From the NCBI GenBank assembly GCA_030037995.1, contig JASHPQ010000134.1, positions 1 to 56,169 of the forward strand: DNA of 56,169 bases, in the 5' to 3' direction. Shown here piece after piece: positions 1-56,169 of this stretch. This DNA is from Nitrososphaerales archaeon. Lineage in GTDB: Archaea; Thermoproteota; Nitrososphaeria; Nitrososphaerales; CADDZS01. The translations under genes were made by a program, and so were the position numbers. The notes beneath the pieces are model-generated. The model was not told the origin of the DNA. It did not search any database and was given only the letters and a program-made list of their open reading frames with translations. Each line of letters starts with the position of its first letter. Position 1 is the first letter of the stretch.

Positions 1-1718
1 TGGTTTCTAGTATGTCCTCATCTTCGATCTCGAGTAGTACATCTACAGTGAGTCAGTCGGGTTCGCAACTTGTAATCGATGAGCCGGAGTTTCCTGACTC
101 GCTCGATGTCGCGGTCACTGCCACTCCTTCGGGCCAGGATGTCGCCGTAATTGCAAATCTTGGTCTCTTTCTGATAAACTCGAGTGACACTACGCAACTA
201 ATTCCGGTCCTCGGAACCTCGTACACGCAGAATGCCAAGGGAACGACGTTCACGATTACACTCAGAAACGGAGTCTACTACAGCAATGGCGATCCATTCA
301 GCGCCTATGTGCTTTGGTGGAATGTCTATCGAGATCTGATAATTAACCAACCCGACGATTCAGAGTATTTCCTTTACTTCAACACGTCTGGAGTGACTGC
401 AGGAGATCTCAATTCTTTAGATAACGCGCAGAATGCGCCAGGTTCCAACGTCACGCTCATGAGTATTATGGAAAACTCGAGCAACAGCGTCCAGGTATTG
501 AATTCCTCAGCTGTGCAGTTTAACCTGGAGACGACCTTTCCTTCATTTATGTCGTCGTTAACGGTCGTCCCCTGGAACTTTGTCGATCCTTACACCGTGG
601 AGCAACATGGAGGAGTTGTCGCAAATCAGCCAAACAGCTGGATGTCTATCAATGGAAGCAATGTGGGAGATGGGCCTTACATAGCTTCTCAAGTTACTCC
701 AGGGGTGTCCGTGACTATGATAGAGAATCCCCATTACTGGGCTCAGAACCTCACTAGCAACATCGCGCTACAACCGGGCCATATACCAACCTTGATTTTC
801 AACTACAAGTCCGATGAGCTTACAAGAGAACTTGATCTTGAAACAAACAAAGCGCAGGTTGCCATCATCGGCTATCCAGATGTCAAAGATGTCAGTAGTG
901 TGGATCCCAATCTGGTTGTTCCACCGACTGGTCCGTCGAGTATTGTTGAGTGGCTCACTCTAAATTCTCAAAAAGCGCCGCTGAATAACTCGCTAGTGAG
1001 AAAAGCGATCGTTGAGGCGATTAATGTAACCCAGATTCAGGCGACGGCGTTTGGTGGGTACGCGGTACCCTTCGTGGGCCCTATGCCGAGCACTTTTCCG
1101 TTATACAATAAGTCCTTGATTCCGCCGCCCTACAATCTCGCTAATGCAGAGAAACTTATGACAGAGGCGGGATACCCGAACGGACAGGGATTGCCTCCAC
1201 TTACGTACCTGTACTCTACAAGCCCGTACACCACGCTGGTGGAACAGATTGTAACGCAGGACTTGGCGCAGCTTGGAATAAAGGTGGTTGGAGAGGGGGT
1301 TACAATCAATACATTCGAATCCATTGCTTTCGCCATGCACTTTAACAACACCGCGGCTCCAGAAATTATGGAAACTCCTTGGGCCTGGTGGCCTGATTTC
1401 TCAGGATATGGTTACTTGGTCGACGAAGACCTCGGCTACTTCTTCTATTTCAATAATCAGACCATAGACAACTTTGTGAATGCAGCTAATACGGAGATGA
1501 ATACAACACTAAGAGCATATGATATTTCGCAGGTTGCGCAGTTAACCGAAGAGACAAATGTGTTCATCTGGCTAGCACAATTCACTGATACATTCAACCC
1601 GGGAACCTTTACCGGGACCTTTGTTTGGAACAAGTGCGACGTGTCTGGATTATGGTACAGCCCATCTTGGTTTGGAGTACCGTGGAATTCGGTAAGCTAT
1701 ACTTGCGGCACGACTTGA
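1..1718 (+). CDS. ABC transporter solute-binding protein, family 5 (5' truncated by window edge)
   Basis: Extracellular substrate-binding protein of the peptide/nickel/oligosaccharide type (SBP_bac_5). The reading frame is open to the window edge, so the ATG at 12 is probably internal. The visible protein begins in the Ser/Thr-rich tether that, in the paralogue at 20940, follows a membrane anchor; the anchor is therefore expected just upstream of the window. Family hallmarks are a segment reading YYSNGDPFSAY near residue 90 and a long periplasmic-type two-lobe domain to the C-terminus. Many Asn-X-Ser/Thr sites suggest surface glycosylation, usual in archaea. No permease or ATPase gene lies downstream. 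A T6 tract at 1781-1786 may end the transcript. The ligand cannot be read from the sequence; the sugar-acid genes that follow hint at a carbohydrate. Confidence 0.85.
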   Translation, partial: VSSMSSSSISSSTSTVSQSGSQLVIDEPEFPDSLDVAVTATPSGQDVAVIANLGLFLINSSDTTQLIPVLGTSYTQNAKGTTFTITLRNGVYYSNGDPFSAYVLWWNVYRDLIINQPDDSEYFLYFNTSGVTAGDLNSLDNAQNAPGSNVTLMSIMENSSNSVQVLNSSAVQFNLETTFPSFMSSLTVVPWNFVDPYTVEQHGGVVANQPNSWMSINGSNVGDGPYIASQVTPGVSVTMIENPHYWAQNLTSNIALQPGHIPTLIFNYKSDELTRELDLETNKAQVAIIGYPDVKDVSSVDPNLVVPPTGPSSIVEWLTLNSQKAPLNNSLVRKAIVEAINVTQIQATAFGGYAVPFVGPMPSTFPLYNKSLIPPPYNLANAEKLMTEAGYPNGQGLPPLTYLYSTSPYTTLVEQIVTQDLAQLGIKVVGEGVTINTFESIAFAMHFNNTAAPEIMETPWAWWPDFSGYGYLVDEDLGYFFYFNNQTIDNFVNAANTEMNTTLRAYDISQVAQLTEETNVFIWLAQFTDTFNPGTFTGTFVWNKCDVSGLWYSPSWFGVPWNSVSYTCGTT

Positions 1719-1776
1719 GTTCTGTTGCTAAAAGTGCTTTTGAAGCATCCATTCGTCGTTCTTGGGACTTCTCGCC

Positions 1777-1787
1777 CTAATTTTTTC
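1777..1787 (+). terminator. T-rich terminator candidate after solute-binding protein
   Basis: A run of six T (1781-1786) follows the stop codon by about 60 bases, without an obvious stem. Archaeal RNA polymerase terminates at such T tracts, so this is plausible but not proven. Confidence 0.35.
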
Positions 1788-1876
1788 ATCTGATTCTATA
1801 CGTTCTACTGAGAACCTCATTGGAGACTCCAAAACGCTTCTATAGTCACATGATCGCGTTGCCAGATGTATAAAAT

Positions 1877-2656
1877 ATGACCATCAAAAATCGCACGCTT
1901 CAATTGCACAAAGAAGGCAAGACCACGGTCGGGATGTTCTTGGGAGTACCAAGCTACGACGTAGTCGAGTTATTGTCGGGAATCGGCTTGGACTGGATTA
2001 CATTTGACTTGGAGCACGGATCTTATCAATACGAACTACTGCCCTGGTTACTGGCGGCCGCTTCCAAAAGCGAATCAACACCGATGGTCAGAGTGCCGGC
2101 TCTCGATCCCGTTTATGTCAAACTTGCATTGGATAGAGGCGCTCTAGGAATAGTCTTTCCCATGATCGAGACTGAGGAAGAGGCACTAACAGCCGTCGCA
2201 TCCTGCAAATATCCTCCCTTGGGAAAAAGAGGAATTGGCCCGAGGAGAGCGTCTTTTTACTTCAGCGAACTCGCAGACTATCTCAGAAACGCGAATAATG
2301 AAATCATGGTGACGCTCATTATTGAATCAAAGAAAGGAGTGGAAAACATAGATCGCATACTGTCTGTTCCAGGCATCGACTCGATAATGTTAGGGCATCT
2401 GGATTTGGCAGCGTCTATGGGTCATATCGGATCTCTCCCAGTGATTCCAAAAGACGTTGAAGATAGCATGATGGCTGTATTTGAAAAGAGCAAAAGTCGT
2501 GGAATCCCCGTTGGAGTAGACGTTTCTGATGATGCTTCAATTCAATTAAGGATAAAACAGGGATTCAAAATGCTGTGTCTCCCCGATGAAATGGCTTATT
2601 TGAAGAGGGCAAAGGAAGACATGTTGAAAGTAAGAAAGTTGACCGGCCGCAACTGA
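1877..2656 (+). CDS. HpcH/HpaI-family 2-keto-3-deoxy acid aldolase
   Basis: Class II, metal-dependent pyruvate aldolase, 259 residues, the normal family length. It would cleave 4-hydroxy-2-oxo acids such as 2-keto-3-deoxy-L-rhamnonate or 4-hydroxy-2-oxoheptanedioate to pyruvate and an aldehyde. The catalytic frame is complete: FDLEHG with His47, MVRVP with Arg72, a metal ligand Glu150 in LIIES, and Asp176 in the GHLDLAASMG segment. The Y-P-P-x-G-x-R-G-x-G-P-R-R-A loop (112-125) is also family-typical. It begins with ATG; a TATAAAAT string lies right in front of the start, too close to be a normal promoter for it. It is followed after 60 bases by a hydroxyacid dehydrogenase, suggesting one catabolic operon. 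The L-rhamnonate dehydratase at 17110 makes a fitting substrate, by inference only. Confidence 0.88.
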   Translation: MTIKNRTLQLHKEGKTTVGMFLGVPSYDVVELLSGIGLDWITFDLEHGSYQYELLPWLLAAASKSESTPMVRVPALDPVYVKLALDRGALGIVFPMIETEEEALTAVASCKYPPLGKRGIGPRRASFYFSELADYLRNANNEIMVTLIIESKKGVENIDRILSVPGIDSIMLGHLDLAASMGHIGSLPVIPKDVEDSMMAVFEKSKSRGIPVGVDVSDDASIQLRIKQGFKMLCLPDEMAYLKRAKEDMLKVRKLTGRN

Positions 2657-2716
2657 ACTAAACTGGAAGACTTATTCAAATCTCCGAAGCATACGTTGAC
2701 CGTACGTGATAAACTC

Positions 2717-3676
2717 TTGAATCTAAAGATGGCCATTTTTCCGCCCCATATTCAGGAAGATTGGAAACAAAAGATCGAAAATGAGTTGCCCGGCGCGGAT
2801 GTCAAAGTCTTTCGAAACCCCACAGAGGCTGGGAGCTACATAGAGGATGCAAACTGTGCTTACGGTTTTGTACCTCCTGAACTGTTCTCGCGTGCCAAGA
2901 AATTGAAGTGGATTCAATGTTATGCAGCTGGCCCCGATCCCTCGTTCTGGTATGACGCCCTGGTGAATAGCGATGTAGTTGTTACGAATTTCAGAGGGGT
3001 CTACAACGATCACGTATCGGCTCATGCGCTTTCTTTCGTTCTTGCATTTTCTAGAAGGCTACATACTTTCTTTGCGAACCAAACAAGCGGTGTGTGGACT
3101 CAGTTACCGCCCGAACCCTACCTGCCCGAATCGACTGCTCTTGTTATCGGGGTCGGCGGGATAGGAAGCGAAACAGGACGTCTTTGCAAGGCATTTGGGA
3201 TGACTGTAATCGGGATAGATCCAAGAACGGCCCGCAGGCTTCCGTACTTTGACGAACTTCGTCCCGTTGAGGACCTGGAAGCCTGTCTTCCAAAGGCGGA
3301 TTTTGTGATAATTACAACGCCTGAGACACCACAGACCCGAAAAATGTTCGATTCCGCTAAGTTCGAGCTGATGAAAGATACTTCGTACTTGATCAACGTC
3401 GGACGCGGCTCCTGCGTCGTCGAAAAAGACCTTGTCGATGCTCTGGAAAGAAAAAAAATCGCAGGGGCCGGCCTCGACGTATTCGAAGTGGAACCCCTGC
3501 CCACGAGCAGCCCACTGTGGTCGAAGCGCAACGTGATAATTACTCCCCACATGGCGGCTTTGGAGGGAGTGGCGCGCGTGGACGAAAGGCGTACGAATAT
3601 TCTGCTTGAAAATGCCCGAAGGTTCTGTGGAGGCGAGGAGCTCATCAACGTGATGGATAAGAGGAACTGGTTTTAG
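2717..3676 (+). CDS. D-isomer-specific 2-hydroxyacid dehydrogenase
   Basis: NAD(P)-dependent oxidoreductase interconverting a 2-keto acid and a D-2-hydroxy acid. The Rossmann motif GVGGIG is near residue 145, the catalytic set is Arg230 (NVGRGS), Glu259 (DVFEVEP) and His278 (TPHMA). I chose the TTG at 2717 because the protein then begins MNLKMAIFPP, aligning exactly with the paralogue at 33134-34093 (MKLKMALLPP); an upstream TTG at 2696 and an ATG at 2729 are alternatives. The two paralogues share most residues, including the ending VMDK-x-NWF. It probably shares an operon with the aldolase before it. Substrate unknown; glyoxylate/hydroxypyruvate-type reductases are the nearest recognisable relatives. 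Confidence 0.88.
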   Translation: MNLKMAIFPPHIQEDWKQKIENELPGADVKVFRNPTEAGSYIEDANCAYGFVPPELFSRAKKLKWIQCYAAGPDPSFWYDALVNSDVVVTNFRGVYNDHVSAHALSFVLAFSRRLHTFFANQTSGVWTQLPPEPYLPESTALVIGVGGIGSETGRLCKAFGMTVIGIDPRTARRLPYFDELRPVEDLEACLPKADFVIITTPETPQTRKMFDSAKFELMKDTSYLINVGRGSCVVEKDLVDALERKKIAGAGLDVFEVEPLPTSSPLWSKRNVIITPHMAALEGVARVDERRTNILLENARRFCGGEELINVMDKRNWF

Positions 3677-3812
3677 CGGAATGAATCGGTAGGACGTCAT
3701 CCTTTTCTCTTAAATCGGTCGAAGGAGAATGACGGCCGAGATTTCAGACCTCGAGTCGCGGCTCAGATGATGTTCTTATCAAGAAGAGCTATCGAAAAGA
3801 TTTCGGAAAAAA

Positions 3813-4604
3813 ATGAAAGTGTACGATCTGGAACAGCCGCGCTTCAGAGGGATGCCTCTTGACGCAAATCACAAGCCAACCGGGTACTCCTACATAGTTC
3901 ACAGAAAACACCGGGACGTGGAGATCAAGGGACCTACTAGAACCGGGGCCTCGGGACTTTTGTTAATGTCTGAACATTCAGGGACGCATATTGACGCTCT
4001 AAACCATCAAGCTCTGAATCACAGATTGTATGGAGGTATCGAATTGAACAGCGAGATGGAAACTCCCTACGGAATTACAACCCTGGGAGTTGAAAAAGTT
4101 GATCCGATCGTGACCCGTGGTGTACTGCTAGATCTGGCTAGATTCAAAAGCGTAGAGTCACTACCCAAGTCCTACAAGGTGACATCGGAAGAGTTACAGC
4201 AATGTTGTCTCGCAGCTAATATCGCTATTCGTACTGGGGACGTCGTCCTAGTTCGGACCGGGTATGGTAAATTTTGGAAGGATGAAGCCACGTACTTGGA
4301 AGCGGCCGGTGTCTCGGTCGGGGGAGCACGATGGTTGGCGTCCATGGGCGTCCGAGCAGTTGGCGCAGACAACATGAGCTTTGAGGTCGACGACGGATTG
4401 AGTGATCCTGAGATGGGCGTGCAGGCTCCATGCCATGTCGTCCTGATAGTTGAGAATGGGATTTACATCATTGAAAACTTGAACCTCGAAGAGCTCGCTT
4501 CAGATAAGGTTAGCGAGTTCCTGTTCGTATGTTCTCCTCTCAAACTGATCGGAGCTACAGGCTCCCCGGTGAGGCCACTGGCACTCACAGAGTATCCGCG
4601 TTAA
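3813..4604 (+). CDS. cyclase family protein (kynurenine formamidase-like fold)
   Basis: Metal-dependent hydrolase or cyclase of the family containing kynurenine formamidase and polyketide-type cyclases. The signature is H55-S-G-T-H59-I-D61-x3-H65, the expected metal site. Length 263 residues is typical. ATG start, about 135 bases downstream of the hydroxyacid dehydrogenase and in the same direction. A second family member sits at 23295. In such clusters these enzymes open lactones, cyclic amides or formamides; which one applies here cannot be told. No predicted signal peptide. Confidence 0.8.
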   Translation: MKVYDLEQPRFRGMPLDANHKPTGYSYIVHRKHRDVEIKGPTRTGASGLLLMSEHSGTHIDALNHQALNHRLYGGIELNSEMETPYGITTLGVEKVDPIVTRGVLLDLARFKSVESLPKSYKVTSEELQQCCLAANIAIRTGDVVLVRTGYGKFWKDEATYLEAAGVSVGGARWLASMGVRAVGADNMSFEVDDGLSDPEMGVQAPCHVVLIVENGIYIIENLNLEELASDKVSEFLFVCSPLKLIGATGSPVRPLALTEYPR

Positions 4605-4676
4605 TTCAGATCTTCACCGTTTGAGTACCTGACGATCATGGAAGTGTGGGCCGAAATTCTGAGTTTTGGGACTCTC

Positions 4677-4900
4677 TCACTGTAAGAGATCCAAGAAATC
4701 CTTCTTGGTTAATTTCAGTCCAGAGATAATGTCCATCAGGGTGGATCGATTGATTTCCTCGTGCAAAGGAACTACCGTTCGTCTACCGTCATGGTGTCTT
4801 AAGAAGACATGACTTCCCCTCTGTCTAACAGCAACGGGCCGATTTTGGTCAGTGCCTTTATCACATCTTCCCTAGATAGTATGGGAAGTTTTTCAGACAC
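4677..4900 (-). pseudogene. hicA: hicA-like mRNA interferase toxin, frameshifted
   Basis: Reading from a GTG at 4900 the protein begins MSEKLPILSREDVIKALTKIGP, then the frame changes and continues VRQRGSHVFLRHHDGRR, TVVPLHEEINRSTLMDII and SGLKLTKKDFLDLLQ to a stop at 4677. These are the HicA double-stranded-RNA-binding fold and its catalytic His in G-S-H. One inserted base after codon 19 (in the short C/G run near 4846) restores a toxin of about 74 residues, normal for the family. The start overlaps the end of the hicB frame by 8 bases, the usual coupling. Either a decayed toxin or an assembly error. Confidence 0.75.
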
Positions 4901-5109
4901 GTATTTCGGTCAGCCTGCCGCCTTCCTTGCGCGCTTCTTCCTCGTGTTCTTCCAGAACCAACTCTATCGCTTCTTTGATGTTTGCAAGCGCTTCTTTCTC
5001 CGTTTTTCCCTGACTGATCGCTTCCGGCAGCTCCACACCCTACCGCGTAGCATTCAGAATCCGGGTCTTTCTTCAATCGAACCGAGTAAGTCCTACTGCC
5101 AGTTTGCAT
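4893..5109 (-). pseudogene. hicB: hicB-like antitoxin, frameshifted
   Basis: From the ATG at 5109 the protein reads MQTGSRTYSVRLKKDPDS, ECYAV, then shifts frame into VELPEAISQGKTEKEALANI followed by KEAIELVLEEHEEEARKEGG and ends at 4893. This is a complete HicB partial-RNase-H-fold antitoxin of about 72 residues broken once, at a GGGTGTG stretch near 5045. No DNA-binding C-terminal domain is seen, as in many short archaeal HicB proteins. It precedes hicA on the same strand with overlapping ends. A TATA-like box at 5135-5143 sits about 30 bases upstream of the ATG. Confidence 0.75.
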
Positions 5110-5134
5110 GATAAGACAGTTCACGATGGATTTC

Positions 5135-5143
5135 GTTTATAGC
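5135..5143 (-). promoter_or_regulatory. TATA-like box for hicBA
   Basis: Minus-strand GCTATAAAC lies about 30 bases before the hicB ATG at 5109, the spacing expected of a nearly leaderless archaeal transcript. Confidence 0.4.
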
Positions 5144-5436
5144 TATCTATGTTGTCTTTCATTGAATCGACTGGTTTGTATCTAGACATAAGACCCGAGT
5201 CAGCCGTAACTCCCGCAGCTATCGTCAACGTGAATTTGAAAAGACATCAACCTGGGATTGATCAAAAGTCAACCAGATTTCTGGCACAGGTTCACAGCGA
5301 ATGAGTCATAAATATCGTAATGCGTAATCCTCACATGTTCTGTTTTGTCCTTCAAGCAAGTACGTCATGAATGAAAGACTGTTGAAACAGTTGATTGAAA
5401 TCACGGTCCCAAAGCGCGAATAGTAGACATCGGGAT
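5144..5436. other. non-coding stretch between hicB and the UDG-like gene
   Basis: I see no convincing gene. A frame of 18 codons from an ATG at 5367 ends at 5423 and is too short to support. The stretch is AT-rich and would hold the hicBA upstream region. Confidence 0.4.
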
Positions 5437-6111
5437 CTACGTTGAACAGAAGCTTCTAAAAATTTCCATTTTCTTCGAATAGATTGGATAGTTTCTCCAG
5501 CCCGGGTAGAGCCACAGCAGCACTTTGGTCTTCCCTATCTCTACTATGCTTCCGCAGTCTTTCTTTGCCGAATAGCGATCCAACTCGCTAAAGCCCTCGA
5601 CCTCGGACAGAGCGATCTTGGCCGTCCTTCCCAGCGTGCAAATCCTTTCTGGACTACCCAGCGCTTCCACGAGTTCTCGCTGCATCCAGGTCCTGCCGCA
5701 GTTTCTCGTCACGGCTTCGAGAGCTTTCACTCCCGCAACTTCCTTGCTGCACCGACACTTTATGCCGTCGATGAGAAAATACCCTCTTTCTTTGAAAGTG
5801 TCGAGCGCCCTTTTTCGATCCGAAGCTGCAATCTCCAGTAATTCAAAGAGAGCGCGGCTCAGGGTCTCCCCAGATCCGGGGAGAGAGTCTGGATTGTAGA
5901 AATAGCCATCCCCACTGCCTGGCGGCGCTTCTGCGATGAAGACGACCTTTATCCGGGACGGTTTCCATACATTCCAGGTGTGGAACAGAATGCTCGGTTT
6001 GATAAAGCCGTTAACGGAGAGACGTGCTTTCTCGCCCTGCTGGGAGCATTTTGTGCAATTCTGGATTTCTCCGGAGAGAGGTTGCAAGTGAACTAGGGAT
6101 TTCCCAATCAT
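5437..6111 (-). CDS. uracil-DNA glycosylase superfamily-like protein
   Basis: A 224-residue protein that looks like a divergent member of the iron-sulfur (family 4/5) uracil-DNA glycosylase superfamily. It has an early Cys pair (Cys19, Cys22), the nucleotide-pocket-like EAPPGSGDGYFYNP segment (61-74), an I-K-C-R-C segment (117-121) where the family has its Y-x-x-N-x-x-K-C-R element, a helix C-x6-ELVEALGSPERICTLG ending in the usual L-G before Ala, and a C-terminal LYPGWRN that may stand for the catalytic H-P loop, although the His is missing. That loss argues against ordinary uracil excision. A TATA-like ACATAAAAC lies just upstream. Divergent from the vapB-like gene. The family call is moderate; enzyme activity is uncertain. 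Confidence 0.5.
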   Translation of the reverse strand: MIGKSLVHLQPLSGEIQNCTKCSQQGEKARLSVNGFIKPSILFHTWNVWKPSRIKVVFIAEAPPGSGDGYFYNPDSLPGSGETLSRALFELLEIAASDRKRALDTFKERGYFLIDGIKCRCSKEVAGVKALEAVTRNCGRTWMQRELVEALGSPERICTLGRTAKIALSEVEGFSELDRYSAKKDCGSIVEIGKTKVLLWLYPGWRNYPIYSKKMEIFRSFCST

Positions 6112-6328
6112 AGCTGGCCGTTTTATGTTTAGATTGGGACCCGTGTGGAAACTGTAGTGTATGGGCTGTTGGCGCGCGCGCTAATGTGTGAATAAGAGAC
6201 GGTATTATTCGTGTATGTTTACAGAAAGCAGACCAATTGTGCAATTTTCTTTGTCCAAAGGGATGCAGATTCTAAAATGGACATAACGACTCGCAGTCAA
6301 CGAAAGCGAACAAGACTAGACGGAACCC

Positions 6329-6338
6329 AATATTTTAA
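6329..6338 (+). promoter_or_regulatory. TATA-like box for the vapBC-like pair
   Basis: AATATTTTAA lies 25-34 bases before the ATG at 6363, so the transcript would start at or very near the start codon. Confidence 0.45.
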
Positions 6339-6345
6339 TCTCTGT

Positions 6346-6361
6346 GTTTACCATGGTAAAC
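6346..6361. promoter_or_regulatory. 16-bp perfect palindrome, probable autoregulatory operator
   Basis: GTTTACCATGGTAAAC is a perfect inverted repeat ending one base before the ATG of the ribbon-helix-helix protein and covering the expected transcription start. RHH antitoxins bind such palindromes as dimers, so this is the natural operator for repression by the antitoxin or the antitoxin-toxin complex. Confidence 0.6.
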
Positions 6362-6362
6362 T

Positions 6363-6620
6363 ATGAGCCGATCCGTTACAGTGGCAACAAAGCTTACCAA
6401 GAAGGAGGCTGAGCTCATAGAAAGGATTTCCAAAGATTATGGATTCATGAATAAAAGCGAAGCAATAAGATCGGCTATAAGGCTGTACATCAATTTAATG
6501 ACTCTACCTTCTCGCGAGAGGCTACGCGTTCTTCAAATTGTCAACGAGCTTGTAGCTCCCAGCAATGCATCTTCGAGCGATCTCGTCGAACAAGTTCACG
6601 CAGAAGAAGATTCGGTATGA
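6363..6620 (+). CDS. ribbon-helix-helix (CopG-type) antitoxin, VapB-like
   Basis: An 85-residue DNA-binding antitoxin. Residues 3-11 (RSVTVATKL) form the beta strand, followed by KKEAELIERI and the turn NKSEAIRSAIRLY, a classic ribbon-helix-helix. The acidic C-terminal tail (residues 68-85) would wrap the toxin. Its stop codon overlaps the start of the PIN-domain toxin by four bases (ATGA at 6617), indicating translational coupling. A perfect palindrome and a TATA-like box lie directly upstream, fitting autoregulation and leaderless transcription. Confidence 0.85.
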   Translation: MSRSVTVATKLTKKEAELIERISKDYGFMNKSEAIRSAIRLYINLMTLPSRERLRVLQIVNELVAPSNASSSDLVEQVHAEEDSV

Positions 6621-7069
6621 GAATGTATTTCGAACCAAGCGTACTTGTGAAGCTCTTCAAAATCGAACCAGAGAGCGACAGGATGATTGAAATTATATCT
6701 AGAGCCGATGAAGATAGATCTTGGTCTGCTTACACTTCTAGCTGGAGCTTGTTAGAGATCGCCCGTGCGCTGAAGAAGGATGGCAAACCGAAGGAAGTAA
6801 TCGAACTAAATCTAAGGGAGTTGCGGAATCACAGAATTTCGTATAAACCAGTTAGCCAGCAGATATTAGCAGAAGCCGAGAGAATAGTTTCTCACTACAA
6901 CGTATACGCTTCCGACGCGGTGCATGCTGCCACGTACCATCATTTGCAACAAAAGGACCCTGAAAAACTGGCTTGGTTTCTCACCGACGACAAACACTTT
7001 CGGAGACTCAAGGAAATTGTGGCTTCGAAGACGATTCGTGATATTTCGCTAGAGGACAAAGGCGCATGA
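6617..7069 (+). CDS. vapC: PIN-domain ribonuclease toxin, VapC-like
   Basis: A 150-residue PIN-domain protein, partner of the RHH antitoxin with which it overlaps by four bases. Such toxins cut tRNA or rRNA in a metal-dependent manner. The acidic set is Glu6 (YFEPSVLVK), Glu47 (SLLEIARAL), Asp100 (YASDAVHAA) and Asp124-Asp125 (FLTDDKHF). In nearly all PIN domains the first position is Asp; here it is Glu, which may weaken metal binding or may be tolerated. The gene is otherwise intact. Confidence 0.85.
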   Translation: MRMYFEPSVLVKLFKIEPESDRMIEIISRADEDRSWSAYTSSWSLLEIARALKKDGKPKEVIELNLRELRNHRISYKPVSQQILAEAERIVSHYNVYASDAVHAATYHHLQQKDPEKLAWFLTDDKHFRRLKEIVASKTIRDISLEDKGA

Positions 7070-7079
7070 GAATTCACTC

Positions 7080-7231
7080 ATGTCTGAAATTAATGAAATT
7101 AAGGTGCAGCTTGCCGAAATCAGGGGAGATATAAAATCCCTCGAAACAGAAGTAAAAGACAGGATGAAGTCGTTCAAAGACTCGCAGTCCTAAAAGCAAA
7201 AGTTTCAGAATTTGAAAAAAGGAGACGCTAA
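7080..7231 (+). pseudogene. small coiled-coil protein, frameshifted
   Basis: From the ATG at 7080 the frame gives MSEINEIKVQLAEIRGDIKS, LETEVKD, then shifts to DEVVQRLAVLKAKVSEFEK and RRR before a stop at 7229. One G added to the GG near 7167 makes a continuous heptad-like coiled coil of about 50 residues. Without repair the first frame stops at 7193 after 37 codons. It lies 11 bases behind the toxin and could be part of that transcript. Function unknown. Confidence 0.4.
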
Positions 7232-7267
7232 CTTTCCTTGCAGCCGTAATCGTTCATCGTGAAGCTT

Positions 7268-7387
7268 TCAGATTAATTCCTGCTTTTTCGAGGGGATCAT
7301 CCACTTTTCAAACTCTACATCAGTGAGCTCGAGTATTCTCCGGACCCCTTCAACTTTCCCTCTGCGAACGGATTTTCTCTTGCTCAT
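7268..7387 (-). CDS. small basic hypothetical protein (39 aa)
   Basis: ATG at 7387, stop at 7268. The product begins MSKRKSVRRGKVEGVRRILE and ends KWMIPSKKQELI: an Arg/Lys-rich start followed by an amphipathic helix. It is convergent with the small coiled-coil frame and divergent from the enolase-superfamily gene at 7456. It resembles the small basic proteins often found by toxin-antitoxin loci, but I cannot name a family, and it may not be expressed. Confidence 0.3.
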   Translation of the reverse strand: MSKRKSVRRGKVEGVRRILELTDVEFEKWMIPSKKQELI

Positions 7388-7455
7388 GTCAGAATTTGTT
7401 TGACTTCACTCACGTGTAAAGCTTTATTCATTTTCAAGACTATGAACCATAAACC

Positions 7456-8586
7456 GTGAAGATTACAAGCATCAAGGCAACGGCGCTCAAAAACAAAGAG
7501 CGCTCGCTCTCCGCCGGTCCAGGAGTGTGCATGGTGGAAGTTGAAACCTCCAACGGCCTGGTGGGAATCGGAGAAGCGTGTGCGCAAAGCGAAAATGACG
7601 AGGCAGCTCTCGCAACCGCCCTAATTCTGGAGAGGGGGATAAAACCGGTGGTCGTAGGACTGGATCCAGTCAACCCGAGGGCCATCTGGGAGAAGTTGTA
7701 CCTGGAGACCGAATGGTTTGGGAGGATGGGCACCGTCATGCATGCGATCAGCGCTCTGGATATTGCACTCTGGGATCTCATGGGGAAAGCTCTCGGGGTT
7801 TCCGTTTCCCGGCTGATCGGCGGCAGATTCAGAGAGTCGGTGAAGACGTACGCCAGCATCATCTTCGACATGGAAAATTTCGAGGCCATGGCGAGCGAAG
7901 CCAGGATCTGGACCGGCGAGGGCTACAAAGCTGTAAAGTTTGGCTGGGGCCAGACCCGCGACACTGCTTACGGTCTTGACGCGGAAAAAGACGAGGCGGC
8001 CGTCAAATATCTCCGCGAGTCCCTGGGTCACGGCGTCGATATCATGGTGGACGTGGGCAGATACGTGAACTGGACTCCCGCGCACGCCCTCGAAATGGCC
8101 CGGCGGTTGTCCAAGTACAACATCTACTGGCTGGAAGAGCCTCTCCCGCAGGACGATGTCGAAGGCTACGTGTGGCTCACAGATAAAAGCCCGGTAAAGA
8201 TCGCCACCGGAGAGGGCGAGTACAACAGATTCGGCTTCAAGCGGCTGATCACCTCGCACGCAGCTGACATTATCCAGCCCGATTTAGGCAAAGCGGGCGG
8301 CATCACCGAGGGCATGAGGATTGCGGATCTTGTACAGGCATGGAACTTGTCGCTCGTCCCGCACGGATTCAGCTCCGCGATCAACGTTGCCACCAACCTC
8401 CAGTGGATCTCGGCCATGCCCCAAGCCACGCTGCTGGAATTCCGGAGGACGAAGAGTCCGCTCCTTCAGGACCTGATAAAAAGTCCTTTTGTCGCGAAGA
8501 ACGGCAACCTCCAAATCCCGGATCGTCCCGGCCTCGGGATTGAACTCCGCGACGACATCGTGGAGCAGTGCAGGGTCAAAGCGTAG
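7456..8586 (+). CDS. mandelate racemase/muconate lactonizing enzyme family protein (KxG variant)
   Basis: Enolase-superfamily enzyme of 376 residues acting on a carboxylate by alpha-proton abstraction, as racemase, dehydratase or cycloisomerase. The metal ligands are Asp199 (IMVDVGRY), Glu227 (YWLEEP) and Glu252 (IATGEGE); Asp276 and His303 (VPHGF) form the right-hand general base pair. On the left, where mandelate racemase has K-x-K, it has VKFGWG with Lys161 followed by Gly163. The paralogue at 31855 has the same KFGWG, so this is a subgroup trait. GTG start. A sugar-acid dehydratase is the best guess. It opens a GC-richer block that continues with a permease. Confidence 0.85.
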   Translation: MKITSIKATALKNKERSLSAGPGVCMVEVETSNGLVGIGEACAQSENDEAALATALILERGIKPVVVGLDPVNPRAIWEKLYLETEWFGRMGTVMHAISALDIALWDLMGKALGVSVSRLIGGRFRESVKTYASIIFDMENFEAMASEARIWTGEGYKAVKFGWGQTRDTAYGLDAEKDEAAVKYLRESLGHGVDIMVDVGRYVNWTPAHALEMARRLSKYNIYWLEEPLPQDDVEGYVWLTDKSPVKIATGEGEYNRFGFKRLITSHAADIIQPDLGKAGGITEGMRIADLVQAWNLSLVPHGFSSAINVATNLQWISAMPQATLLEFRRTKSPLLQDLIKSPFVAKNGNLQIPDRPGLGIELRDDIVEQCRVKA

Positions 8587-8690
8587 CGTTTCAGGCAAAT
8601 TTCAATTCTTCGCATAAGACAAGGTCATTGCAAAATATTCGCGATTGCAAAAAGAGTTAAATCGCGGAAACTAGCTGCCGCTGTACAGCT

Positions 8691-10292
8691 TTGAGCACCG
8701 ACGCCAAAGGAAATCAGCAGATCTTCCTTAGAAATGCGACTGGCCTAGTCCGAGACTTTGCGATGATCGACGCCGTGATCTTTGCGATCGGCGCGATGAT
8801 CGGCCCGACCTGGGTACCCATTTTTGAAAGCGAGTGGTACTTTTATCCGGGGGTCAGCATCCCGGCTTCTCTACTACTGATCGGGATCTTCGCGCTCGCC
8901 AACGGGGCCTACTATGTCTTCATCACCTCGGTCATGCCGAGGAGCGGCGGCGGCAGTTATGTCCCACTGAGCCGCCTCGTGAGTCCCATCCTCGGAATGG
9001 GCATGACCGCCATCCTCGTGGGCGCCTTCCTTTTGGATATGGGTTACATCAGTAACATCATTTTTACCGTCGGCGTGTCTGGACCCCTCGCGACCTATGC
9101 GACGGTCACCAAGAACGCGGGTCTGAATACTCTCGCAACGTCCCTCTCCACTCCGACCTGGGGCTTTATCCTGGGAACCGTGGTGATCATCCTCGTGGGC
9201 CTGCTCGCCATTTCGGGCAACAGGTGGATCAAGCTTGCGAACAAGGTGACGTTCATAGTCGGGACTCTCGGAATGCTCCTGATCATCGCGGTACTCGCAA
9301 CGACGTCGCAGGCGACCTTTCAGACGGCTTTCAACAATTTTGCTGGGGCCGGAATGTACCAGAACATTACCGCGACCGCACACGCCGCGGGATGGAACCC
9401 GAACGTGAACTGGCTCAGTCCGACTTTTCTCTCTCTGCCTATCTCGTTCTTTGCGATCGCTGGCTACGCGTTCAACACTTACTACGGCGGCGAAGTGAGG
9501 AAGGTCAGCCGGTCGATGTCGATCGCCGTCGTCGGATCCATTTTCTTCACCGCGGCGATCTTTTCAGTGATAGCGCAGCTTGCGCAGAGCGCTTTTGGTA
9601 ACAACTTTATCACCAGCGCCGGGTACCTTGCAAACATCGGCAAGTGGCCAATTGGTCCGGCGCCCTACGTCAACACCTTTGTGGCGATGATCAATACAAA
9701 CCCGGTCATTAACGCAATCATAATTACGAGCTTCATCTGCTGGGGCTACCTCCTCATAATCAACTACTACTTTATCCCGTCGCGGCACTTCCTCGCGTGG
9801 TCCTTCGATCGGAGCGTTCCTTCCATCTTCGGATCCGTCAGCGATCGGTTCCACAGCCCCGTGCTGGCAATCGTAATCTGCGGAGTGATCGGATGGATCG
9901 CCCTGATCTTCTACTCGTTCCTGCCCGCCTACGTGGGTCCGGTCAACCTGACCTTCTTCTTCGTGATTGCCTTCCTGCTCGACGGTCTCGCCGGGATCGC
10001 TCTCTGGCGCAAGCCCTCGCTGCTCAATGCCGCGCCCGCGTTCGTCCGGCGAAAGGTCGGGGGAGTGCCCGTCATTTCTATCCTCGGTCTGTACAGCATC
10101 ATCTTCATGGGGTACCTGCTGGTCGTATCTCTTGAAAATCCGGCCGCTGTCGGCGCTTTCGGTTACGCCACGGCCATTCCGACGGTGGGTGCCTTCCTGA
10201 TAGGTGCGATCTCCTACGTGGCAATGAGGGCGTATTTCAAGAACCGTGGAATGGATATCGGGCTGGCCTTCCGAGAAATCCCGCCGGAGTAA
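8691..10292 (+). CDS. APC superfamily amino acid/organocation permease
   Basis: Integral membrane transporter, 533 residues, about 12 predicted membrane helices. It starts (TTG) with a short cytoplasmic tail ending in R-N-A-T-G-L-V-R-D-F, followed by the first helix with FAIGAMIGP, the glycine-rich unwound segment where APC carriers bind substrate. The MPRSGGGSYVPLSR segment (about 83-96) is the conserved P-x-S-G-G of amino acid permeases. A TATA-like GAGTTAAATC about 30 bases upstream suggests leaderless transcription. Its neighbours (RraA-like, hydantoinase A and B) suggest uptake of a hydantoin, lactam or related compound, which is inference. Codons are distinctly GC-rich compared with 1-7000. 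Confidence 0.88.
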   Translation: MSTDAKGNQQIFLRNATGLVRDFAMIDAVIFAIGAMIGPTWVPIFESEWYFYPGVSIPASLLLIGIFALANGAYYVFITSVMPRSGGGSYVPLSRLVSPILGMGMTAILVGAFLLDMGYISNIIFTVGVSGPLATYATVTKNAGLNTLATSLSTPTWGFILGTVVIILVGLLAISGNRWIKLANKVTFIVGTLGMLLIIAVLATTSQATFQTAFNNFAGAGMYQNITATAHAAGWNPNVNWLSPTFLSLPISFFAIAGYAFNTYYGGEVRKVSRSMSIAVVGSIFFTAAIFSVIAQLAQSAFGNNFITSAGYLANIGKWPIGPAPYVNTFVAMINTNPVINAIIITSFICWGYLLIINYYFIPSRHFLAWSFDRSVPSIFGSVSDRFHSPVLAIVICGVIGWIALIFYSFLPAYVGPVNLTFFFVIAFLLDGLAGIALWRKPSLLNAAPAFVRRKVGGVPVISILGLYSIIFMGYLLVVSLENPAAVGAFGYATAIPTVGAFLIGAISYVAMRAYFKNRGMDIGLAFREIPPE

Positions 10293-10295
10293 TCC

Positions 10296-10967
10296 CTAGA
10301 GAACTCCGTACTTGTCGTAGACTTGTTTCAGGAGCTTCCCTTCCAGGAGCTCCTCCCTCGTCCTGTTTTCCTTGGCCGCCTTGTCGAATGCTAGATCGAG
10401 CACTTGTTTTTCGACTTTCTTGGGAACGACCACGACCCCGTCGTAATCGCCAACGACCAGATCCCCGGCAGCCACGAGAACGCCTCCACAGCTGACCGGT
10501 ATATCGTAATCGATCATCCGCCCCCTGCCGTTGGAGTCCAGCGGCGAGATGGCCGTGGCGAATACCGGAAAATTTAGAGCAAAGATCTTCTTCACGTCGC
10601 GGACGCAGCTGTCTATGACCGCCGCTCTTGCTCCCCTCACCTTTGCCGCCGTGCTCATCAGCTCTCCCCACGGAGCGTTCCTCAGGGGTGCGTCCGTATT
10701 GGTAACGACCACGTCGCCCGGTCGAAGCTTGTCCATGAACTCGATCTCGATCTGATACGGATTCGGATCAGGAACGAACACGTCCATCCAGCTCGCCGTT
10801 CTCGCCCTGCCTGCAAAAACAAAATCCTCGCGCAGCGGCCGGATCCTGTGGGACATTGCATTATCGCGGTACCCGAGGGAATCCAGCGAATCGGAAATCA
10901 CCGGAGTGTAGAGCCCCTCCTCAATCCTTTGGAATAATTCAGCTTCGTTGCTGGTCATAGAACTCAT
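10296..10967 (-). CDS. RraA-family aldolase/decarboxylase-like protein
   Basis: A 223-residue protein of the RraA/4-hydroxy-4-methyl-2-oxoglutarate aldolase fold. The signature is WGELMSTAAKVRGARAAVID (100-119) followed by Arg123-Asp124 (CVRD), the substrate and metal site of the aldolase branch, then GDYDGVVVVP near 173. Presence of the R-D pair favours a metal-dependent 2-oxoacid aldolase or oxaloacetate-type decarboxylase over the RNase E inhibitor role known in bacteria. It is convergent with the permease (three-base gap) and divergent from hyuA, with which it shares a 92-base promoter region. Confidence 0.82.
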   Translation of the reverse strand: MSSMTSNEAELFQRIEEGLYTPVISDSLDSLGYRDNAMSHRIRPLREDFVFAGRARTASWMDVFVPDPNPYQIEIEFMDKLRPGDVVVTNTDAPLRNAPWGELMSTAAKVRGARAAVIDSCVRDVKKIFALNFPVFATAISPLDSNGRGRMIDYDIPVSCGGVLVAAGDLVVGDYDGVVVVPKKVEKQVLDLAFDKAAKENRTREELLEGKLLKQVYDKYGVL

Positions 10968-11024
10968 ATGAAATGCACGAAAACTCTCTGGAAATCAATT
11001 GGTAGAATAATCTTCTCGTGCAAT

Positions 11025-11034
11025 TATGTTAAAT
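11025..11034 (+). promoter_or_regulatory. TATA-like box for hyuAB
   Basis: TATGTTAAAT lies about 29 bases before the hyuA ATG at 11060, predicting a leaderless transcript. Confidence 0.4.
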
Positions 11035-11059
11035 CTCTCTCCAGACTTGAAAATCAAAA

Positions 11060-13123
11060 ATGTTCAGGCTGGCCGTGGACATTGGCGGCACTTTTACCGA
11101 CGCCGTCCTGTTCGATGAGGAGGGTCGTCAGACCGTGCGGCTTTCGAAGGTGCCCTCTACCCCGCACGACTACGCGGAAGGGGTGCTCAGCTCCATCCTG
11201 CGGCTGGCGAACTCGATGGCAGAGATCGAGAGTTTTATCCACGGGACGACGGTCGGGACCAACGCAATCATTCAGGGTGCCTTCAAGGATGCGGCCCTCC
11301 TCACTACTCGAGGCTTCCGGGACATCCTTGAAATCGGGAGGGGCAACCGCGTCAATATGTACGATCCGTTTTACAGGATGCCAGAGCCACTGATCCCCCG
11401 GAACAGACGAGTAGAAGTTGCGGGCAGAATCAGCTCGCGGGGCCTGGAAACGGAAAAACTGGATTTCGATGAGGTAAAGAAAAAACTCAGGACCCTCGCA
11501 GAAAGTGGAGTCAGGGCGATCGCCGTCTGTCTGATCAACAGCTACGCGAATAGCGCGCACGAGGAAAAGATCAGGTCTCTCGTCAAAGAACTTTACCCAT
11601 CCCTTCTCGTCTGCATCTCGACCGAGATCACAAAGGAGTACAACGAGTATGAGCGCACCTCGACCGTCGTACTCAATTCTCTCTTGCTGCACATCATGAA
11701 CCGCTACCTCGGAGTTCTGGAGGAGAAGGTCGTGTCTCTGGGCTTCCCCGGAAGATTGATGCTGATCCAGTCTAACGGGGGACTGATGACAGCTTCGCTT
11801 GCGCGCAAAATCCCCGTTCACACCATCAACTCCGGGCTGGTGGGAGGGATCCTGGCTGTCAGGACCCTGGGCAGTATCCTGGGCGTGGAGAACCTGATCG
11901 GAGCCGACATGGGCGGCACGAGCTTCGACGTCGAGCTCGTGATCGGAGGGAAATACGAAACGACGCCGATGATGCGGATCCAGACTCCAAAATCCGGCCC
12001 TGACGGCTACCCTCTGCTCATCTCCGCAGTGGATATCCACGCTATAGGTACGGGCGGCGGTAGCATCGCCTGGATCGACCCAACAGGTGCCCTGCACGTT
12101 GGTCCCATGAGTGCATCCGCCTCGCCAGGACCCGCCGCCTATGGGAAAGGAGGGAGTGAGCCAACGGTCACGGACGCCAATCTGGTCTTGGGCCGTCTGG
12201 AGGCAAATAATTTTCTCGGTGGGGAGATGAAAGTGTACCCCGAGCTTTCCAAAGCCGCCCTAAAGAAAATCTCCGATCGTTACTCGATGGACCTCCTCGA
12301 AGCCGCTGAGGGAATCCTGAAGATCGCCGTGCCCAACATGGCCTCAGCTATTAGGACAATGACGATAGAAAGGGGAATCGACCCGAGAGACTTCGTAATG
12401 GTCTCGTTCGGAGGTGCGGGCCCGCTCCACGCGAACCTGATCGCTAGGGAACTTCAAATCAAGCGCGTTCTCGTTTCTACGATGCCAGGTAACTTCTCGG
12501 CCTGGGGCATGCTGACGGCAGACTTTAGGCGGGATTATGTGCAGACGTTCATCGCGAATCTGAAGAAACTGGACCTGATCGAGCTGGAGGAGAGATTCTT
12601 GAAGATGGAATCTGAAGCAAGGAAAACCATGTCAGAGGAAGGGATCTCTGAAGGTAACGTAATTTTACTCCGCGAGCTCGACGTACGATATGTGGGACAG
12701 GGCCACGCCCTAACCTTGCCATTATCTGATGCAATGATCCGTGATGGTAACTACAAGTCAAACATCGAAAAGCGGTTCGACGACCTCCATCTCGGGAGGT
12801 ACATGCACAACGCTCCAAAACAACCCAAGGAGATCGTCGCTCTGCGGCTCGCCTCCATAGGTCAGATGAAAAAGGCGATGCTTGCTCCTATCAAGTCGGG
12901 GTCTGTAGATCCTCCGCCAGATTCGATGAATCCTTCCAGGGATGTGTACATGGACGGCTCTTTCAGAAAGTGCAAAATCTACGATAGAACCCGGCTGCTC
13001 GCAAACAACAGGATCTCGGGTCCCGCCGTGATCGAGGAGCGCGTCTCCACAACATTACTTCTCGACGGCTACAGTGCAGAAGTAGACCGCTACGGTCACC
13101 TCGTTATCTCTGGAGAGCAGTGA
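11060..13123 (+). CDS. hyuA: hydantoinase/oxoprolinase subunit A
   Basis: ATP-dependent subunit of the hydantoinase/5-oxoprolinase/acetone carboxylase family, 687 residues, full length. The actin-like ATPase features are visible: LAVDIGGTFTDAVLFDE (4-20), IHGTTVGTNAIIQG near 63, GADMGGTSFDV near 286, the HAIGTGGGSIAW stretch near 330 and SFGGAGPLHANL near 455. It works with subunit B, encoded ten bases downstream, to open a cyclic amide such as hydantoin, 5-oxoproline or a lactam, or to carboxylate a ketone; residues alone do not separate these. ATG start with a TATA-like box 29 bases upstream. GC-rich like its neighbours. Confidence 0.92.
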   Translation: MFRLAVDIGGTFTDAVLFDEEGRQTVRLSKVPSTPHDYAEGVLSSILRLANSMAEIESFIHGTTVGTNAIIQGAFKDAALLTTRGFRDILEIGRGNRVNMYDPFYRMPEPLIPRNRRVEVAGRISSRGLETEKLDFDEVKKKLRTLAESGVRAIAVCLINSYANSAHEEKIRSLVKELYPSLLVCISTEITKEYNEYERTSTVVLNSLLLHIMNRYLGVLEEKVVSLGFPGRLMLIQSNGGLMTASLARKIPVHTINSGLVGGILAVRTLGSILGVENLIGADMGGTSFDVELVIGGKYETTPMMRIQTPKSGPDGYPLLISAVDIHAIGTGGGSIAWIDPTGALHVGPMSASASPGPAAYGKGGSEPTVTDANLVLGRLEANNFLGGEMKVYPELSKAALKKISDRYSMDLLEAAEGILKIAVPNMASAIRTMTIERGIDPRDFVMVSFGGAGPLHANLIARELQIKRVLVSTMPGNFSAWGMLTADFRRDYVQTFIANLKKLDLIELEERFLKMESEARKTMSEEGISEGNVILLRELDVRYVGQGHALTLPLSDAMIRDGNYKSNIEKRFDDLHLGRYMHNAPKQPKEIVALRLASIGQMKKAMLAPIKSGSVDPPPDSMNPSRDVYMDGSFRKCKIYDRTRLLANNRISGPAVIEERVSTTLLLDGYSAEVDRYGHLVISGEQ

Positions 13124-13132
13124 AACAAGGCT

Positions 13133-14878
13133 TTGCATCGAGACCCGGTAACGCAGGAGATCGTCAGAAACTATCTCCACCGCGTCGCGCAGGACATGGA
13201 GACCGCCCTGATTCGTTCTGCATACAGCATCGCCATCTACGACTCGAAGGATTTCGCCTGTGGGGTGGTCGATCCCGACTGCAACCTGCTCGCGCAGAGC
13301 CTCGCCGGCACTCCCGTCTTTGCCAACAACCTCGCGAATGCCGTGGAAGCAACGTATGATTCCCTCGGCGAAGAGCCCCTCGAACCGGGCGACGTGATCC
13401 TCTGCAACGACCCGTACCTCGGAGGAGGTAGCCACGGGAACGACATCACCTGCCTTTTCCCGGTCTTTGTCGGAGACCACTTGATCGCGTTCACCTCGGT
13501 GAAGGGCCATGTCCTAGACATGGGCGGCGCCCATCCATCAGGCTACCAGACAAACACGACCGAGGTCTTCCAAGAGCTCTTCAGAGTGCCTCCCGTGAAG
13601 CTCTTCAGGAAAGGGGAGATCAACCCCGACGTCGAGCGCCTCCTTGAAACCAACATCCGGCTTCCTAGCGAGGTCATGGGCGACATCCGGGCGATGGTCG
13701 CCGCCCTGAAAGTTGGCGGAAAGAGGATCGAGGAGCTCGTCTCGAAATACGGATTAGAGAACTACCGAGAGTACGTGAAAAACATCCTCGACCAATCCGA
13801 GCAGCAGGCGAGGCTGAAACTCAAGGAACTCCCAAAGGGTACATTCGAGGGCGAGTACTTTCTGGACGGCGATGGAGACGACGAACACCCGATCAGCAAG
13901 AAACTCCGGGTACACATGAAGGTCACGATCAGGGAAGACGAGTGCGTGATCGATCTCACCGGCTCTTCTGATCAGAGCACCGGGCCCATGAACAGCCCGC
14001 GGTCGAACACGATCTCTTATGCCAAGTACGCGTTCAAGTCCCTCATCGAGCCGCTGTCCCTCATCAACGATGGTTTCTTCCGGCCCCTGAAAGTGATAGT
14101 GAGGAGGGGCAGCATCTTTGATCCCATACCTCCCGCACCGGTGAACCTCTGGCTGGAGACACCGCACAGCATCGTGGATCTGCTCTTCAAGGTACTGGCA
14201 CCCGCACTCCCACAACGAACCATAGGCGGCACGTTCGGCTCCGACGTGATCGATTTCATCTACGGGAGGGACGCCAATGATCGCTTCTACGTGCTGGTAG
14301 ATACGCTGCAGGGCGGCTGGGGAGGCACGCCGTTTTTCGACGGAATCACCGCCTACGCCGTATGCGAGGGGAACGTCTCGTATCCCATGACGGAGATGCT
14401 CGAGGCCAACTATCCACTCGAGGTGGTGCGCTGGGAGCTCCTCCAAGATTCCGGCGGGCCGGGAAAATACCGGGGAGGGTTGGGAGTACGGCGGGATTAC
14501 AGGATGCGCTACCCATGTCGTGTCACCTTCTGCTACGAGCGACACCAATACTCCCCGCCGTGGGGCGTACTCGGAGGAAAGGAGGGATCGACGAACGTCG
14601 TGGTGTTGGAGCCCGACGGAAAGAGCCCGGTAACACACAGCAAGGTAACCCATTTTCCGCTGGATCGTGGGACCATCATATCCTTCAGGACTGGAGGCGG
14701 AGGCGGTTATGGTAATCCCCTAGAACGCGACGCTTCTCTCGTCCGGCGGGATGTGATGCTGGGGTACGTTTCGGAGGAGAAAGCGAGAGAAGCATATGGA
14801 GTCCTAATCAGTTCCAATGACGATGATAGAAGGATCGTCAAGGCAGCGACCGGTAAGCTCAGGTCAGAATTGAAGTAG
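13133..14878 (+). CDS. hyuB: hydantoinase/oxoprolinase subunit B
   Basis: Partner of subunit A, 581 residues. Family features: D-P-V-T-Q-E-I-V near the start, DVILCNDPYLGGGSHGNDIT (87-106), KGHVLDMGGAHPSGYQ near 124, the N-I-R-L-P-x-x-x-x-G-D-I-R-A-M segment near 176, and the glycine-rich R-T-G-G-G-G-G-Y-G-N-P ending. The NDPY-GG-H and GH-x-x-D-x-G-G segments form the metal-binding active site. Start is a TTG ten bases after the hyuA stop, so the pair is cotranscribed. Substrate not determinable here. Confidence 0.92.
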   Translation: MHRDPVTQEIVRNYLHRVAQDMETALIRSAYSIAIYDSKDFACGVVDPDCNLLAQSLAGTPVFANNLANAVEATYDSLGEEPLEPGDVILCNDPYLGGGSHGNDITCLFPVFVGDHLIAFTSVKGHVLDMGGAHPSGYQTNTTEVFQELFRVPPVKLFRKGEINPDVERLLETNIRLPSEVMGDIRAMVAALKVGGKRIEELVSKYGLENYREYVKNILDQSEQQARLKLKELPKGTFEGEYFLDGDGDDEHPISKKLRVHMKVTIREDECVIDLTGSSDQSTGPMNSPRSNTISYAKYAFKSLIEPLSLINDGFFRPLKVIVRRGSIFDPIPPAPVNLWLETPHSIVDLLFKVLAPALPQRTIGGTFGSDVIDFIYGRDANDRFYVLVDTLQGGWGGTPFFDGITAYAVCEGNVSYPMTEMLEANYPLEVVRWELLQDSGGPGKYRGGLGVRRDYRMRYPCRVTFCYERHQYSPPWGVLGGKEGSTNVVVLEPDGKSPVTHSKVTHFPLDRGTIISFRTGGGGGYGNPLERDASLVRRDVMLGYVSEEKAREAYGVLISSNDDDRRIVKAATGKLRSELK

Positions 14879-14925
14879 AAAACCGTACACTAGTTTGACT
14901 TTAGGACAGTGCGTCCTTTTTATGG

Positions 14926-15123
14926 TCAACCCTTCAGGATGCCGAAAAGTGAAGCTAGTTTTTTCTTGTTGACGATGTCGTCTTCACGCAACTGCATATC
15001 GAGAAGCCTGTCTATTGCTTCGCTCAAAGAGACCTTCCGACCGGACTCTGCCTGAAGCTTTGCAGCATAGCTGGAGAGCTTCTTCTTGACTCTGTTTTCA
15101 ACCTGAACACTTGACATGTTCAT
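14926..15123 (-). CDS. orphan antitoxin-like protein (VapB/RHH type)
   Basis: A 65-residue protein with the layout of a short ribbon-helix-helix antitoxin: strand MSSVQVENRVKK, helix KLSSYAAKLQAESG, then VSLSEAIDRLLDMQL as the second helix, and a basic tail ending LFGILKG. No toxin gene follows on the minus strand; the next gene is hyuB on the other strand. The upstream region carries a 10-bp palindrome TTCTATAGAA (15125-15134) overlapping the start, and TGTATTTTC further back, a layout like that of the vapB-like gene at 6363. Orphan antitoxin or remnant. Confidence 0.6.
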   Translation of the reverse strand: MNMSSVQVENRVKKKLSSYAAKLQAESGRKVSLSEAIDRLLDMQLREDDIVNKKKLASLFGILKG

Positions 15124-15124
15124 A

Positions 15125-15134
15125 TTCTATAGAA
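15125..15134. promoter_or_regulatory. short palindrome upstream of orphan antitoxin
   Basis: TTCTATAGAA, a perfect 10-bp inverted repeat, ends two bases before the ATG of the antitoxin-like gene on the minus strand. Possible autorepressor site by analogy with the 6346-6361 palindrome. Confidence 0.3.
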
Positions 15135-15251
15135 AATACAGAATGTATAACGAATGTCTCTAGCGTCGATAAACAGCTACCAATCGAATAAGCCAACAAG
15201 CAAAGTTTCGTCCTCAGGAAGATAATGAAACCTGCCATTCGTACCTAACTG

Positions 15252-16052
15252 CTAGCCAACGTAGTTTTTGAATCTCTGGATATTTTCAGGGTCGTAAGAT
15301 GGAATTACCACCTTGCTTGACCTTTTCAGAAGGTCATAGGCATCATAGCATTCGAAAATATTTTCGGCAATTCCAATAGGAATGTTCTCCTCGAGATTTC
15401 TGGATGTAAATGCTGCGTCTGTAATGGCGACACTGCCTTCTTTGGTTCCAAGCAAAACAGACATCGAGCTCCTGTGGTGACCCCCTGTCCACCTTACAGA
15501 AACTCCGTCGACAATCTCTTGATCTTCCACGAGCACGACCCTGTCCCAAGCCTCATCGAAAACAAACCGCCTGATGTATTGAGGAAAGTACATGTCCCGG
15601 TTGACGAAGGATTTGGTCGAGGAGTTCGCGATCTCTGAATGCCAACCTCTCCTAGAAAAATAGATCTTCGCGTTCTTGAAATGGTCGAGCGATCCGATCG
15701 TGTAATCCTGGATGGGAGTTATGATTACGTGGGCAATATCGGCCGGAGAGACTCCGTTCCTTTTTAGAGCGTTATCGATCATCTCGTCTTTCGTGAACGA
15801 GAATCGGCACCTATCAGTTCCAGCCCAATCTAGTAAGAACTTGTTTCGAAGCGTGAGATCCTTGGGCAGACCGGTGTTAACCAAGAGGTACCCATCATTG
15901 GTATCCACCATGAACGAATAGAAGCAGAGCTTAACCCACTTCCCAAAATCCTTCATCCAGTATACTTCCGGCCCAGGAACCTCTCCGTGATCTCCGACCT
16001 TCAACATCTTGAAGTTCTTTATCATCGCGGTCTGCCTCCGTTCAGGGAACAA
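15252..16052 (-). CDS. metallo-beta-lactamase-fold protein with degenerate metal site
   Basis: A 266-residue protein with the overall MBL/lactonase layout: F-M-V-D-T-N-D-G near 48, VNTGLP near 58, the loop HVIITPIQDYTIGSLDHF (108-125), GHH near 191, AITDAAF near 209 and IPSYDPEN near 250. In active enzymes the loop reads T-H-x-H-x-D-H; here it reads T-P-I-Q-D-Y-T, so all four ligands are gone, and the final His is Tyr253. His192 and Asp212 remain. The frame is intact, so this looks like a retained non-canonical protein, not a pseudogene. Its start overlaps the stop of the upstream alcohol dehydrogenase by 11 bases, placing it third in the rhamnonate operon, where a lactonase would be expected. 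Confidence 0.75.
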   Translation of the reverse strand: MFPERRQTAMIKNFKMLKVGDHGEVPGPEVYWMKDFGKWVKLCFYSFMVDTNDGYLLVNTGLPKDLTLRNKFLLDWAGTDRCRFSFTKDEMIDNALKRNGVSPADIAHVIITPIQDYTIGSLDHFKNAKIYFSRRGWHSEIANSSTKSFVNRDMYFPQYIRRFVFDEAWDRVVLVEDQEIVDGVSVRWTGGHHRSSMSVLLGTKEGSVAITDAAFTSRNLEENIPIGIAENIFECYDAYDLLKRSSKVVIPSYDPENIQRFKNYVG

Positions 16053-17076
16053 GGACGTATCTGCCCATGACGGTTCCGGTTTTCAAGCCCTCCAGCGCAT
16101 CATTTGCATCCGCCAGAGAAATTTTTTTCTTATGAGATTTTATCGCCCCGCTCTTTACGAGGTCAACAGTCTCTGCCAGCTCGTTGAAAGTCGCGTAATT
16201 GCTTCCGATCAGCTGGTACTGCCAGACCGTCGTTTCAAAAGTAGGCAAAGAGAGTTTGTCACCCTCCATTCCCACCTCAATGATAGCCCCGCCGTTTTCC
16301 AGAGAACGGGCGATGTTCATGGTGGACTCTTCCCTGCCCACGAAATCAATCGCCGCAGAAGCTCCCAGTCCCTTGCTTTCCTGATTGACGATCTCCTTGA
16401 GTTTTTCCGGAAGAACCGCTTTCTTAGCGCCCAGTTCGACCGCCCAGTCGAGTTTCTCCTTTTTCCTTGAGACGGCGACGATCCTAGAGGTTGGAAATAG
16501 AATCCTCAGGAACTGGATTCCATAGCTTGCGAGACCTCCAACACCGTAGGCAATAACCACTGAATCTGGACGAAGGAAAGGGATTGCCTTTTTGACTGCC
16601 GAATAAGACGTCACGCCGGCATCGGCCAGGGGAGCCGCATCCACTGGATCCAGGCCGTCGAGTTTGTAAAGAAACCTGAAACTGGGGACCAGCATGAATT
16701 CGGCGTATCCGCCGAAATAGTATGACTGTCCCGGTATTCTCTGGTTAGGGCATAGCATGTATTTTCCCTCCCAACAGTATCTACAAAGCAGATCTCCCCA
16801 GACAGCATAGACCAGTACCCGATCGTTCGCTTTGAAATCCGACGGGACCCTTTCCCCGACGGAGTAAACGTAACCTGCATTCTCGTGGCCGAGAACGAAC
16901 GGAAGGCTAAATCCCGGCCTGGGTTCTTTTCCTTCGATGAGTCGAAGGTCTGTCCGACACATACCTGCGCCTCCAACTTTGATTACCACTTCCTCGCCCT
17001 GAGGCTTCTTTACGTCGATCACGAGTGGCTTCAAAGGCTGGCCTTTCCCGGTAACTGCCATCGCTTTACACTTCAT
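16042..17076 (-). CDS. zinc-dependent alcohol dehydrogenase (MDR family)
   Basis: Medium-chain NAD(P)-dependent alcohol/polyol dehydrogenase. Catalytic zinc ligands are Cys40 and the GHE pair His64-Glu65; the structural zinc lobe has Cys98, Cys101 and Cys109, with Asp95 where the first Cys usually stands, a substitution tolerated in some archaeal ADHs that use an acidic ligand. A nucleotide-binding GVGGLASYG segment is near 170. I prefer the ATG at 17076; a TTG at 17109 that abuts the rhmD stop codon is the alternative. Second gene of a tight operon after L-rhamnonate dehydratase; oxidation or reduction of lactaldehyde released from the deoxy sugar acid is a sensible role, by inference. Confidence 0.85.
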   Translation of the reverse strand: MKCKAMAVTGKGQPLKPLVIDVKKPQGEEVVIKVGGAGMCRTDLRLIEGKEPRPGFSLPFVLGHENAGYVYSVGERVPSDFKANDRVLVYAVWGDLLCRYCWEGKYMLCPNQRIPGQSYYFGGYAEFMLVPSFRFLYKLDGLDPVDAAPLADAGVTSYSAVKKAIPFLRPDSVVIAYGVGGLASYGIQFLRILFPTSRIVAVSRKKEKLDWAVELGAKKAVLPEKLKEIVNQESKGLGASAAIDFVGREESTMNIARSLENGGAIIEVGMEGDKLSLPTFETTVWQYQLIGSNYATFNELAETVDLVKSGAIKSHKKKISLADANDALEGLKTGTVMGRYVLVP

Positions 17077-17109
17077 TGGAAAAGTTCTCACCTGGAATTC
17101 TGTTACCAA

Positions 17110-18306
17110 TCACAGGGCCTTCATGCGCTCCAGAGGGAGGGCACGATTTAGCTCGACTCCGAACCCCGGTTTGGTGGGGAGGCGTAACTTTCCATTATGG
17201 GGTACAGGCTCATCCAAGAGAAGAGGGTGAAGCATGGGCACAACCGACGCAGCATCTGGCGCCATCATCAAAAATTCCGTGAAGGGACTGTTGTGCCGAG
17301 TGATTACGAAATGATAACTGTACACGCTGGACGCATGAGGGACGGTCAACACTTCGTGGGCATCGGCAAGCGCAGAAATTCGGAGAAGTTCCGTGAGACC
17401 ACCGCACCACCCCACGTCCGGTTGAATGATATCTGCGCACTTCCAGTCCAGTAGCATCCGAAAGCCGTAGCGGGTCGCCTCGTGTTCGCCGGTGGTCACA
17501 AGGACATCAGGAGGAACGGATTTCTTCAGCTCTCGATACGACCAGTAGTCGTCCGGAATGAAGCATTCTTCAATCCACCTCAAGCGCGACGGCCGCAGTG
17601 CGTTGACTAGGCGCTTTGCATACGGAAGGTCGAGACTCATCCAGCAATCGTACATCAACCAAAAGTCATCACCGACTTTTTCTCGCATCCTTGCGAAACT
17701 ATCGACATTTTCTTTGAAACCATCATCGCCGCTTGCGGGGCCAAATCGAAGTGGCAGTTTCCCTCCGATAAATCCAATCTCTTTTGCGAGATCTGGTCTC
17801 GGGCCGGTTGCATAGAACTTGATCTCATCTCTAACTCTCCCGCCGATAAGGTCGTACACCGGTTCACTTCGCACCCGTCCTAAAAGATCCCAGAGAGCCA
17901 GATCTACGGCTGAAATGGCATTGAGGGCGATCCCTTTTCGTCCGTAATATTGGGTCGATCTGAACATCTGATCCCAGATGAGTTCGATCTGAGTGACACT
18001 TTTTCCTTTGATGAACCTTGAAAGATGATTCTCTATGATCCACGCCGCCGGGACTCCGCCGGTGCTCACACCGAAGCCTACCGTTCCGTCGCTGGCTTCC
18101 ACTTCGACGACTACAGTCCCAAGAACATCTATGCCCCAGGACTTGCGCGAGTTCCTGTACTCTACATACCTGGACATTGGAGTCGCTATCTGGCCCACTA
18201 TCCAGTGGCTCTGATCCTGGGCGTGATAATCTCCGCCAGCCTGCGACAGCGTGAACGCTCTAACATCGACGATCTTCTTTTCACTTCTAGAAGACTCCAA
18301 GATCAA
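17110..18306 (-). CDS. rhmD: L-rhamnonate dehydratase
   Basis: Enolase-superfamily dehydratase turning L-rhamnonate into 2-keto-3-deoxy-L-rhamnonate. The match to the RhmD subgroup is strong: GGKLPLRFGP (181-190), VGDDFWLMYDCWMSLD (211-226), RWIEECFIPDDYWSYREL, TTGEHEATRYGFRMLLD, ADIIQPDVGWCGGLTEL and VPHASSVYSYHF. Metal ligands Asp220, Glu246 and Glu274, base pair Asp297-His324. Length 398 residues is normal. TTG start; a TATA-like region lies about 40 bases upstream in the divergent intergenic stretch. Heads an operon with an alcohol dehydrogenase and a degenerate MBL protein. Activity on related acids (L-mannonate, L-lyxonate) is possible. Confidence 0.86.
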   Translation of the reverse strand: MILESSRSEKKIVDVRAFTLSQAGGDYHAQDQSHWIVGQIATPMSRYVEYRNSRKSWGIDVLGTVVVEVEASDGTVGFGVSTGGVPAAWIIENHLSRFIKGKSVTQIELIWDQMFRSTQYYGRKGIALNAISAVDLALWDLLGRVRSEPVYDLIGGRVRDEIKFYATGPRPDLAKEIGFIGGKLPLRFGPASGDDGFKENVDSFARMREKVGDDFWLMYDCWMSLDLPYAKRLVNALRPSRLRWIEECFIPDDYWSYRELKKSVPPDVLVTTGEHEATRYGFRMLLDWKCADIIQPDVGWCGGLTELLRISALADAHEVLTVPHASSVYSYHFVITRHNSPFTEFLMMAPDAASVVPMLHPLLLDEPVPHNGKLRLPTKPGFGVELNRALPLERMKAL

Positions 18307-18410
18307 TCCACTTCAGTCGCAGAAGCCTTGGAAGATTACGTTGTTAAAAAGTACTATAGCAAGCTGTAAAGTCAATACACCGGGCATGCCAGACAACTAA
18401 ACTTGAAAAT

Positions 18411-18418
18411 AATATAAC
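18411..18418 (+). promoter_or_regulatory. TATA-like box for sugar-acid dehydratase
   Basis: AATATAAC about 38 bases before the ATG at 18453 predicts transcription from near 18440, a leader of roughly a dozen bases, and supports the ATG over the TTG at 18438. Confidence 0.4.
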
Positions 18419-18452
18419 AACGAACGTCCCTCTGTCTTTGCGACATCTACCG

Positions 18453-19610
18453 ATGAAAATTACAGAGTTAGAGACTTACGTGATCGGTAATCCCTGGAAA
18501 CGCTGGGTGTTTGTAAAGCTTCTAACCAGCAACGGGATGTATGGAATTTCTGAAGCCACTCTTTACCAAGAGAGTGCTGCCGTAGTTTCGGAATTGAACG
18601 AAAAGAGGGCGTTCTTTATCGGAAAAGACCCCATGCGGATTGAGGCTATCTGGTCTGACTGGTACCGTGATTCTTTTGCGAGGAATAGCTCCGCCGTGAG
18701 CATCACGGCTCTGAGCGCCGTGGAAGTGGCCTGCTGGGATTTGGTGGGCAAGGAACTGGGTTGCCCGATCTACACGCTTCTGGGCGGAGCTATCAGAAAT
18801 CGGGTCAAGATATATGCAAACGGCTGGTACACGTATGTGACATCACCAGAAGACTTCGCCGCAAAAGCATCTAAAGTGGTGGAAATGGGTTATAGAGCCC
18901 TAAAGTTCGATCCATTTGGTACAAGCTACATGAGTGTCGATCACGTTCAGATTAATTGCGCTATCAAGAAAATCCAAGCAGTCAGGGAGGCAGTCGGAGA
19001 TGATGTCGATCTTCTGGTTGAAGGGCACGGACGCTTCACTCCGGAATCTGCTATTCGAATCGCAAAGCTGATGGAACCTTTCCATCCCAGGTGGTTCGAA
19101 GAACCGGTTCCTCCGGAAGATCTCGAGGCACTTCTCGGCGTAAAGAACAAAACAATGATCCCGATTGCCACCGGGGAAAGGCTGGTCACGAAGTACGCCT
19201 TTGCGCCGCTCCTAGATCGGCATGCAGTTGATATAATTCAGCCTGACATCGTAAACACTGGAGGTATCCTCGAAGCAAAAAAGATCAGTGCGATGGCTGA
19301 ATCGCATTATGTAACAGTCGCGCCGCATCAGGCAGAAGGGCCGCTCGCTACCGCCACCTGTCTTCAGCTCGACGCATGCATTCCTAATTTTGAGATCCAG
19401 GAAAGTTTCGATGAATTTGACGTCGGTTGGCGGAGGGAATTACTTACTTCGGAGTATCAGATAACGGACGGCCAAATGTCAATTCCTGATAGACCGGGGC
19501 TCGGGATAGATCTGAACATGAAGGCAGTCGGGACGCACTTGGCCAAGGAGGTCACGGATTTCAATATCTTCAATGAGGGATGGGAGAACAGGAATCTGCG
19601 AAACTCATAG
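18453..19610 (+). CDS. sugar-acid dehydratase of the galactonate/gluconate dehydratase type
   Basis: Enolase-superfamily enzyme, 385 residues from the ATG at 18453. Features: ALKFDPFG with Lys151, LLVEGHGRFTP with Glu190, RWFEEPVPPED with Glu216, PIATGERL with Glu242, IIQPDIVNTGG with Asp264 and the general base His292 in VAPHQAEGP. The V-E-G-H-G-R-F and A-P-H motifs are those of D-galactonate/D-gluconate/D-arabinonate-type dehydratases rather than mandelate racemase. Product would be a 2-keto-3-deoxy acid. Divergently transcribed from rhmD. Exact substrate uncertain. Confidence 0.85.
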   Translation: MKITELETYVIGNPWKRWVFVKLLTSNGMYGISEATLYQESAAVVSELNEKRAFFIGKDPMRIEAIWSDWYRDSFARNSSAVSITALSAVEVACWDLVGKELGCPIYTLLGGAIRNRVKIYANGWYTYVTSPEDFAAKASKVVEMGYRALKFDPFGTSYMSVDHVQINCAIKKIQAVREAVGDDVDLLVEGHGRFTPESAIRIAKLMEPFHPRWFEEPVPPEDLEALLGVKNKTMIPIATGERLVTKYAFAPLLDRHAVDIIQPDIVNTGGILEAKKISAMAESHYVTVAPHQAEGPLATATCLQLDACIPNFEIQESFDEFDVGWRRELLTSEYQITDGQMSIPDRPGLGIDLNMKAVGTHLAKEVTDFNIFNEGWENRNLRNS

Positions 19611-19664
19611 GAGCATCCAAAAACACGAGCCGTTAGCTCCAGCGGACCGTGAAATGCCCCGGCT

Positions 19665-20672
19665 TTACTTCTTGCTTGGATTCTTGAAGTAAGGGATAAC
19701 TTTTGTCCTAAAAAGCTCGAAAAACTCCTGCTGAGCAGGACTCACGTTCATGACATGGACGGCATTGAAACCCATTTTTGCCTGCCGCTCTATAATTCGA
19801 ATGAACGGTTCGTACCCAGTACCTATTACCCATGCGTCTTCAATTTCTTTATCACGGAGGAGAGATCCCAGGTGTTCGATTTCTCTGGGATCAGATATTT
19901 CCTCCCGGTAGACCTCAATTGGTATACTCCCGGCCCATGGTCTGATAGCCTTGATTGCTTTTTCATGATCTTGGGCGTATGACATTCCGATCTCGATATC
20001 CTTGAAGACGTCATCGAACGATCTATGGGATTGCTCTAACCCCCTGACAAACGCAGGGAAAACCACATCTCTGATCTTCTCTTCAGGAGCATTTAGAGTC
20101 AGAAATCGATCGCATAAGCGTCCCGCTATTTCAGCCATCTTGGGCCCGCTTGCGCCAACATAAATTGGAATATACCCTTTTGGTGGCGTGTAAAGCCGAG
20201 CCCTTTTCAGACCATAGTATCTACCGCGAAAATCAACAAATTCTCCCGACCATAGCTGTCGTATGACAGATATTGCTTCTTCCAGCCTAGCAGTTCTTTC
20301 GGCAAAACTTGGCCAAGGGTATCCTAACGGAACCTCGTTTAGAGCTTCCCCGATCCCAAGAGAAAGAAATATGCGATCTGTGCCAAGATTGTCGAGGGTG
20401 GCGAATGCTTGAGCCACGATCCCAGGATGATATCTTAAGGTAGGACAGGTGAGCCCGGTTCCTAGCTTGACTTGTTTAGTTATTTGGCTGGCTGCCGCCA
20501 ACCAAGCCCAAGCGAAGACTCCCGCAGAGTTGTCATTGAACCAAGGATGAAAATGATCGCTAACCCAGACTGAATCGAAGCCTGACTTTTCTGCTAATTT
20601 AGCTTGTTCCAACGCGCCCTCGGGCTGGAATTGCTCGAGTGGCACCTGATATCCTATTTGCAAATCTTTCAT
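19665..20672 (-). CDS. LLM-class F420-dependent oxidoreductase (glucose-6-phosphate dehydrogenase-like)
   Basis: Luciferase-like TIM-barrel oxidoreductase probably using coenzyme F420. It carries FDSVWVSDHFHPW (about 33-45), TGLTCPTLRYHPGIVAQAFATL near 78 and LSLGIGEALNEVP near 105, the hallmarks of F420-dependent glucose-6-phosphate dehydrogenase and related hydroxymycolic or sugar dehydrogenases. His of SDHFH is the likely catalytic residue. I use the ATG at 20672; a TTG at 20678 would add two residues. About 335 residues, full length. Convergent with the sugar-acid dehydratase. The substrate may be a sugar or alcohol. Confidence 0.82.
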   Translation of the reverse strand: MKDLQIGYQVPLEQFQPEGALEQAKLAEKSGFDSVWVSDHFHPWFNDNSAGVFAWAWLAAASQITKQVKLGTGLTCPTLRYHPGIVAQAFATLDNLGTDRIFLSLGIGEALNEVPLGYPWPSFAERTARLEEAISVIRQLWSGEFVDFRGRYYGLKRARLYTPPKGYIPIYVGASGPKMAEIAGRLCDRFLTLNAPEEKIRDVVFPAFVRGLEQSHRSFDDVFKDIEIGMSYAQDHEKAIKAIRPWAGSIPIEVYREEISDPREIEHLGSLLRDKEIEDAWVIGTGYEPFIRIIERQAKMGFNAVHVMNVSPAQQEFFELFRTKVIPYFKNPSKK

Positions 20673-20898
20673 CACCAAGGAAATACGAACTTCGAATAAG
20701 ATTTGAGATCATAAACTTGCCTCTTGTCTTGATCGTGTAATCTTTTTTGAAACAGGGCATCATTGAAAATGCAGCAGAGGTGTAATAGATGGTGAATAGC
20801 CCTGGAACATTGGGTTTCGGCCGCATAAGTCCACACGCCCTAACGCGCAAGGGTGATAACGATTAATGTCGTTATACGAAAGTCACACTGTAACAAAG
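20673..20898. other. intergenic region between oxidoreductase and solute-binding protein
   Basis: Divergent promoter stretch with no supportable gene. It ends with the TATA-like box of the solute-binding protein. Confidence 0.4.
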
Positions 20899-20907
20899 CA
20901 TAAATAG
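20899..20907 (+). promoter_or_regulatory. TATA-like box for solute-binding protein
   Basis: CATAAATAG lies about 37 bases before the TTG at 20940, giving a predicted leader of about ten bases. Confidence 0.4.
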
Positions 20908-20939
20908 AAAACCTGCAAACCAAGCTCCGACATTCTTTT

Positions 20940-22901
20940 TTGATTCGTAGTCAGAGGTCTTCAAAGAGCTCCATATCAAGAGCGATTCTCGTGGTTGTTA
21001 TCGTGGTGATCATTGTAATCGCGGGGATAGCGGCGGTTTATGCAGCGACTCTTTCGAAAACAGCAAGTACTATGACTACGACATCAAGTACATCCTCGAC
21101 CAGCGCCACGAGCTCGTCCAGTGTCGTGTCCTCTTCCAGCAGCTCGGTGAGCAGCAGTTCTTCCTCCCTCACCAACGGCACGCTTGTGCTTGACGATGCT
21201 TTTTGGCCCGTCGACGACTTCAATCAACTTTGGTCGTGGGCCGGGGTGCCCTATCCGGCTTGGGGGCTTTACAGCGTCTACCAGACCTTGGTAAACATCA
21301 ATGAGAGCGAGGAATATAATTCTGGCGTGATTCAGTACTTGCCTGGTCTGGCAGATAACTGGACAGTCTCAGGAAACGGAACGGTCTATACGTTCAACCT
21401 GAGAAGCGGCATCAGTTTCTCGAACGGCGACCCCTTCAACGCCTATCAGGTGTGGACACAAATGTATCTGCTGTACTACCTCTCGGGGAATAGCTCAGAT
21501 TGGCTGGTGTCGTACGACGTCCTGAACATGTCGCTGTCGAACTTTGGACCGGCTACGCTTTCCCTTCTCAAGCAGTCCAGTGTCACTAACCCTAGTCCAG
21601 CAGCGCTGAGCATCATGGAGAACAGCTCGTGGCCCATCTATGTGACCGGGCCGAATCAAATAGTATTCAGACTCCAGGCTCCGTTCCAGTATTTTCTCGG
21701 ATTGTTGTTAGTGCAGGCCGCTCAACTTTTCGACTCGCAGTACGTGTTTGATAACGGAGGACCGGGAAACTCCACCTCGATCAATACTTACTTTAATACA
21801 AACCCGATTCCTGGCACTGGACCATATGAGGTAGAGCATGTTGCCGAGGGCTCGTATATTCTCTACACGCAGAATCCCTCATACTGGGGGAAGAATCTCA
21901 CCGCCCAGCAGATTCAGGCTAACCCATTTTTCGATCCCGGGCACGCCAAAAATATTGTCATTTACTACAAGTCGGATGACCTCGCGCGATTTACGGATCT
22001 GTCAACGGGAGCCGCTCAGATAGCGATCATAGAGTCCGAAGATTGGAGCTCCATCATCAACAATCCATCGACGTACTCGTACTATCACGTACCAAAGTAT
22101 TCTGCGCTCGAGGCGCTGTTTTCGCTGGATACCAACTTGTATCCCACCAACATCACGGATGTGAGGCTAGCGATCGTCCACGCGATCAATTACACCGATT
22201 TGATCGACAAGGCATTTCTGGGACAGGGTCAGGAACTGGTCCCGCCGGAATACCCGATTTACAGTCAGTACTACAATCTGGCGAATCTTCAACCATATCA
22301 ATACAACCTGACTCTGGCAAAGCAATATTTGGCCAACGCGAGTATCACGCACATGCCCACTATAACGTACTATGGTTCCAGCACGACCGTCTGGCAGGGG
22401 ATTGCCGGCCAGGTTATAGAGGCAGATCTCGCGCAGATTGGGATCACTGTTTCTATCATTCTGCAACCCTACGCGCAGTGTGAAGCCCAACAGGGAGGGT
22501 ATGCGTTCAATCAAGCCCTGAATGCTTCCAATTCCTATAATATTGAGCTCCCTGGTTGCGGTCCCTGGGGGCCGAGCGAGCTTACTCCGGCGGACGCATG
22601 GGTGGACTTTGCGAGCAATCGTTCCGGGATTGGCAACACGGCAGTGTACTCCAACCCTGTGGTCGAGAAGGGCATTAACGCCTTTTTCGATAGTGAGAAC
22701 ACTACCTACATTCAATCCCAGATGAAACAAGCCCAGATTCAGATTTACAATGACGCGCCCCTGATTACCATCGGGCTTGGACTGTGGATCGTGGACGGCT
22801 CTCTGGCTTGGAAGAATGGGGTCATCAACAGCTTTCTCGTAGATCCGCTGACCACGGGCACGGACACTATGCCGATCCTCAACACCATCACGCTGGGCTG
22901 A
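20940..22901 (+). CDS. ABC transporter solute-binding protein, family 5
   Basis: Complete extracellular binding protein of 653 residues, paralogue of the truncated gene at the window start. A basic head (R3-R14) precedes one hydrophobic membrane segment (about 15-36), then a low-complexity Ser/Thr tether (39-78) and the SBP_bac_5 domain, with FSNGDPFNAYQVW near 160. The tether with many hydroxyl residues is a typical archaeal glycosylated linker holding the receptor over the cell surface. TTG start supported by the TATA-like box 37 bases upstream. No permease or ATPase adjoins it, so it must share a transporter encoded elsewhere. Ligand: peptide or oligosaccharide. Confidence 0.88.
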   Translation: MIRSQRSSKSSISRAILVVVIVVIIVIAGIAAVYAATLSKTASTMTTTSSTSSTSATSSSSVVSSSSSSVSSSSSSLTNGTLVLDDAFWPVDDFNQLWSWAGVPYPAWGLYSVYQTLVNINESEEYNSGVIQYLPGLADNWTVSGNGTVYTFNLRSGISFSNGDPFNAYQVWTQMYLLYYLSGNSSDWLVSYDVLNMSLSNFGPATLSLLKQSSVTNPSPAALSIMENSSWPIYVTGPNQIVFRLQAPFQYFLGLLLVQAAQLFDSQYVFDNGGPGNSTSINTYFNTNPIPGTGPYEVEHVAEGSYILYTQNPSYWGKNLTAQQIQANPFFDPGHAKNIVIYYKSDDLARFTDLSTGAAQIAIIESEDWSSIINNPSTYSYYHVPKYSALEALFSLDTNLYPTNITDVRLAIVHAINYTDLIDKAFLGQGQELVPPEYPIYSQYYNLANLQPYQYNLTLAKQYLANASITHMPTITYYGSSTTVWQGIAGQVIEADLAQIGITVSIILQPYAQCEAQQGGYAFNQALNASNSYNIELPGCGPWGPSELTPADAWVDFASNRSGIGNTAVYSNPVVEKGINAFFDSENTTYIQSQMKQAQIQIYNDAPLITIGLGLWIVDGSLAWKNGVINSFLVDPLTTGTDTMPILNTITLG

Positions 22902-23294
22902 CACGTCCATCTCATTGTTAAAAGGAAGGGCCCCTTGGGCTTGCTTGCACGCGCGGCCTTGCTTTAGTCATTGACCTAGGGCCCCCTCGGAGGCAACGCA
23001 TGCGGGGGCGAGCAATTGTAATTTGATGGATCCATTGAATCGGTTTGGCTTTTGTTTTCCGCGCTTTACTTCATATAGCAAATTCCCCCGCGATCGCGCA
23101 ACCCTGCAATTTTTCGTACAGAAGGGCTTGAAACTAGCTCTGTTGGGATTGGTATCGGACGAATCGAATTCCCATTCCAAGAGGGAGGACATTACAGTCC
23201 ATGCATTATCTTAGTTGGAAAGTTCGTTTGTCCGTCGTGGTAATTCTTAGAAATGTAGAATTACGTGTGAAGCGTTCGGGATAACTTCGGTGCC
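22902..23294. other. gene-free stretch holding repeat copy 1
   Basis: Nothing besides the dispersed repeat. Open frames across it on both strands are explained by the repeat and have no recognisable family. Confidence 0.5.
22975..23144 (+). repeat. dispersed inverted repeat, copy 1
   Basis: About 170 bp matching, in reverse complement, 52017-52190. The outer 63 bases (22975-23037, starting CCTAGGGCCCCCTCGG) differ from copy 2 at only a few positions; the middle 35 bases are unlike; the inner part (about 23073-23144) is again clearly similar, including TTCCCCGCGATCGCGCA-type sequence with minor differences. Both copies keep one reading frame containing S-K-F-P-R-D-R-A followed by LQF-x-VQ. 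I see no transposase. Nature unknown. Confidence 0.8.
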
Positions 23295-24251
23295 GTGAAT
23301 GGAGCAGAGACGGATTTGAATACCAAGAGAATGAGCTTGAAAGAATTTGATACCTTGTTTCACGAAGTATGCAATTGGGGCCGGTGGGGATCTGCTGACG
23401 AAAGAGGAACGTTGCACTTTCTAACGCCTGAGATCGTAGCGAGGGCTGCCAAGCTGATTCAGATTGGTAAGTCTATCTCGATGGCAAGGCCCATCGATAC
23501 CGTTGCCTCTGCGGACAATCCAGGCCCTGCGATTCATCACATGACACGTGGTTACGATATAGGTGGTGCTGACGGAGACCCTGTGCAATTTGTATCCGAT
23601 TATCTCGGATGCGCGTGTCACGGGTGCGCGCACAGCCACTTCGATGCTCTATGCCATGTCGCCTACAAAGGCAGGTTGTACAATGATCGTCCGTTAAGCG
23701 CGGTGACCTCGCAAGGCGCCAAATTAATGGACATAACCCAGTACAGTCAGGGAATCGCTGGAAGAGGAGTACTCCTCGATATACCGAGACTGAGAAAGGT
23801 CAAGTGGCTTGAGCCAGGCGATGGAGTGACGGCTGAAGAACTGGAGGAGGCGGAAAAATCAGAAGGAGTGAAATTAGAAGAGGGAGACATTTTCGTCTTT
23901 CGAGTGGGGCATTATAGGCGAAAGCTGGAGTTGGGTCCCTGGGATGTCGAAAGCGAGGGCAGAGCCGGCCTGCATCCTACCGCGATGAAGTTGCTTCACG
24001 AGAGGAAGATTTCGGCGTTCTTTCCTGATGGGGATGGCGAGATCATACCCAGCCCTGTCGATGCAATCGCCGATCCCGTGCACGCATTGCAGATCGCTTC
24101 CATGGGGCTTGCGTGCGCCGACAGTCTGCAGCTCGAAGAGCTTTCGAAAGAGTGCGAACATCAGGGTAGGTGGGAATTCATGGCAGTCGTCTCGCCTTTG
24201 AGACTTCAGGGCGGCACAGGATCATTGGTTAACCCACTAGCCATATTCTGA
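23295..24251 (+). CDS. cyclase family protein (second copy)
   Basis: A 318-residue member of the kynurenine formamidase/cyclase family, of the longer subgroup with an N-terminal extension reading CNWGRWGSADERGTLHFLTP (26-45). The metal motif is His115-Phe-Asp117-x3-His121 within a Cys-rich stretch (GCACHGCAHSHFDALCH, 105-121). Compared with the paralogue at 3813, which has H-S-G-T-H-I-D, the G-T is replaced by H-S. GTG start. A T-rich tract at 24274-24285 follows. Hydrolysis of a lactone or cyclic amide is the likely chemistry. Confidence 0.8.
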   Translation: MNGAETDLNTKRMSLKEFDTLFHEVCNWGRWGSADERGTLHFLTPEIVARAAKLIQIGKSISMARPIDTVASADNPGPAIHHMTRGYDIGGADGDPVQFVSDYLGCACHGCAHSHFDALCHVAYKGRLYNDRPLSAVTSQGAKLMDITQYSQGIAGRGVLLDIPRLRKVKWLEPGDGVTAEELEEAEKSEGVKLEEGDIFVFRVGHYRRKLELGPWDVESEGRAGLHPTAMKLLHERKISAFFPDGDGEIIPSPVDAIADPVHALQIASMGLACADSLQLEELSKECEHQGRWEFMAVVSPLRLQGGTGSLVNPLAIF

Positions 24252-24270
24252 CTCAATTGGTTAGTAGAGT

Positions 24271-24286
24271 CCAATTTTTCTTTTTG
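24271..24286 (+). terminator. T-rich terminator after cyclase
   Basis: ATTTTTCTTTTT directly behind the cyclase gene, in a convergent intergenic space; a typical archaeal intrinsic terminator. Confidence 0.5.
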
Positions 24287-24338
24287 CTATGTAGCTCCCT
24301 AAATTAAAAGCCATATTCGTTCCGAAAGGAGCTCAAAA

Positions 24339-25091
24339 TTACTGATGCATTCCCCTCCCACCCGTAACCAGCATCAGCTCCCCCGTTATAAAATCTGACA
24401 GATCTGATGCTAGAAAAAGCGCTGCGTTAGCCACGTCTTCAACGACGCCTAACCTCTTCAGCGGTGTTTCCTCAATCAAGGCTTTGATTGCTTCCGAATC
24501 TCTGAATGCATTCATATCAGTTTGAATTGCCCCCGGGCAAATCGCGTTTACATTAACGTAGGGGCCGAGGCGAAGAGCTAGAGCTTTTGTCAATCCGTTG
24601 ACGCCGGCTTTAGAGGAGACGTACTCAGCAAAGCGCATCGCGGACGGGTGGTACATTCCCGAGTTAGATGATATGTTGATGATTTTTCCCTTCTGTTGTC
24701 TCAGCATGATTGGAGCAACCTCCTTCGAACAGAGGTAAGTTCCTTTGAGATTAACATCGATCGTTTCATCCCACATTTCTTCCGAGTGTTCAAAGAGATC
24801 AACGGCGTAGTGAATTCCGGCATTGTTCACCAAAATATCGATGCGTCCCCAGGTACTCATCGTGTCCTTGACGATCTGTCTGACGTCTTCAATCCTTGAA
24901 ACATTACCCTTCACGAGAATTCCTCTCCCGCCATTCCCTTCAATCTCCTTCAACAAAGAAGACGCGTCTTGCAGGGAATTGTTGTAGTTAATTGTTACAT
25001 TAGCTCCTTCGCTGCTAAATTTTTTTGCAATCGCCCTGCCGATTCCCCGACTAGCGCCGGTAACGATGGCCGTTCTACTTTCCAAAAGCAT
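24339..25091 (-). CDS. SDR-family oxidoreductase
   Basis: Classical short-chain dehydrogenase of 250 residues. TGASRGIG (11-18) binds the NAD(P), NNAG is at 89-92, Asn114 and the catalytic Ser142, Tyr157 and Lys161 (YVSSK) are all present, and the C-terminal G-E-L-M-L-V-T-G-G is typical. ATG start. Head-to-head spacing of about 110 bases separates it from the VOC gene upstream on the same strand. In a sugar-acid context it could oxidise 2-keto-3-deoxy-L-rhamnonate at C4, the step before an FAH-type hydrolase, but 3-oxoacyl reductase or glucose dehydrogenase roles are equally possible from sequence. Confidence 0.88.
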   Translation of the reverse strand: MLLESRTAIVTGASRGIGRAIAKKFSSEGANVTINYNNSLQDASSLLKEIEGNGGRGILVKGNVSRIEDVRQIVKDTMSTWGRIDILVNNAGIHYAVDLFEHSEEMWDETIDVNLKGTYLCSKEVAPIMLRQQKGKIINISSNSGMYHPSAMRFAEYVSSKAGVNGLTKALALRLGPYVNVNAICPGAIQTDMNAFRDSEAIKALIEETPLKRLGVVEDVANAALFLASDLSDFITGELMLVTGGRGMHQ

Positions 25092-25202
25092 AATTTGCTA
25101 ATCCAGTGGATTCTCGAAAGTGTTAATGAGGTTGTGCCTCAACGTGGGCCAATTTGTATTTTTATCCGAGTTCTTGCATCATCTAAGGGTACTGAATACG
25201 TC

Positions 25203-25574
25203 TCATCCGAAGAATTCTATCCAGATGCCGTTAGGATCCTTGAGATAGTAAACTCCTTTCACCCCATCTTTATCCACTGGAGCAAGCGCTGGTGTAACGC
25301 CACTTGAAACAAGTTTTTTGAAGGTTGAACCTGGATCTTGCACTCTGAAACCAATGTGATCTAATTCCTCTCCTAGCTTGTACCGAGTAGCGTAAGGAGA
25401 ATCTACCGGGTACCAATTTAATTCCAGTCGCTGATGCGATCGCGGGTCTTCCAGCAGTACCCACTTTCCACCGTGATGCATTGTGCCCTGTCTGATTTTC
25501 CTGAGGCCTAGGAGCTCTGTGTAGAAGGTTATGGACTGCTCCAGATTTTTGACTCTTATCCCAAAATATCTCAA
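25203..25574 (-). CDS. VOC-family (glyoxalase/dioxygenase fold) protein
   Basis: A 123-residue vicinal oxygen chelate protein with two beta-alpha-beta3 halves. The first half begins RYFGIRVKNLEQSITFYTEL, the second LGEELDHIGFRVQD and ends YYLKDPNGIWIEF, where the Glu is a usual metal ligand. The middle R-L-E-L-N-W-Y gives another. Shares clear similarity with the VOC protein at 52403. TTG start (55 bases from a TATA-rich region at 25645). Isomerase, lyase or resistance functions cannot be separated. Confidence 0.75.
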   Translation of the reverse strand: MRYFGIRVKNLEQSITFYTELLGLRKIRQGTMHHGGKWVLLEDPRSHQRLELNWYPVDSPYATRYKLGEELDHIGFRVQDPGSTFKKLVSSGVTPALAPVDKDGVKGVYYLKDPNGIWIEFFG

Positions 25575-25805
25575 AACCAGATTTTATTCACCGAAGTTGT
25601 TCCGTCGATTAGGTCTTTCAGTTCGGTAATTGTAAGAGTCAATATTAAATTTATGTGCTATACATGGATTTGCTCTATCCGCCGACGGAAATTAGCGCAA
25701 CTTTATGCGCCACTAAATGTCGGGCGGGGCCCAAGGTCTTCTTTCCAATCGTGAATTGTTAAAACGGGAGGGTTAGCTCTGGCTTTCTTGAGCAGTTAGC
25801 GGTTC

Positions 25806-26900
25806 ATGAAAAACAGCGGGAAAGTAAAGACGGCCGTTGTAGGTTTAGGCACTATTGGTTCGGTACACGCAGATTGGTACTCGCAAATACCAGAGTCAGA
25901 GTTGGTAGCAGTGTCCGACGTAAGGAAGGATGTGGTCAAGAGAGTAGCGTCGAAGTACGATGTGAAGGGTTACACGAATTACGAGGAGCTCATGGAGAAT
26001 AAAGAAGTAGAGGCAGTAACGGTGGCGACGCCGAACTTTCTCCACTTTCCCGTCGCCATGGCTGCTGCCAGATCCGGCAAACACGTTGCGGTCGAGAAAC
26101 CGCTTTGCCTTACCCTGGATCAAGCCGACCAGATGATCGGTGAGATAAAAAAGGCGGGCGTCGTTGATATGTACACCGAGAATCTCTGTTTTGCACCGTC
26201 CTACAGGTTAGCGAAGGAAATTGTCGACAAGGGAGGCCTCGGCAAGCTGTACCTGTGCAAGGCATACGAATCTGACGACATCGTGCTGGGTTCCGAGGGA
26301 GAAAAACAAATGATGCAATCCAGCTGGTACCTGGACCCGAGACAATCCGGCGGTGGGAAACTAATGAGCACGGGAGTCCACGCCATACAGTACATTAGAT
26401 TTATGCTCAACGGTGCCAAGGCCCTGAGGGTGCATGCCGAAATTATTGACAGTATAGGCGCAAAGAAACCTCCGAGAATGGAAGACATGGCTTTGGTCAC
26501 GATTAGATTCGAAAATGACAGGGTCGGAGAAGTCCACACCGGTTACTACATGACTGGCGGCAGCGACGATAGGGCAGAGCTTTACGGCGACCGAGGGACG
26601 ATTTTCCTAGATCTCTATCGACGAAACGAGATCAAAGTGCACAGCCACGTTGGCTACGGCGCCATCGGTCAATCCATGTTTCAACCGAGCGAGGGCGCGG
26701 ACAGGGGGTGGTCTTTTCCGATTCCCGATGAAAGATACGATCTGGGATACTACCACGAGCAACGACACTTCCTTCAGTGCATCCTCGAAGGAAAGAGGCC
26801 AATGGTCAACTTTGACGATGGAAGGGCCACGCTAGAGATAATTCTCGCAGCATACCAATCCCACGATACCAGCGAGACAGTGAGGCTTCCCTTGAAGTGA
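25806..26900 (+). CDS. Gfo/Idh/MocA-family oxidoreductase
   Basis: NAD(P)-dependent sugar or polyol dehydrogenase of 364 residues. The N-terminal Rossmann domain starts KTAVVGLGTIGSVHADWY; VATPNFLHFPVAMAA and the conserved VEKPLCLT (with the catalytic-region Lys) follow. The C-terminal domain holds GGGKLMSTGVHAIQYIRFML, with the usual G-V-H-x-x-D/Q segment. ATG start, with a TATA-like ATTGTTAAAAC 45-50 bases upstream. Convergent with an MFS transporter. Likely acts on an inositol, hexose or uronic acid. Confidence 0.87.
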   Translation: MKNSGKVKTAVVGLGTIGSVHADWYSQIPESELVAVSDVRKDVVKRVASKYDVKGYTNYEELMENKEVEAVTVATPNFLHFPVAMAAARSGKHVAVEKPLCLTLDQADQMIGEIKKAGVVDMYTENLCFAPSYRLAKEIVDKGGLGKLYLCKAYESDDIVLGSEGEKQMMQSSWYLDPRQSGGGKLMSTGVHAIQYIRFMLNGAKALRVHAEIIDSIGAKKPPRMEDMALVTIRFENDRVGEVHTGYYMTGGSDDRAELYGDRGTIFLDLYRRNEIKVHSHVGYGAIGQSMFQPSEGADRGWSFPIPDERYDLGYYHEQRHFLQCILEGKRPMVNFDDGRATLEIILAAYQSHDTSETVRLPLK

Positions 26901-26925
26901 TCACGACAAAACCACTGCAAACTGT

Positions 26926-28104
26926 TCAAGGATTAGGCTCTGTCCTCAGCATGTTTGCGAGGAGGGGCGCAAAGAATCCCGTCGAAATCAGTCCGGAAAA
27001 AATCCACGCTGGAACGTATCCGAATGAAACAACAGCGTACGAGAAGAAGATCGGCCCAAAGAAGCTTCCGAAAAGGGAGAGCGTGATCACCCAGCTCACT
27101 CCCAACACCTCATATTCCAGTTCGTGCTTTTCTGATAACTTTCTCGATGCCGCGATGCACACGATAAATCCTGCCGAGCTAAAATAGCCCACGATCAAGG
27201 TCGACAAGACAGATCCGCTCAGGGTGTTGAGGGCACTAGTCGCGAGGCCGACTGCGGACAGAACCCCCAGCACCAGCATCAGTGATTTCGTTCTCGTAGT
27301 ACGATCAAAGATTCGGCCGAAGAAGGCCGAGGACGCCACTCCCGCGGCAGGAAGGACACTTCCGACGATTCCCGCAAATAACGTACTTTCCTTCAATCCG
27401 GATGAGACGTAGTACACCATAAAATTCCCCACAAGAGCGCTCGCAAACTCTAAACCAAGAAGGGAAAACCCTACAATGAGAAGCCAGTGGTCCAAGAGAA
27501 CGTTTCTTACTTTTACGCCTTGGATCCTAAAGTCCTCCCTCATTTTCTCCTTCGGCAGAATTGCAAAGAACGCCAGCCCCACGACTAATCCCGCTACCGC
27601 ATTGAGCTCGAGCGTAGGACGCCACCCTAGAGTCGAAGCCAGCAACACATCGCCGATGTACGCAAAGATCCCTCCGACGAGGGAAAAAGAGTCGTAGACG
27701 CCTACTCCAAAACCCTCACTCCCATGAGGATAGTAACTTGCAACTAGACTGACACCGGGAGTAAACATCAGGGCCAGTCCCGCACCTATCAAAAATCTCA
27801 GTAATACTAGTGCCACGGGATCGGACTCGAGCGCAGTGACCAAAGTCGCGAGGGTCGACAGTCCGGTACCGAGGAGGATCGTGCTCTTCGGGCCGATCCT
27901 CATTGAGAGCAATCCGGACAAGATCTGCATCAGACCCACTCCAGCGAGAAAGCCTGCAGACATTAATCCCAGGACGGAAATGCCGAGCTTTAGGTCAGAA
28001 GCGATGAACGGATAAATTGCAGAGTTGTTAAACCAGAAAATTCCGGAAACAAGACTGGTTAAAAACAACAGCGAGGTGGCTGAACGGTTGGTTACTCGTT
28101 TCAA
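26926..28104 (-). CDS. MFS transporter, 12 membrane helices
   Basis: Major facilitator of 392 residues. The first helices contain WFNNSAIYPFIASDLKLG, the loop between helices 2 and 3 is LLSMRIGPKST (a reduced form of motif A), and RFLIGAGLALMFTPGVSLVA is the fourth helix region. TTG start. It lies convergent to the Gfo/Idh/MocA gene (25-base gap). Substrate unknown; nearest recognisable relatives are cyanate/glucarate-type carriers. Confidence 0.82.
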   Translation of the reverse strand: MKRVTNRSATSLLFLTSLVSGIFWFNNSAIYPFIASDLKLGISVLGLMSAGFLAGVGLMQILSGLLSMRIGPKSTILLGTGLSTLATLVTALESDPVALVLLRFLIGAGLALMFTPGVSLVASYYPHGSEGFGVGVYDSFSLVGGIFAYIGDVLLASTLGWRPTLELNAVAGLVVGLAFFAILPKEKMREDFRIQGVKVRNVLLDHWLLIVGFSLLGLEFASALVGNFMVYYVSSGLKESTLFAGIVGSVLPAAGVASSAFFGRIFDRTTRTKSLMLVLGVLSAVGLATSALNTLSGSVLSTLIVGYFSSAGFIVCIAASRKLSEKHELEYEVLGVSWVITLSLFGSFFGPIFFSYAVVSFGYVPAWIFSGLISTGFFAPLLANMLRTEPNP

Positions 28105-28118
28105 AGCGGAGAGTTTTT

Positions 28119-28912
28119 CTACGGCAAACTAACCAGCAAGCAGTAAAAGTGTATCTCGGGGGCGATTCTTGCTTCGCTAGGCGAAGTACCTGAAAGATGA
28201 CTTTGTGTTAATCCGATTTTCTTTAGAAATTCAGAGTACCTTGGGTCGGAGCGGATGTTATCGAAGTAAAAGTCGGATTTGATGGTCCTTATCAAGCCAG
28301 ACTGCTCCCCTCGTAAGCGGTTTCCAGCCACTCAAACGCACTGTCAATCTTCCCAAGCGCAGAATAGATAGCCGCGATGGCGCCTCCCGAGCTGTGATTT
28401 TGTGTTTCTGGCTCGAGCAGTTCTGATAGGATCTTCCTTCCCTTATCGACCCTGCCCGCTATAACATAGGTATAGGCGAGGTCGTTCTTGACGAGCGGGC
28501 CATTCCTATCCCGCCTGACCGAAGCCTCCATTATGGGAATCCCCACAAAGCTGCCCTTTCGAACATAGGCGAGCCCAGGTTTGTAGCGTCCACATTGGCG
28601 TCTAGCTTCGAGGCTTTGGACAGGAGTTCTATTGCTTCATCGTATCGTCCAGCATAAAGAAATATTGTCCCGACATCGAGAAGATTGCTTGCTTAAGCGG
28701 ATCTAGCTCGAAGGCTCGCCTCGCTTGCTTTATTCTCTCCTCAGTCTTGCCCAGCTGGAAGTGTAGTATTGAAGCAAAGATCGGATCTCTTAATTCCTGA
28801 GAAAAACCAATTATACCCTCTTCGCATGTCTCCATCTTCAACAACGGAGAGGCGGAACAATCTGAGTGTCTATTGAACGAATTTATCGGCACAAAGTCGA
28901 GATGATTCTTGA
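28119..28912 (-). pseudogene. TPR-repeat protein (C-terminal part, cyclase-associated type), frameshifted
   Basis: Three frames on the minus strand join into one tetratricopeptide protein. Segment one gives EERIKQARRAFELDPLKQAI and GQYFF; segment two gives AGRYDEAIELLSKASKLDAN; segment three gives AYVRKG through AAIYSALGKIDSAFEWLETA; segment four gives IRTIKSDFYFDNIRSDPRYS and EFLKKIGL. The last part is the standard ending of the TPR region of TolB/adenylate-cyclase-type proteins. Each break can be mended by one base in a homopolymer (TTT near 28658, GGG near 28584, GGGG near 28318). The N-terminal effector part is missing, so the gene is probably truncated as well. A perfect stem (28172-28186) lies within its 3' end. 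Confidence 0.65.
28172..28186. repeat. hairpin
   Basis: CTTCGC-TAG-GCGAAG, six-base perfect stem with a three-base loop, near the 3' end of the TPR pseudogene. Function unknown. Confidence 0.35.
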
Positions 28913-29920
28913 ATGATGAGACTCATTCAGTTTCTAGACCTTGACGGCTCGAGAAAAGTGGCGCGAGTTATCGAACACGAGAATAGATTGCGATTGGTGG
29001 AAAACACGAGATCGATCTATGACTTGGCAATGCACGCCATTCGAACGAACTTGAGTCTTGAGACTGTCGTCACACAAAGGGAAAGTCGTGATGTGACACT
29101 TGATTATGACAAAATTGTCTTAGGCAATCGGCTCCTGCAGCCACTAGACCATCCCACGGACCCTGCTCATTGTCTTGTCACGGGAACGGGCTTGGATCAT
29201 CTTGGTAGCGCCCTAGCCAGAGATGCCATGCATATGACAGCTGAAAAGGAAAAGACGATGTCTGACTCTATGAAGATGTTCAAGCTAGGAGTAGAGGGGG
29301 GCAAACCCAGGTTAGGAGAGGTCGGATCTCAGCCAGAGTGGTTTTACAAGGGTGACGGAAGCTCGGTTATCCCTCCGGAACATCCGCTCAATCTTCCAAG
29401 CTACGCACTAGACGGAGGCGAGGAAGCGGAGATCGTGGGACTGTACGTGATTTCAGAAGCTGGCGATCCGTTTCGAGTAGGTTTTGCCCTTGGGAACGAA
29501 TACTCCGATCACGTTATGGAAAAACAAAATTATCTCTATCTTGCACATTCGAAGCTGCGAGACTGCTCAATTGGGCCCGAGGTTCTCGTCGGCCGTCTTC
29601 CGGATTCCGTTATTGGAACTGTCCGCCTGATACGCAGCGACGAAACAATATGGTCAAGCAAGTTTTTGACAGGTGAGGCTAATATGACCCATAGTATTTC
29701 AAATATCGAGTACCATCATTTCAAATACGAAAGATTTAGGCGGCCAGGCGATGTTCACTGTCATTTCTTCGGGGCCTCTGTTCTCAGCTTCTCTGCTGGA
29801 GTCGTCGCCCAATCTGGTGATGTGTTCGAGATTTCGGCACCGGAGTTCGGGCGTCCGTTGCGAAATCCTCTTGAAAGTAGAAAAACGAATAGCACAAAAG
29901 TGGTTATCAAATCTCTCTAG
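28913..29920 (+). CDS. AraD1/GguC-type fumarylacetoacetate hydrolase family protein
   Basis: A 335-residue protein of the FAH superfamily, AraD1 (GguC) branch found in sugar-acid operons. Visible signatures: DHPTDPAHCLVTGTGLDHLG (79-98), DSMKMFKLG, QPEWFYKGDGS, the metal-binding DGGEEAEI (167-174) with Glu171 and Glu173, and ALGNEYSDHVMEKQNYLYLA. Members are linked to dehydration or cleavage of 2-keto-3-deoxy sugar acids; a role as the 2,4-diketo-3-deoxy acid hydrolase, giving pyruvate and lactate or glycolate, is inference. ATG start, divergent from the TPR pseudogene. Confidence 0.84.
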   Translation: MMRLIQFLDLDGSRKVARVIEHENRLRLVENTRSIYDLAMHAIRTNLSLETVVTQRESRDVTLDYDKIVLGNRLLQPLDHPTDPAHCLVTGTGLDHLGSALARDAMHMTAEKEKTMSDSMKMFKLGVEGGKPRLGEVGSQPEWFYKGDGSSVIPPEHPLNLPSYALDGGEEAEIVGLYVISEAGDPFRVGFALGNEYSDHVMEKQNYLYLAHSKLRDCSIGPEVLVGRLPDSVIGTVRLIRSDETIWSSKFLTGEANMTHSISNIEYHHFKYERFRRPGDVHCHFFGASVLSFSAGVVAQSGDVFEISAPEFGRPLRNPLESRKTNSTKVVIKSL

Positions 29921-30022
29921 AGTGAAGCTTATGGGTGTGAGTTGACATGAGTCCGACGTTGGTCTGCAAATAAGTCCTACAATGCTTATTATCGCAATGC
30001 TCATGGGACAAATATCATTCGC

Positions 30023-31774
30023 ATGTCAGAGTCCTGGCCTGGGGGTAGCAAAAGTTGCGAAGTATTGGTAGATCGTAACGTACAAATCAAAATGCGCGAT
30101 GGAGTCATAACCAAAGCCGATGTCTACAGACCACGGGCCGTAGGACGTTATCCTATTTTGCTAGTCAGGACGCCCTACGACAAGGGGCAGCTCAACAATC
30201 CGACCATGCTGAGGCCGCTAAGAGCTGTAGATCGAGGATACGGAGTTGTCGTCCAAGATGTGAGAGGAAGATTTGCCTCGGAAGGCAAGTTTGATCCATT
30301 TCATCAGGAGTTCAATGATGGATACGATAGCGTGGAATGGTGCGCATCCCAGTCTTGGTCGGATGGCAAAGTGGGAATGTATGGCGGATCTTACGTCGGA
30401 GCAACGCAGTGGCTTGCTGCCGCCTCTGTTCCGCCGCATTTGAAGTGCATCGTGCCATTCATTACTGCGTCAAACTACTACGAGGAGTGGTTTTACAGAG
30501 GAGGAGCTCTGCAGCTTTCTTTCGTGGAGTATTGGTGCCTTGCAGACTTTTGTTCGACCGACTTGGCTCGCAACGGCAGGGACGAGGAAGCTGAAAGAAT
30601 GCTCGGGGTAATGGACAGAATGAATGAAGCCTTCAATTTCCTTCCAGTTAAGGAGATACCATATTTCAGGGGGAATGCGGACTTTTTCTACGATTGGGTG
30701 AGCCACCCGGAGCAAGACGAGTACTGGGAGAATTTCAATTTGGAGAACTATCACGACAAAATCGAGGTTCCCTCATTCAACCTAGGGGGGTGGTACGACA
30801 TTTTCCTACAAGGTACTATAAGCAATTTTCAAAGAATGAGAAGTTTAGGCAAGACGAAAGAGAGCAGGGAACAGAAATTGTTGATAGGTCCCTGGATGCA
30901 CGCGGGTAGGGCGCCTTGGATGGACAAGTTGGTTGGTGAGGTGGACTTCGGGCACAAGGCTTCGTTTGAAAACGCTGATGTCGAAGGAATGATGCTCGAT
31001 TTTTACGACATGTGGATCAAGGGGATTTCTCCAAAGAAAGATTTGCCCGCAGTCAGGATCTTCGTGATGGGAGAGAACGTTTGGCGGGACGAAAAGGAGT
31101 GGCCTCTGGCCAGAACTAGATTTACCGATTATTATTTCCACAGCGGAGGCTCCGCGAACTCCCTCAACGGGGATGGCGTCTTGGATGAAACTTTGCCAGG
31201 CGATGAGAGAGCTGACAGGTATGTGTACGATCCCCTTGACCCTACGCCGACGATTGGCGGAGCATTGTGTTGCGATGCGACCTATAACCCAGCCGGTCCT
31301 TATGATCAAACGCCAGTTGAGAAGCGCAAAGATGTTTTAGTTTACAGCACTCCGCCACTCGAAGGAAGCTTGGAGGTTACTGGTCCGGTAGCTATGAAAC
31401 TCTTTTCCTCCACTTCCGCAGAGGATACGGATTTTACGGCAAAGCTAGTAGATGTTTGGCCGTGTGGGTTTGCCCAGACGCTCACGCAAGGAATTATTAG
31501 GGCACGCTATCGGAAGTCCAGGAAGAAGGCAGAGTTCGTAGAACCTGGACAGATTTACGAATATAATATTGACATCTGGTCGACCAGCAATCTGTTCAGG
31601 TCTAACCATCGAATACGAGTCGAAGTATCAAGCAGTAATTTTCCACACTTCAATAGGAATATGAATACGACCAAGCCCGTGCTGGAAGAAGGCACGCCAC
31701 TCGTAGCTGTGCAACATGTCTTTCACGACCGAGCTCACCCATCGTGTATCATACTTCCTGTTATTCCGAGATAG
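30023..31774 (+). CDS. CocE/NonD-family serine hydrolase (peptidase S15-like)
   Basis: An alpha/beta hydrolase of 583 residues with the X-Pro dipeptidyl-peptidase/cocaine esterase layout. The nucleophile elbow is GMYGGSYVGATQW with Ser123; the oxyanion Tyr probably lies in VRTPYDKG (48-55). VVQDVRGRFASEGKFDPF (76-93) is family-typical. The C-terminal jelly-roll domain starts near residue 425 with LEGSLEVTGPVAMKLF. ATG start, no signal peptide, so cytoplasmic. Same direction as the genes on both sides, 100 and 80 bases away. Cleaves an ester, amide or glutaryl-type bond; substrate unknown. Confidence 0.86.
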   Translation: MSESWPGGSKSCEVLVDRNVQIKMRDGVITKADVYRPRAVGRYPILLVRTPYDKGQLNNPTMLRPLRAVDRGYGVVVQDVRGRFASEGKFDPFHQEFNDGYDSVEWCASQSWSDGKVGMYGGSYVGATQWLAAASVPPHLKCIVPFITASNYYEEWFYRGGALQLSFVEYWCLADFCSTDLARNGRDEEAERMLGVMDRMNEAFNFLPVKEIPYFRGNADFFYDWVSHPEQDEYWENFNLENYHDKIEVPSFNLGGWYDIFLQGTISNFQRMRSLGKTKESREQKLLIGPWMHAGRAPWMDKLVGEVDFGHKASFENADVEGMMLDFYDMWIKGISPKKDLPAVRIFVMGENVWRDEKEWPLARTRFTDYYFHSGGSANSLNGDGVLDETLPGDERADRYVYDPLDPTPTIGGALCCDATYNPAGPYDQTPVEKRKDVLVYSTPPLEGSLEVTGPVAMKLFSSTSAEDTDFTAKLVDVWPCGFAQTLTQGIIRARYRKSRKKAEFVEPGQIYEYNIDIWSTSNLFRSNHRIRVEVSSSNFPHFNRNMNTTKPVLEEGTPLVAVQHVFHDRAHPSCIILPVIPR

Positions 31775-31816
31775 CGTGTCGTACGGTTGTCTTTAATTGA
31801 TGGCGTACTAACCCTA

Positions 31817-31827
31817 CTTCTTTTTTA
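31817..31827 (+). terminator. T-rich tract after CocE hydrolase
   Basis: TTCTTTTTTAG between the hydrolase and the next gene; possible archaeal terminator. The following TGATAAAAAATC (31832-31843) may be the next promoter. Confidence 0.35.
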
Positions 31828-31854
31828 GCGACTGATAAAAAATCTGGACAAAAC

Positions 31855-33021
31855 ATGCACATCAAAAGCATAGAGTCATTCGTTGTCCATTCTCAGGACA
31901 CGACGACGAAAGAGATTCACGAACAGCGCAATGTCGGCGGTCATTCTGGATATTTTGTTCTGGTTCACATCAAAACAGAGGAAGGAATTGATGGATGGGG
32001 AGAATGCTCGACGGGCAGCGACTATGGTGAGGGAGCCTTTGCCGCAAAGGAGATCATTGACAGAGCGTACTCTCATAGAATTATGGGAAAGGATCCTCGG
32101 GAATTCAAGAAGCTTTGGGATATCCTCTACGCCTCCACTGAAAAGTACGGGCAGCATGACATCGGGGTGCTCGCCTTGAGTGGCGTGGACACGGCGCTGG
32201 TCGACATTTCATCAAAAGAATATGGGGTCCCGGCATGCGTTTTGCTCGGTGGTTGCGTCAGCAACGAAATTCCTCTCTATGCTAGCTTACTTTTTGACAT
32301 GGATGATCCCGGCGGGACTGCCAACAAAGGAAAAAGGTACGTTGGCGATCACTATACCGGAGTAAAGTTCGGCTGGGGCATGATTCCAGAAAAACCATTT
32401 GGGAAGGATTTCAACAAAGACGAAGAGATAGTTAGGACGATCCGCGAAACTCTGGGATACGAAATCAAGTTGATGGTCGATATTGGAAGATACGTCAACA
32501 TGTCCTCCTCCCAGGCCCTGCAGCTGGCCAAGAGAATTTCAAAGTACGACATTACGTGGCTGGAAGAACCTCTCCCGCGTGACGATGTCGAAGGCTACAG
32601 CTCGCTCACCGAAATGTCTCCGATCCCCATAGCGGCCGGCGAAGGTTACAGGGGGATCCAGGATTTCAAGCGTGCAATCATTAACCGGGAAGTCGATCTC
32701 CTCCAGCCGGACGTCGGCAAAGCTGGAGGTCTGTCACACACGAAGACCATCATCGAGCTCGCGCACTCCTTCAACAAGAGCTGGGTACCTCACAACTGGA
32801 GCACTGCAATCAATACCGCCGCAACAATCCAGCTCGTCGCATCAGCTCCCGATGGGTACCTCATGGAGTACAAGCAGGAATCAAATCCCCTAATCCAGAA
32901 GCTTGTAAAAGGATCCGGCGAAACATTCAAGATTCGTGAAGGAAGAATTCAGGTTCCGAAAGGCCCCGGGCTGGGCATAGAAATCGATGAAGACGTGGTG
33001 GACGAATTCAACGTGACCTGA
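31855..33021 (+). CDS. mandelate racemase/muconate lactonizing enzyme family protein (KxG variant, second copy)
   Basis: Enolase-superfamily enzyme of 388 residues, close paralogue of the gene at 7456. It shares GVKFGWGM with Lys171 and Gly173, VDIGRYVN with Asp209, TWLEEPLPRDDVEGY with Glu237, Glu263 (AAGEGY), LQPDVGKAGG with Asp286 and the base His313 (VPHNWS). ATG start. Next to it, convergent, is the second hydroxyacid dehydrogenase, repeating the pairing of enzyme families seen near 2700-8600. Likely a sugar-acid dehydratase. Confidence 0.85.
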   Translation: MHIKSIESFVVHSQDTTTKEIHEQRNVGGHSGYFVLVHIKTEEGIDGWGECSTGSDYGEGAFAAKEIIDRAYSHRIMGKDPREFKKLWDILYASTEKYGQHDIGVLALSGVDTALVDISSKEYGVPACVLLGGCVSNEIPLYASLLFDMDDPGGTANKGKRYVGDHYTGVKFGWGMIPEKPFGKDFNKDEEIVRTIRETLGYEIKLMVDIGRYVNMSSSQALQLAKRISKYDITWLEEPLPRDDVEGYSSLTEMSPIPIAAGEGYRGIQDFKRAIINREVDLLQPDVGKAGGLSHTKTIIELAHSFNKSWVPHNWSTAINTAATIQLVASAPDGYLMEYKQESNPLIQKLVKGSGETFKIREGRIQVPKGPGLGIEIDEDVVDEFNVT

Positions 33022-33133
33022 GCTTTTTCGTTAATTGAGAGCGGTCGAGGATCACCCAAGTAAAGGAGTGAATGAGGGACAAGATACTGACAAGGCTTTA
33101 CTCTTTTTCATTTCTAGTTATCTGAGACAGGCA

Positions 33134-34093
33134 TTAGAACCAGTTTTTCTTGTCCATTACATTCAGGAGCTCCTCACCGCGACTGAATCTCCTGCAGTTT
33201 TCCAGAAGAATTCTAGTCCGCCGTTCCGGAACATGCGGGGAGTCCGGATTAGCTGCCACGTGTGGAGTGATTATGACATTGGGATTGGACCACAACCGAC
33301 TGTTCGGAGGCAATGGTTCTTCCTCGAACACGTCCAGCCCGGCTCCGGCAAGCTTCCTTCCTTCCAGAGCCTCGACCAGATCGTTCAGGACCACCACGGC
33401 ACCGCGGCCAACATTGACGAGGTAAGCTGTTTCTTTCATTAAATTCAATCTCCTGGAATTAATCATCCGCTGCGTTTGCGGTGTCTCTGGAGTGGTGATG
33501 ATCACGAAATCGGCCGGAGGAAGCACTTTCTCTAGAGAATCCACAGAATAGAGCTCGTCAAAGGATTCTGGTTTCTCGGTCACCCTAGGATCTACGCCAA
33601 TGACTTTCATTCCAAACGCTTTGCACAACCGTCCCGTCTCCGCTCCGATACCTCCGACCCCAATAATCAGCGCAGATGTCTCTGGAAGGTACACTGGATA
33701 CGGTAACTGTTTCCATTCCGTTCCGGCTTGTTGGAGACTGTACCTGTGGAGATTGCGCGAAAAGGCCAGGACAAAAGACATCGCGTGCGCCGCGACGTGT
33801 TCATTGAAGATCCCCCGAAAGTTCGTAACCACGACGTCGCTCTGCACGAGTTCGTCGTACCAGAACGAGCGAGCCGGGCCAGCCGCATAGCACTGGATCC
33901 ACTTTAATTTTTTCGCGCGCCTGAATAATTCTGGAGGCACAAAACCATAAGCGCAGGTGGCATCGTCCATGTAGTCGCCTACCTCATCCGGGCTCGCGAA
34001 GGTCCTCACTTCAGCACCAGGTACAGCCTCACGAATTTGGTCGTCCCAGCCTTCCATGACATCGGGAGGCAGGAGTGCCATTTTCAATTTCAT
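33134..34093 (-). CDS. D-isomer-specific 2-hydroxyacid dehydrogenase (second copy)
   Basis: Paralogue of the gene at 2717, with the same length and ending. GVGGIGAETGRLCKAFGMKV is the Rossmann motif (from about 145), catalytic Arg near 230 (NVGRGA), Glu near 259 (DVFEEEP) and His near 278 (TPHVA). I chose the ATG at 34093 (MKLKMALLPP); a TTG at 34108 would add five residues. Reduces a 2-keto acid or oxidises a D-2-hydroxy acid. Convergent with the enolase-superfamily gene. Confidence 0.88.
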   Translation of the reverse strand: MKLKMALLPPDVMEGWDDQIREAVPGAEVRTFASPDEVGDYMDDATCAYGFVPPELFRRAKKLKWIQCYAAGPARSFWYDELVQSDVVVTNFRGIFNEHVAAHAMSFVLAFSRNLHRYSLQQAGTEWKQLPYPVYLPETSALIIGVGGIGAETGRLCKAFGMKVIGVDPRVTEKPESFDELYSVDSLEKVLPPADFVIITTPETPQTQRMINSRRLNLMKETAYLVNVGRGAVVVLNDLVEALEGRKLAGAGLDVFEEEPLPPNSRLWSNPNVIITPHVAANPDSPHVPERRTRILLENCRRFSRGEELLNVMDKKNWF

Positions 34094-34269
34094 TTTGTTG
34101 TCAGGCAACGGGGTGTCACCTGCGCTCCTTCAATGTTTACGTAGGTTCGATCCTCCTCCAGCGGAGCGTTTGTCAAGTTTTCTGGGCCTTGAGACCGACA
34201 TGAATTAACCAGCGTGATTTTTGCCTCAGTCATCTCCAACTCAGGCGCCCATAGAGAAAAGTCTGTCTT

Positions 34270-34863
34270 TTGGCTAGTTCCTTGATTTCTGCCTTTACAG
34301 AACAATCATCGTCTCTCCAGGCCGGTCCGAGTCGAGAGCTTATCGAAGATGAAATTTCGAAGAGGACCGTCGTCGAGTTGTTCGCCTGGACTTTGACCCA
34401 TCGTGCTCGAGCATTCTCTGAAGTTTATCCCATCTTTGACACCAGGAAAGAGCTTCTGGAACATCTGAGTTCCACGTTGAGCCGAGCGAGAAAGGAAGAA
34501 GCAGCACCCCCAACAGGTTCCTGTGATTCTCTTGTATCCGCTGAGATCACGCGGCTAGCCCTGGCGAAGATCGACCGAGAGTGGAGGGCCTGGATCAATG
34601 TCCACGCAGAGCTGCCGTTTGATGAGCGCAAACTGGATAACATGTTAATGGCGGCACTCTACCGGATAATTCTAGACAGGGACAGTAAAGCGTGCGCGCT
34701 CTGCGAGGCCAGCGCCGACCTGACGATCCACCATATCATTCAAAAGAGAAGGAATGTGATGACGGTCACTCCGCCCTTTGGTCGAAGCGCGCCCACGAAC
34801 CTCATAACGCTCTGCAGGAGCTGCCATTCTTTCTTTGACCCCATGATTTTGGATGCCCACTGA
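34270..34863 (+). CDS. HNH endonuclease-domain protein
   Basis: A 197-residue protein with a C-terminal HNH nuclease motif: Cys142-x2-Cys145, His154-His155, Asn177 and Cys182-x2-Cys185-His186, forming a zinc-bound beta-beta-alpha-metal fold. The N-terminal 130 residues are helical and unfamiliar, with EITRLALAKIDREWRAWI the most regular stretch. TTG start. The stop is ten bases from the end of the convergent VOC gene. No integrase, methyltransferase or phage gene adjoins it. It may be a stray homing-type or restriction-type nuclease; its target is unknown. Confidence 0.72.
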   Translation: MASSLISAFTEQSSSLQAGPSRELIEDEISKRTVVELFAWTLTHRARAFSEVYPIFDTRKELLEHLSSTLSRARKEEAAPPTGSCDSLVSAEITRLALAKIDREWRAWINVHAELPFDERKLDNMLMAALYRIILDRDSKACALCEASADLTIHHIIQKRRNVMTVTPPFGRSAPTNLITLCRSCHSFFDPMILDAH

Positions 34864-34871
34864 AAATCGAT

Positions 34872-35303
34872 TTACGGCAGAACTATGCTCCCTTTTCTGT
34901 CCAGCTTCCAAAACGGATTGTAGACCACTTCCCATAGATGCCCATCCGGATCAGAAAAGTACCCGCTGTATCCGCCCCAGGAAGCTTTTTGCGCTTTCTT
35001 GACTACTTTCCCTCCCAATCTTGGCACTTTGCTGAGAAGTGTGTCCACCTCCTTTTCGCTCCTCACATTGTGAGCTAGAGTAATGCCTGGAAATCCGCTT
35101 CCCTTTGGACTGACGCCTACATCCTCAGCAAGGCTATCTTTATTGTATAAGGCAAGTACAGTGCCATTCAGCCTGAAAAAAGCAATGTTGTTCCTTTTCG
35201 TAGCCTTCGTTGGCCATCCCAACCCCTTCTTGTAGAAATCGAGCGATCGGCCAAAGTGAGCAACCCCGAGAGTCACTACGCTAAGAGACGGTTCCATGGG
35301 CAT
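34872..35303 (-). CDS. VOC-family protein
   Basis: A 143-residue glyoxalase-fold protein. VVTLGVAHFGRSLDFYKKGL opens the first half, FPGITLAHNVRSEKEVDTLL the second, and SGYFSDPDGHLWEVVYNP ends it with the customary Glu metal ligand. ATG start. It belongs to a different VOC subgroup from the copies at 25203 and 52403. Specific activity unknown. Confidence 0.78.
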   Translation of the reverse strand: MPMEPSLSVVTLGVAHFGRSLDFYKKGLGWPTKATKRNNIAFFRLNGTVLALYNKDSLAEDVGVSPKGSGFPGITLAHNVRSEKEVDTLLSKVPRLGGKVVKKAQKASWGGYSGYFSDPDGHLWEVVYNPFWKLDRKGSIVLP

Positions 35304-35562
35304 GAGAATTTTTGAATTGGGATATTAATACCTTCAAAATCATTGGAGGATTATGCCATCTGGAAAATCGATTACTCTTGTAGGATGGGCTGGTTCTCTG
35401 AGTTCCCGGACATTATTTCTCTGAAATCCGACACTGAACAATTAATCTTGAGATCCCTTTTCCAAATTCACCTAGAAATTGCATATCGGAATTAAGAAAA
35501 CTCCCAACTCAAAGCATATGAGCTTAAAACTGAGAACACGCCTTTCTGACGTGTAGCAAACT

Positions 35563-37623
35563 TTGAAGACAACGGAAATTTGGAACGTTTCGCCGGAAGA
35601 AAAACCGGTTGCTGGTGATCCATCACTTCACCTAACGCAAATAGCTCTTGCAGGATATACTCAGCTTGCGGCTGACACCCTTCTTAGAAAAGAAAATCAG
35701 GGCAAAGTGCGGTCTATAATTGAGAATTCGATAGATCACCTCGACAAAGCTTTCCGTGAAAATAGGTCAACGACTCGGAAAAGATGCGTGGAAGTGCTGC
35801 TCGAAGTGGCCCTCAATTTTCTGGGAATGGAACGAAAGCGCACTGGTTTCTCCGATGAAGAGACTGCAGCAATTGTCGACAAGATCACGGCGACTCTGCA
35901 AAATTGGGAACGCGCAGATAGTGGTGTGTCGGTGCGGGCCGTTGTCGATCAAATGCTACGGGCAATGAAGCTGGTCCTGAGTGGTAAAGGGATGGTTGCA
36001 AAGATGGCCGAAGAAATCGAGGGAGCCCTTGTCACGGAGGATCTCGCAAACAGCTTCATCGCAGCTTCAAAGCAAGCCCTTCAGAACAATGTATACTACC
36101 GCATTGTGGACGGGGGACTGAGCAAGTTCGGAAACGACTCTGCTACTGGATTGCGATGGGCAAGGCATCTAGGAGCCGTGCAGGTTTCGAGCAATCCCGT
36201 GATAGCTGCGAGAGCGTATGACGAGATTGCTGATCTGTGGGATCGGTTCGAGATAGTGGCATCGGCTCATCCGGAGTGGCGGAGGGATCCAGAAAGATAT
36301 GCAGATGAAATTGCTCTTTATGGCACTGTGGTCTCGCTGTTACCCAATATCCTGGACTTTCGACCCATTGCCCTGCTTTCTGATTTCAAGGATGGAATGG
36401 TGAGCATCCAGCTCAACCCACGCAAGGCTTCGAACGCTGAAGAGAGCGTGAAAGATGCCCTAAAGTTCTACTCTATTTTGCAGGAGATCCTGGAAAGCTA
36501 CGATGCCTACTTGACGGCCGGTGCGAATGCCATGCTGAAAGGCAGGCCCAACATAGTTTTCAAGGTTTCCACCTGCGCTGTCGAGGCAATCGCCTTGACT
36601 GAAAGTCTTGATGGGATGGGCATTGGAACAAACAACACCGTGACATTTACGGTGCCGCAGGAGATCAAGGTATCGCTAGTAGCAATGAAGGGGCTCGCAG
36701 CTGCCCTAAAGGCTGGAACTCCTATTACCACTATCTATATCACAAACATGGAGGGCAGACTCGAGGATCATCTGCGCGAGAGCCAGGGTGCCAACCTCCT
36801 GCGAACCGCACTGGAGGAAAACGCGGACAAAGATGCCAAGATCAGATCGTTGGCTCAAGCGACGGGCGCTCTGGATGATCTGAAGAAAGCAGGAAGCTCA
36901 GTGGAACAGCAGCTCAATTTGCTGTGCAGCAAGAAATACCTGAAGTCCTTGGCGGATGGGTGGTTCATACAGGCTGTCGGAATCGACAAAGCGCCCCTGC
37001 TAAAACAAACTGAAGAAGATATTCGGATGTCCGGAATCTACATCACCAGAAAAGTCTTTCAGCTTCTATTCCAACCGGCGCTGAAGAGCAAGTTGGTCAA
37101 ATACCTCGAGGAAGAATTCGATCTCTCCGAAACTGAAGCTACTCAGGTGGTCGAAGCAGTAAATCTCCTGCCAGCGTCGAAGAGACGCGCGGAGGATACC
37201 TATCTGGTGCTGGGCGATCGGGATGTCTCGAACCTCACAAACACAGAGTTCCCCGATCACCAGCTGAAGGTGCTGCAAAGGTCCCGAGAGAGCGGTTTTC
37301 GACTATCAGACTTCGAGAATTCGATTGCCGCCGAGCCGGATCGTGCTACACTTGAAAGGTTACTCCAAATACCGGATTTTGTGAAAGGCTATGAGCTGAA
37401 CTCCGGTCTTGTTCGTGAATTGAGTAAAATCGGAATCGCGGTGTCGATGGAGAGTGGTGGCCTTGAACCAGAAGAGTGGTTCTCCTACGGCCCCGCAAGA
37501 AAAACGATGGACGAGTTCAACAACGCCTACCTTTCATTTCGAAGCAGGCTTTTGAGCTCACTTGCGAAACCGTCGATGATCGACCGGCAACAAGAAATTA
37601 CCACGCAAACAAAGGCAAGGTAA
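35563..37623 (+). CDS. large divergent transaldolase-like protein (686 aa)
   Basis: I recognise a transaldolase-type TIM barrel in the middle of an otherwise unfamiliar protein. Around residue 205 it has AVQVSSNPVIAARAY (family: T-T-N-P-S-L-I), near 278 GMVSIQLNPRKASNAEESV (family: V-S-x-E-V), then PNIVFKVSTCAVEAI with Lys334 where the Schiff-base Lys stands (I-K-I-P-A-T), NNTVTFTVPQ near 358 (N-x-T-L-x-F-S-x-x-Q) and TNMEGRLEDHL near 395 (P-F-V-G-R-x-x-D). Flanking this are about 195 N-terminal and 270 C-terminal helical residues; normal transaldolases have 210-390 in all. TTG start, just after an in-frame stop. Followed by an MBL hydrolase 36 bases downstream. A sugar or deoxy-acid aldolase is possible. 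Confidence 0.6.
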   Translation: MKTTEIWNVSPEEKPVAGDPSLHLTQIALAGYTQLAADTLLRKENQGKVRSIIENSIDHLDKAFRENRSTTRKRCVEVLLEVALNFLGMERKRTGFSDEETAAIVDKITATLQNWERADSGVSVRAVVDQMLRAMKLVLSGKGMVAKMAEEIEGALVTEDLANSFIAASKQALQNNVYYRIVDGGLSKFGNDSATGLRWARHLGAVQVSSNPVIAARAYDEIADLWDRFEIVASAHPEWRRDPERYADEIALYGTVVSLLPNILDFRPIALLSDFKDGMVSIQLNPRKASNAEESVKDALKFYSILQEILESYDAYLTAGANAMLKGRPNIVFKVSTCAVEAIALTESLDGMGIGTNNTVTFTVPQEIKVSLVAMKGLAAALKAGTPITTIYITNMEGRLEDHLRESQGANLLRTALEENADKDAKIRSLAQATGALDDLKKAGSSVEQQLNLLCSKKYLKSLADGWFIQAVGIDKAPLLKQTEEDIRMSGIYITRKVFQLLFQPALKSKLVKYLEEEFDLSETEATQVVEAVNLLPASKRRAEDTYLVLGDRDVSNLTNTEFPDHQLKVLQRSRESGFRLSDFENSIAAEPDRATLERLLQIPDFVKGYELNSGLVRELSKIGIAVSMESGGLEPEEWFSYGPARKTMDEFNNAYLSFRSRLLSSLAKPSMIDRQQEITTQTKAR

Positions 37624-37659
37624 CACTCCGATAGTTACTTTTTGCTCTAAAACGAAGAA

Positions 37660-38550
37660 TTGCGTTTTTCAATGAAGTGGCCCGATTCCTTGAAGCAATT
37701 CAAGCTCGGCCGTGCCGATGTCTCCATCTTCAACAACGGAGAGCTCGCAATTTGTCTTGCGGAAATTATGAACGAGCAAAGCCGCTGGGATCCGAGCTAC
37801 AATGAATACGTAGAGAATACGAGACTCTTTCCCAGTCTGACCATTCACATTTCATTGCAGGGGGGTGCCTCCGTGCTCGTGGATCCAAACGATTTCCTTC
37901 TATCTTCGCCGCCTGGTTCCGAATACTATCCTCAATCAAGGGAGTATGTGCCACCACCCGTGATTTTTGATCAGCTGGAGGGGTCGGGCATTTCGCTTTC
38001 CAAGGTAACCCACGTCGTGATTACCCACGCGCATTTTGATCACTATGCGGGAGTGACGAGAAAGGATTTCAGAGGAAATTTTCGGCCGGCCTTTCCTAAT
38101 GCCAAATATTTCTTGAATCACGCGGACTGGGATCGCCCGGAAACGCAGCAGGAATTGCTGAATAACCCCCATTCTGATGTGAGCAACAGTCTGGGAGTGC
38201 TAAACGAGGAGGGTGTCTTGCAACTGGTCGAGGGTACGGAGGAGCTCCTCTCTGAGATCGCAATTCTACCCGCCCCTGGAGAAACGCCAGGTCACCAAGT
38301 ATTGAGACTGCGCTCAGAGGGGGAGACGCTATACTGTACGGGGGATCTGTTTCATGATTTCATAGAAGTGGAGAATGCTTCGGCAATGTCTTCGTGGGCC
38401 GACTATGCGACCAATCTCAAAAGCAAGGAAACTATAGTAAAGCTCGCACTACAAGAAAATGCCTACCTCATTCCCGCCCATATGCAATTGGGACGACTAT
38501 CGATGAAGGACTCCAAAATCAAATGGAACGCAGTTTTAGAGATCGTCTAG
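37660..38550 (+). CDS. MBL-fold metallo-hydrolase
   Basis: Complete metallo-beta-lactamase-fold hydrolase of 296 residues. THAHFDHYAGV holds His123, His125, Asp127 and His128; later ligands are the His of ETPGHQVL, the Asp of CTGDLFHD and the His of IPAHMQ. So both metal sites are present, unlike the paralogue at 15252. Start TTG at 37660 or ATG at 37672. Probably cotranscribed with the transaldolase-like gene 36 bases upstream. Lactonase or other hydrolase; substrate unknown. Twenty-six bases (37718-37743) recur exactly at 28826-28851. Confidence 0.85.
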   Translation: MRFSMKWPDSLKQFKLGRADVSIFNNGELAICLAEIMNEQSRWDPSYNEYVENTRLFPSLTIHISLQGGASVLVDPNDFLLSSPPGSEYYPQSREYVPPPVIFDQLEGSGISLSKVTHVVITHAHFDHYAGVTRKDFRGNFRPAFPNAKYFLNHADWDRPETQQELLNNPHSDVSNSLGVLNEEGVLQLVEGTEELLSEIAILPAPGETPGHQVLRLRSEGETLYCTGDLFHDFIEVENASAMSSWADYATNLKSKETIVKLALQENAYLIPAHMQLGRLSMKDSKIKWNAVLEIV

Positions 38551-38656
38551 GGCGTTACTGTCCGTTTGTCTCCGTACCTTGCTTGACATAGAGCTGGGCA
38601 GCTGAGGTCCGCCAGACTGCAATCCGGCGATGAAGAGGATCACGCGTGTATCGATC

Positions 38657-38875
38657 TCAGCCCTTCTCTTCCTCCTTTTCTTCCCTATCCTCTATCTCCT
38701 CAGCTTCGTGATCTTCCGACTCTTCCTCGGTCTCTAACTCTGACTCCTCATCTTCTTTGTCCTCTTCGGTCTCGATGTCCGTTCTGGCATCTAGCTCGCG
38801 TTCCTGCTCGATTTCTGCAGTGTCATCTTCTTCCCCCTCTTCGCTCTTCTTTTTCTTTGTCATTGGAAGTCCCAA
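38657..38875 (-). CDS. small highly acidic low-complexity protein
   Basis: A 72-residue frame from an ATG at 38875. It begins MGLPMTKKKKSEEGEEDD and continues as almost pure Glu/Asp with scattered Arg, Thr and Ser. No fold is recognisable; it would be disordered or a single helix. The plus strand is correspondingly pyrimidine-rich. It could be a chaperone-like acidic tail protein or a by-product of a simple-sequence tract. Neighbours give no clue. Confidence 0.45.
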   Translation of the reverse strand: MGLPMTKKKKSEEGEEDDTAEIEQERELDARTDIETEEDKEDEESELETEEESEDHEAEEIEDREEKEEEKG

Positions 38876-39048
38876 GTTTTCGAGGTCGTATTTCTATTTT
38901 CGGAATAACTGAAAGACAATGTCGGGGCAAGCTGGCCAACACATGACAGACAGGAATGAACCAGCAATCCCCGAAGTACGTACCCATTCGGGAGCTTTCT
39001 TAACTAACCGAGGTTCACGCTGACGGTATTGATTTTATTTTGAGAATA

Positions 39049-39189
39049 ATGCTTGCTACTTGCAGCCGATGTAATCAACCGATATTTGACGATGAATCGT
39101 ACATTGCTTATTTCGGCAATCCGCCTAGAGGTATTCACAAAGAATGTCAGAAGCAAGAGGGTACGATTATAGAAGCCATCATGTCCTAA
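39049..39189 (+). CDS. tiny zinc-binding protein (46 aa)
   Basis: ATG at 39049, stop at 39187-39189. The product starts MLATCSRCNQPIFDDESYIA, with Cys5-x2-Cys8, and has GIHKECQKQEG, where His30 and Cys33 supply the second half of a zinc knuckle, then a short helix. Such single-knuckle microproteins are frequent in archaea. It is shorter than usual ORF cut-offs but the C-x2-C-x21-H-x2-C spacing supports it. Function unknown. Confidence 0.55.
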   Translation: MLATCSRCNQPIFDDESYIAYFGNPPRGIHKECQKQEGTIIEAIMS

Positions 39190-39265
39190 CTGTCTCCTTT
39201 CCGTAAGTTCCCGCGGGTCTACACCTGTTCGATTTCTTTGATATAGCGAACCACGACATTGCGGA

Positions 39266-39275
39266 TTTTAATAAG
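39266..39275 (+). promoter_or_regulatory. TATA-like box for secreted protein
   Basis: TTTTAATAAG about 33 bases before the ATG at 39304, predicting a leader of under ten bases. Confidence 0.4.
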
Positions 39276-39303
39276 ATAGATCTCTGATCCGTACCAGAGA
39301 TCC

Positions 39304-39780
39304 ATGTCTCCCCGTTTCCGAAACCGACTGCGAGTCCGGAAAGCGGGAATTGGAAAGATCTTGTTTACAATTTTAATTATTGTGACCATAGTCATCTCTG
39401 CAACTTTTACATACGTGTTGGTAAACATGACTCGGAGTCCGGTAACCAGTAACGGCGCGAACTCTAGCCTTCTCTCATCGTACGCCGACATCTTTCCGAT
39501 TTCTGCTTCCAACAGCTCCACGGTCACAAATCAGACCGCGGCGACCGATTGCCCCACGGGAAACTGGAGCGCGATCTACGCCCAGTACGAGGCGCCGTTG
39601 CCAGGACAGCAGAACACGTCAGCTTTGGGGCAGCAGTACCTTAACGACCCACAATTCATGAGTTTCCTGTCGCAGTACCTGAATCTGAACGATCCGGCAG
39701 TTAATGCCACCGTCGCAGGCTTTCTTTCGGGAAACGAAACGATGTTCGTTCAGCAACAGTCGCAGGGACTAGTCTGTTGA
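39304..39780 (+). CDS. membrane-anchored extracellular protein, unknown function
   Basis: A 158-residue protein. A basic start (RFRNRLRVRK) is followed by a single hydrophobic helix (about 17-41) and then an Asn/Ser/Thr-rich outer part with several N-glycosylation sequons. Two Cys residues (about 82 and 158) could form a disulfide. Layout resembles the anchors of the binding proteins at 1 and 20940, but there is no binding domain. I do not recognise a family. Confidence 0.65.
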   Translation: MSPRFRNRLRVRKAGIGKILFTILIIVTIVISATFTYVLVNMTRSPVTSNGANSSLLSSYADIFPISASNSSTVTNQTAATDCPTGNWSAIYAQYEAPLPGQQNTSALGQQYLNDPQFMSFLSQYLNLNDPAVNATVAGFLSGNETMFVQQQSQGLVC

Positions 39781-39862
39781 GTATCTGTCAAACACAAATT
39801 CAACTATGCAAATTCCTTAGGCGATATTTGTCGCTGCGAGCGTCATCATCCGACTTACACCC

Positions 39863-40801
39863 TTATTGCTGCTCCATGGCACGGTAAAGCTGGAGCGCTT
39901 CGGTCAACCTCTGGCGCGCTTCAGGAGTGTAAGGCGCGCATTGAAACATGATGTGCTGTACGCCGAGTTCCGCATAGCCGCGCATTGTCGCTGCGATCTC
40001 CTGCGTCGTACCTGTCAGGGGATTGTCGAAGGAACTTGGTTTCTCGGCTTGGAGATCGGGAAACCAGAGACCGATAAACGCCGTGATGCCAAGTGTCGCC
40101 GAGTCGCGCCCGATCTCGCGGCACGCAGCTTCGATTTTGGCGAGAGGTTCGGCCATTGTTTCAGGTTTGCCCATATAGCCAGTGTTCCAGAGGTCGGCAT
40201 ACTTTGCGGTCAGCTTGAGCATGCGCGGACCTTCGCTTCCCACCATCAACGGCGGCCCTTCTGACCGGGGACCACAGGGTACGTTGTCGCAGTGTCGCGC
40301 TTGATAATACTTTCCCGCGAAATCGACGTGCCCTTGACGCAGCAGTGGCCTGAGGATCTGCAAGGCTTCCTCGAAGCGGTCCACACGATGATCGAAGGGC
40401 AACCCAAACGCCTGATACTCCGGCTCGTTCCATCCCGCGCCGACACCCAGGATCAAGCGCCCGTGGCTCACCTCGTCAGTGGTCGTTGCCATTTTCGCGA
40501 GGATCGCGGGATTGCGGAAGGAATTGCACGTCACCAGCGTGCCGATCTCCACGCGTCGTGTCGCCTCGGCCAGCGCTGCCAGCATGGTCCAGCATTCCCA
40601 AATTCCCCGGGTCGGCTCACCGGGATAGCGATATAAGAGGTGGTCAGCGAGCCAGATGCTATCGAAGCCATCCGTTTCCGCCTGTTGCGCGATTGCGCGG
40701 ATCGTATCATAGGGACGCTTGCTGTTGTCTTCGCGGGCGTTCGCCGTGAAGACCAATAGCCCGACTTTCAAAGTGTGCCCTTCAGCTTTCTTTGGAGACA
40801 A
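39863..40801 (-). CDS. LLM-class F420-dependent oxidoreductase, bacterial-looking
   Basis: Luciferase-like monooxygenase/F420 oxidoreductase of 312 residues: TDGFDSIWLADHLLYRYPG (about 43-61), VEIGTLVTCNSFRNPAILAK, GRLILGVGAGWNEPEYQAFG and EGPPLMVGSEGPRM are all class-typical. TTG start. Codon use is noticeably richer in GCG, CGC and GCC than neighbouring genes, and the flanks are AT-rich, suggesting recent acquisition from a high-GC donor. Cofactor could be F420 or FMN. Confidence 0.82.
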   Translation of the reverse strand: MSPKKAEGHTLKVGLLVFTANAREDNSKRPYDTIRAIAQQAETDGFDSIWLADHLLYRYPGEPTRGIWECWTMLAALAEATRRVEIGTLVTCNSFRNPAILAKMATTTDEVSHGRLILGVGAGWNEPEYQAFGLPFDHRVDRFEEALQILRPLLRQGHVDFAGKYYQARHCDNVPCGPRSEGPPLMVGSEGPRMLKLTAKYADLWNTGYMGKPETMAEPLAKIEAACREIGRDSATLGITAFIGLWFPDLQAEKPSSFDNPLTGTTQEIAATMRGYAELGVQHIMFQCAPYTPEARQRLTEALQLYRAMEQQ

Positions 40802-41138
40802 TTGGCTTGCCCTCGGATTCCTCTACTCTGCCACGGAATGAACAGTCGAGATTATGCTCTGATGTCTCGATAAAAGCTTTCTCCAACTTATGAAGGCGTG
40901 AGAGAGTTCTGGGAATTCTTACAATATTTATAATAAAATTGCAGTAAGATTACAGCAATTCCAGTCCTAAGTCATGATTTTATCCAATTCTTCCGGAATA
41001 AATGGAAGAAAATCTTTACGAATTCTTTTTTGCGCTTGTGTCTGTCCGGAACCCTCTGCTGCTGATTTGAGCACGGATGGACAGTCATTATTTTCAGAGA
41101 CATTTTGATAAAGGACTCTGAAGGAAACGGGCCCGGAA
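40802..41138. other. AT-rich intergenic region
   Basis: 337 bases between divergent genes. It contains ACAATATTTATAATAAAAT (40921-40939), a good TATA-type element for either direction. A minus-strand frame covering 40972-41241 has no recognisable content and overlaps the next gene; I do not call it. Confidence 0.4.
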
Positions 41139-42181
41139 ATGACGAAACCCGATACGAATCGCCAATGGTTGCTTGCAAAGAGGCCAACAGGGCGTGTTGG
41201 ACTGGAAAACTACCGATGGGCAGAGTCTCCGATTCCATCACCTAAAGAGGGACAGGTTCTGGTCAGAAACCTCTGGTTATCTCTCGACCCTACTCAGATT
41301 CTGTTCACCATGGAGGGCGTGGGGGCTTACGCGATCCCGATAGGGGGAGTCATGCGTTCGATCGCATCAGGCAGGATAGTTGAATCGCAGCTTTCCGGCT
41401 TTGCCCCGGGTGATCTTGTTCAAGGTTTTTTCGGCTGGGAGGATTACAGCCTCTCAGACGGCGGCCCCAGCCCCATGCCTGACGACCTCCCAATGCTGAA
41501 GATTCCTCCGGATGTCTCGCCAGAACTCGCGGTTGGAACTCTAGGGATTACAGGGATGGCGGCTTATTTTGGGACGATCGACGTCGCCAAGCCTAAACCC
41601 GGAGAGACATTCGTGGTCTCGAGCGCCGCGGGAGGGTGGGATCTGTGGCTGGGCAAATCGCAAAGATTCAGGGGCTCCGCGTCATAGGCGTTACTGCGGG
41701 GAAGGAGAGACGCGAGAGGCTCTTGGGAGAGCTCGGATTCGATGGCGCCATCGATCGGCTCTCAGAGGATATGGGCTCGAAGCTGGATGAGTTGTGCCCG
41801 GGAGGTGTTGATATCTTCTTCGACACCAATTCACTCCCATCCGTAATCAACCCGATGCTTAGAAGGTTGAGGCATATGGGACGGGTCGTCCTTTGCGGGG
41901 CCACCCCCTATTACATTTCGGAAGAACGCCCGAAGGAATATGTGAGTTACACTGCCTTGATCATGAAGCGCGGGCGGATGGAGGGACTACTGGCGAGGGA
42001 GTATGTCGACAGATTTCCCGAAGCCAGAGCGGCCCTTGCGGGCTGGATCAAGTCAGGTCGACTCAAGCCGCTACATGACACGGTAGTGGGATTGGAGAAC
42101 GCTCCCAGCGCACTTCAACGGGTGTTTACCAGCGCCAATTTCGGCAAGCAGTTGCTTAGGATTTCGCCGGATAATGACTGA
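41139..42181 (+). pseudogene. MDR-family NADP-dependent oxidoreductase (curcumin/alkenal reductase type), frameshifted
   Basis: The first frame (41139-41687) gives QWLLAKRPTGRVGLENY, SLDPTQ and a catalytic-domain start through ETFVVSSAAGG; the second (to 42181) gives GSVAGQIAKIQGLRVIGV, DIFFDTNSLPSVINPMLRRL and a normal C-terminus. Adding one G to the GGG at 41634-41636 restores the glycine-rich AAGGVGSVAGQIAK nucleotide loop and a protein of about 347 residues, the usual length of the zinc-free prostaglandin/alkenal reductase branch. Either a young pseudogene or a base-calling error. ATG start. Confidence 0.75.
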
Positions 42182-42321
42182 TTTGAACCGAGTCAAATCC
42201 ACCTTCCGCACCATGCGAACTAGTTTGGATCCCGGCTTGGTGCACTTTTTGAAGCTACAGACATTGGACTGACGCCGTTACTATCTCCAACATCTTCCGA
42301 AAGACGCGTTGCCACTCCAAT

Positions 42322-43329
42322 TCACGGAACCAGAACCGCCCTCCCCGCGATTTCTCCTCTCTTGAGCCTCTCGAGGATCAGGCTGGCCTCGGACAGCGGA
42401 AAACTCTTCGCCTTTACCTTCACTTTTCCCATCGCCGCTAGCTTGAGAGTCTCCAGCATGTCGCTGCGCGTGCCGATCACGCTCGTCACCACCGAGTACT
42501 CCTCCGGGAACACTACGGAGATCTTTCCCAGGACCGCCATCAGCACGGTACCGCCTCTCTTGATCGATTTGAAAGCCTGGTCGATCGCCGGCTGCGCCGG
42601 GGCGTGAACGAAGATGACGTCGGGTTTGCCGTACTTTGACACGTGCTCATCCAGTTCGGCCGGCGGGATGACGACGTCAGCTCCGAGGTCTCTCGCGAGC
42701 TCCAGCGCCCCCGGGGATCTGTCAACCGCGACCACCTCGGCGCCCGCCAGCTTTGCGAACTGCAGCGACATGTGCCCGACGCCGCCGACGCCTAATACGA
42801 TCACCTTGTTTCCCATCCGCACATCGGCTCTCTTCACGGCCCGGTAGGCCGTGACTCCAGGACAGAAGAGCGGGGCAGCCTCCTCGGCATGGAGATTTTC
42901 GGGCACCGCGTACACGAAGTCGGAAGGCACCGCGATCAGTTCGGCGTAACCCCCGTCGACGGTCTCGCCGGTCACCTTCTTGTTTACGCAGAGTTGCTCC
43001 CGGCCGGTGAGGCAGAATTCGCAGGTCCCGCAAGCCTCGTAGAGCACCTGCACGCCGACCCTGTCCCCAACATGCCATTTCTCGACATCCGCCCCGGTTT
43101 CCGCAACGACCCCGGTAATCTCGTGCCCCGGAATTATGGGCAGTTTGGACGGCACCCCAAATACTCTGAACTCCCCCTCGATCATGTGAAGGTTGGAATG
43201 GCAGACGCCGCACGCCTTGATCTTGATCAGCACATCGTGAGGCCCCACCTTCGGATCCTCGACGGAGGAGGAGTATTGCAGTGGCCCGTCCTCGATCGGC
43301 GCGATTCTCTGTAGTACCTGTGCTCTCAA
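42322..43329 (-). CDS. zinc-dependent alcohol dehydrogenase
   Basis: Medium-chain alcohol dehydrogenase of 335 residues. Catalytic zinc: Cys40 (ACGVCHSN) and His69-Glu70 (PGHE). Structural zinc: Cys100, Cys103, Cys106 and Cys114, all present. NAD loop VLGVGGVGHMSLQFAKLAGA, ending in AVDRS, where the Asp favours NAD over NADP. TTG start. GC-rich compared with the upstream gene. Divergent from dhaL with 78 bases between, suggesting linked control with three-carbon metabolism. Substrate may be a primary alcohol, lactaldehyde or glycerol. Confidence 0.88.
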   Translation of the reverse strand: MRAQVLQRIAPIEDGPLQYSSSVEDPKVGPHDVLIKIKACGVCHSNLHMIEGEFRVFGVPSKLPIIPGHEITGVVAETGADVEKWHVGDRVGVQVLYEACGTCEFCLTGREQLCVNKKVTGETVDGGYAELIAVPSDFVYAVPENLHAEEAAPLFCPGVTAYRAVKRADVRMGNKVIVLGVGGVGHMSLQFAKLAGAEVVAVDRSPGALELARDLGADVVIPPAELDEHVSKYGKPDVIFVHAPAQPAIDQAFKSIKRGGTVLMAVLGKISVVFPEEYSVVTSVIGTRSDMLETLKLAAMGKVKVKAKSFPLSEASLILERLKRGEIAGRAVLVP

Positions 43330-43407
43330 CTGACTCTGCCGTCGCTGATTAAAAAGTCACGATTATTAAGCCAGTCCATTAACTGGAATTCACATCCACT
43401 ATCTCAG

Positions 43408-44073
43408 ATGATCAGGTCCATCAATTCGAAAGATGTAACGTTCATCATCGAAAGCATCGCAAAGAGAGTCCACGAAAAAGTAGGCTACCTCACCGAACTG
43501 GACTCGGCGGTAGGCGACGGCGATCACGGAGCCAATCTGGATCGTGGTTTTGCGGAAGTCGTTCGGCGCGTGGCGCAATCCAAAGAGCCTGATGTTGGTG
43601 TGATTCTAGAATTGACGGGAGCTACTCTCCTGTCCTCAATGGGAGGGGCGTCCGGGCCGCTGTACGGGACCGCCTTTGGAAGAGCTGGGCGTGCATGCAG
43701 AGGAAAACAAGAGATCGGAATTGCAGACATTTCGCTAATGTTCCAGGCGGCGGAGCAGGGCATAGTTTCTCTGGGCGGTGCAAAAGTCGGAGACAAAACC
43801 ATGCTCGATGCGGTTCATCCTGCTGCCGAAGCCGCGAGGCAAGCTGTAGAGCAGGGCCAGGTCGACCTAGTGAGAGCCTTTGAACTGATCACCGCCGGGG
43901 CAGAGGCCGGGCTGGAAACCACGAAGAAGCTCGTCTCCAGAAAGGGACGTGCCTCGTACCTCGGAGAGAGGAGTCTGGGCCACTACGACGTGGGCGCAGC
44001 TTCCTTCTGCATAATGGTTAGGGCAGTGTTTGAGATGCTGAAGAATATGGATGTGCCACGAAATTTAGAGTAG
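43408..44073 (+). CDS. dhaL: dihydroxyacetone kinase subunit DhaL
   Basis: ADP/ATP-binding subunit of dihydroxyacetone kinase, 221 residues. ELDSAVGDGDHGANLDRGF contains Asp32, Asp37 and Asp39, the magnesium ligands; LLSSMGGASGPLYGTAFGRA and GDKTMLDAVHPA follow. It works with DhaK to phosphorylate dihydroxyacetone or a similar short keto-sugar. ATG start. Its 3' end overlaps that of dhaK on the opposite strand by nine bases, an unusual arrangement since the subunits are normally cotranscribed. No DhaM phosphotransfer subunit is in the window. Confidence 0.9.
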   Translation: MIRSINSKDVTFIIESIAKRVHEKVGYLTELDSAVGDGDHGANLDRGFAEVVRRVAQSKEPDVGVILELTGATLLSSMGGASGPLYGTAFGRAGRACRGKQEIGIADISLMFQAAEQGIVSLGGAKVGDKTMLDAVHPAAEAARQAVEQGQVDLVRAFELITAGAEAGLETTKKLVSRKGRASYLGERSLGHYDVGAASFCIMVRAVFEMLKNMDVPRNLE

Positions 44074-45057
44074 TTTCGGGAAGCTAGGAGTACGTTCTGG
44101 TTCGAGCAACAGCTCTTTCATCTCGTCGTCCACTCTCAGAAGCGTAAGCGATACCCCTGCCATGTCCAGCGAGGTAACAAAGCTCCCAGCAAAAGACCTA
44201 AAAATCTTTGTACCATTTTCATGGAGAAGCTTCACCACTTTCCGAGAAAAAATGAGAAGCTCCATCATCGGCGTGGCGCCCATGCCGTTCACCATCAACA
44301 CGACTTCCTCCTCCCTCCGCAAGACGAGATCCTTGGAAACCCGATCATAGAGCACGGTCGCTACTTCGTTGGCCGCCATCATTCTAGTTCTTTGGATTCC
44401 CGGTTCTCCGTGTACGCCAATCCCCAGCTCCTGCTCGTCCTCCTGAAGCGCAAACATGGGCTTTCCCACCCTCGGCAGGGTGCAGGAAGTTAGGGCGACG
44501 CCCATCGAGCGGGTGTTCGCCACAACTCTCTCTCCGATTCTCTGGGTATCAAGCAAATTGTCGCCACGCTCCGCGGCAGCCCCTGCAATCTTGAGTGCAA
44601 ATATAGTTCCAGCAACTCCACGCCTATTTTCAGGACTCTCCACTGCCACATCGTCGTTTACGACCACGCGCCCGATCTCTATTCCATCGTCGGAAGCCAT
44701 TTCCTCTGCCAGCTTAAAGTTCATGAGGTCTCCAGAGTAGTTGTTGATGATCAAAAGAACCCCTCGCCCGCCGTGCACGTTACGAATGGCAGAATAGATC
44801 TGGTCCGGCGGCGGCGCTGTGAATACCTCGCCCGCGATCGAAGCATCCAGCATTCCTTTTCCCACAAATCCCCCGTGCAGCGGCTCATGGCCGCTCCCCC
44901 CGCCGCTTACCAACGAAACTTTTCCCTTCACCGGAGATTCCTTCCTCAAAATAACATTCGAATTGGGGAAGCGCTGAAGGATGTTCGGATAGAGAAGAGT
45001 CAGGCCGTCAAGTTCTTCGTCGACCACGAGGTTTACGTCATTCACGAGCTTTTTCAT
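44065..45057 (-). CDS. dhaK: dihydroxyacetone kinase subunit DhaK
   Basis: Substrate-binding subunit, about 330 residues from the ATG at 45057. VSGGGSGHEPLHGGFVGKGM (50-69) and NYSGD (Asp110) line the active site and His216 in GVHGEPG forms the covalent hemiaminal with the substrate. I prefer the ATG at 45057 because a TATA-like box at 45092-45101 would start the message near 45070; a longer frame from 45090 adds 11 unlikely residues. Convergent with dhaL. It may take up dihydroxyacetone made by alcohol dehydrogenases or aldolases encoded nearby. Confidence 0.9.
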   Translation of the reverse strand: MKKLVNDVNLVVDEELDGLTLLYPNILQRFPNSNVILRKESPVKGKVSLVSGGGSGHEPLHGGFVGKGMLDASIAGEVFTAPPPDQIYSAIRNVHGGRGVLLIINNYSGDLMNFKLAEEMASDDGIEIGRVVVNDDVAVESPENRRGVAGTIFALKIAGAAAERGDNLLDTQRIGERVVANTRSMGVALTSCTLPRVGKPMFALQEDEQELGIGVHGEPGIQRTRMMAANEVATVLYDRVSKDLVLRREEEVVLMVNGMGATPMMELLIFSRKVVKLLHENGTKIFRSFAGSFVTSLDMAGVSLTLLRVDDEMKELLLEPERTPSFPKLL

Positions 45058-45091
45058 GTTCAGAGATAGCGTACAAAACGGGAAAACCACA

Positions 45092-45101
45092 TCTATAAAG
45101 A
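45092..45101 (-). promoter_or_regulatory. TATA-like box for dhaK
   Basis: Minus-strand TCTTTATAGA about 40 bases before the ATG at 45057. Confidence 0.4.
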
Positions 45102-45194
45102 ATAGAGAGTAGTTTCGGTTTTGGGTAACTTAAGGGATTTTCTCGCCGTTAATCATCGATGGCTGGACGCTCGGCTCGTGCGATCAGGTAGAAT

Positions 45195-45530
45195 CTAACG
45201 TTCCTGTTCCTTGGCAACCTCACGCTGGTGGCGCGGGCAAAGCATACATCCCTTCATCGATTCCATTTCTTTGAGGCTCTGATACGCTATGACCTCGGAT
45301 ACGTCCTTGCCAAGATCTTTTGCCAGCTCATTTAGCACCCGATCGTAAATCTTCCAGATTTGCTCGGCGGAGGTAATGTTCTGTTCCGTCAAACTCAGCC
45401 TTTGCACTATTCTGCCGATCATCTTTTCCCCGGCCGATTCTTTGAAGATCTGGATAATCGACTCTTCCAGACAGATTGGAAAACCGTGCCTCTTGCAGGC
45501 TTTTATTCTGCTTATCGTCCACTCGTCCAT
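45195..45530 (-). CDS. conserved-looking hypothetical protein with C-terminal CxxC
   Basis: A 111-residue soluble helical protein from the ATG at 45530 (a TTG at 45539 would add three residues). It starts MDEWTISRIKACKRHGFPIC and ends with KGCMLCPRHQREVAKEQER, where C-M-L-C-P-R-H could bind zinc or a cluster. Regular charged helices lie between. Codon pattern is that of a real gene. I cannot assign a function. Confidence 0.6.
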   Translation of the reverse strand: MDEWTISRIKACKRHGFPICLEESIIQIFKESAGEKMIGRIVQRLSLTEQNITSAEQIWKIYDRVLNELAKDLGKDVSEVIAYQSLKEMESMKGCMLCPRHQREVAKEQER

Positions 45531-45658
45531 TGCCTGCAAATTCGGTTCAACTATTAATCATTGGGTCTCGCTCGATATGGAATAGCTCCCGAATCTATGC
45601 GTGAATCAGAAGTACAGATCTGAAATCTGATCCTAAGCTAATTCCTAGGACCAAAGTC

Positions 45659-45847
45659 GTGCTGAATTCAGACTTTTTGACTTTGCCGGTTGCCGGAAGG
45701 AAAAAGCTACGATACGGATTTGAGGTCGCCGGTCTCATCAAGAACCGAAAACTGGACAGAATCTATTTTCATATACGACAGACTTGCAAGAAACCGAAAG
45801 ACATACGAGAATTGAAGATCTATCGATCAAAGGATGCCTGCTTTTGA
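45659..45847 (+). CDS. small basic hypothetical protein
   Basis: A 62-residue frame from a GTG. Content is Lys/Arg-rich (LTLPVAGRKKLRYGFEVAGL, then RKLDRIYFHIRQTCKKPKD). No motif recognised. It lies 29 bases before the cupin gene in the same direction, so it could be its leader gene or a chance frame. Confidence 0.3.
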   Translation: MLNSDFLTLPVAGRKKLRYGFEVAGLIKNRKLDRIYFHIRQTCKKPKDIRELKIYRSKDACF

Positions 45848-45876
45848 AATCCCGGATTGAGAATAGGGTGTAAGAA

Positions 45877-46200
45877 ATGGAGTGCTTCCGGTTGTCCGAC
45901 CTTGAAGACAGGCGAGAGATTGAGGGGAATCTCTACCTCCAGTTCCTTTCCAAGGAAAAGCTGAGCGTCGGGGTGTACAAGCTGAAAGCTGGAGTAATCG
46001 ATCCGCAAAATCCGCACAAAGAAGATGAGGTCTATTATGTCGTACAAGGACGAGCGAAGATCCGCGTGGGTACGGAAAGAAAAGAGGTCAGTCCCGGAAG
46101 TATCATTTACGTCGGGGCTGGGGTCAATCACAAATTCATAGACATCAAGGAAGATCTAGAAGTTCTGGTATTTTTTGCGCCGGCTCATACGCCGTCGTAA
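45877..46200 (+). CDS. single-domain cupin protein
   Basis: A 107-residue cupin barrel. Motif 1 is reduced: PQNPHKEDEVYYVVQGRAKI, with one His and the Glu of E-D-E; motif 2 is PGSIIYVGAGVNHKFIDI, with His in N-H-K. Enough ligands remain for a mononuclear metal site. ATG start. Could be an isomerase, a sugar-binding or a dioxygenase-type small cupin; context does not decide. Confidence 0.8.
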   Translation: MECFRLSDLEDRREIEGNLYLQFLSKEKLSVGVYKLKAGVIDPQNPHKEDEVYYVVQGRAKIRVGTERKEVSPGSIIYVGAGVNHKFIDIKEDLEVLVFFAPAHTPS

Positions 46201-46267
46201 CTGCTACTCCTTGGGGTTTGGGTTGAGCGCATTTTCGCCAGAACTTCCTTGTGGCATCGACGATCTG

Positions 46268-46717
46268 CTACCAGCTGGCTCTGGTGGGCGAAACGTGCAA
46301 TTCGTTGTATTCCTGCGCCACGTTGTAGGCATCAAGGGCCTGCCAGAACCAGCCCCCGACAAAAAATAACCCGAAAAGGATCATTCCCACGTACCCGATG
46401 AGTATGATCGTGAGCACGACGCTCAGCCAAAACAGTCCTCCGATCAGGAGGCCGATGAAAAAAAGGCCGATCCCGCGTGCGAGCCTTCCCGCGTAGAAAT
46501 GCCCCACACCCCATAATCCGAAGAGTCCAAGGCTCAGGGCGAGACTCGCAGCGATCCAAGGCCTTTTTTTTACGCGATAGTTACCCGTCGTTGTTCCCAT
46601 GGTTTCATAGGGCTGACGGGAGGAGAAGCTAGAGTGTTTTCGGAGGGAAGCGCCGCAGTACTGGCAGTACGCGAGATTGGGCTCGACTATATGTCCGCAG
46701 GTTGAGCAAAACTCCAT
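46268..46717 (-). CDS. zinc-ribbon membrane protein with TM2-like domain
   Basis: A 149-residue protein. The N-terminal zinc ribbon has C4-x2-C7 and C18-x2-C21 (FCSTCGH, YCQYCGA). A linker leads to three or so hydrophobic helices; the first pair, GLFGLWGVGHFYAGRLARGI, has the G-x-x-x-F-Y-x-G-R turn of TM2 proteins. Common archaeal membrane architecture of unknown function. ATG start. Just downstream, on the same strand, of the Amt gene (33 bases), so possibly cotranscribed. Confidence 0.75.
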   Translation of the reverse strand: MEFCSTCGHIVEPNLAYCQYCGASLRKHSSFSSRQPYETMGTTTGNYRVKKRPWIAASLALSLGLFGLWGVGHFYAGRLARGIGLFFIGLLIGGLFWLSVVLTIILIGYVGMILFGLFFVGGWFWQALDAYNVAQEYNELHVSPTRASW

Positions 46718-46750
46718 GATGTTAATACTCCTAATCGAACCTGCGATATT

Positions 46751-48034
46751 TTAGGATCGGTGTGCCTCCAGATCAGCCTTCATCTTCGGCGGCACAAGGA
46801 TTCCGTGAAAGGCTACGCTCACTAACTTTATCGTTACGAAAGAGATCGCAAAAACAGCCGCGAACACCACAATTATGCCCAAAGCCTCGATCCCCAGCTG
46901 GTGGAGCGCCGCCGTCCCTCCCCCGAAAAGCAATCCGTTCGGTATGGTTGGGTTTCCCGAAGCTGTGGTATAGATCGACTGGGAGAAAACCCCTATCATC
47001 AGTACTCCGAACAGCCCGCCGGTCAGATGTCCAGGCAAAAGGCCGACGGGATCTGTAAAGAATTTTCTTTTTGCAAACCATGTTTCTGCAGCATAGAAGA
47101 GCGGTCCTGAAATGATCCCGAGAAGGATTGCACTTGCCGGGCTCACAAATCCCGCAACCGGCGTAATCACGATGAGTCCCATTAACACGCCGTTCGACAT
47201 GTTGATCAGACCGGGGTTGCGCTTTTCCCTCCAGTAGGTAGTCAGCATCAGCGATAGAAAGCTGGAACTTGCGCAGAGAAATGTCGCGAGTACCACCGCG
47301 ATGGCCGACGAATTGAAGGCGAGCACGCTTCCCGGATTGAAGCCGAACCACCCGACCCAGAGTAGAATGATGGAAAGCGTGAGCCAGTTAGGGCTGACGT
47401 TGATCGGAACCTGGAGGCTCTCCTTCAGCCCGGCTCGTTTCTCCTCCGACCACAGCTGGAACAGTATCGCCAGGCCCGCAGCTCCGGCGGCGCCGTGCAC
47501 TACGAGGCCACCAGCAAAATCTCGCATCCCCAAAAGGTACAGCCAGCCCGTTGGGTTCCAGATCCAAGCAGCGGGCAGATTCCAGATTATCAAAAAATAG
47601 ACTACGGAAAAGATCGCAAAGGCCTCCAGCTTCACCTTCTTCAACACCACCACGCCCACCAAGGCCAGAGTCACCGTGGCAAACGCGGTCTCGAAGAAAA
47701 AGTACGTTCCCATCGAAAGGCCCGTGTTAAAGTACTGCGACGTCATCGACCAAAACACAGCGGTCGCGTTCGAAGCACCGCCGAGGAAAAATCCCGGAGA
47801 ATAAAGTGGCGAGCCGATTATGCCGCCGATAGTGGGCGCAAAGGCTGTGTTGAAGCCCACGATCGCCATAACGAAGAATCCGATCCCGGTGATGAGCATG
47901 ACCTTCAGCAAGCTAGTGTGGGAGTATTCCTCTCCCAGCTCTCCGACTTCGAGCAGGCCGACCGAACCGGTCATGGTAAAGACGAGGAGCGCCGCGATGA
48001 GGACAAACAGATTGTTTGCAACGAAGTCCGCCAA
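46751..48034 (-). CDS. amt: ammonium transporter (Amt family)
   Basis: Ammonium channel of 427 residues and 11 membrane helices. The pore His pair is present as His180 (GGLVVHGAAG) and His336 (GHLTGGLFG), with Asp172 in MRDFAGG; WVGWFGFNPGS and GLIVITPVAGFVSPASA are Amt signatures. TTG start. No signal peptide beyond the first helix and no PII (GlnK) gene alongside, though PII usually follows amt. It supplies nitrogen for assimilation; there is no ammonia monooxygenase in the window, so it does not indicate an ammonia oxidiser. Confidence 0.9.
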   Translation of the reverse strand: MADFVANNLFVLIAALLVFTMTGSVGLLEVGELGEEYSHTSLLKVMLITGIGFFVMAIVGFNTAFAPTIGGIIGSPLYSPGFFLGGASNATAVFWSMTSQYFNTGLSMGTYFFFETAFATVTLALVGVVVLKKVKLEAFAIFSVVYFLIIWNLPAAWIWNPTGWLYLLGMRDFAGGLVVHGAAGAAGLAILFQLWSEEKRAGLKESLQVPINVSPNWLTLSIILLWVGWFGFNPGSVLAFNSSAIAVVLATFLCASSSFLSLMLTTYWREKRNPGLINMSNGVLMGLIVITPVAGFVSPASAILLGIISGPLFYAAETWFAKRKFFTDPVGLLPGHLTGGLFGVLMIGVFSQSIYTTASGNPTIPNGLLFGGGTAALHQLGIEALGIIVVFAAVFAISFVTIKLVSVAFHGILVPPKMKADLEAHRS

Positions 48035-48256
48035 TTCAATGACGCTCGATAAAATGCCTTTCTTTTGCCTAAAAAATTTCAGATAAAAAATCTTTCAAAA
48101 AATACCGTTTAGTCGTTGATGTCCAAGCGCAATTCTTCAATATTTGCAAAACCTCTAGGAAGCACTTGTCGGACGGTTGCTAATCACGGCTATGCTACCA
48201 TAGCCCGCAACCGATCTCGGAAACTTTTAGATCATTCTCAAAGTGGTCTCAGCCGG

Positions 48257-48496
48257 TCAGGCCCGGGTGGAATCCACTTCTTGAATCCATTCGCACTCTA
48301 TCCCGGCTTGTTCGTGATGATGCGCTACCGCCTCTTTGCTCGGGGCATTAAGCACGCAAAATACCTTGTTGCTTTCCTTGCTGTAAAGGATATCATGGTG
48401 TGTTACCCCGAACTTATCTTTTGGGGCACTCTGAAGTTTCTTTAACATTTCAGGAGTGAGCGACCCCATTTCGTGCGTATCGATGTACTTGGGCAT
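48257..48496 (-). CDS. small DUF4242-type (SCO4226-like) protein
   Basis: A 79-residue ferredoxin-like fold protein. It begins MPKYIDTHEMGSLTPEMLKK and has KFGVTHHDILYSKESNKVFC and the NAPSKEAVAHHHEQAG helix, which fit the DUF4242/SCO4226 family of small His-rich metal-binding proteins. ATG start. Upstream of amt on the same strand with 222 bases between. Nickel binding is known for one family member; here it is inference. Confidence 0.65.
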   Translation of the reverse strand: MPKYIDTHEMGSLTPEMLKKLQSAPKDKFGVTHHDILYSKESNKVFCVLNAPSKEAVAHHHEQAGIECEWIQEVDSTRA

Positions 48497-48664
48497 TCAA
48501 GAGAGCTCAACTTCCAGTAGCAATTTATAAGGTTTCTTTGGCGTCTCTGGCCTCTGCCTCTCGCCACGTCTCAAAAGAGTTGAATCCCTTCGTGCTGTGT
48601 TTTAGAAAAAAGTCGTTCTAGAGCTACCTGGGGAGTCTCTCAGCACACAATAACCGTTACGATC

Positions 48665-50146
48665 CTACGTGGCTTTCTCTTCCTGGATCCTAGTTGCATC
48701 CCCACTCGATCCAACAGCAACCGGTTTACCCCTCATCAGAGAGGGGGCGATAGCGGCGGCATTGACGAGGGCGAGGATGATTAGAGCGATCCGAAAGCCG
48801 TTGAGAAATTCAGATCTCGCGATCGCGAGCAAGTCCGGTAGTATCGTTCCCTGTACCAGAGGGGAGAGCAAAGTATAGGGGATGCCGAAAGTCAGGAATA
48901 GTATCGCCGCTCCGTAGCTTGCAGTTATCCCGACATTGAACATTGTCTGACGAAAGCCGGAAGCGATGCCGATGCGGTTCACTGGAACTCCGCTGACTAT
49001 GGCCCTCGTATTCGTGGGATTGAAGATTCCGTTGCCTGCACCCACGAACGCGATGACAACAGCGAGGAAGGCGTACCCCGTGGTCTCTCCAAAAATGATC
49101 ATGCCGAGTATGGCAATCGTGCCCACCACAAGTCCCAGTGTTGCTAAAATCTGCGGAGAGTACTTGTCCGAGAGTTTTCCTCCCCAGAGCGAGAATACCA
49201 GGTACGTGCCGTCCAGCGGCAGGATCGCCAGCCCGGCTTGGAGCGGCGAGTAGCCCAGGCCGACCTGGAAGTAAAAAGCAAGGAGAACTATCACCGCGTT
49301 CAAAACTATGGAATTCAAAAGCTGCGCGACTCCACCCATCGCAAAGGATCTGATCTTAAACAAACTGGGATCGAGCAGAGGGTTGGAAATCCTAGATTCG
49401 ACCTTCGCAAAGACAGCGATGAAAGCAATGCCCGCGATCAAGAGACCGAAACCGAGATCAAAGGAACCGGCGCCGTAGCTCAGGTACGTGATTCCGAGCA
49501 GGGCGGAGGTCAACCCGATGGAAAAGAGCGCGAACCCGGCCCAGTCCATCTTCTTGGAGGGATCAAGAACGGAAATTTCTTTGAGCCGCTTGTACGCCCA
49601 TACTGTTCCAAAAATGCCAATCGGGATGTTAACGTAGAAGAGGCCGCGCCAGTCCACGATGGAGAGGACGATCCCGGATAGCGTCAGACCCGCGACATTT
49701 CCCAGCCGGATCGCCGTTTGGTTTATCCCGAGCATCGTTCCGAGCTCGCTCTTCGGGCTCGCGTCCACGACTATCGCGTAACTGTTGGTGATGAGGAGGG
49801 CAAAACCCACTCCCTGGATCACCCGGAACCCGATGAGCTGGAAGGGATCTTGCGCCAGCGCGGAGAGGAGCGAGCCAACGGTGAAGATGACGAACCCGAG
49901 GTTGTACATCTTTACGCGGCCGAACTGGTCCGCAATCCTGCCCACGAGAAGCAGGCCGACCGTTCCCGCGAGGAGGTACGCCTGTCCGATCCAGATCACC
50001 TCTTCCGTGCTCGCGTGGAGCTGGTGCGCCACTGTCGGCAGGCCGATGACGAGAATCCTGGCATCCAAACCGGACATAAAAGTCCCGATCGTCGTGACAG
50101 TGAGCGCGGTCCACTTGTACTGCAAGCTTCGTGATTTCACTGCCAT
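48665..50146 (-). CDS. MFS drug/organic-ion exporter (DHA2 type, 14 helices)
   Basis: Major facilitator of 493 residues. The first helix has MSGLDARILVIGLPTV, the DHA2 motif D1; GRIADQFGRVKMYNLG is motif A; LGNVAGLTLSGIVLSIVDWR contains a motif C-like stretch. Proton-driven export of an organic compound is likely. Start at 50146 (ATG). Divergent from the GcvT-like gene with 54 bases between, so the two may be co-regulated. GC-rich. Confidence 0.85.
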   Translation of the reverse strand: MAVKSRSLQYKWTALTVTTIGTFMSGLDARILVIGLPTVAHQLHASTEEVIWIGQAYLLAGTVGLLLVGRIADQFGRVKMYNLGFVIFTVGSLLSALAQDPFQLIGFRVIQGVGFALLITNSYAIVVDASPKSELGTMLGINQTAIRLGNVAGLTLSGIVLSIVDWRGLFYVNIPIGIFGTVWAYKRLKEISVLDPSKKMDWAGFALFSIGLTSALLGITYLSYGAGSFDLGFGLLIAGIAFIAVFAKVESRISNPLLDPSLFKIRSFAMGGVAQLLNSIVLNAVIVLLAFYFQVGLGYSPLQAGLAILPLDGTYLVFSLWGGKLSDKYSPQILATLGLVVGTIAILGMIIFGETTGYAFLAVVIAFVGAGNGIFNPTNTRAIVSGVPVNRIGIASGFRQTMFNVGITASYGAAILFLTFGIPYTLLSPLVQGTILPDLLAIARSEFLNGFRIALIILALVNAAAIAPSLMRGKPVAVGSSGDATRIQEEKAT

Positions 50147-50218
50147 CCTGCGCGGTCTAAAACAGCTTCTGATTCGGGGCGAAACTTACATAGTTCGCGC
50201 TTGCGAAACTGGCGACGC

Positions 50219-51328
50219 ATGACAAAATTCACTCCTCTCTATGGGGTGCACATGGCGCTCGGCGCGGAAATGATCACTACCTCCGCCGGCTACAGGATGC
50301 CGGCGCACTACAGACCGTTGGAAGAGGAGCACAGAGCGGTCAGGGAAAGGGCGGGGATGATGGACATCTCGCTCATGGGGCGAATAGATATCAAGGGGCG
50401 GGACGCCTTTCGCTTTCTCCAGCGCGTCGCAGCCAACGACGCCGAGAAGCTTTCGGATGGCCAGCTCATGTACACGACGCTTTGTAACGAGGAAGGTGGG
50501 ATCGTGGACGACCTCACGGTCTGGAGGTTTTCAGCTGATCACTATCGCATCGTTACGTCTTCGATCATGAGGTACAGGACGATGAAGTGGCTCCAAGATC
50601 AGGTCGGGGATCAGGAAGACGTGTATCTTACCGACATCAGCTCCAGTCTCGGCATGATCGCGGTGCAGGGCCCGAAGTCAAGGGAGCTCCTCCAGGACAT
50701 CTTCGACGGGAACATGGGCGCTCTAAAATTCTTCCATTTCACTTCCGGAAAACTCTCCGGCGGCATCCCGGCTTTGATTGCCCGCGTCGGGTTCTCCGGC
50801 GAGCTCGGATTTGAGTGCTACTTTGGAGCGGAAGACACGGTGGAAGCCTGGAACAAGATCTTTGAAGCTGGGAAGAAGTACGGTGCACTCCCGTACGGGT
50901 TTGACGCGCTCGACTCGCTCCGCTTTGAGAAGGGATACATCTTTTACGGGTACGAGGTGACGCAGGAGAACAACCCGTTCGAATGCGGCCTCGAAAGGTG
51001 GGTCGCGTTTGATAAAAGGGGAGGTTTTCTTGGGAGGGAAGCTCTCCTTCACGTGAAGGAGGCCGGACCGACGAAAAAACTCGTAGCTCTTGAGGTCGAA
51101 GGTGACGACCTGCTGCCGGAGAAGCGGCCGGTCAGGGCGGAGGACGGCGTGGCAATAGGAGAAACAGTTTACGGCTTCAAGGGCCTGTCGGTGGGGAAGA
51201 ACCTCGCCTGGGCGTGGATCAAAACTGCTTATGCGAAAGATGGAAAAAAAGTCACGATCGACGGCAGGAGTGCGAGAATCGCCCCGTTAAGATACTACGA
51301 TCCCGAGGGAAAGAGGATGAAGGGTTAG
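50219..51328 (+). CDS. aminomethyltransferase (GcvT)-family protein
   Basis: Tetrahydrofolate-dependent aminomethyltransferase fold, 369 residues from the ATG at 50219 (a longer frame begins at 50201). It opens TKFTPLYGVHMALGAEM, like GcvT, then MPAHYRPLEEEHRAVRERAG and DISLMGRIDIKGRDAFRFLQ. The C-terminal half has GFSGELGFECYF and the Y-D-P-E-G-K-R ending. There is no gcvH or gcvP beside it, so it may be a demethylase for glycine betaine, dimethylglycine or an aryl methyl ether rather than part of glycine cleavage. Confidence 0.8.
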   Translation: MTKFTPLYGVHMALGAEMITTSAGYRMPAHYRPLEEEHRAVRERAGMMDISLMGRIDIKGRDAFRFLQRVAANDAEKLSDGQLMYTTLCNEEGGIVDDLTVWRFSADHYRIVTSSIMRYRTMKWLQDQVGDQEDVYLTDISSSLGMIAVQGPKSRELLQDIFDGNMGALKFFHFTSGKLSGGIPALIARVGFSGELGFECYFGAEDTVEAWNKIFEAGKKYGALPYGFDALDSLRFEKGYIFYGYEVTQENNPFECGLERWVAFDKRGGFLGREALLHVKEAGPTKKLVALEVEGDDLLPEKRPVRAEDGVAIGETVYGFKGLSVGKNLAWAWIKTAYAKDGKKVTIDGRSARIAPLRYYDPEGKRMKG

Positions 51329-51398
51329 AGGAATCCAAGGCCACCACTGATCGAAATACTTTAACCGAAGTACCCGCATCACTACGTCTGTATTATCT

Positions 51399-51635
51399 TT
51401 GACCGCGAAAGCATTCCTGTTGATCAGTGCGGAGATTGGACGAGAAAGAGACGTTGCCAAGGAGCTGGAGGCGATCCAGAATGTCAAGGAGGTTCACGTA
51501 ACTTATGGCGTCTACGACGTGATCGCAAAGGTCGAGGCGGAAAGCCCGGAGAAATTAAAGGAGACGATAACAAATAGGATCAGATCTCTGGAGCACATCA
51601 AATCGACCCTTACTATGGTCGTCGTTGAAGAGTAG
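51399..51635 (+). CDS. stand-alone RAM (Lrp/AsnC effector) domain protein
   Basis: A 78-residue protein equal to the ligand-binding half of Lrp/AsnC regulators: AFLLISAEIGRERDVAKELE, then VKEVHVTYGVYDVIAKVEAE, with the G-x-Y-D turn that binds effectors, and LTMVVVEE at the end. No DNA-binding domain. Such proteins are common in archaea and modulate full-length Lrp proteins or act as small-molecule sensors. TTG start; a TATA-like AATACTTTAA lies about 45 bases before it. Confidence 0.82.
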   Translation: MTAKAFLLISAEIGRERDVAKELEAIQNVKEVHVTYGVYDVIAKVEAESPEKLKETITNRIRSLEHIKSTLTMVVVEE

Positions 51636-52402
51636 ATGCGGAAGGGGATGCAGGAGCGCTTCCCCCGTAGACTTTGGGAGCTGCGAACCAATACTGGGCG
51701 CCTGGCCTCAAACTAATTACGGGATTTGCCTTCCAACTTCGAATTTACTCGATGTTAAAGTTGCAGGGCATCGAATCAGTGACATCCGATCCCTTACGTT
51801 GAACGATCTAGATGCCACATTCCATTCTGAAAGCCTCTCTGACGCTGGATGCAGACCTCGCTGCCGATCTAATAAAACTCAGGATTTTCCGCAAAATGAG
51901 GCCCAAAACACAGGAGGGATCTCCAGCGTACCTATAGGTAGTATGGAGTCAGAAAGTACTTTTTCAATTTAAAGCAATGAACGATCGCAATAGCATTCGC
52001 ATGGCTCCGCTGCTCTAACAGAGCTTGAACCAAGCTCTCCTGTACTAAAAATTGCAGGAGTGCGCGATCGCGGGGAAATTTGCTATATTAATCAATAAAA
52101 TGCGATCAACGATGGCTAAACAGCTTCAATGGATCCATCAAATTACCATTGCTCCCCCCCGCATGCGGTTGCCTCCGAGGGGGCCCTAGGGTGTGTATAT
52201 AGGGTGAGGGGGGTGGTGGGAATAGAGGTTTTGCCCTCGACAAAGTCGTTCCTAGAATTAAGGTAAGACTTTCTGGACTAACTACTTCGACCGAAGAAGT
52301 CTGACTCTTGGCGCTTTCGTCCCATTAGGGCGGAGTCTTGCTTCTCTGTCAGAAATTACAAAGTAAAGAAAATTCTCCGTGTAAATTGCGACGAACAGTT
52401 TC
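51636..52402. other. gene-poor stretch holding repeat copy 2
   Basis: No gene I can support. A plus-strand frame at 51625-51972 has irregular composition and no family. Repeat copy 2 fills 52017-52190, followed by a G-rich tract (52202-52227, GGGTGAGGGGGGTGGTGGG core). Confidence 0.5.
52017..52190 (-). repeat. dispersed inverted repeat, copy 2
   Basis: Reverse complement of 22975-23144. The outer end CCGAGGGGGCCCTAGG, the GGATCCATCAAATTAC stretch and GCGCGATCGCGGGG with flanks are shared. Both copies end on the palindrome CCTAGG. In the frame continuing from M-D-P-L it holds Y-S-K-F-P-R-D-R-A and LLQFLVQESLVQALL, matching copy 1 in frame after two stop codons. Confidence 0.8.
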
Positions 52403-52828
52403 TTATCGCATCTCCTTACGTGGTTCTGGTTTACGTTCCAACAACTCTATCCAAATTCCATTAGGATCTCTTACAAACGCTTCCTTCCATCCAATTGCAG
52501 AACCAATGGAATTGGGTTCGACAATGATTTCAACACCTTGCTTCCTGAGTTGTTCAACTGTACCTAGTAAATCTTCTACGTCGAAAGCAAGATGGTCTAG
52601 TTCTTCGCCATTCTTGTATTCGGTACCAAACTGAGTATCGTCCTCATAATAGTTTAGTTCCAAAAGTTGGTGAGAGTCTTTGCTCTTCAAAGTTACGACC
52701 TGTCCTCTGGTGGGTTCAGTTTTCTGCAATTTCTCGACTATTTCCATTTGAAGTATTTCCGTGTAGAAGCGAAGAGACTCTTCCATGCTTCGAACTCTTA
52801 TGCCAGTATAGATAAAGCGGAAATTCAA
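52403..52828 (-). CDS. VOC-family protein
   Basis: A 141-residue glyoxalase-fold protein: FIYTGIRVRSMEESLRFYTE in the first half, NGEELDHLAFDVEDLLGTV in the second and VRDPNGIWIELLER at the end, with Glu ligands in LLELNYY and WIELL. Related to the VOC gene at 25203. TTG start. Function unknown; isomerase, dioxygenase or binding protein. Confidence 0.78.
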   Translation of the reverse strand: MNFRFIYTGIRVRSMEESLRFYTEILQMEIVEKLQKTEPTRGQVVTLKSKDSHQLLELNYYEDDTQFGTEYKNGEELDHLAFDVEDLLGTVEQLRKQGVEIIVEPNSIGSAIGWKEAFVRDPNGIWIELLERKPEPRKEMR

Positions 52829-52921
52829 TTTTTAGCCTTCGGATCTGTCAGCTTAAAGTTCGCAAACTTGCCCAGTATGCTTCAAAGATAATTCTCGCCC
52901 TAGTGCTTCCAACGATCTGAT

Positions 52922-54919
52922 CTACTTCTGTCCCGTTGGCTCTTCTTCGAACTTTCTGCCCAGAACTCGAAGAAATTCACTCCAGCGTTTTTCAAACTCT
53001 GGATCTGTGGGAGAAAGTCCGGTGATCGTTTTCGTCGCGGCCGCAAATATTCTTGGATAGAAGCTTAACGCATTTATCATAAGCATGAGATCCTCGGGAT
53101 TGATATCCTTGTTGATGTAGCCCTTGTCTTGCCGATCTTTAATGTCGTCCACAAAATGCCGGATTAATTTTTCTCGCTCCTCTTTGAGGGCCGCAAAATC
53201 TCCCTTGGAATCTAGGGCCTCTTCCGTAAGGAATCGAATCCACTCTGCCTTTTCGTTATTTGTCTTTACGAAGTAGTTCACCATATACGCTGCAAAATCG
53301 TCGGGAGGAGCATTGATCGTTTCCGACCTGCGTTCTGTCGTCTCTTCGAGCATTTGATCGAACAGCTGCTGTCCGATTCGGCCACCCGTGTTGAAGAAGA
53401 TAGCGTAAGCGAGGCCCGAGAGGGGCCCTGGAAGGCGATCCAGGAATATGTCCTTGACTTTGCTGGAGACGGGTCTGGGCAGTAAGAATACTATCAAAAA
53501 GCAGGCAATGTCCGCTGAAATCAGTATCATGATAGTGAGCTCGAACGCCTGGAGGTACTGAGTGGAAAGTGTCACCGCTTTGGAAGAGGCAACAAGAAAG
53601 TAGAATATCGAGCCATATAGCCCGACTCCGACTGAAATCCCCAGCTGGATCGTCGTCGACATCAATCCAGATGCAGTGCCGGTATCTTCACTTTTGACTC
53701 CGGCAAGTACTGTCCCTACCAGCGGCGAATTGGCAAAGCCGAATCCGAGCCCGCTGACCAGGAAAGGAAGTAACAAGTCGTAGTTGTTTATTCCGGTTCC
53801 AAATGATCGAAGAACGAAAAGAGATAACACCAACCCAATTGCTGCAAGAGTGAATCCGAGGCTGAGCGTGTAACGGCCGTATCTTCGAACGGCTCTTGGA
53901 GCGATAAGAGAGCCGATTATGAGCCCAAGACTCAGCGGAGTGAACGTTATTCCCGAAGCCAATGGGGTAAAGCCGAGCCCCTTTTGCAGGAATATAGCGA
54001 TCAAGAAGAACAGCCCGGCGTTGGTGCTGTAGTACAATAATCCGAGTGGGAAACCAACGGAGATTGTTCTCTGCTTGAAAAGTTTCAGATTGAGAAGAGG
54101 AAAACCTCCGTGAGCTGATACGTGCCTCTCATAAAGTACGAAGATTATCAACAACGGCAGTGACAGAATCAGCAGCCCGATTGTCCAGATCGGCCACCCG
54201 AGCGACTGACCTTCAACGAGGGGCAAGACAATCGAAATAAGGGACAGCCCAATCAAGCCAGCACCGGGCAAGTCCAGCTTTGGAGTTGGAGTGCTCTTGG
54301 ATTCCTTGAGGAAGATAATACCGGCGAGGATCCCTGCAATTCCGATAGGAACGTTCACCAGAAAGATCGGTCTCCAAGATAATCCAGCCAAATCGAGATG
54401 AATCAGAAACCCTCCCAAGAGCTGAGCGATGACCTGGGCAAGACCACCGACTCCGGCAAATATTCCGAGAGCAAGCGCGCGGTCCTGGCCTGTAAATGTC
54501 ACCTGAACTATCGAAAGGATCTGAGGGTACATCATGGAAGCGCCAAATCCCTGGAATGCTCTAAATATGATCAAGAGTTCGGGGGATGGAGAGAGGCCAC
54601 ACAGTGCCGAACAAGTTGTGAATGTTGCCATCCCCAGAAGGAACATTCTCTTTCGACCAAAAATATCACCGAGCCGTCCTCCAGTGATTAGGAAAATTGC
54701 ATACATCAGAGAATAGCTAGCGATGACAAGTTCAAGTTCTCCCGCGCTGGCCTTTATTGTCGATTGGATCGTGGGTAGCGCGACATTGACAATGTAGCCA
54801 TCCAAGATGGCCATGAATGTGCCTATTACCACTACCGAGAGAGTCAACCACCGACCGCTTTGACGAGCCCCTTGTTGCTCTAGTGGTTTGGTTGCCGTTT
54901 GTACCAAATCAATGTCCAC
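52922..54919 (-). CDS. MFS exporter (DHA2 type) with C-terminal TetR-like ligand-binding extension
   Basis: A 665-residue protein. Residues 25-480 are a 14-helix drug:proton antiporter, with AILDGYIVNVALPTIQ (37-52, motif D1), GRLGDIFGRKRMF (81-93, motif A) and an LGGFLIH region near 168. Residues 485-665 are soluble and helical, with LFDQMLEETTERR, PDDFAAYMVNYFVKTNNEKAEWIRF, REKLIRHFVDDIKDRQDKGY, INKDINPEDLMLMINALSFY and a final helix. This order closely resembles the effector domain of TetR repressors after the helix-turn-helix; no helix-turn-helix is present. GTG start. An upstream palindrome TGATCGATCA (54930-54939) lies just before it. Resistance or metabolite export gated by ligand is inference. 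Confidence 0.75.
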   Translation of the reverse strand: MDIDLVQTATKPLEQQGARQSGRWLTLSVVVIGTFMAILDGYIVNVALPTIQSTIKASAGELELVIASYSLMYAIFLITGGRLGDIFGRKRMFLLGMATFTTCSALCGLSPSPELLIIFRAFQGFGASMMYPQILSIVQVTFTGQDRALALGIFAGVGGLAQVIAQLLGGFLIHLDLAGLSWRPIFLVNVPIGIAGILAGIIFLKESKSTPTPKLDLPGAGLIGLSLISIVLPLVEGQSLGWPIWTIGLLILSLPLLIIFVLYERHVSAHGGFPLLNLKLFKQRTISVGFPLGLLYYSTNAGLFFLIAIFLQKGLGFTPLASGITFTPLSLGLIIGSLIAPRAVRRYGRYTLSLGFTLAAIGLVLSLFVLRSFGTGINNYDLLLPFLVSGLGFGFANSPLVGTVLAGVKSEDTGTASGLMSTTIQLGISVGVGLYGSIFYFLVASSKAVTLSTQYLQAFELTIMILISADIACFLIVFLLPRPVSSKVKDIFLDRLPGPLSGLAYAIFFNTGGRIGQQLFDQMLEETTERRSETINAPPDDFAAYMVNYFVKTNNEKAEWIRFLTEEALDSKGDFAALKEEREKLIRHFVDDIKDRQDKGYINKDINPEDLMLMINALSFYPRIFAAATKTITGLSPTDPEFEKRWSEFLRVLGRKFEEEPTGQK

Positions 54920-55243
54920 TCAATAATTGTGATCGATCATTGTTTGCGTTTGACCCAAGAAGAGGCTTGCCTACGTCGTCAATTGTTAACGTCCACGAAT
55001 TAATCGCATTCTCGTTTGGTTGAATTCCCACTGTTCTTCCTGACTTTGCAGCGATTATTATTCTCAGTAATGAAGTTTATGGAATTCTTTCCGGGACTGC
55101 GTCCAAGGAAAACCACTCGAGATTTTAACCATCTGGTGAGGCTATGTTCTCTGCCTTAGTCATCAAGCTTATCGCGTGAGCCTGGGGCCGCATTCTAAGG
55201 TGTCCACCAAGCCGCTCTGTCGCGAACAATAGCCTGATTGATT
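54920..55243. other. intergenic region upstream of the MFS exporter
   Basis: 324 bases without a supportable gene. It contains the palindrome TGATCGATCA at 54930-54939, 11 bases from the start codon and flanked by imperfect symmetry, a possible repressor site. Confidence 0.4.
54930..54939. promoter_or_regulatory. palindrome upstream of the MFS exporter
   Basis: TGATCGATCA, perfect 10-bp inverted repeat 11 bases before the GTG at 54919, with partial symmetry in the flanks. Possible operator; short enough that chance cannot be excluded. Confidence 0.3.
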
Positions 55244-55669
55244 TTAGATGCTCCCAATGGTTGTATTGACTTTGTGAAAGGATCTGAGAGAGAAGCTGGA
55301 ACCAGAGAACTTTTCGAGTATTTCCCTGTCTTCAGTTACTAGTTTAGCGCGCTTTCGATGAGCTAGCGCTACATAGCAGGCATCATACCCCGACAAATTT
55401 TTTTTCGTGCTGAGTCTCGCAGAAAGTTCTAAGAGAACTCCGATGGGCCTCCAGACTTCAAGTTGGTACCTGCTCAAGGATTTCGAAGCGATCGCGAGGT
55501 CTTCTTCTCCGAATCTCCCGCTAAATCGGTGGGCGTTCATAACTTCGTAAAAAAGCAGCGTCGGAACGGTGAGTTTCAGCCGATGGGTTGCGAACTCATT
55601 CCTAATGACCAACGAAATATCCGAATCGTGCTCATTCAGGAACCATTTTACCGCTGCCGAGGAATCCAC
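55244..55669 (-). CDS. vapC: PIN-domain ribonuclease toxin, VapC-like
   Basis: A 141-residue PIN domain starting (GTG) MDSSAAVKWFLNEHD. Acidic residues Asp2, Glu42 (LLFYEVMNA), Asp96 (GYDACYVAL) and Asp114 (TEDREIL) complete the active site. The frame stays open upstream with E-E-L-V-V, so the true start could be a little earlier. A canonical antitoxin is not clear upstream; a short frame ending in basic residues (LKDDLIKQRRKRRNG) overlaps the toxin start and could be its degenerate or truncated partner. Confidence 0.8.
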   Translation of the reverse strand: MDSSAAVKWFLNEHDSDISLVIRNEFATHRLKLTVPTLLFYEVMNAHRFSGRFGEEDLAIASKSLSRYQLEVWRPIGVLLELSARLSTKKNLSGYDACYVALAHRKRAKLVTEDREILEKFSGSSFSLRSFHKVNTTIGSI

Positions 55670-55790
55670 TACGAGTTCCTCGATGTTTCCCTTCCGTTCC
55701 TTCTTTTTCTCCGCTGTTTTATCAGGTCGTCTTTCAATTTTCCCAAATTTCTAATACAAGGCAACTTGCAGACATTGGCGTAATTTATGA
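55670..55790 (-). other. possible antitoxin remnant upstream of vapC
   Basis: A minus-strand frame ending GKLKDDLIKQRRKRRNGRET, just before and overlapping the toxin start. It is basic and short, and I can see no clear DNA-binding fold or good start codon. It is where a vapB should be. Confidence 0.3.
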
Positions 55791-55960
55791 TTTGTATTCT
55801 CGTAGGCCTGAGGCGGATTTTCAAATCCTGCAAAAAGAATAATACGAAGTCATGTTTAACTGCGTCATAAGAGGCGACCATCCCTATACGTGAGATACTA
55901 GATAACATTCTACGGTTATCTGCTGCTCCCTCTGCGACATCGTCGTCTCAAGCAGCGTTC

Positions 55961-56169
55961 TTGCTAGACCTAGCAATCCTCGCTCTCTTTGCCCTTGCTT
56001 TTAGCCTGTTATTCGCTAGATTGAAACTATCGATTGTGGCAGGTCAGATTCTCGCTGGCGTTCTAGTCGGGCCATATGTTCTGGGCTGGGTCAAAGACCC
56101 CCTTGTATTGAATCAACTATCAGAAATCGGGGTCGTTCTCCTACTTTTCGTAATCGGACTTGAACTTGA
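55961..56169 (+). CDS. CPA2-type cation:proton antiporter (KefB-like), 3' truncated by window edge
   Basis: Start of a membrane antiporter. FLLDLAILALFALAFSLLFA is the first helix, LSIVAGQILAGVLVGPYVLG the second, with the G-Q-I-x-A-G-x-x-x-G-P signature of Na+/H+ and K+/H+ exchangers, then LSEIGVVLLLFVIGLEL, the conserved E-x-G-x-x-L-L-x-F-x-x-G-L-E-L. The frame opens at 55871 after a stop and has no ATG; the first usable start is the TTG at 55961, but an earlier unusual start is possible. The gene runs out of the window. Confidence 0.8.
   Translation, partial: MLDLAILALFALAFSLLFARLKLSIVAGQILAGVLVGPYVLGWVKDPLVLNQLSEIGVVLLLFVIGLEL

Follow-up and report, generated by a model that had tools for sequence, protein, structure and literature searches.

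What does a protein of 686 residues with the landmarks of a transaldolase (TAL) do in an archaeal sugar-acid island? The window analyzed here, a 56,169-nucleotide stretch of DNA from a Nitrososphaerales archaeon, is such an island. A first-pass annotation had placed the TAL landmarks, including a Schiff-base-type Lys334, in order in the middle of the protein, between two unknown flanking domains. It had left open whether this is an aldolase of a new kind, acting on unusual sugars or deoxy acids, or whether a dead barrel serves here as a scaffold. The ORF has an in-frame stop immediately 5′ of its TTG start, and the orthologue in genome G007, which is 55% identical over the full length, has a TTG start at the matching position (Table 1).

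The Pfam model TAL_FSA (PF00923) matched residues 201 to 432 with 40.2 bits, above its gathering cut-off of 27, and it matched all 41 aligned full-length homologues from Thermoproteota. In an equivalog test, the best NCBIfam transaldolase model reached 27.9 bits for a cut-off of 367, which places the protein outside classical transaldolase (EC 2.2.1.2). As PF00923 scores above its cut-off and the specific NCBIfam models far below theirs, this is a superfamily member that corresponds to no named enzyme. Profile searches of the PDB retrieved the C. glutamicum transaldolase 3r5e (4e-6) and the Neisseria transaldolase 3clm. In the alignments with PDB chains K334 pairs with the Lys of an IKIP/IKVP motif, and hhalign against small archaeal TALs (E 1.7e-5) placed it on a Lys again. 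These results confirm the earlier observation.

From a sample of 398 Thermoproteota genomes, a two-sequence profile retrieved full-length homologues (frames of ~690 to 750 residues) in 53, the window's own included, a count that omits marginal matches in G120 and G224. The gene is patchy among the window's close kin, since 100 relatives contained one further full-length homologue (G007). A scan of genomic-contig and viral-contig collections with the single protein returned no close relative; with a two-sequence alignment, the sole match in the same collections was a Nitrososphaerales MAG record (JOPF014). No homologue was found in the plasmid collection. These proteins constitute a large, previously undescribed archaeal branch of the transaldolase family, of which the window protein is an intact member. 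Family-level annotation probably carries the branch as plain "transaldolase."

In the alignment of 41 Thermoproteota members, with identities down to ~37%, the invariant positions include D192, Q283, K334, N357, T359, T394, M396, R399, S539, K540, R541, T561 to P564, and Q567, and N211 is kept in 40 of the 41. The Schiff-base Lys that defines the superfamily and its Asp, Asn, Glu-or-Gln, Asn, Thr, and Ser/Ala/Thr partners have their counterparts in K334, D192, N211, Q283, N357, T359, and T394. In Escherichia coli TalB the substrate phosphate is bound by two Arg and one Ser (PMC3962226), and both Arg (R399 and R541) and the Ser (S539) of this anion site are invariant in the large branch. The large conserved extension might suggest an inactive barrel serving as a scaffold or regulator, but across these divergent sequences the invariant positions are mostly catalytic or ligand-site residues. 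The invariant catalytic and anion-site set argues that the barrel is not dead, contradicting the scaffold option, which we consider most improbable and have dropped. The enzyme is thus predicted, at the level of sequence, to be catalytically competent and of class I (Schiff base), and the alignments support the earlier assignment of Lys334.

Judged by motif, residues 186 to 406 would form barrel strands 1 to 6. The ~185 residues that precede them occur family-wide with conserved positions of their own, and Pfam and PDB profile searches with this extension gave no match. Two AlphaFold runs, on two sequences each, reached a pLDDT of ~44. In the C-terminal half, LPASKRR (539 to 541) and TNTEFP (559 to 564, within TNTEFPDHQL) have an order and spacing that we take to resemble strands 7 and 8 of actinobacterial-type transaldolase. 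Because of this resemblance the barrel probably extends to ~570, and, at the level of motifs, the C-terminal half is probably the remainder of an enlarged barrel with a tail rather than a new domain. A profile of this half retrieved no TAL from the PDB, and its weak matches were judged to be due to chance. Of the two flanking domains first proposed, the N-terminal one (~195 extra residues) therefore stands, at ~185 residues, while the 270 extra C-terminal residues had been partly misparsed and most likely belong to the enlarged barrel.

Table 1. Coordinates of the large TAL gene, its parts, and selected neighbors in the window.
Feature	Position	Strand	Basis
Large transaldolase-superfamily protein, 686 aa, TTG start	35563..37623	+	PF00923 above cut-off; full-length homologues in 52 other genomes of 398 Thermoproteota
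N-terminal helical extension, residues 1 to ~185	35563..36117	+	Family-conserved; no Pfam/PDB match; mainly helix in low-confidence model
Predicted TAL barrel core, residues ~186 to 406 (D192, N211, Q283, K334, N357, T359, T394, M396, R399)	36118..36780	+	PF00923 at 201 to 432; invariant columns; PDB and hhalign alignments
Lys334 codon, predicted Schiff-base lysine	36562..36564	+	Invariant 41/41; on TAL catalytic Lys motif
Residues 535 to 568, LPASKRR and TNTEFPDHQL, probable strands 7 and 8 with second anion-site Arg541/Ser539	37165..37266	+	Invariant S539, K540, R541, T561 to P564, Q567; motif only
MBL-fold hydrolase (lactonase-like), 36 bp downstream	37660..38550	+	PF00753 50 bits; well under the cut-offs of the YtnP/AidB lactonase models
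D-2-hydroxyacid dehydrogenase, candidate oxo-acid reductase	33134..34108	-	PF02826 185 bits; best NCBIfam model NF041369 218, below cut-off
Mandelate-racemase/enolase-superfamily sugar-acid dehydratase	31855..33021	+	MR_MLE_C 182 bits; galactonate-dehydratase-like 184 bits, below cut-off
DhaL, dihydroxyacetone kinase subunit	43408..44070	+	TIGR02365 208 bits; cut-off 138
DhaK, dihydroxyacetone kinase subunit	44068..45090	-	TIGR02363 434 bits; cut-off 406

Besides PF00923, the order of the catalytic residues, and the Lys motif, the branch shares with transaldolases (TalB; the actinobacterial type PRK03343/TIGR00876; PDB 3r5e and 3clm) the DG.VS, N.T.F, and R motifs and both anion-site Arg with the Ser. 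In contrast, it is twice as long, with a helical N-terminal extension and ~140 residues separating the strand-6 Arg from the strand-7 Ser; it has Gln for the catalytic Glu and an invariant Met for Phe178, and it scores far below the equivalog cut-offs. Its signature is mixed, with Gln283 at the strand-3 position and Met396 at the position of Tyr131 in fructose-6-phosphate aldolase (FSA) and Phe178 in TalB. We take the TalB equivalents to be Glu96 and Phe178. FSA has Gln59 at the former position and uses Tyr131 as the proton shuttle (PMC13259622). The large branch resembles FSA in this Gln, in the Asp/Asn/Lys/Thr set, and in a possible release of dihydroxyacetone, but it has the invariant Met396 instead of the Tyr, and FSA has ~220 residues and lacks extensions. 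By the features tested, the branch belongs to the transaldolase/FSA superfamily and lies outside classical transaldolase (by score and context) and outside FSA (by Tyr131).

Family membership and the retained anion-site Arg and Ser would also suit an oversized pentose-phosphate transaldolase, moving dihydroxyacetone between F6P/S7P and GA3P/E4P. However, transketolase does not track with the branch (17 of 40 carriers, compared with 17 to 22 of 40 non-carriers), and every tested carrier of family f43, presumably Thermofilaceae, lacks it. The window genome has a separate, canonical TAL of 223 residues 10 bp 3′ of a transketolase subunit, the pair being preceded by a ribulose-5-phosphate-epimerase-like ORF, and in G007 the canonical TAL lies 1.7 kb from transketolase. 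Gln283 and the invariant Met396 in place of the TalB Glu and Phe also argue against this role. We regard it as improbable and dropped it, given the lack of transketolase association and the canonical TAL found with transketolase elsewhere in the genome.

The genes that accompany the branch point to uronates and inositol. Of the 53 carriers, 34 have tagaturonate epimerase (UxaE), compared with 3 of the 345 non-carriers (Fisher 4e-32; 398 genomes), a comparison that is phylogenetically confounded and includes incomplete MAGs; the UxaE-positive carriers fall in 14 of the 19 carrier families. In 10 of these 34 carriers UxaE lies no more than 10 kb from the large TAL gene; fewer than one such genome was expected. 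The UxaE of G322 is full length (567 bits), starts 44 bp past the matched region, and is followed by glyoxylate reductase. UxaC-like proteins, scoring well below the glucuronate isomerase cut-off, were present in 25 of 53 carriers and 5 of 345 non-carriers. Of 40 carriers tested, only 3 had a match above cut-off to mannonate dehydratase UxuA, which comes next in the textbook pathway from fructuronate; this scarcity would also be compatible with a route through an MR_MLE-type mannonate dehydratase (ManD).

At least one gene of the uronate/inositol set occurs within seven genes of the large TAL gene at 29 of 42 loci; at the other 13 the associated genes are absent from that interval. Neighbor labels follow the cluster representative, and single loci may hold paralogues; the window's member of the "IolM" cluster is an ordinary alcohol dehydrogenase. 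IolM scored 521 to 546 bits (NCBIfam cut-off, 450) at the loci of G419, G322, and G455, IolG 372 bits (cut-off, 355) at that of G419, and IolN 302 bits in G322 and 241.5 in G419 (cut-off, 245). Glyoxylate reductase reached 488 to 600 bits (cut-off, 455) in G419, G322, and G295. IolB (222 to 226 bits; cut-off, 205) starts 8 to 29 bp 3′ of the large TAL gene in G145 and G110, and a CoA-acylating methylmalonate-semialdehyde dehydrogenase (MMSDH; 468 bits; cut-off, 448) lies two genes off in G007. IolO-like proteins at these loci scored 223 to 271 bits, below the cut-off of 300. Glycerate kinase adjoins the large TAL gene in G245 and is three genes off in G113, G148, and G173; since this kinase is almost ubiquitous across the phylum, its co-occurrence carries no information. 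DhaL and DhaK lie 5.8 to 6.4 kb 3′ of the large TAL gene in the window and Dak1/DhaK 7.6 kb from the G410 homologue, but only 5 of the 41 carriers tested had DhaK.

The retained catalytic residues together with the inositol and uronate neighbors indicate that the enzyme's probable reaction is the cleavage of a six-carbon sugar acid into two parts. Our main reading, to which we give slightly better than even odds (roughly 0.55), is a catalytically competent Schiff-base aldolase or transaldolase of inositol and hexuronate breakdown that cleaves ketoses bearing a C6 carboxylate. By their family functions, UxaE converts D-tagaturonate to D-fructuronate, and the product of IolB is 2-deoxy-5-keto-gluconate. 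IolO converts 5-keto-L-gluconate to D-tagaturonate (PMC12632266). Two entries to the large TAL could thus exist, one through IolO and UxaE and one through IolB. D-Fructuronate and its 5-deoxy analogue 2-deoxy-5-keto-gluconate have a common structure, HOCH2-CO-CHOH-CHOH-CHX-COOH, a fructose-type 2-ketose with a C6 carboxylate.

In this scheme, Lys334 would form a Schiff base with C2 of the ketose, and cleavage between C3 and C4 would leave the dihydroxyacetone unit on Lys334 and expel OHC-CHX-COOH, i.e., tartronate semialdehyde or malonate semialdehyde, from a carboxylate/oxo-acid pocket lined by Arg399, Arg541, and Ser539 as in the TalB-type anion site. Tartronate semialdehyde could then be reduced to glycerate by a reductase of the glyoxylate/hydroxypyruvate type and phosphorylated by glycerate kinase, and malonate semialdehyde could be converted to acetyl-CoA by a semialdehyde dehydrogenase of the type found in G007. 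The dihydroxyacetone unit would be either freed for DhaK/DhaL or moved to glyceraldehyde-3-phosphate to yield fructose-6-phosphate. The low frequency of DhaK among carriers rules out dihydroxyacetone in free form as the general product, and transfer to glyceraldehyde-3-phosphate is more likely outside the window and G410. The analysis shows the family membership, the invariant catalytic set, and the genomic association; from these we infer the substrate, the bond cleaved, release versus transfer, and the sharing of its relatives' activity by the window copy.

More specifically, and more tentatively, with odds somewhat short of even, the branch may be a ketohexuronate aldolase/transaldolase that cleaves D-fructuronate (or 2-deoxy-5-keto-gluconate) directly at C3-C4, so that one enzyme would serve both entries and bypass the mannonate/KDG route and the phosphorylated IolC/IolJ route. 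This predicted retro-aldol activity rests on genomic association. There is a precedent in sulfoglycolysis, as the sulfofructose transaldolase SqvA accommodates a sulfonate and cuts a ketose that is anionic at C6 in the same way (PMC9594981). The 6-deoxy-6-sulfofructose transaldolases (SqvA/BmSF-TAL) would share with the proposed model the cut of an acidic-C6 ketose and the retention of the glycerone unit. However, they are small, bacterial, and act on a sulfonate, and they are not near relatives of the large branch; BmSF-TAL was a weak match in the PDB profile search. IolJ (DKGP aldolase) with the kinase IolC would cleave 2-deoxy-5-keto-gluconate at the equivalent bond to give malonate semialdehyde, but IolJ takes a phosphorylated substrate and belongs to another aldolase family, and neither protein was found beside IolB at the TAL loci. 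In the open-access literature on fructuronate, tagaturonate, or uronate aldolases we found no paper naming such an enzyme, nor any pairing Ignisphaera with transaldolase; the activity is probably new and testable.

The same chemistry may act on another substrate (a non-phosphorylated ketose, a deoxy-ketose, or a ketopentonate), the inositol and uronate neighbors merely marking general sugar islands. GH53, FGGY and PfkB kinases, Gfo/Idh enzymes, sugar ABC transporters, and MR_MLE dehydratases are also neighbors at the TAL loci, and the window clade lacks UxaE. Nevertheless, IolO, UxaE, IolB, IolM, and IolN recur in unrelated families and converge on C6-carboxylate ketoses, and we hold this alternative to be unlikely, though less so than a pentose-phosphate role. 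The earlier suggestion of a new aldolase is well supported in its direction.

The window copy itself forms one clade with G007 and G142 (support, 100/100), with I393 and E397 beside strand 6 where other members have D/E393 and mostly G397. Searches for UxaE in the window genome (G000) and G007, and for a UxaC-like protein in G000, gave no match. Lack of UxaE and the differences at 393 and 397 raise the possibility of a different substrate preference in the window enzyme, and we infer that in this clade fructuronate is no more and no less likely than 2-deoxy-5-keto-gluconate or another sugar acid. G007 has an inositol-type set (IolG-like and IolE-like proteins, a thiamine enzyme resembling acetolactate synthase/IolD, and a semialdehyde dehydrogenase), and MR_MLE dehydratases, only ~31 to 33% identical to one another, lie near the large TAL gene in the window, G007, and G142. 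The MBL hydrolase that the first-pass annotation saw close behind the gene is present, but it is not a conserved neighbor at homologous loci, and we dropped it as a functional partner.

If the main reading is true, it fills a gap in archaeal carbon metabolism, as genomes with an inositol/uronate front end, mostly without UxuA, would exit via a transaldolase and not KDG. It would also represent a second recruitment of the transaldolase fold for acidic sugars, after sulfoglycolysis, with high-temperature activity in cultivable archaea and a biocatalytic use in dihydroxyacetone plus oxo-acid aldol chemistry. Even with a wrong substrate, an undercharacterized, conserved large branch is present in ~13% of sampled Thermoproteota genomes.

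Several further features of the homologous loci were noted. URO-D-like (MtaA-type) proteins flank the large TAL gene at L049, L064, L065, L067, and L073, together with a B12-binding-like protein at L049 and L064, a possible link to demethylation of methylated sugars. A DeoC/LacD-type class I aldolase gene lies directly 5′ on the same strand at L068, L074, L075, and L077, and a Fae-Hps fusion (L055, 5552-6811) is found near the G107 and G135 homologues. The UxaE gene of G245 (Ignisphaera aggregans; L079, 6515-7964) is in two ORFs with a stop within the match, the rest of the locus being kept.

The window itself contains four mandelate-racemase/enolase-superfamily genes (7456-8583, 17113-18306, 18438-19607, and 31855-33021), an HpcH/HpaI aldolase (1877-2653), and an RraA-like protein (10299-10967). 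Two similar D-2-hydroxyacid dehydrogenases of ~325 aa (2696-3673 and 33134-34108), 30 kb apart, are likely paralogues. The DhaL and DhaK genes are convergent and share 3 bases at their 3′ ends, an odd arrangement for subunits of one kinase. An MDR-type oxidoreductase (41139-42181) is split between two ORFs that overlap and lie in different frames, which points to a frameshift or an error in the assembly, and a GguC/AraD1-family protein is encoded at 28913-29917 (NF040903, 493 bits; cut-off, 340).
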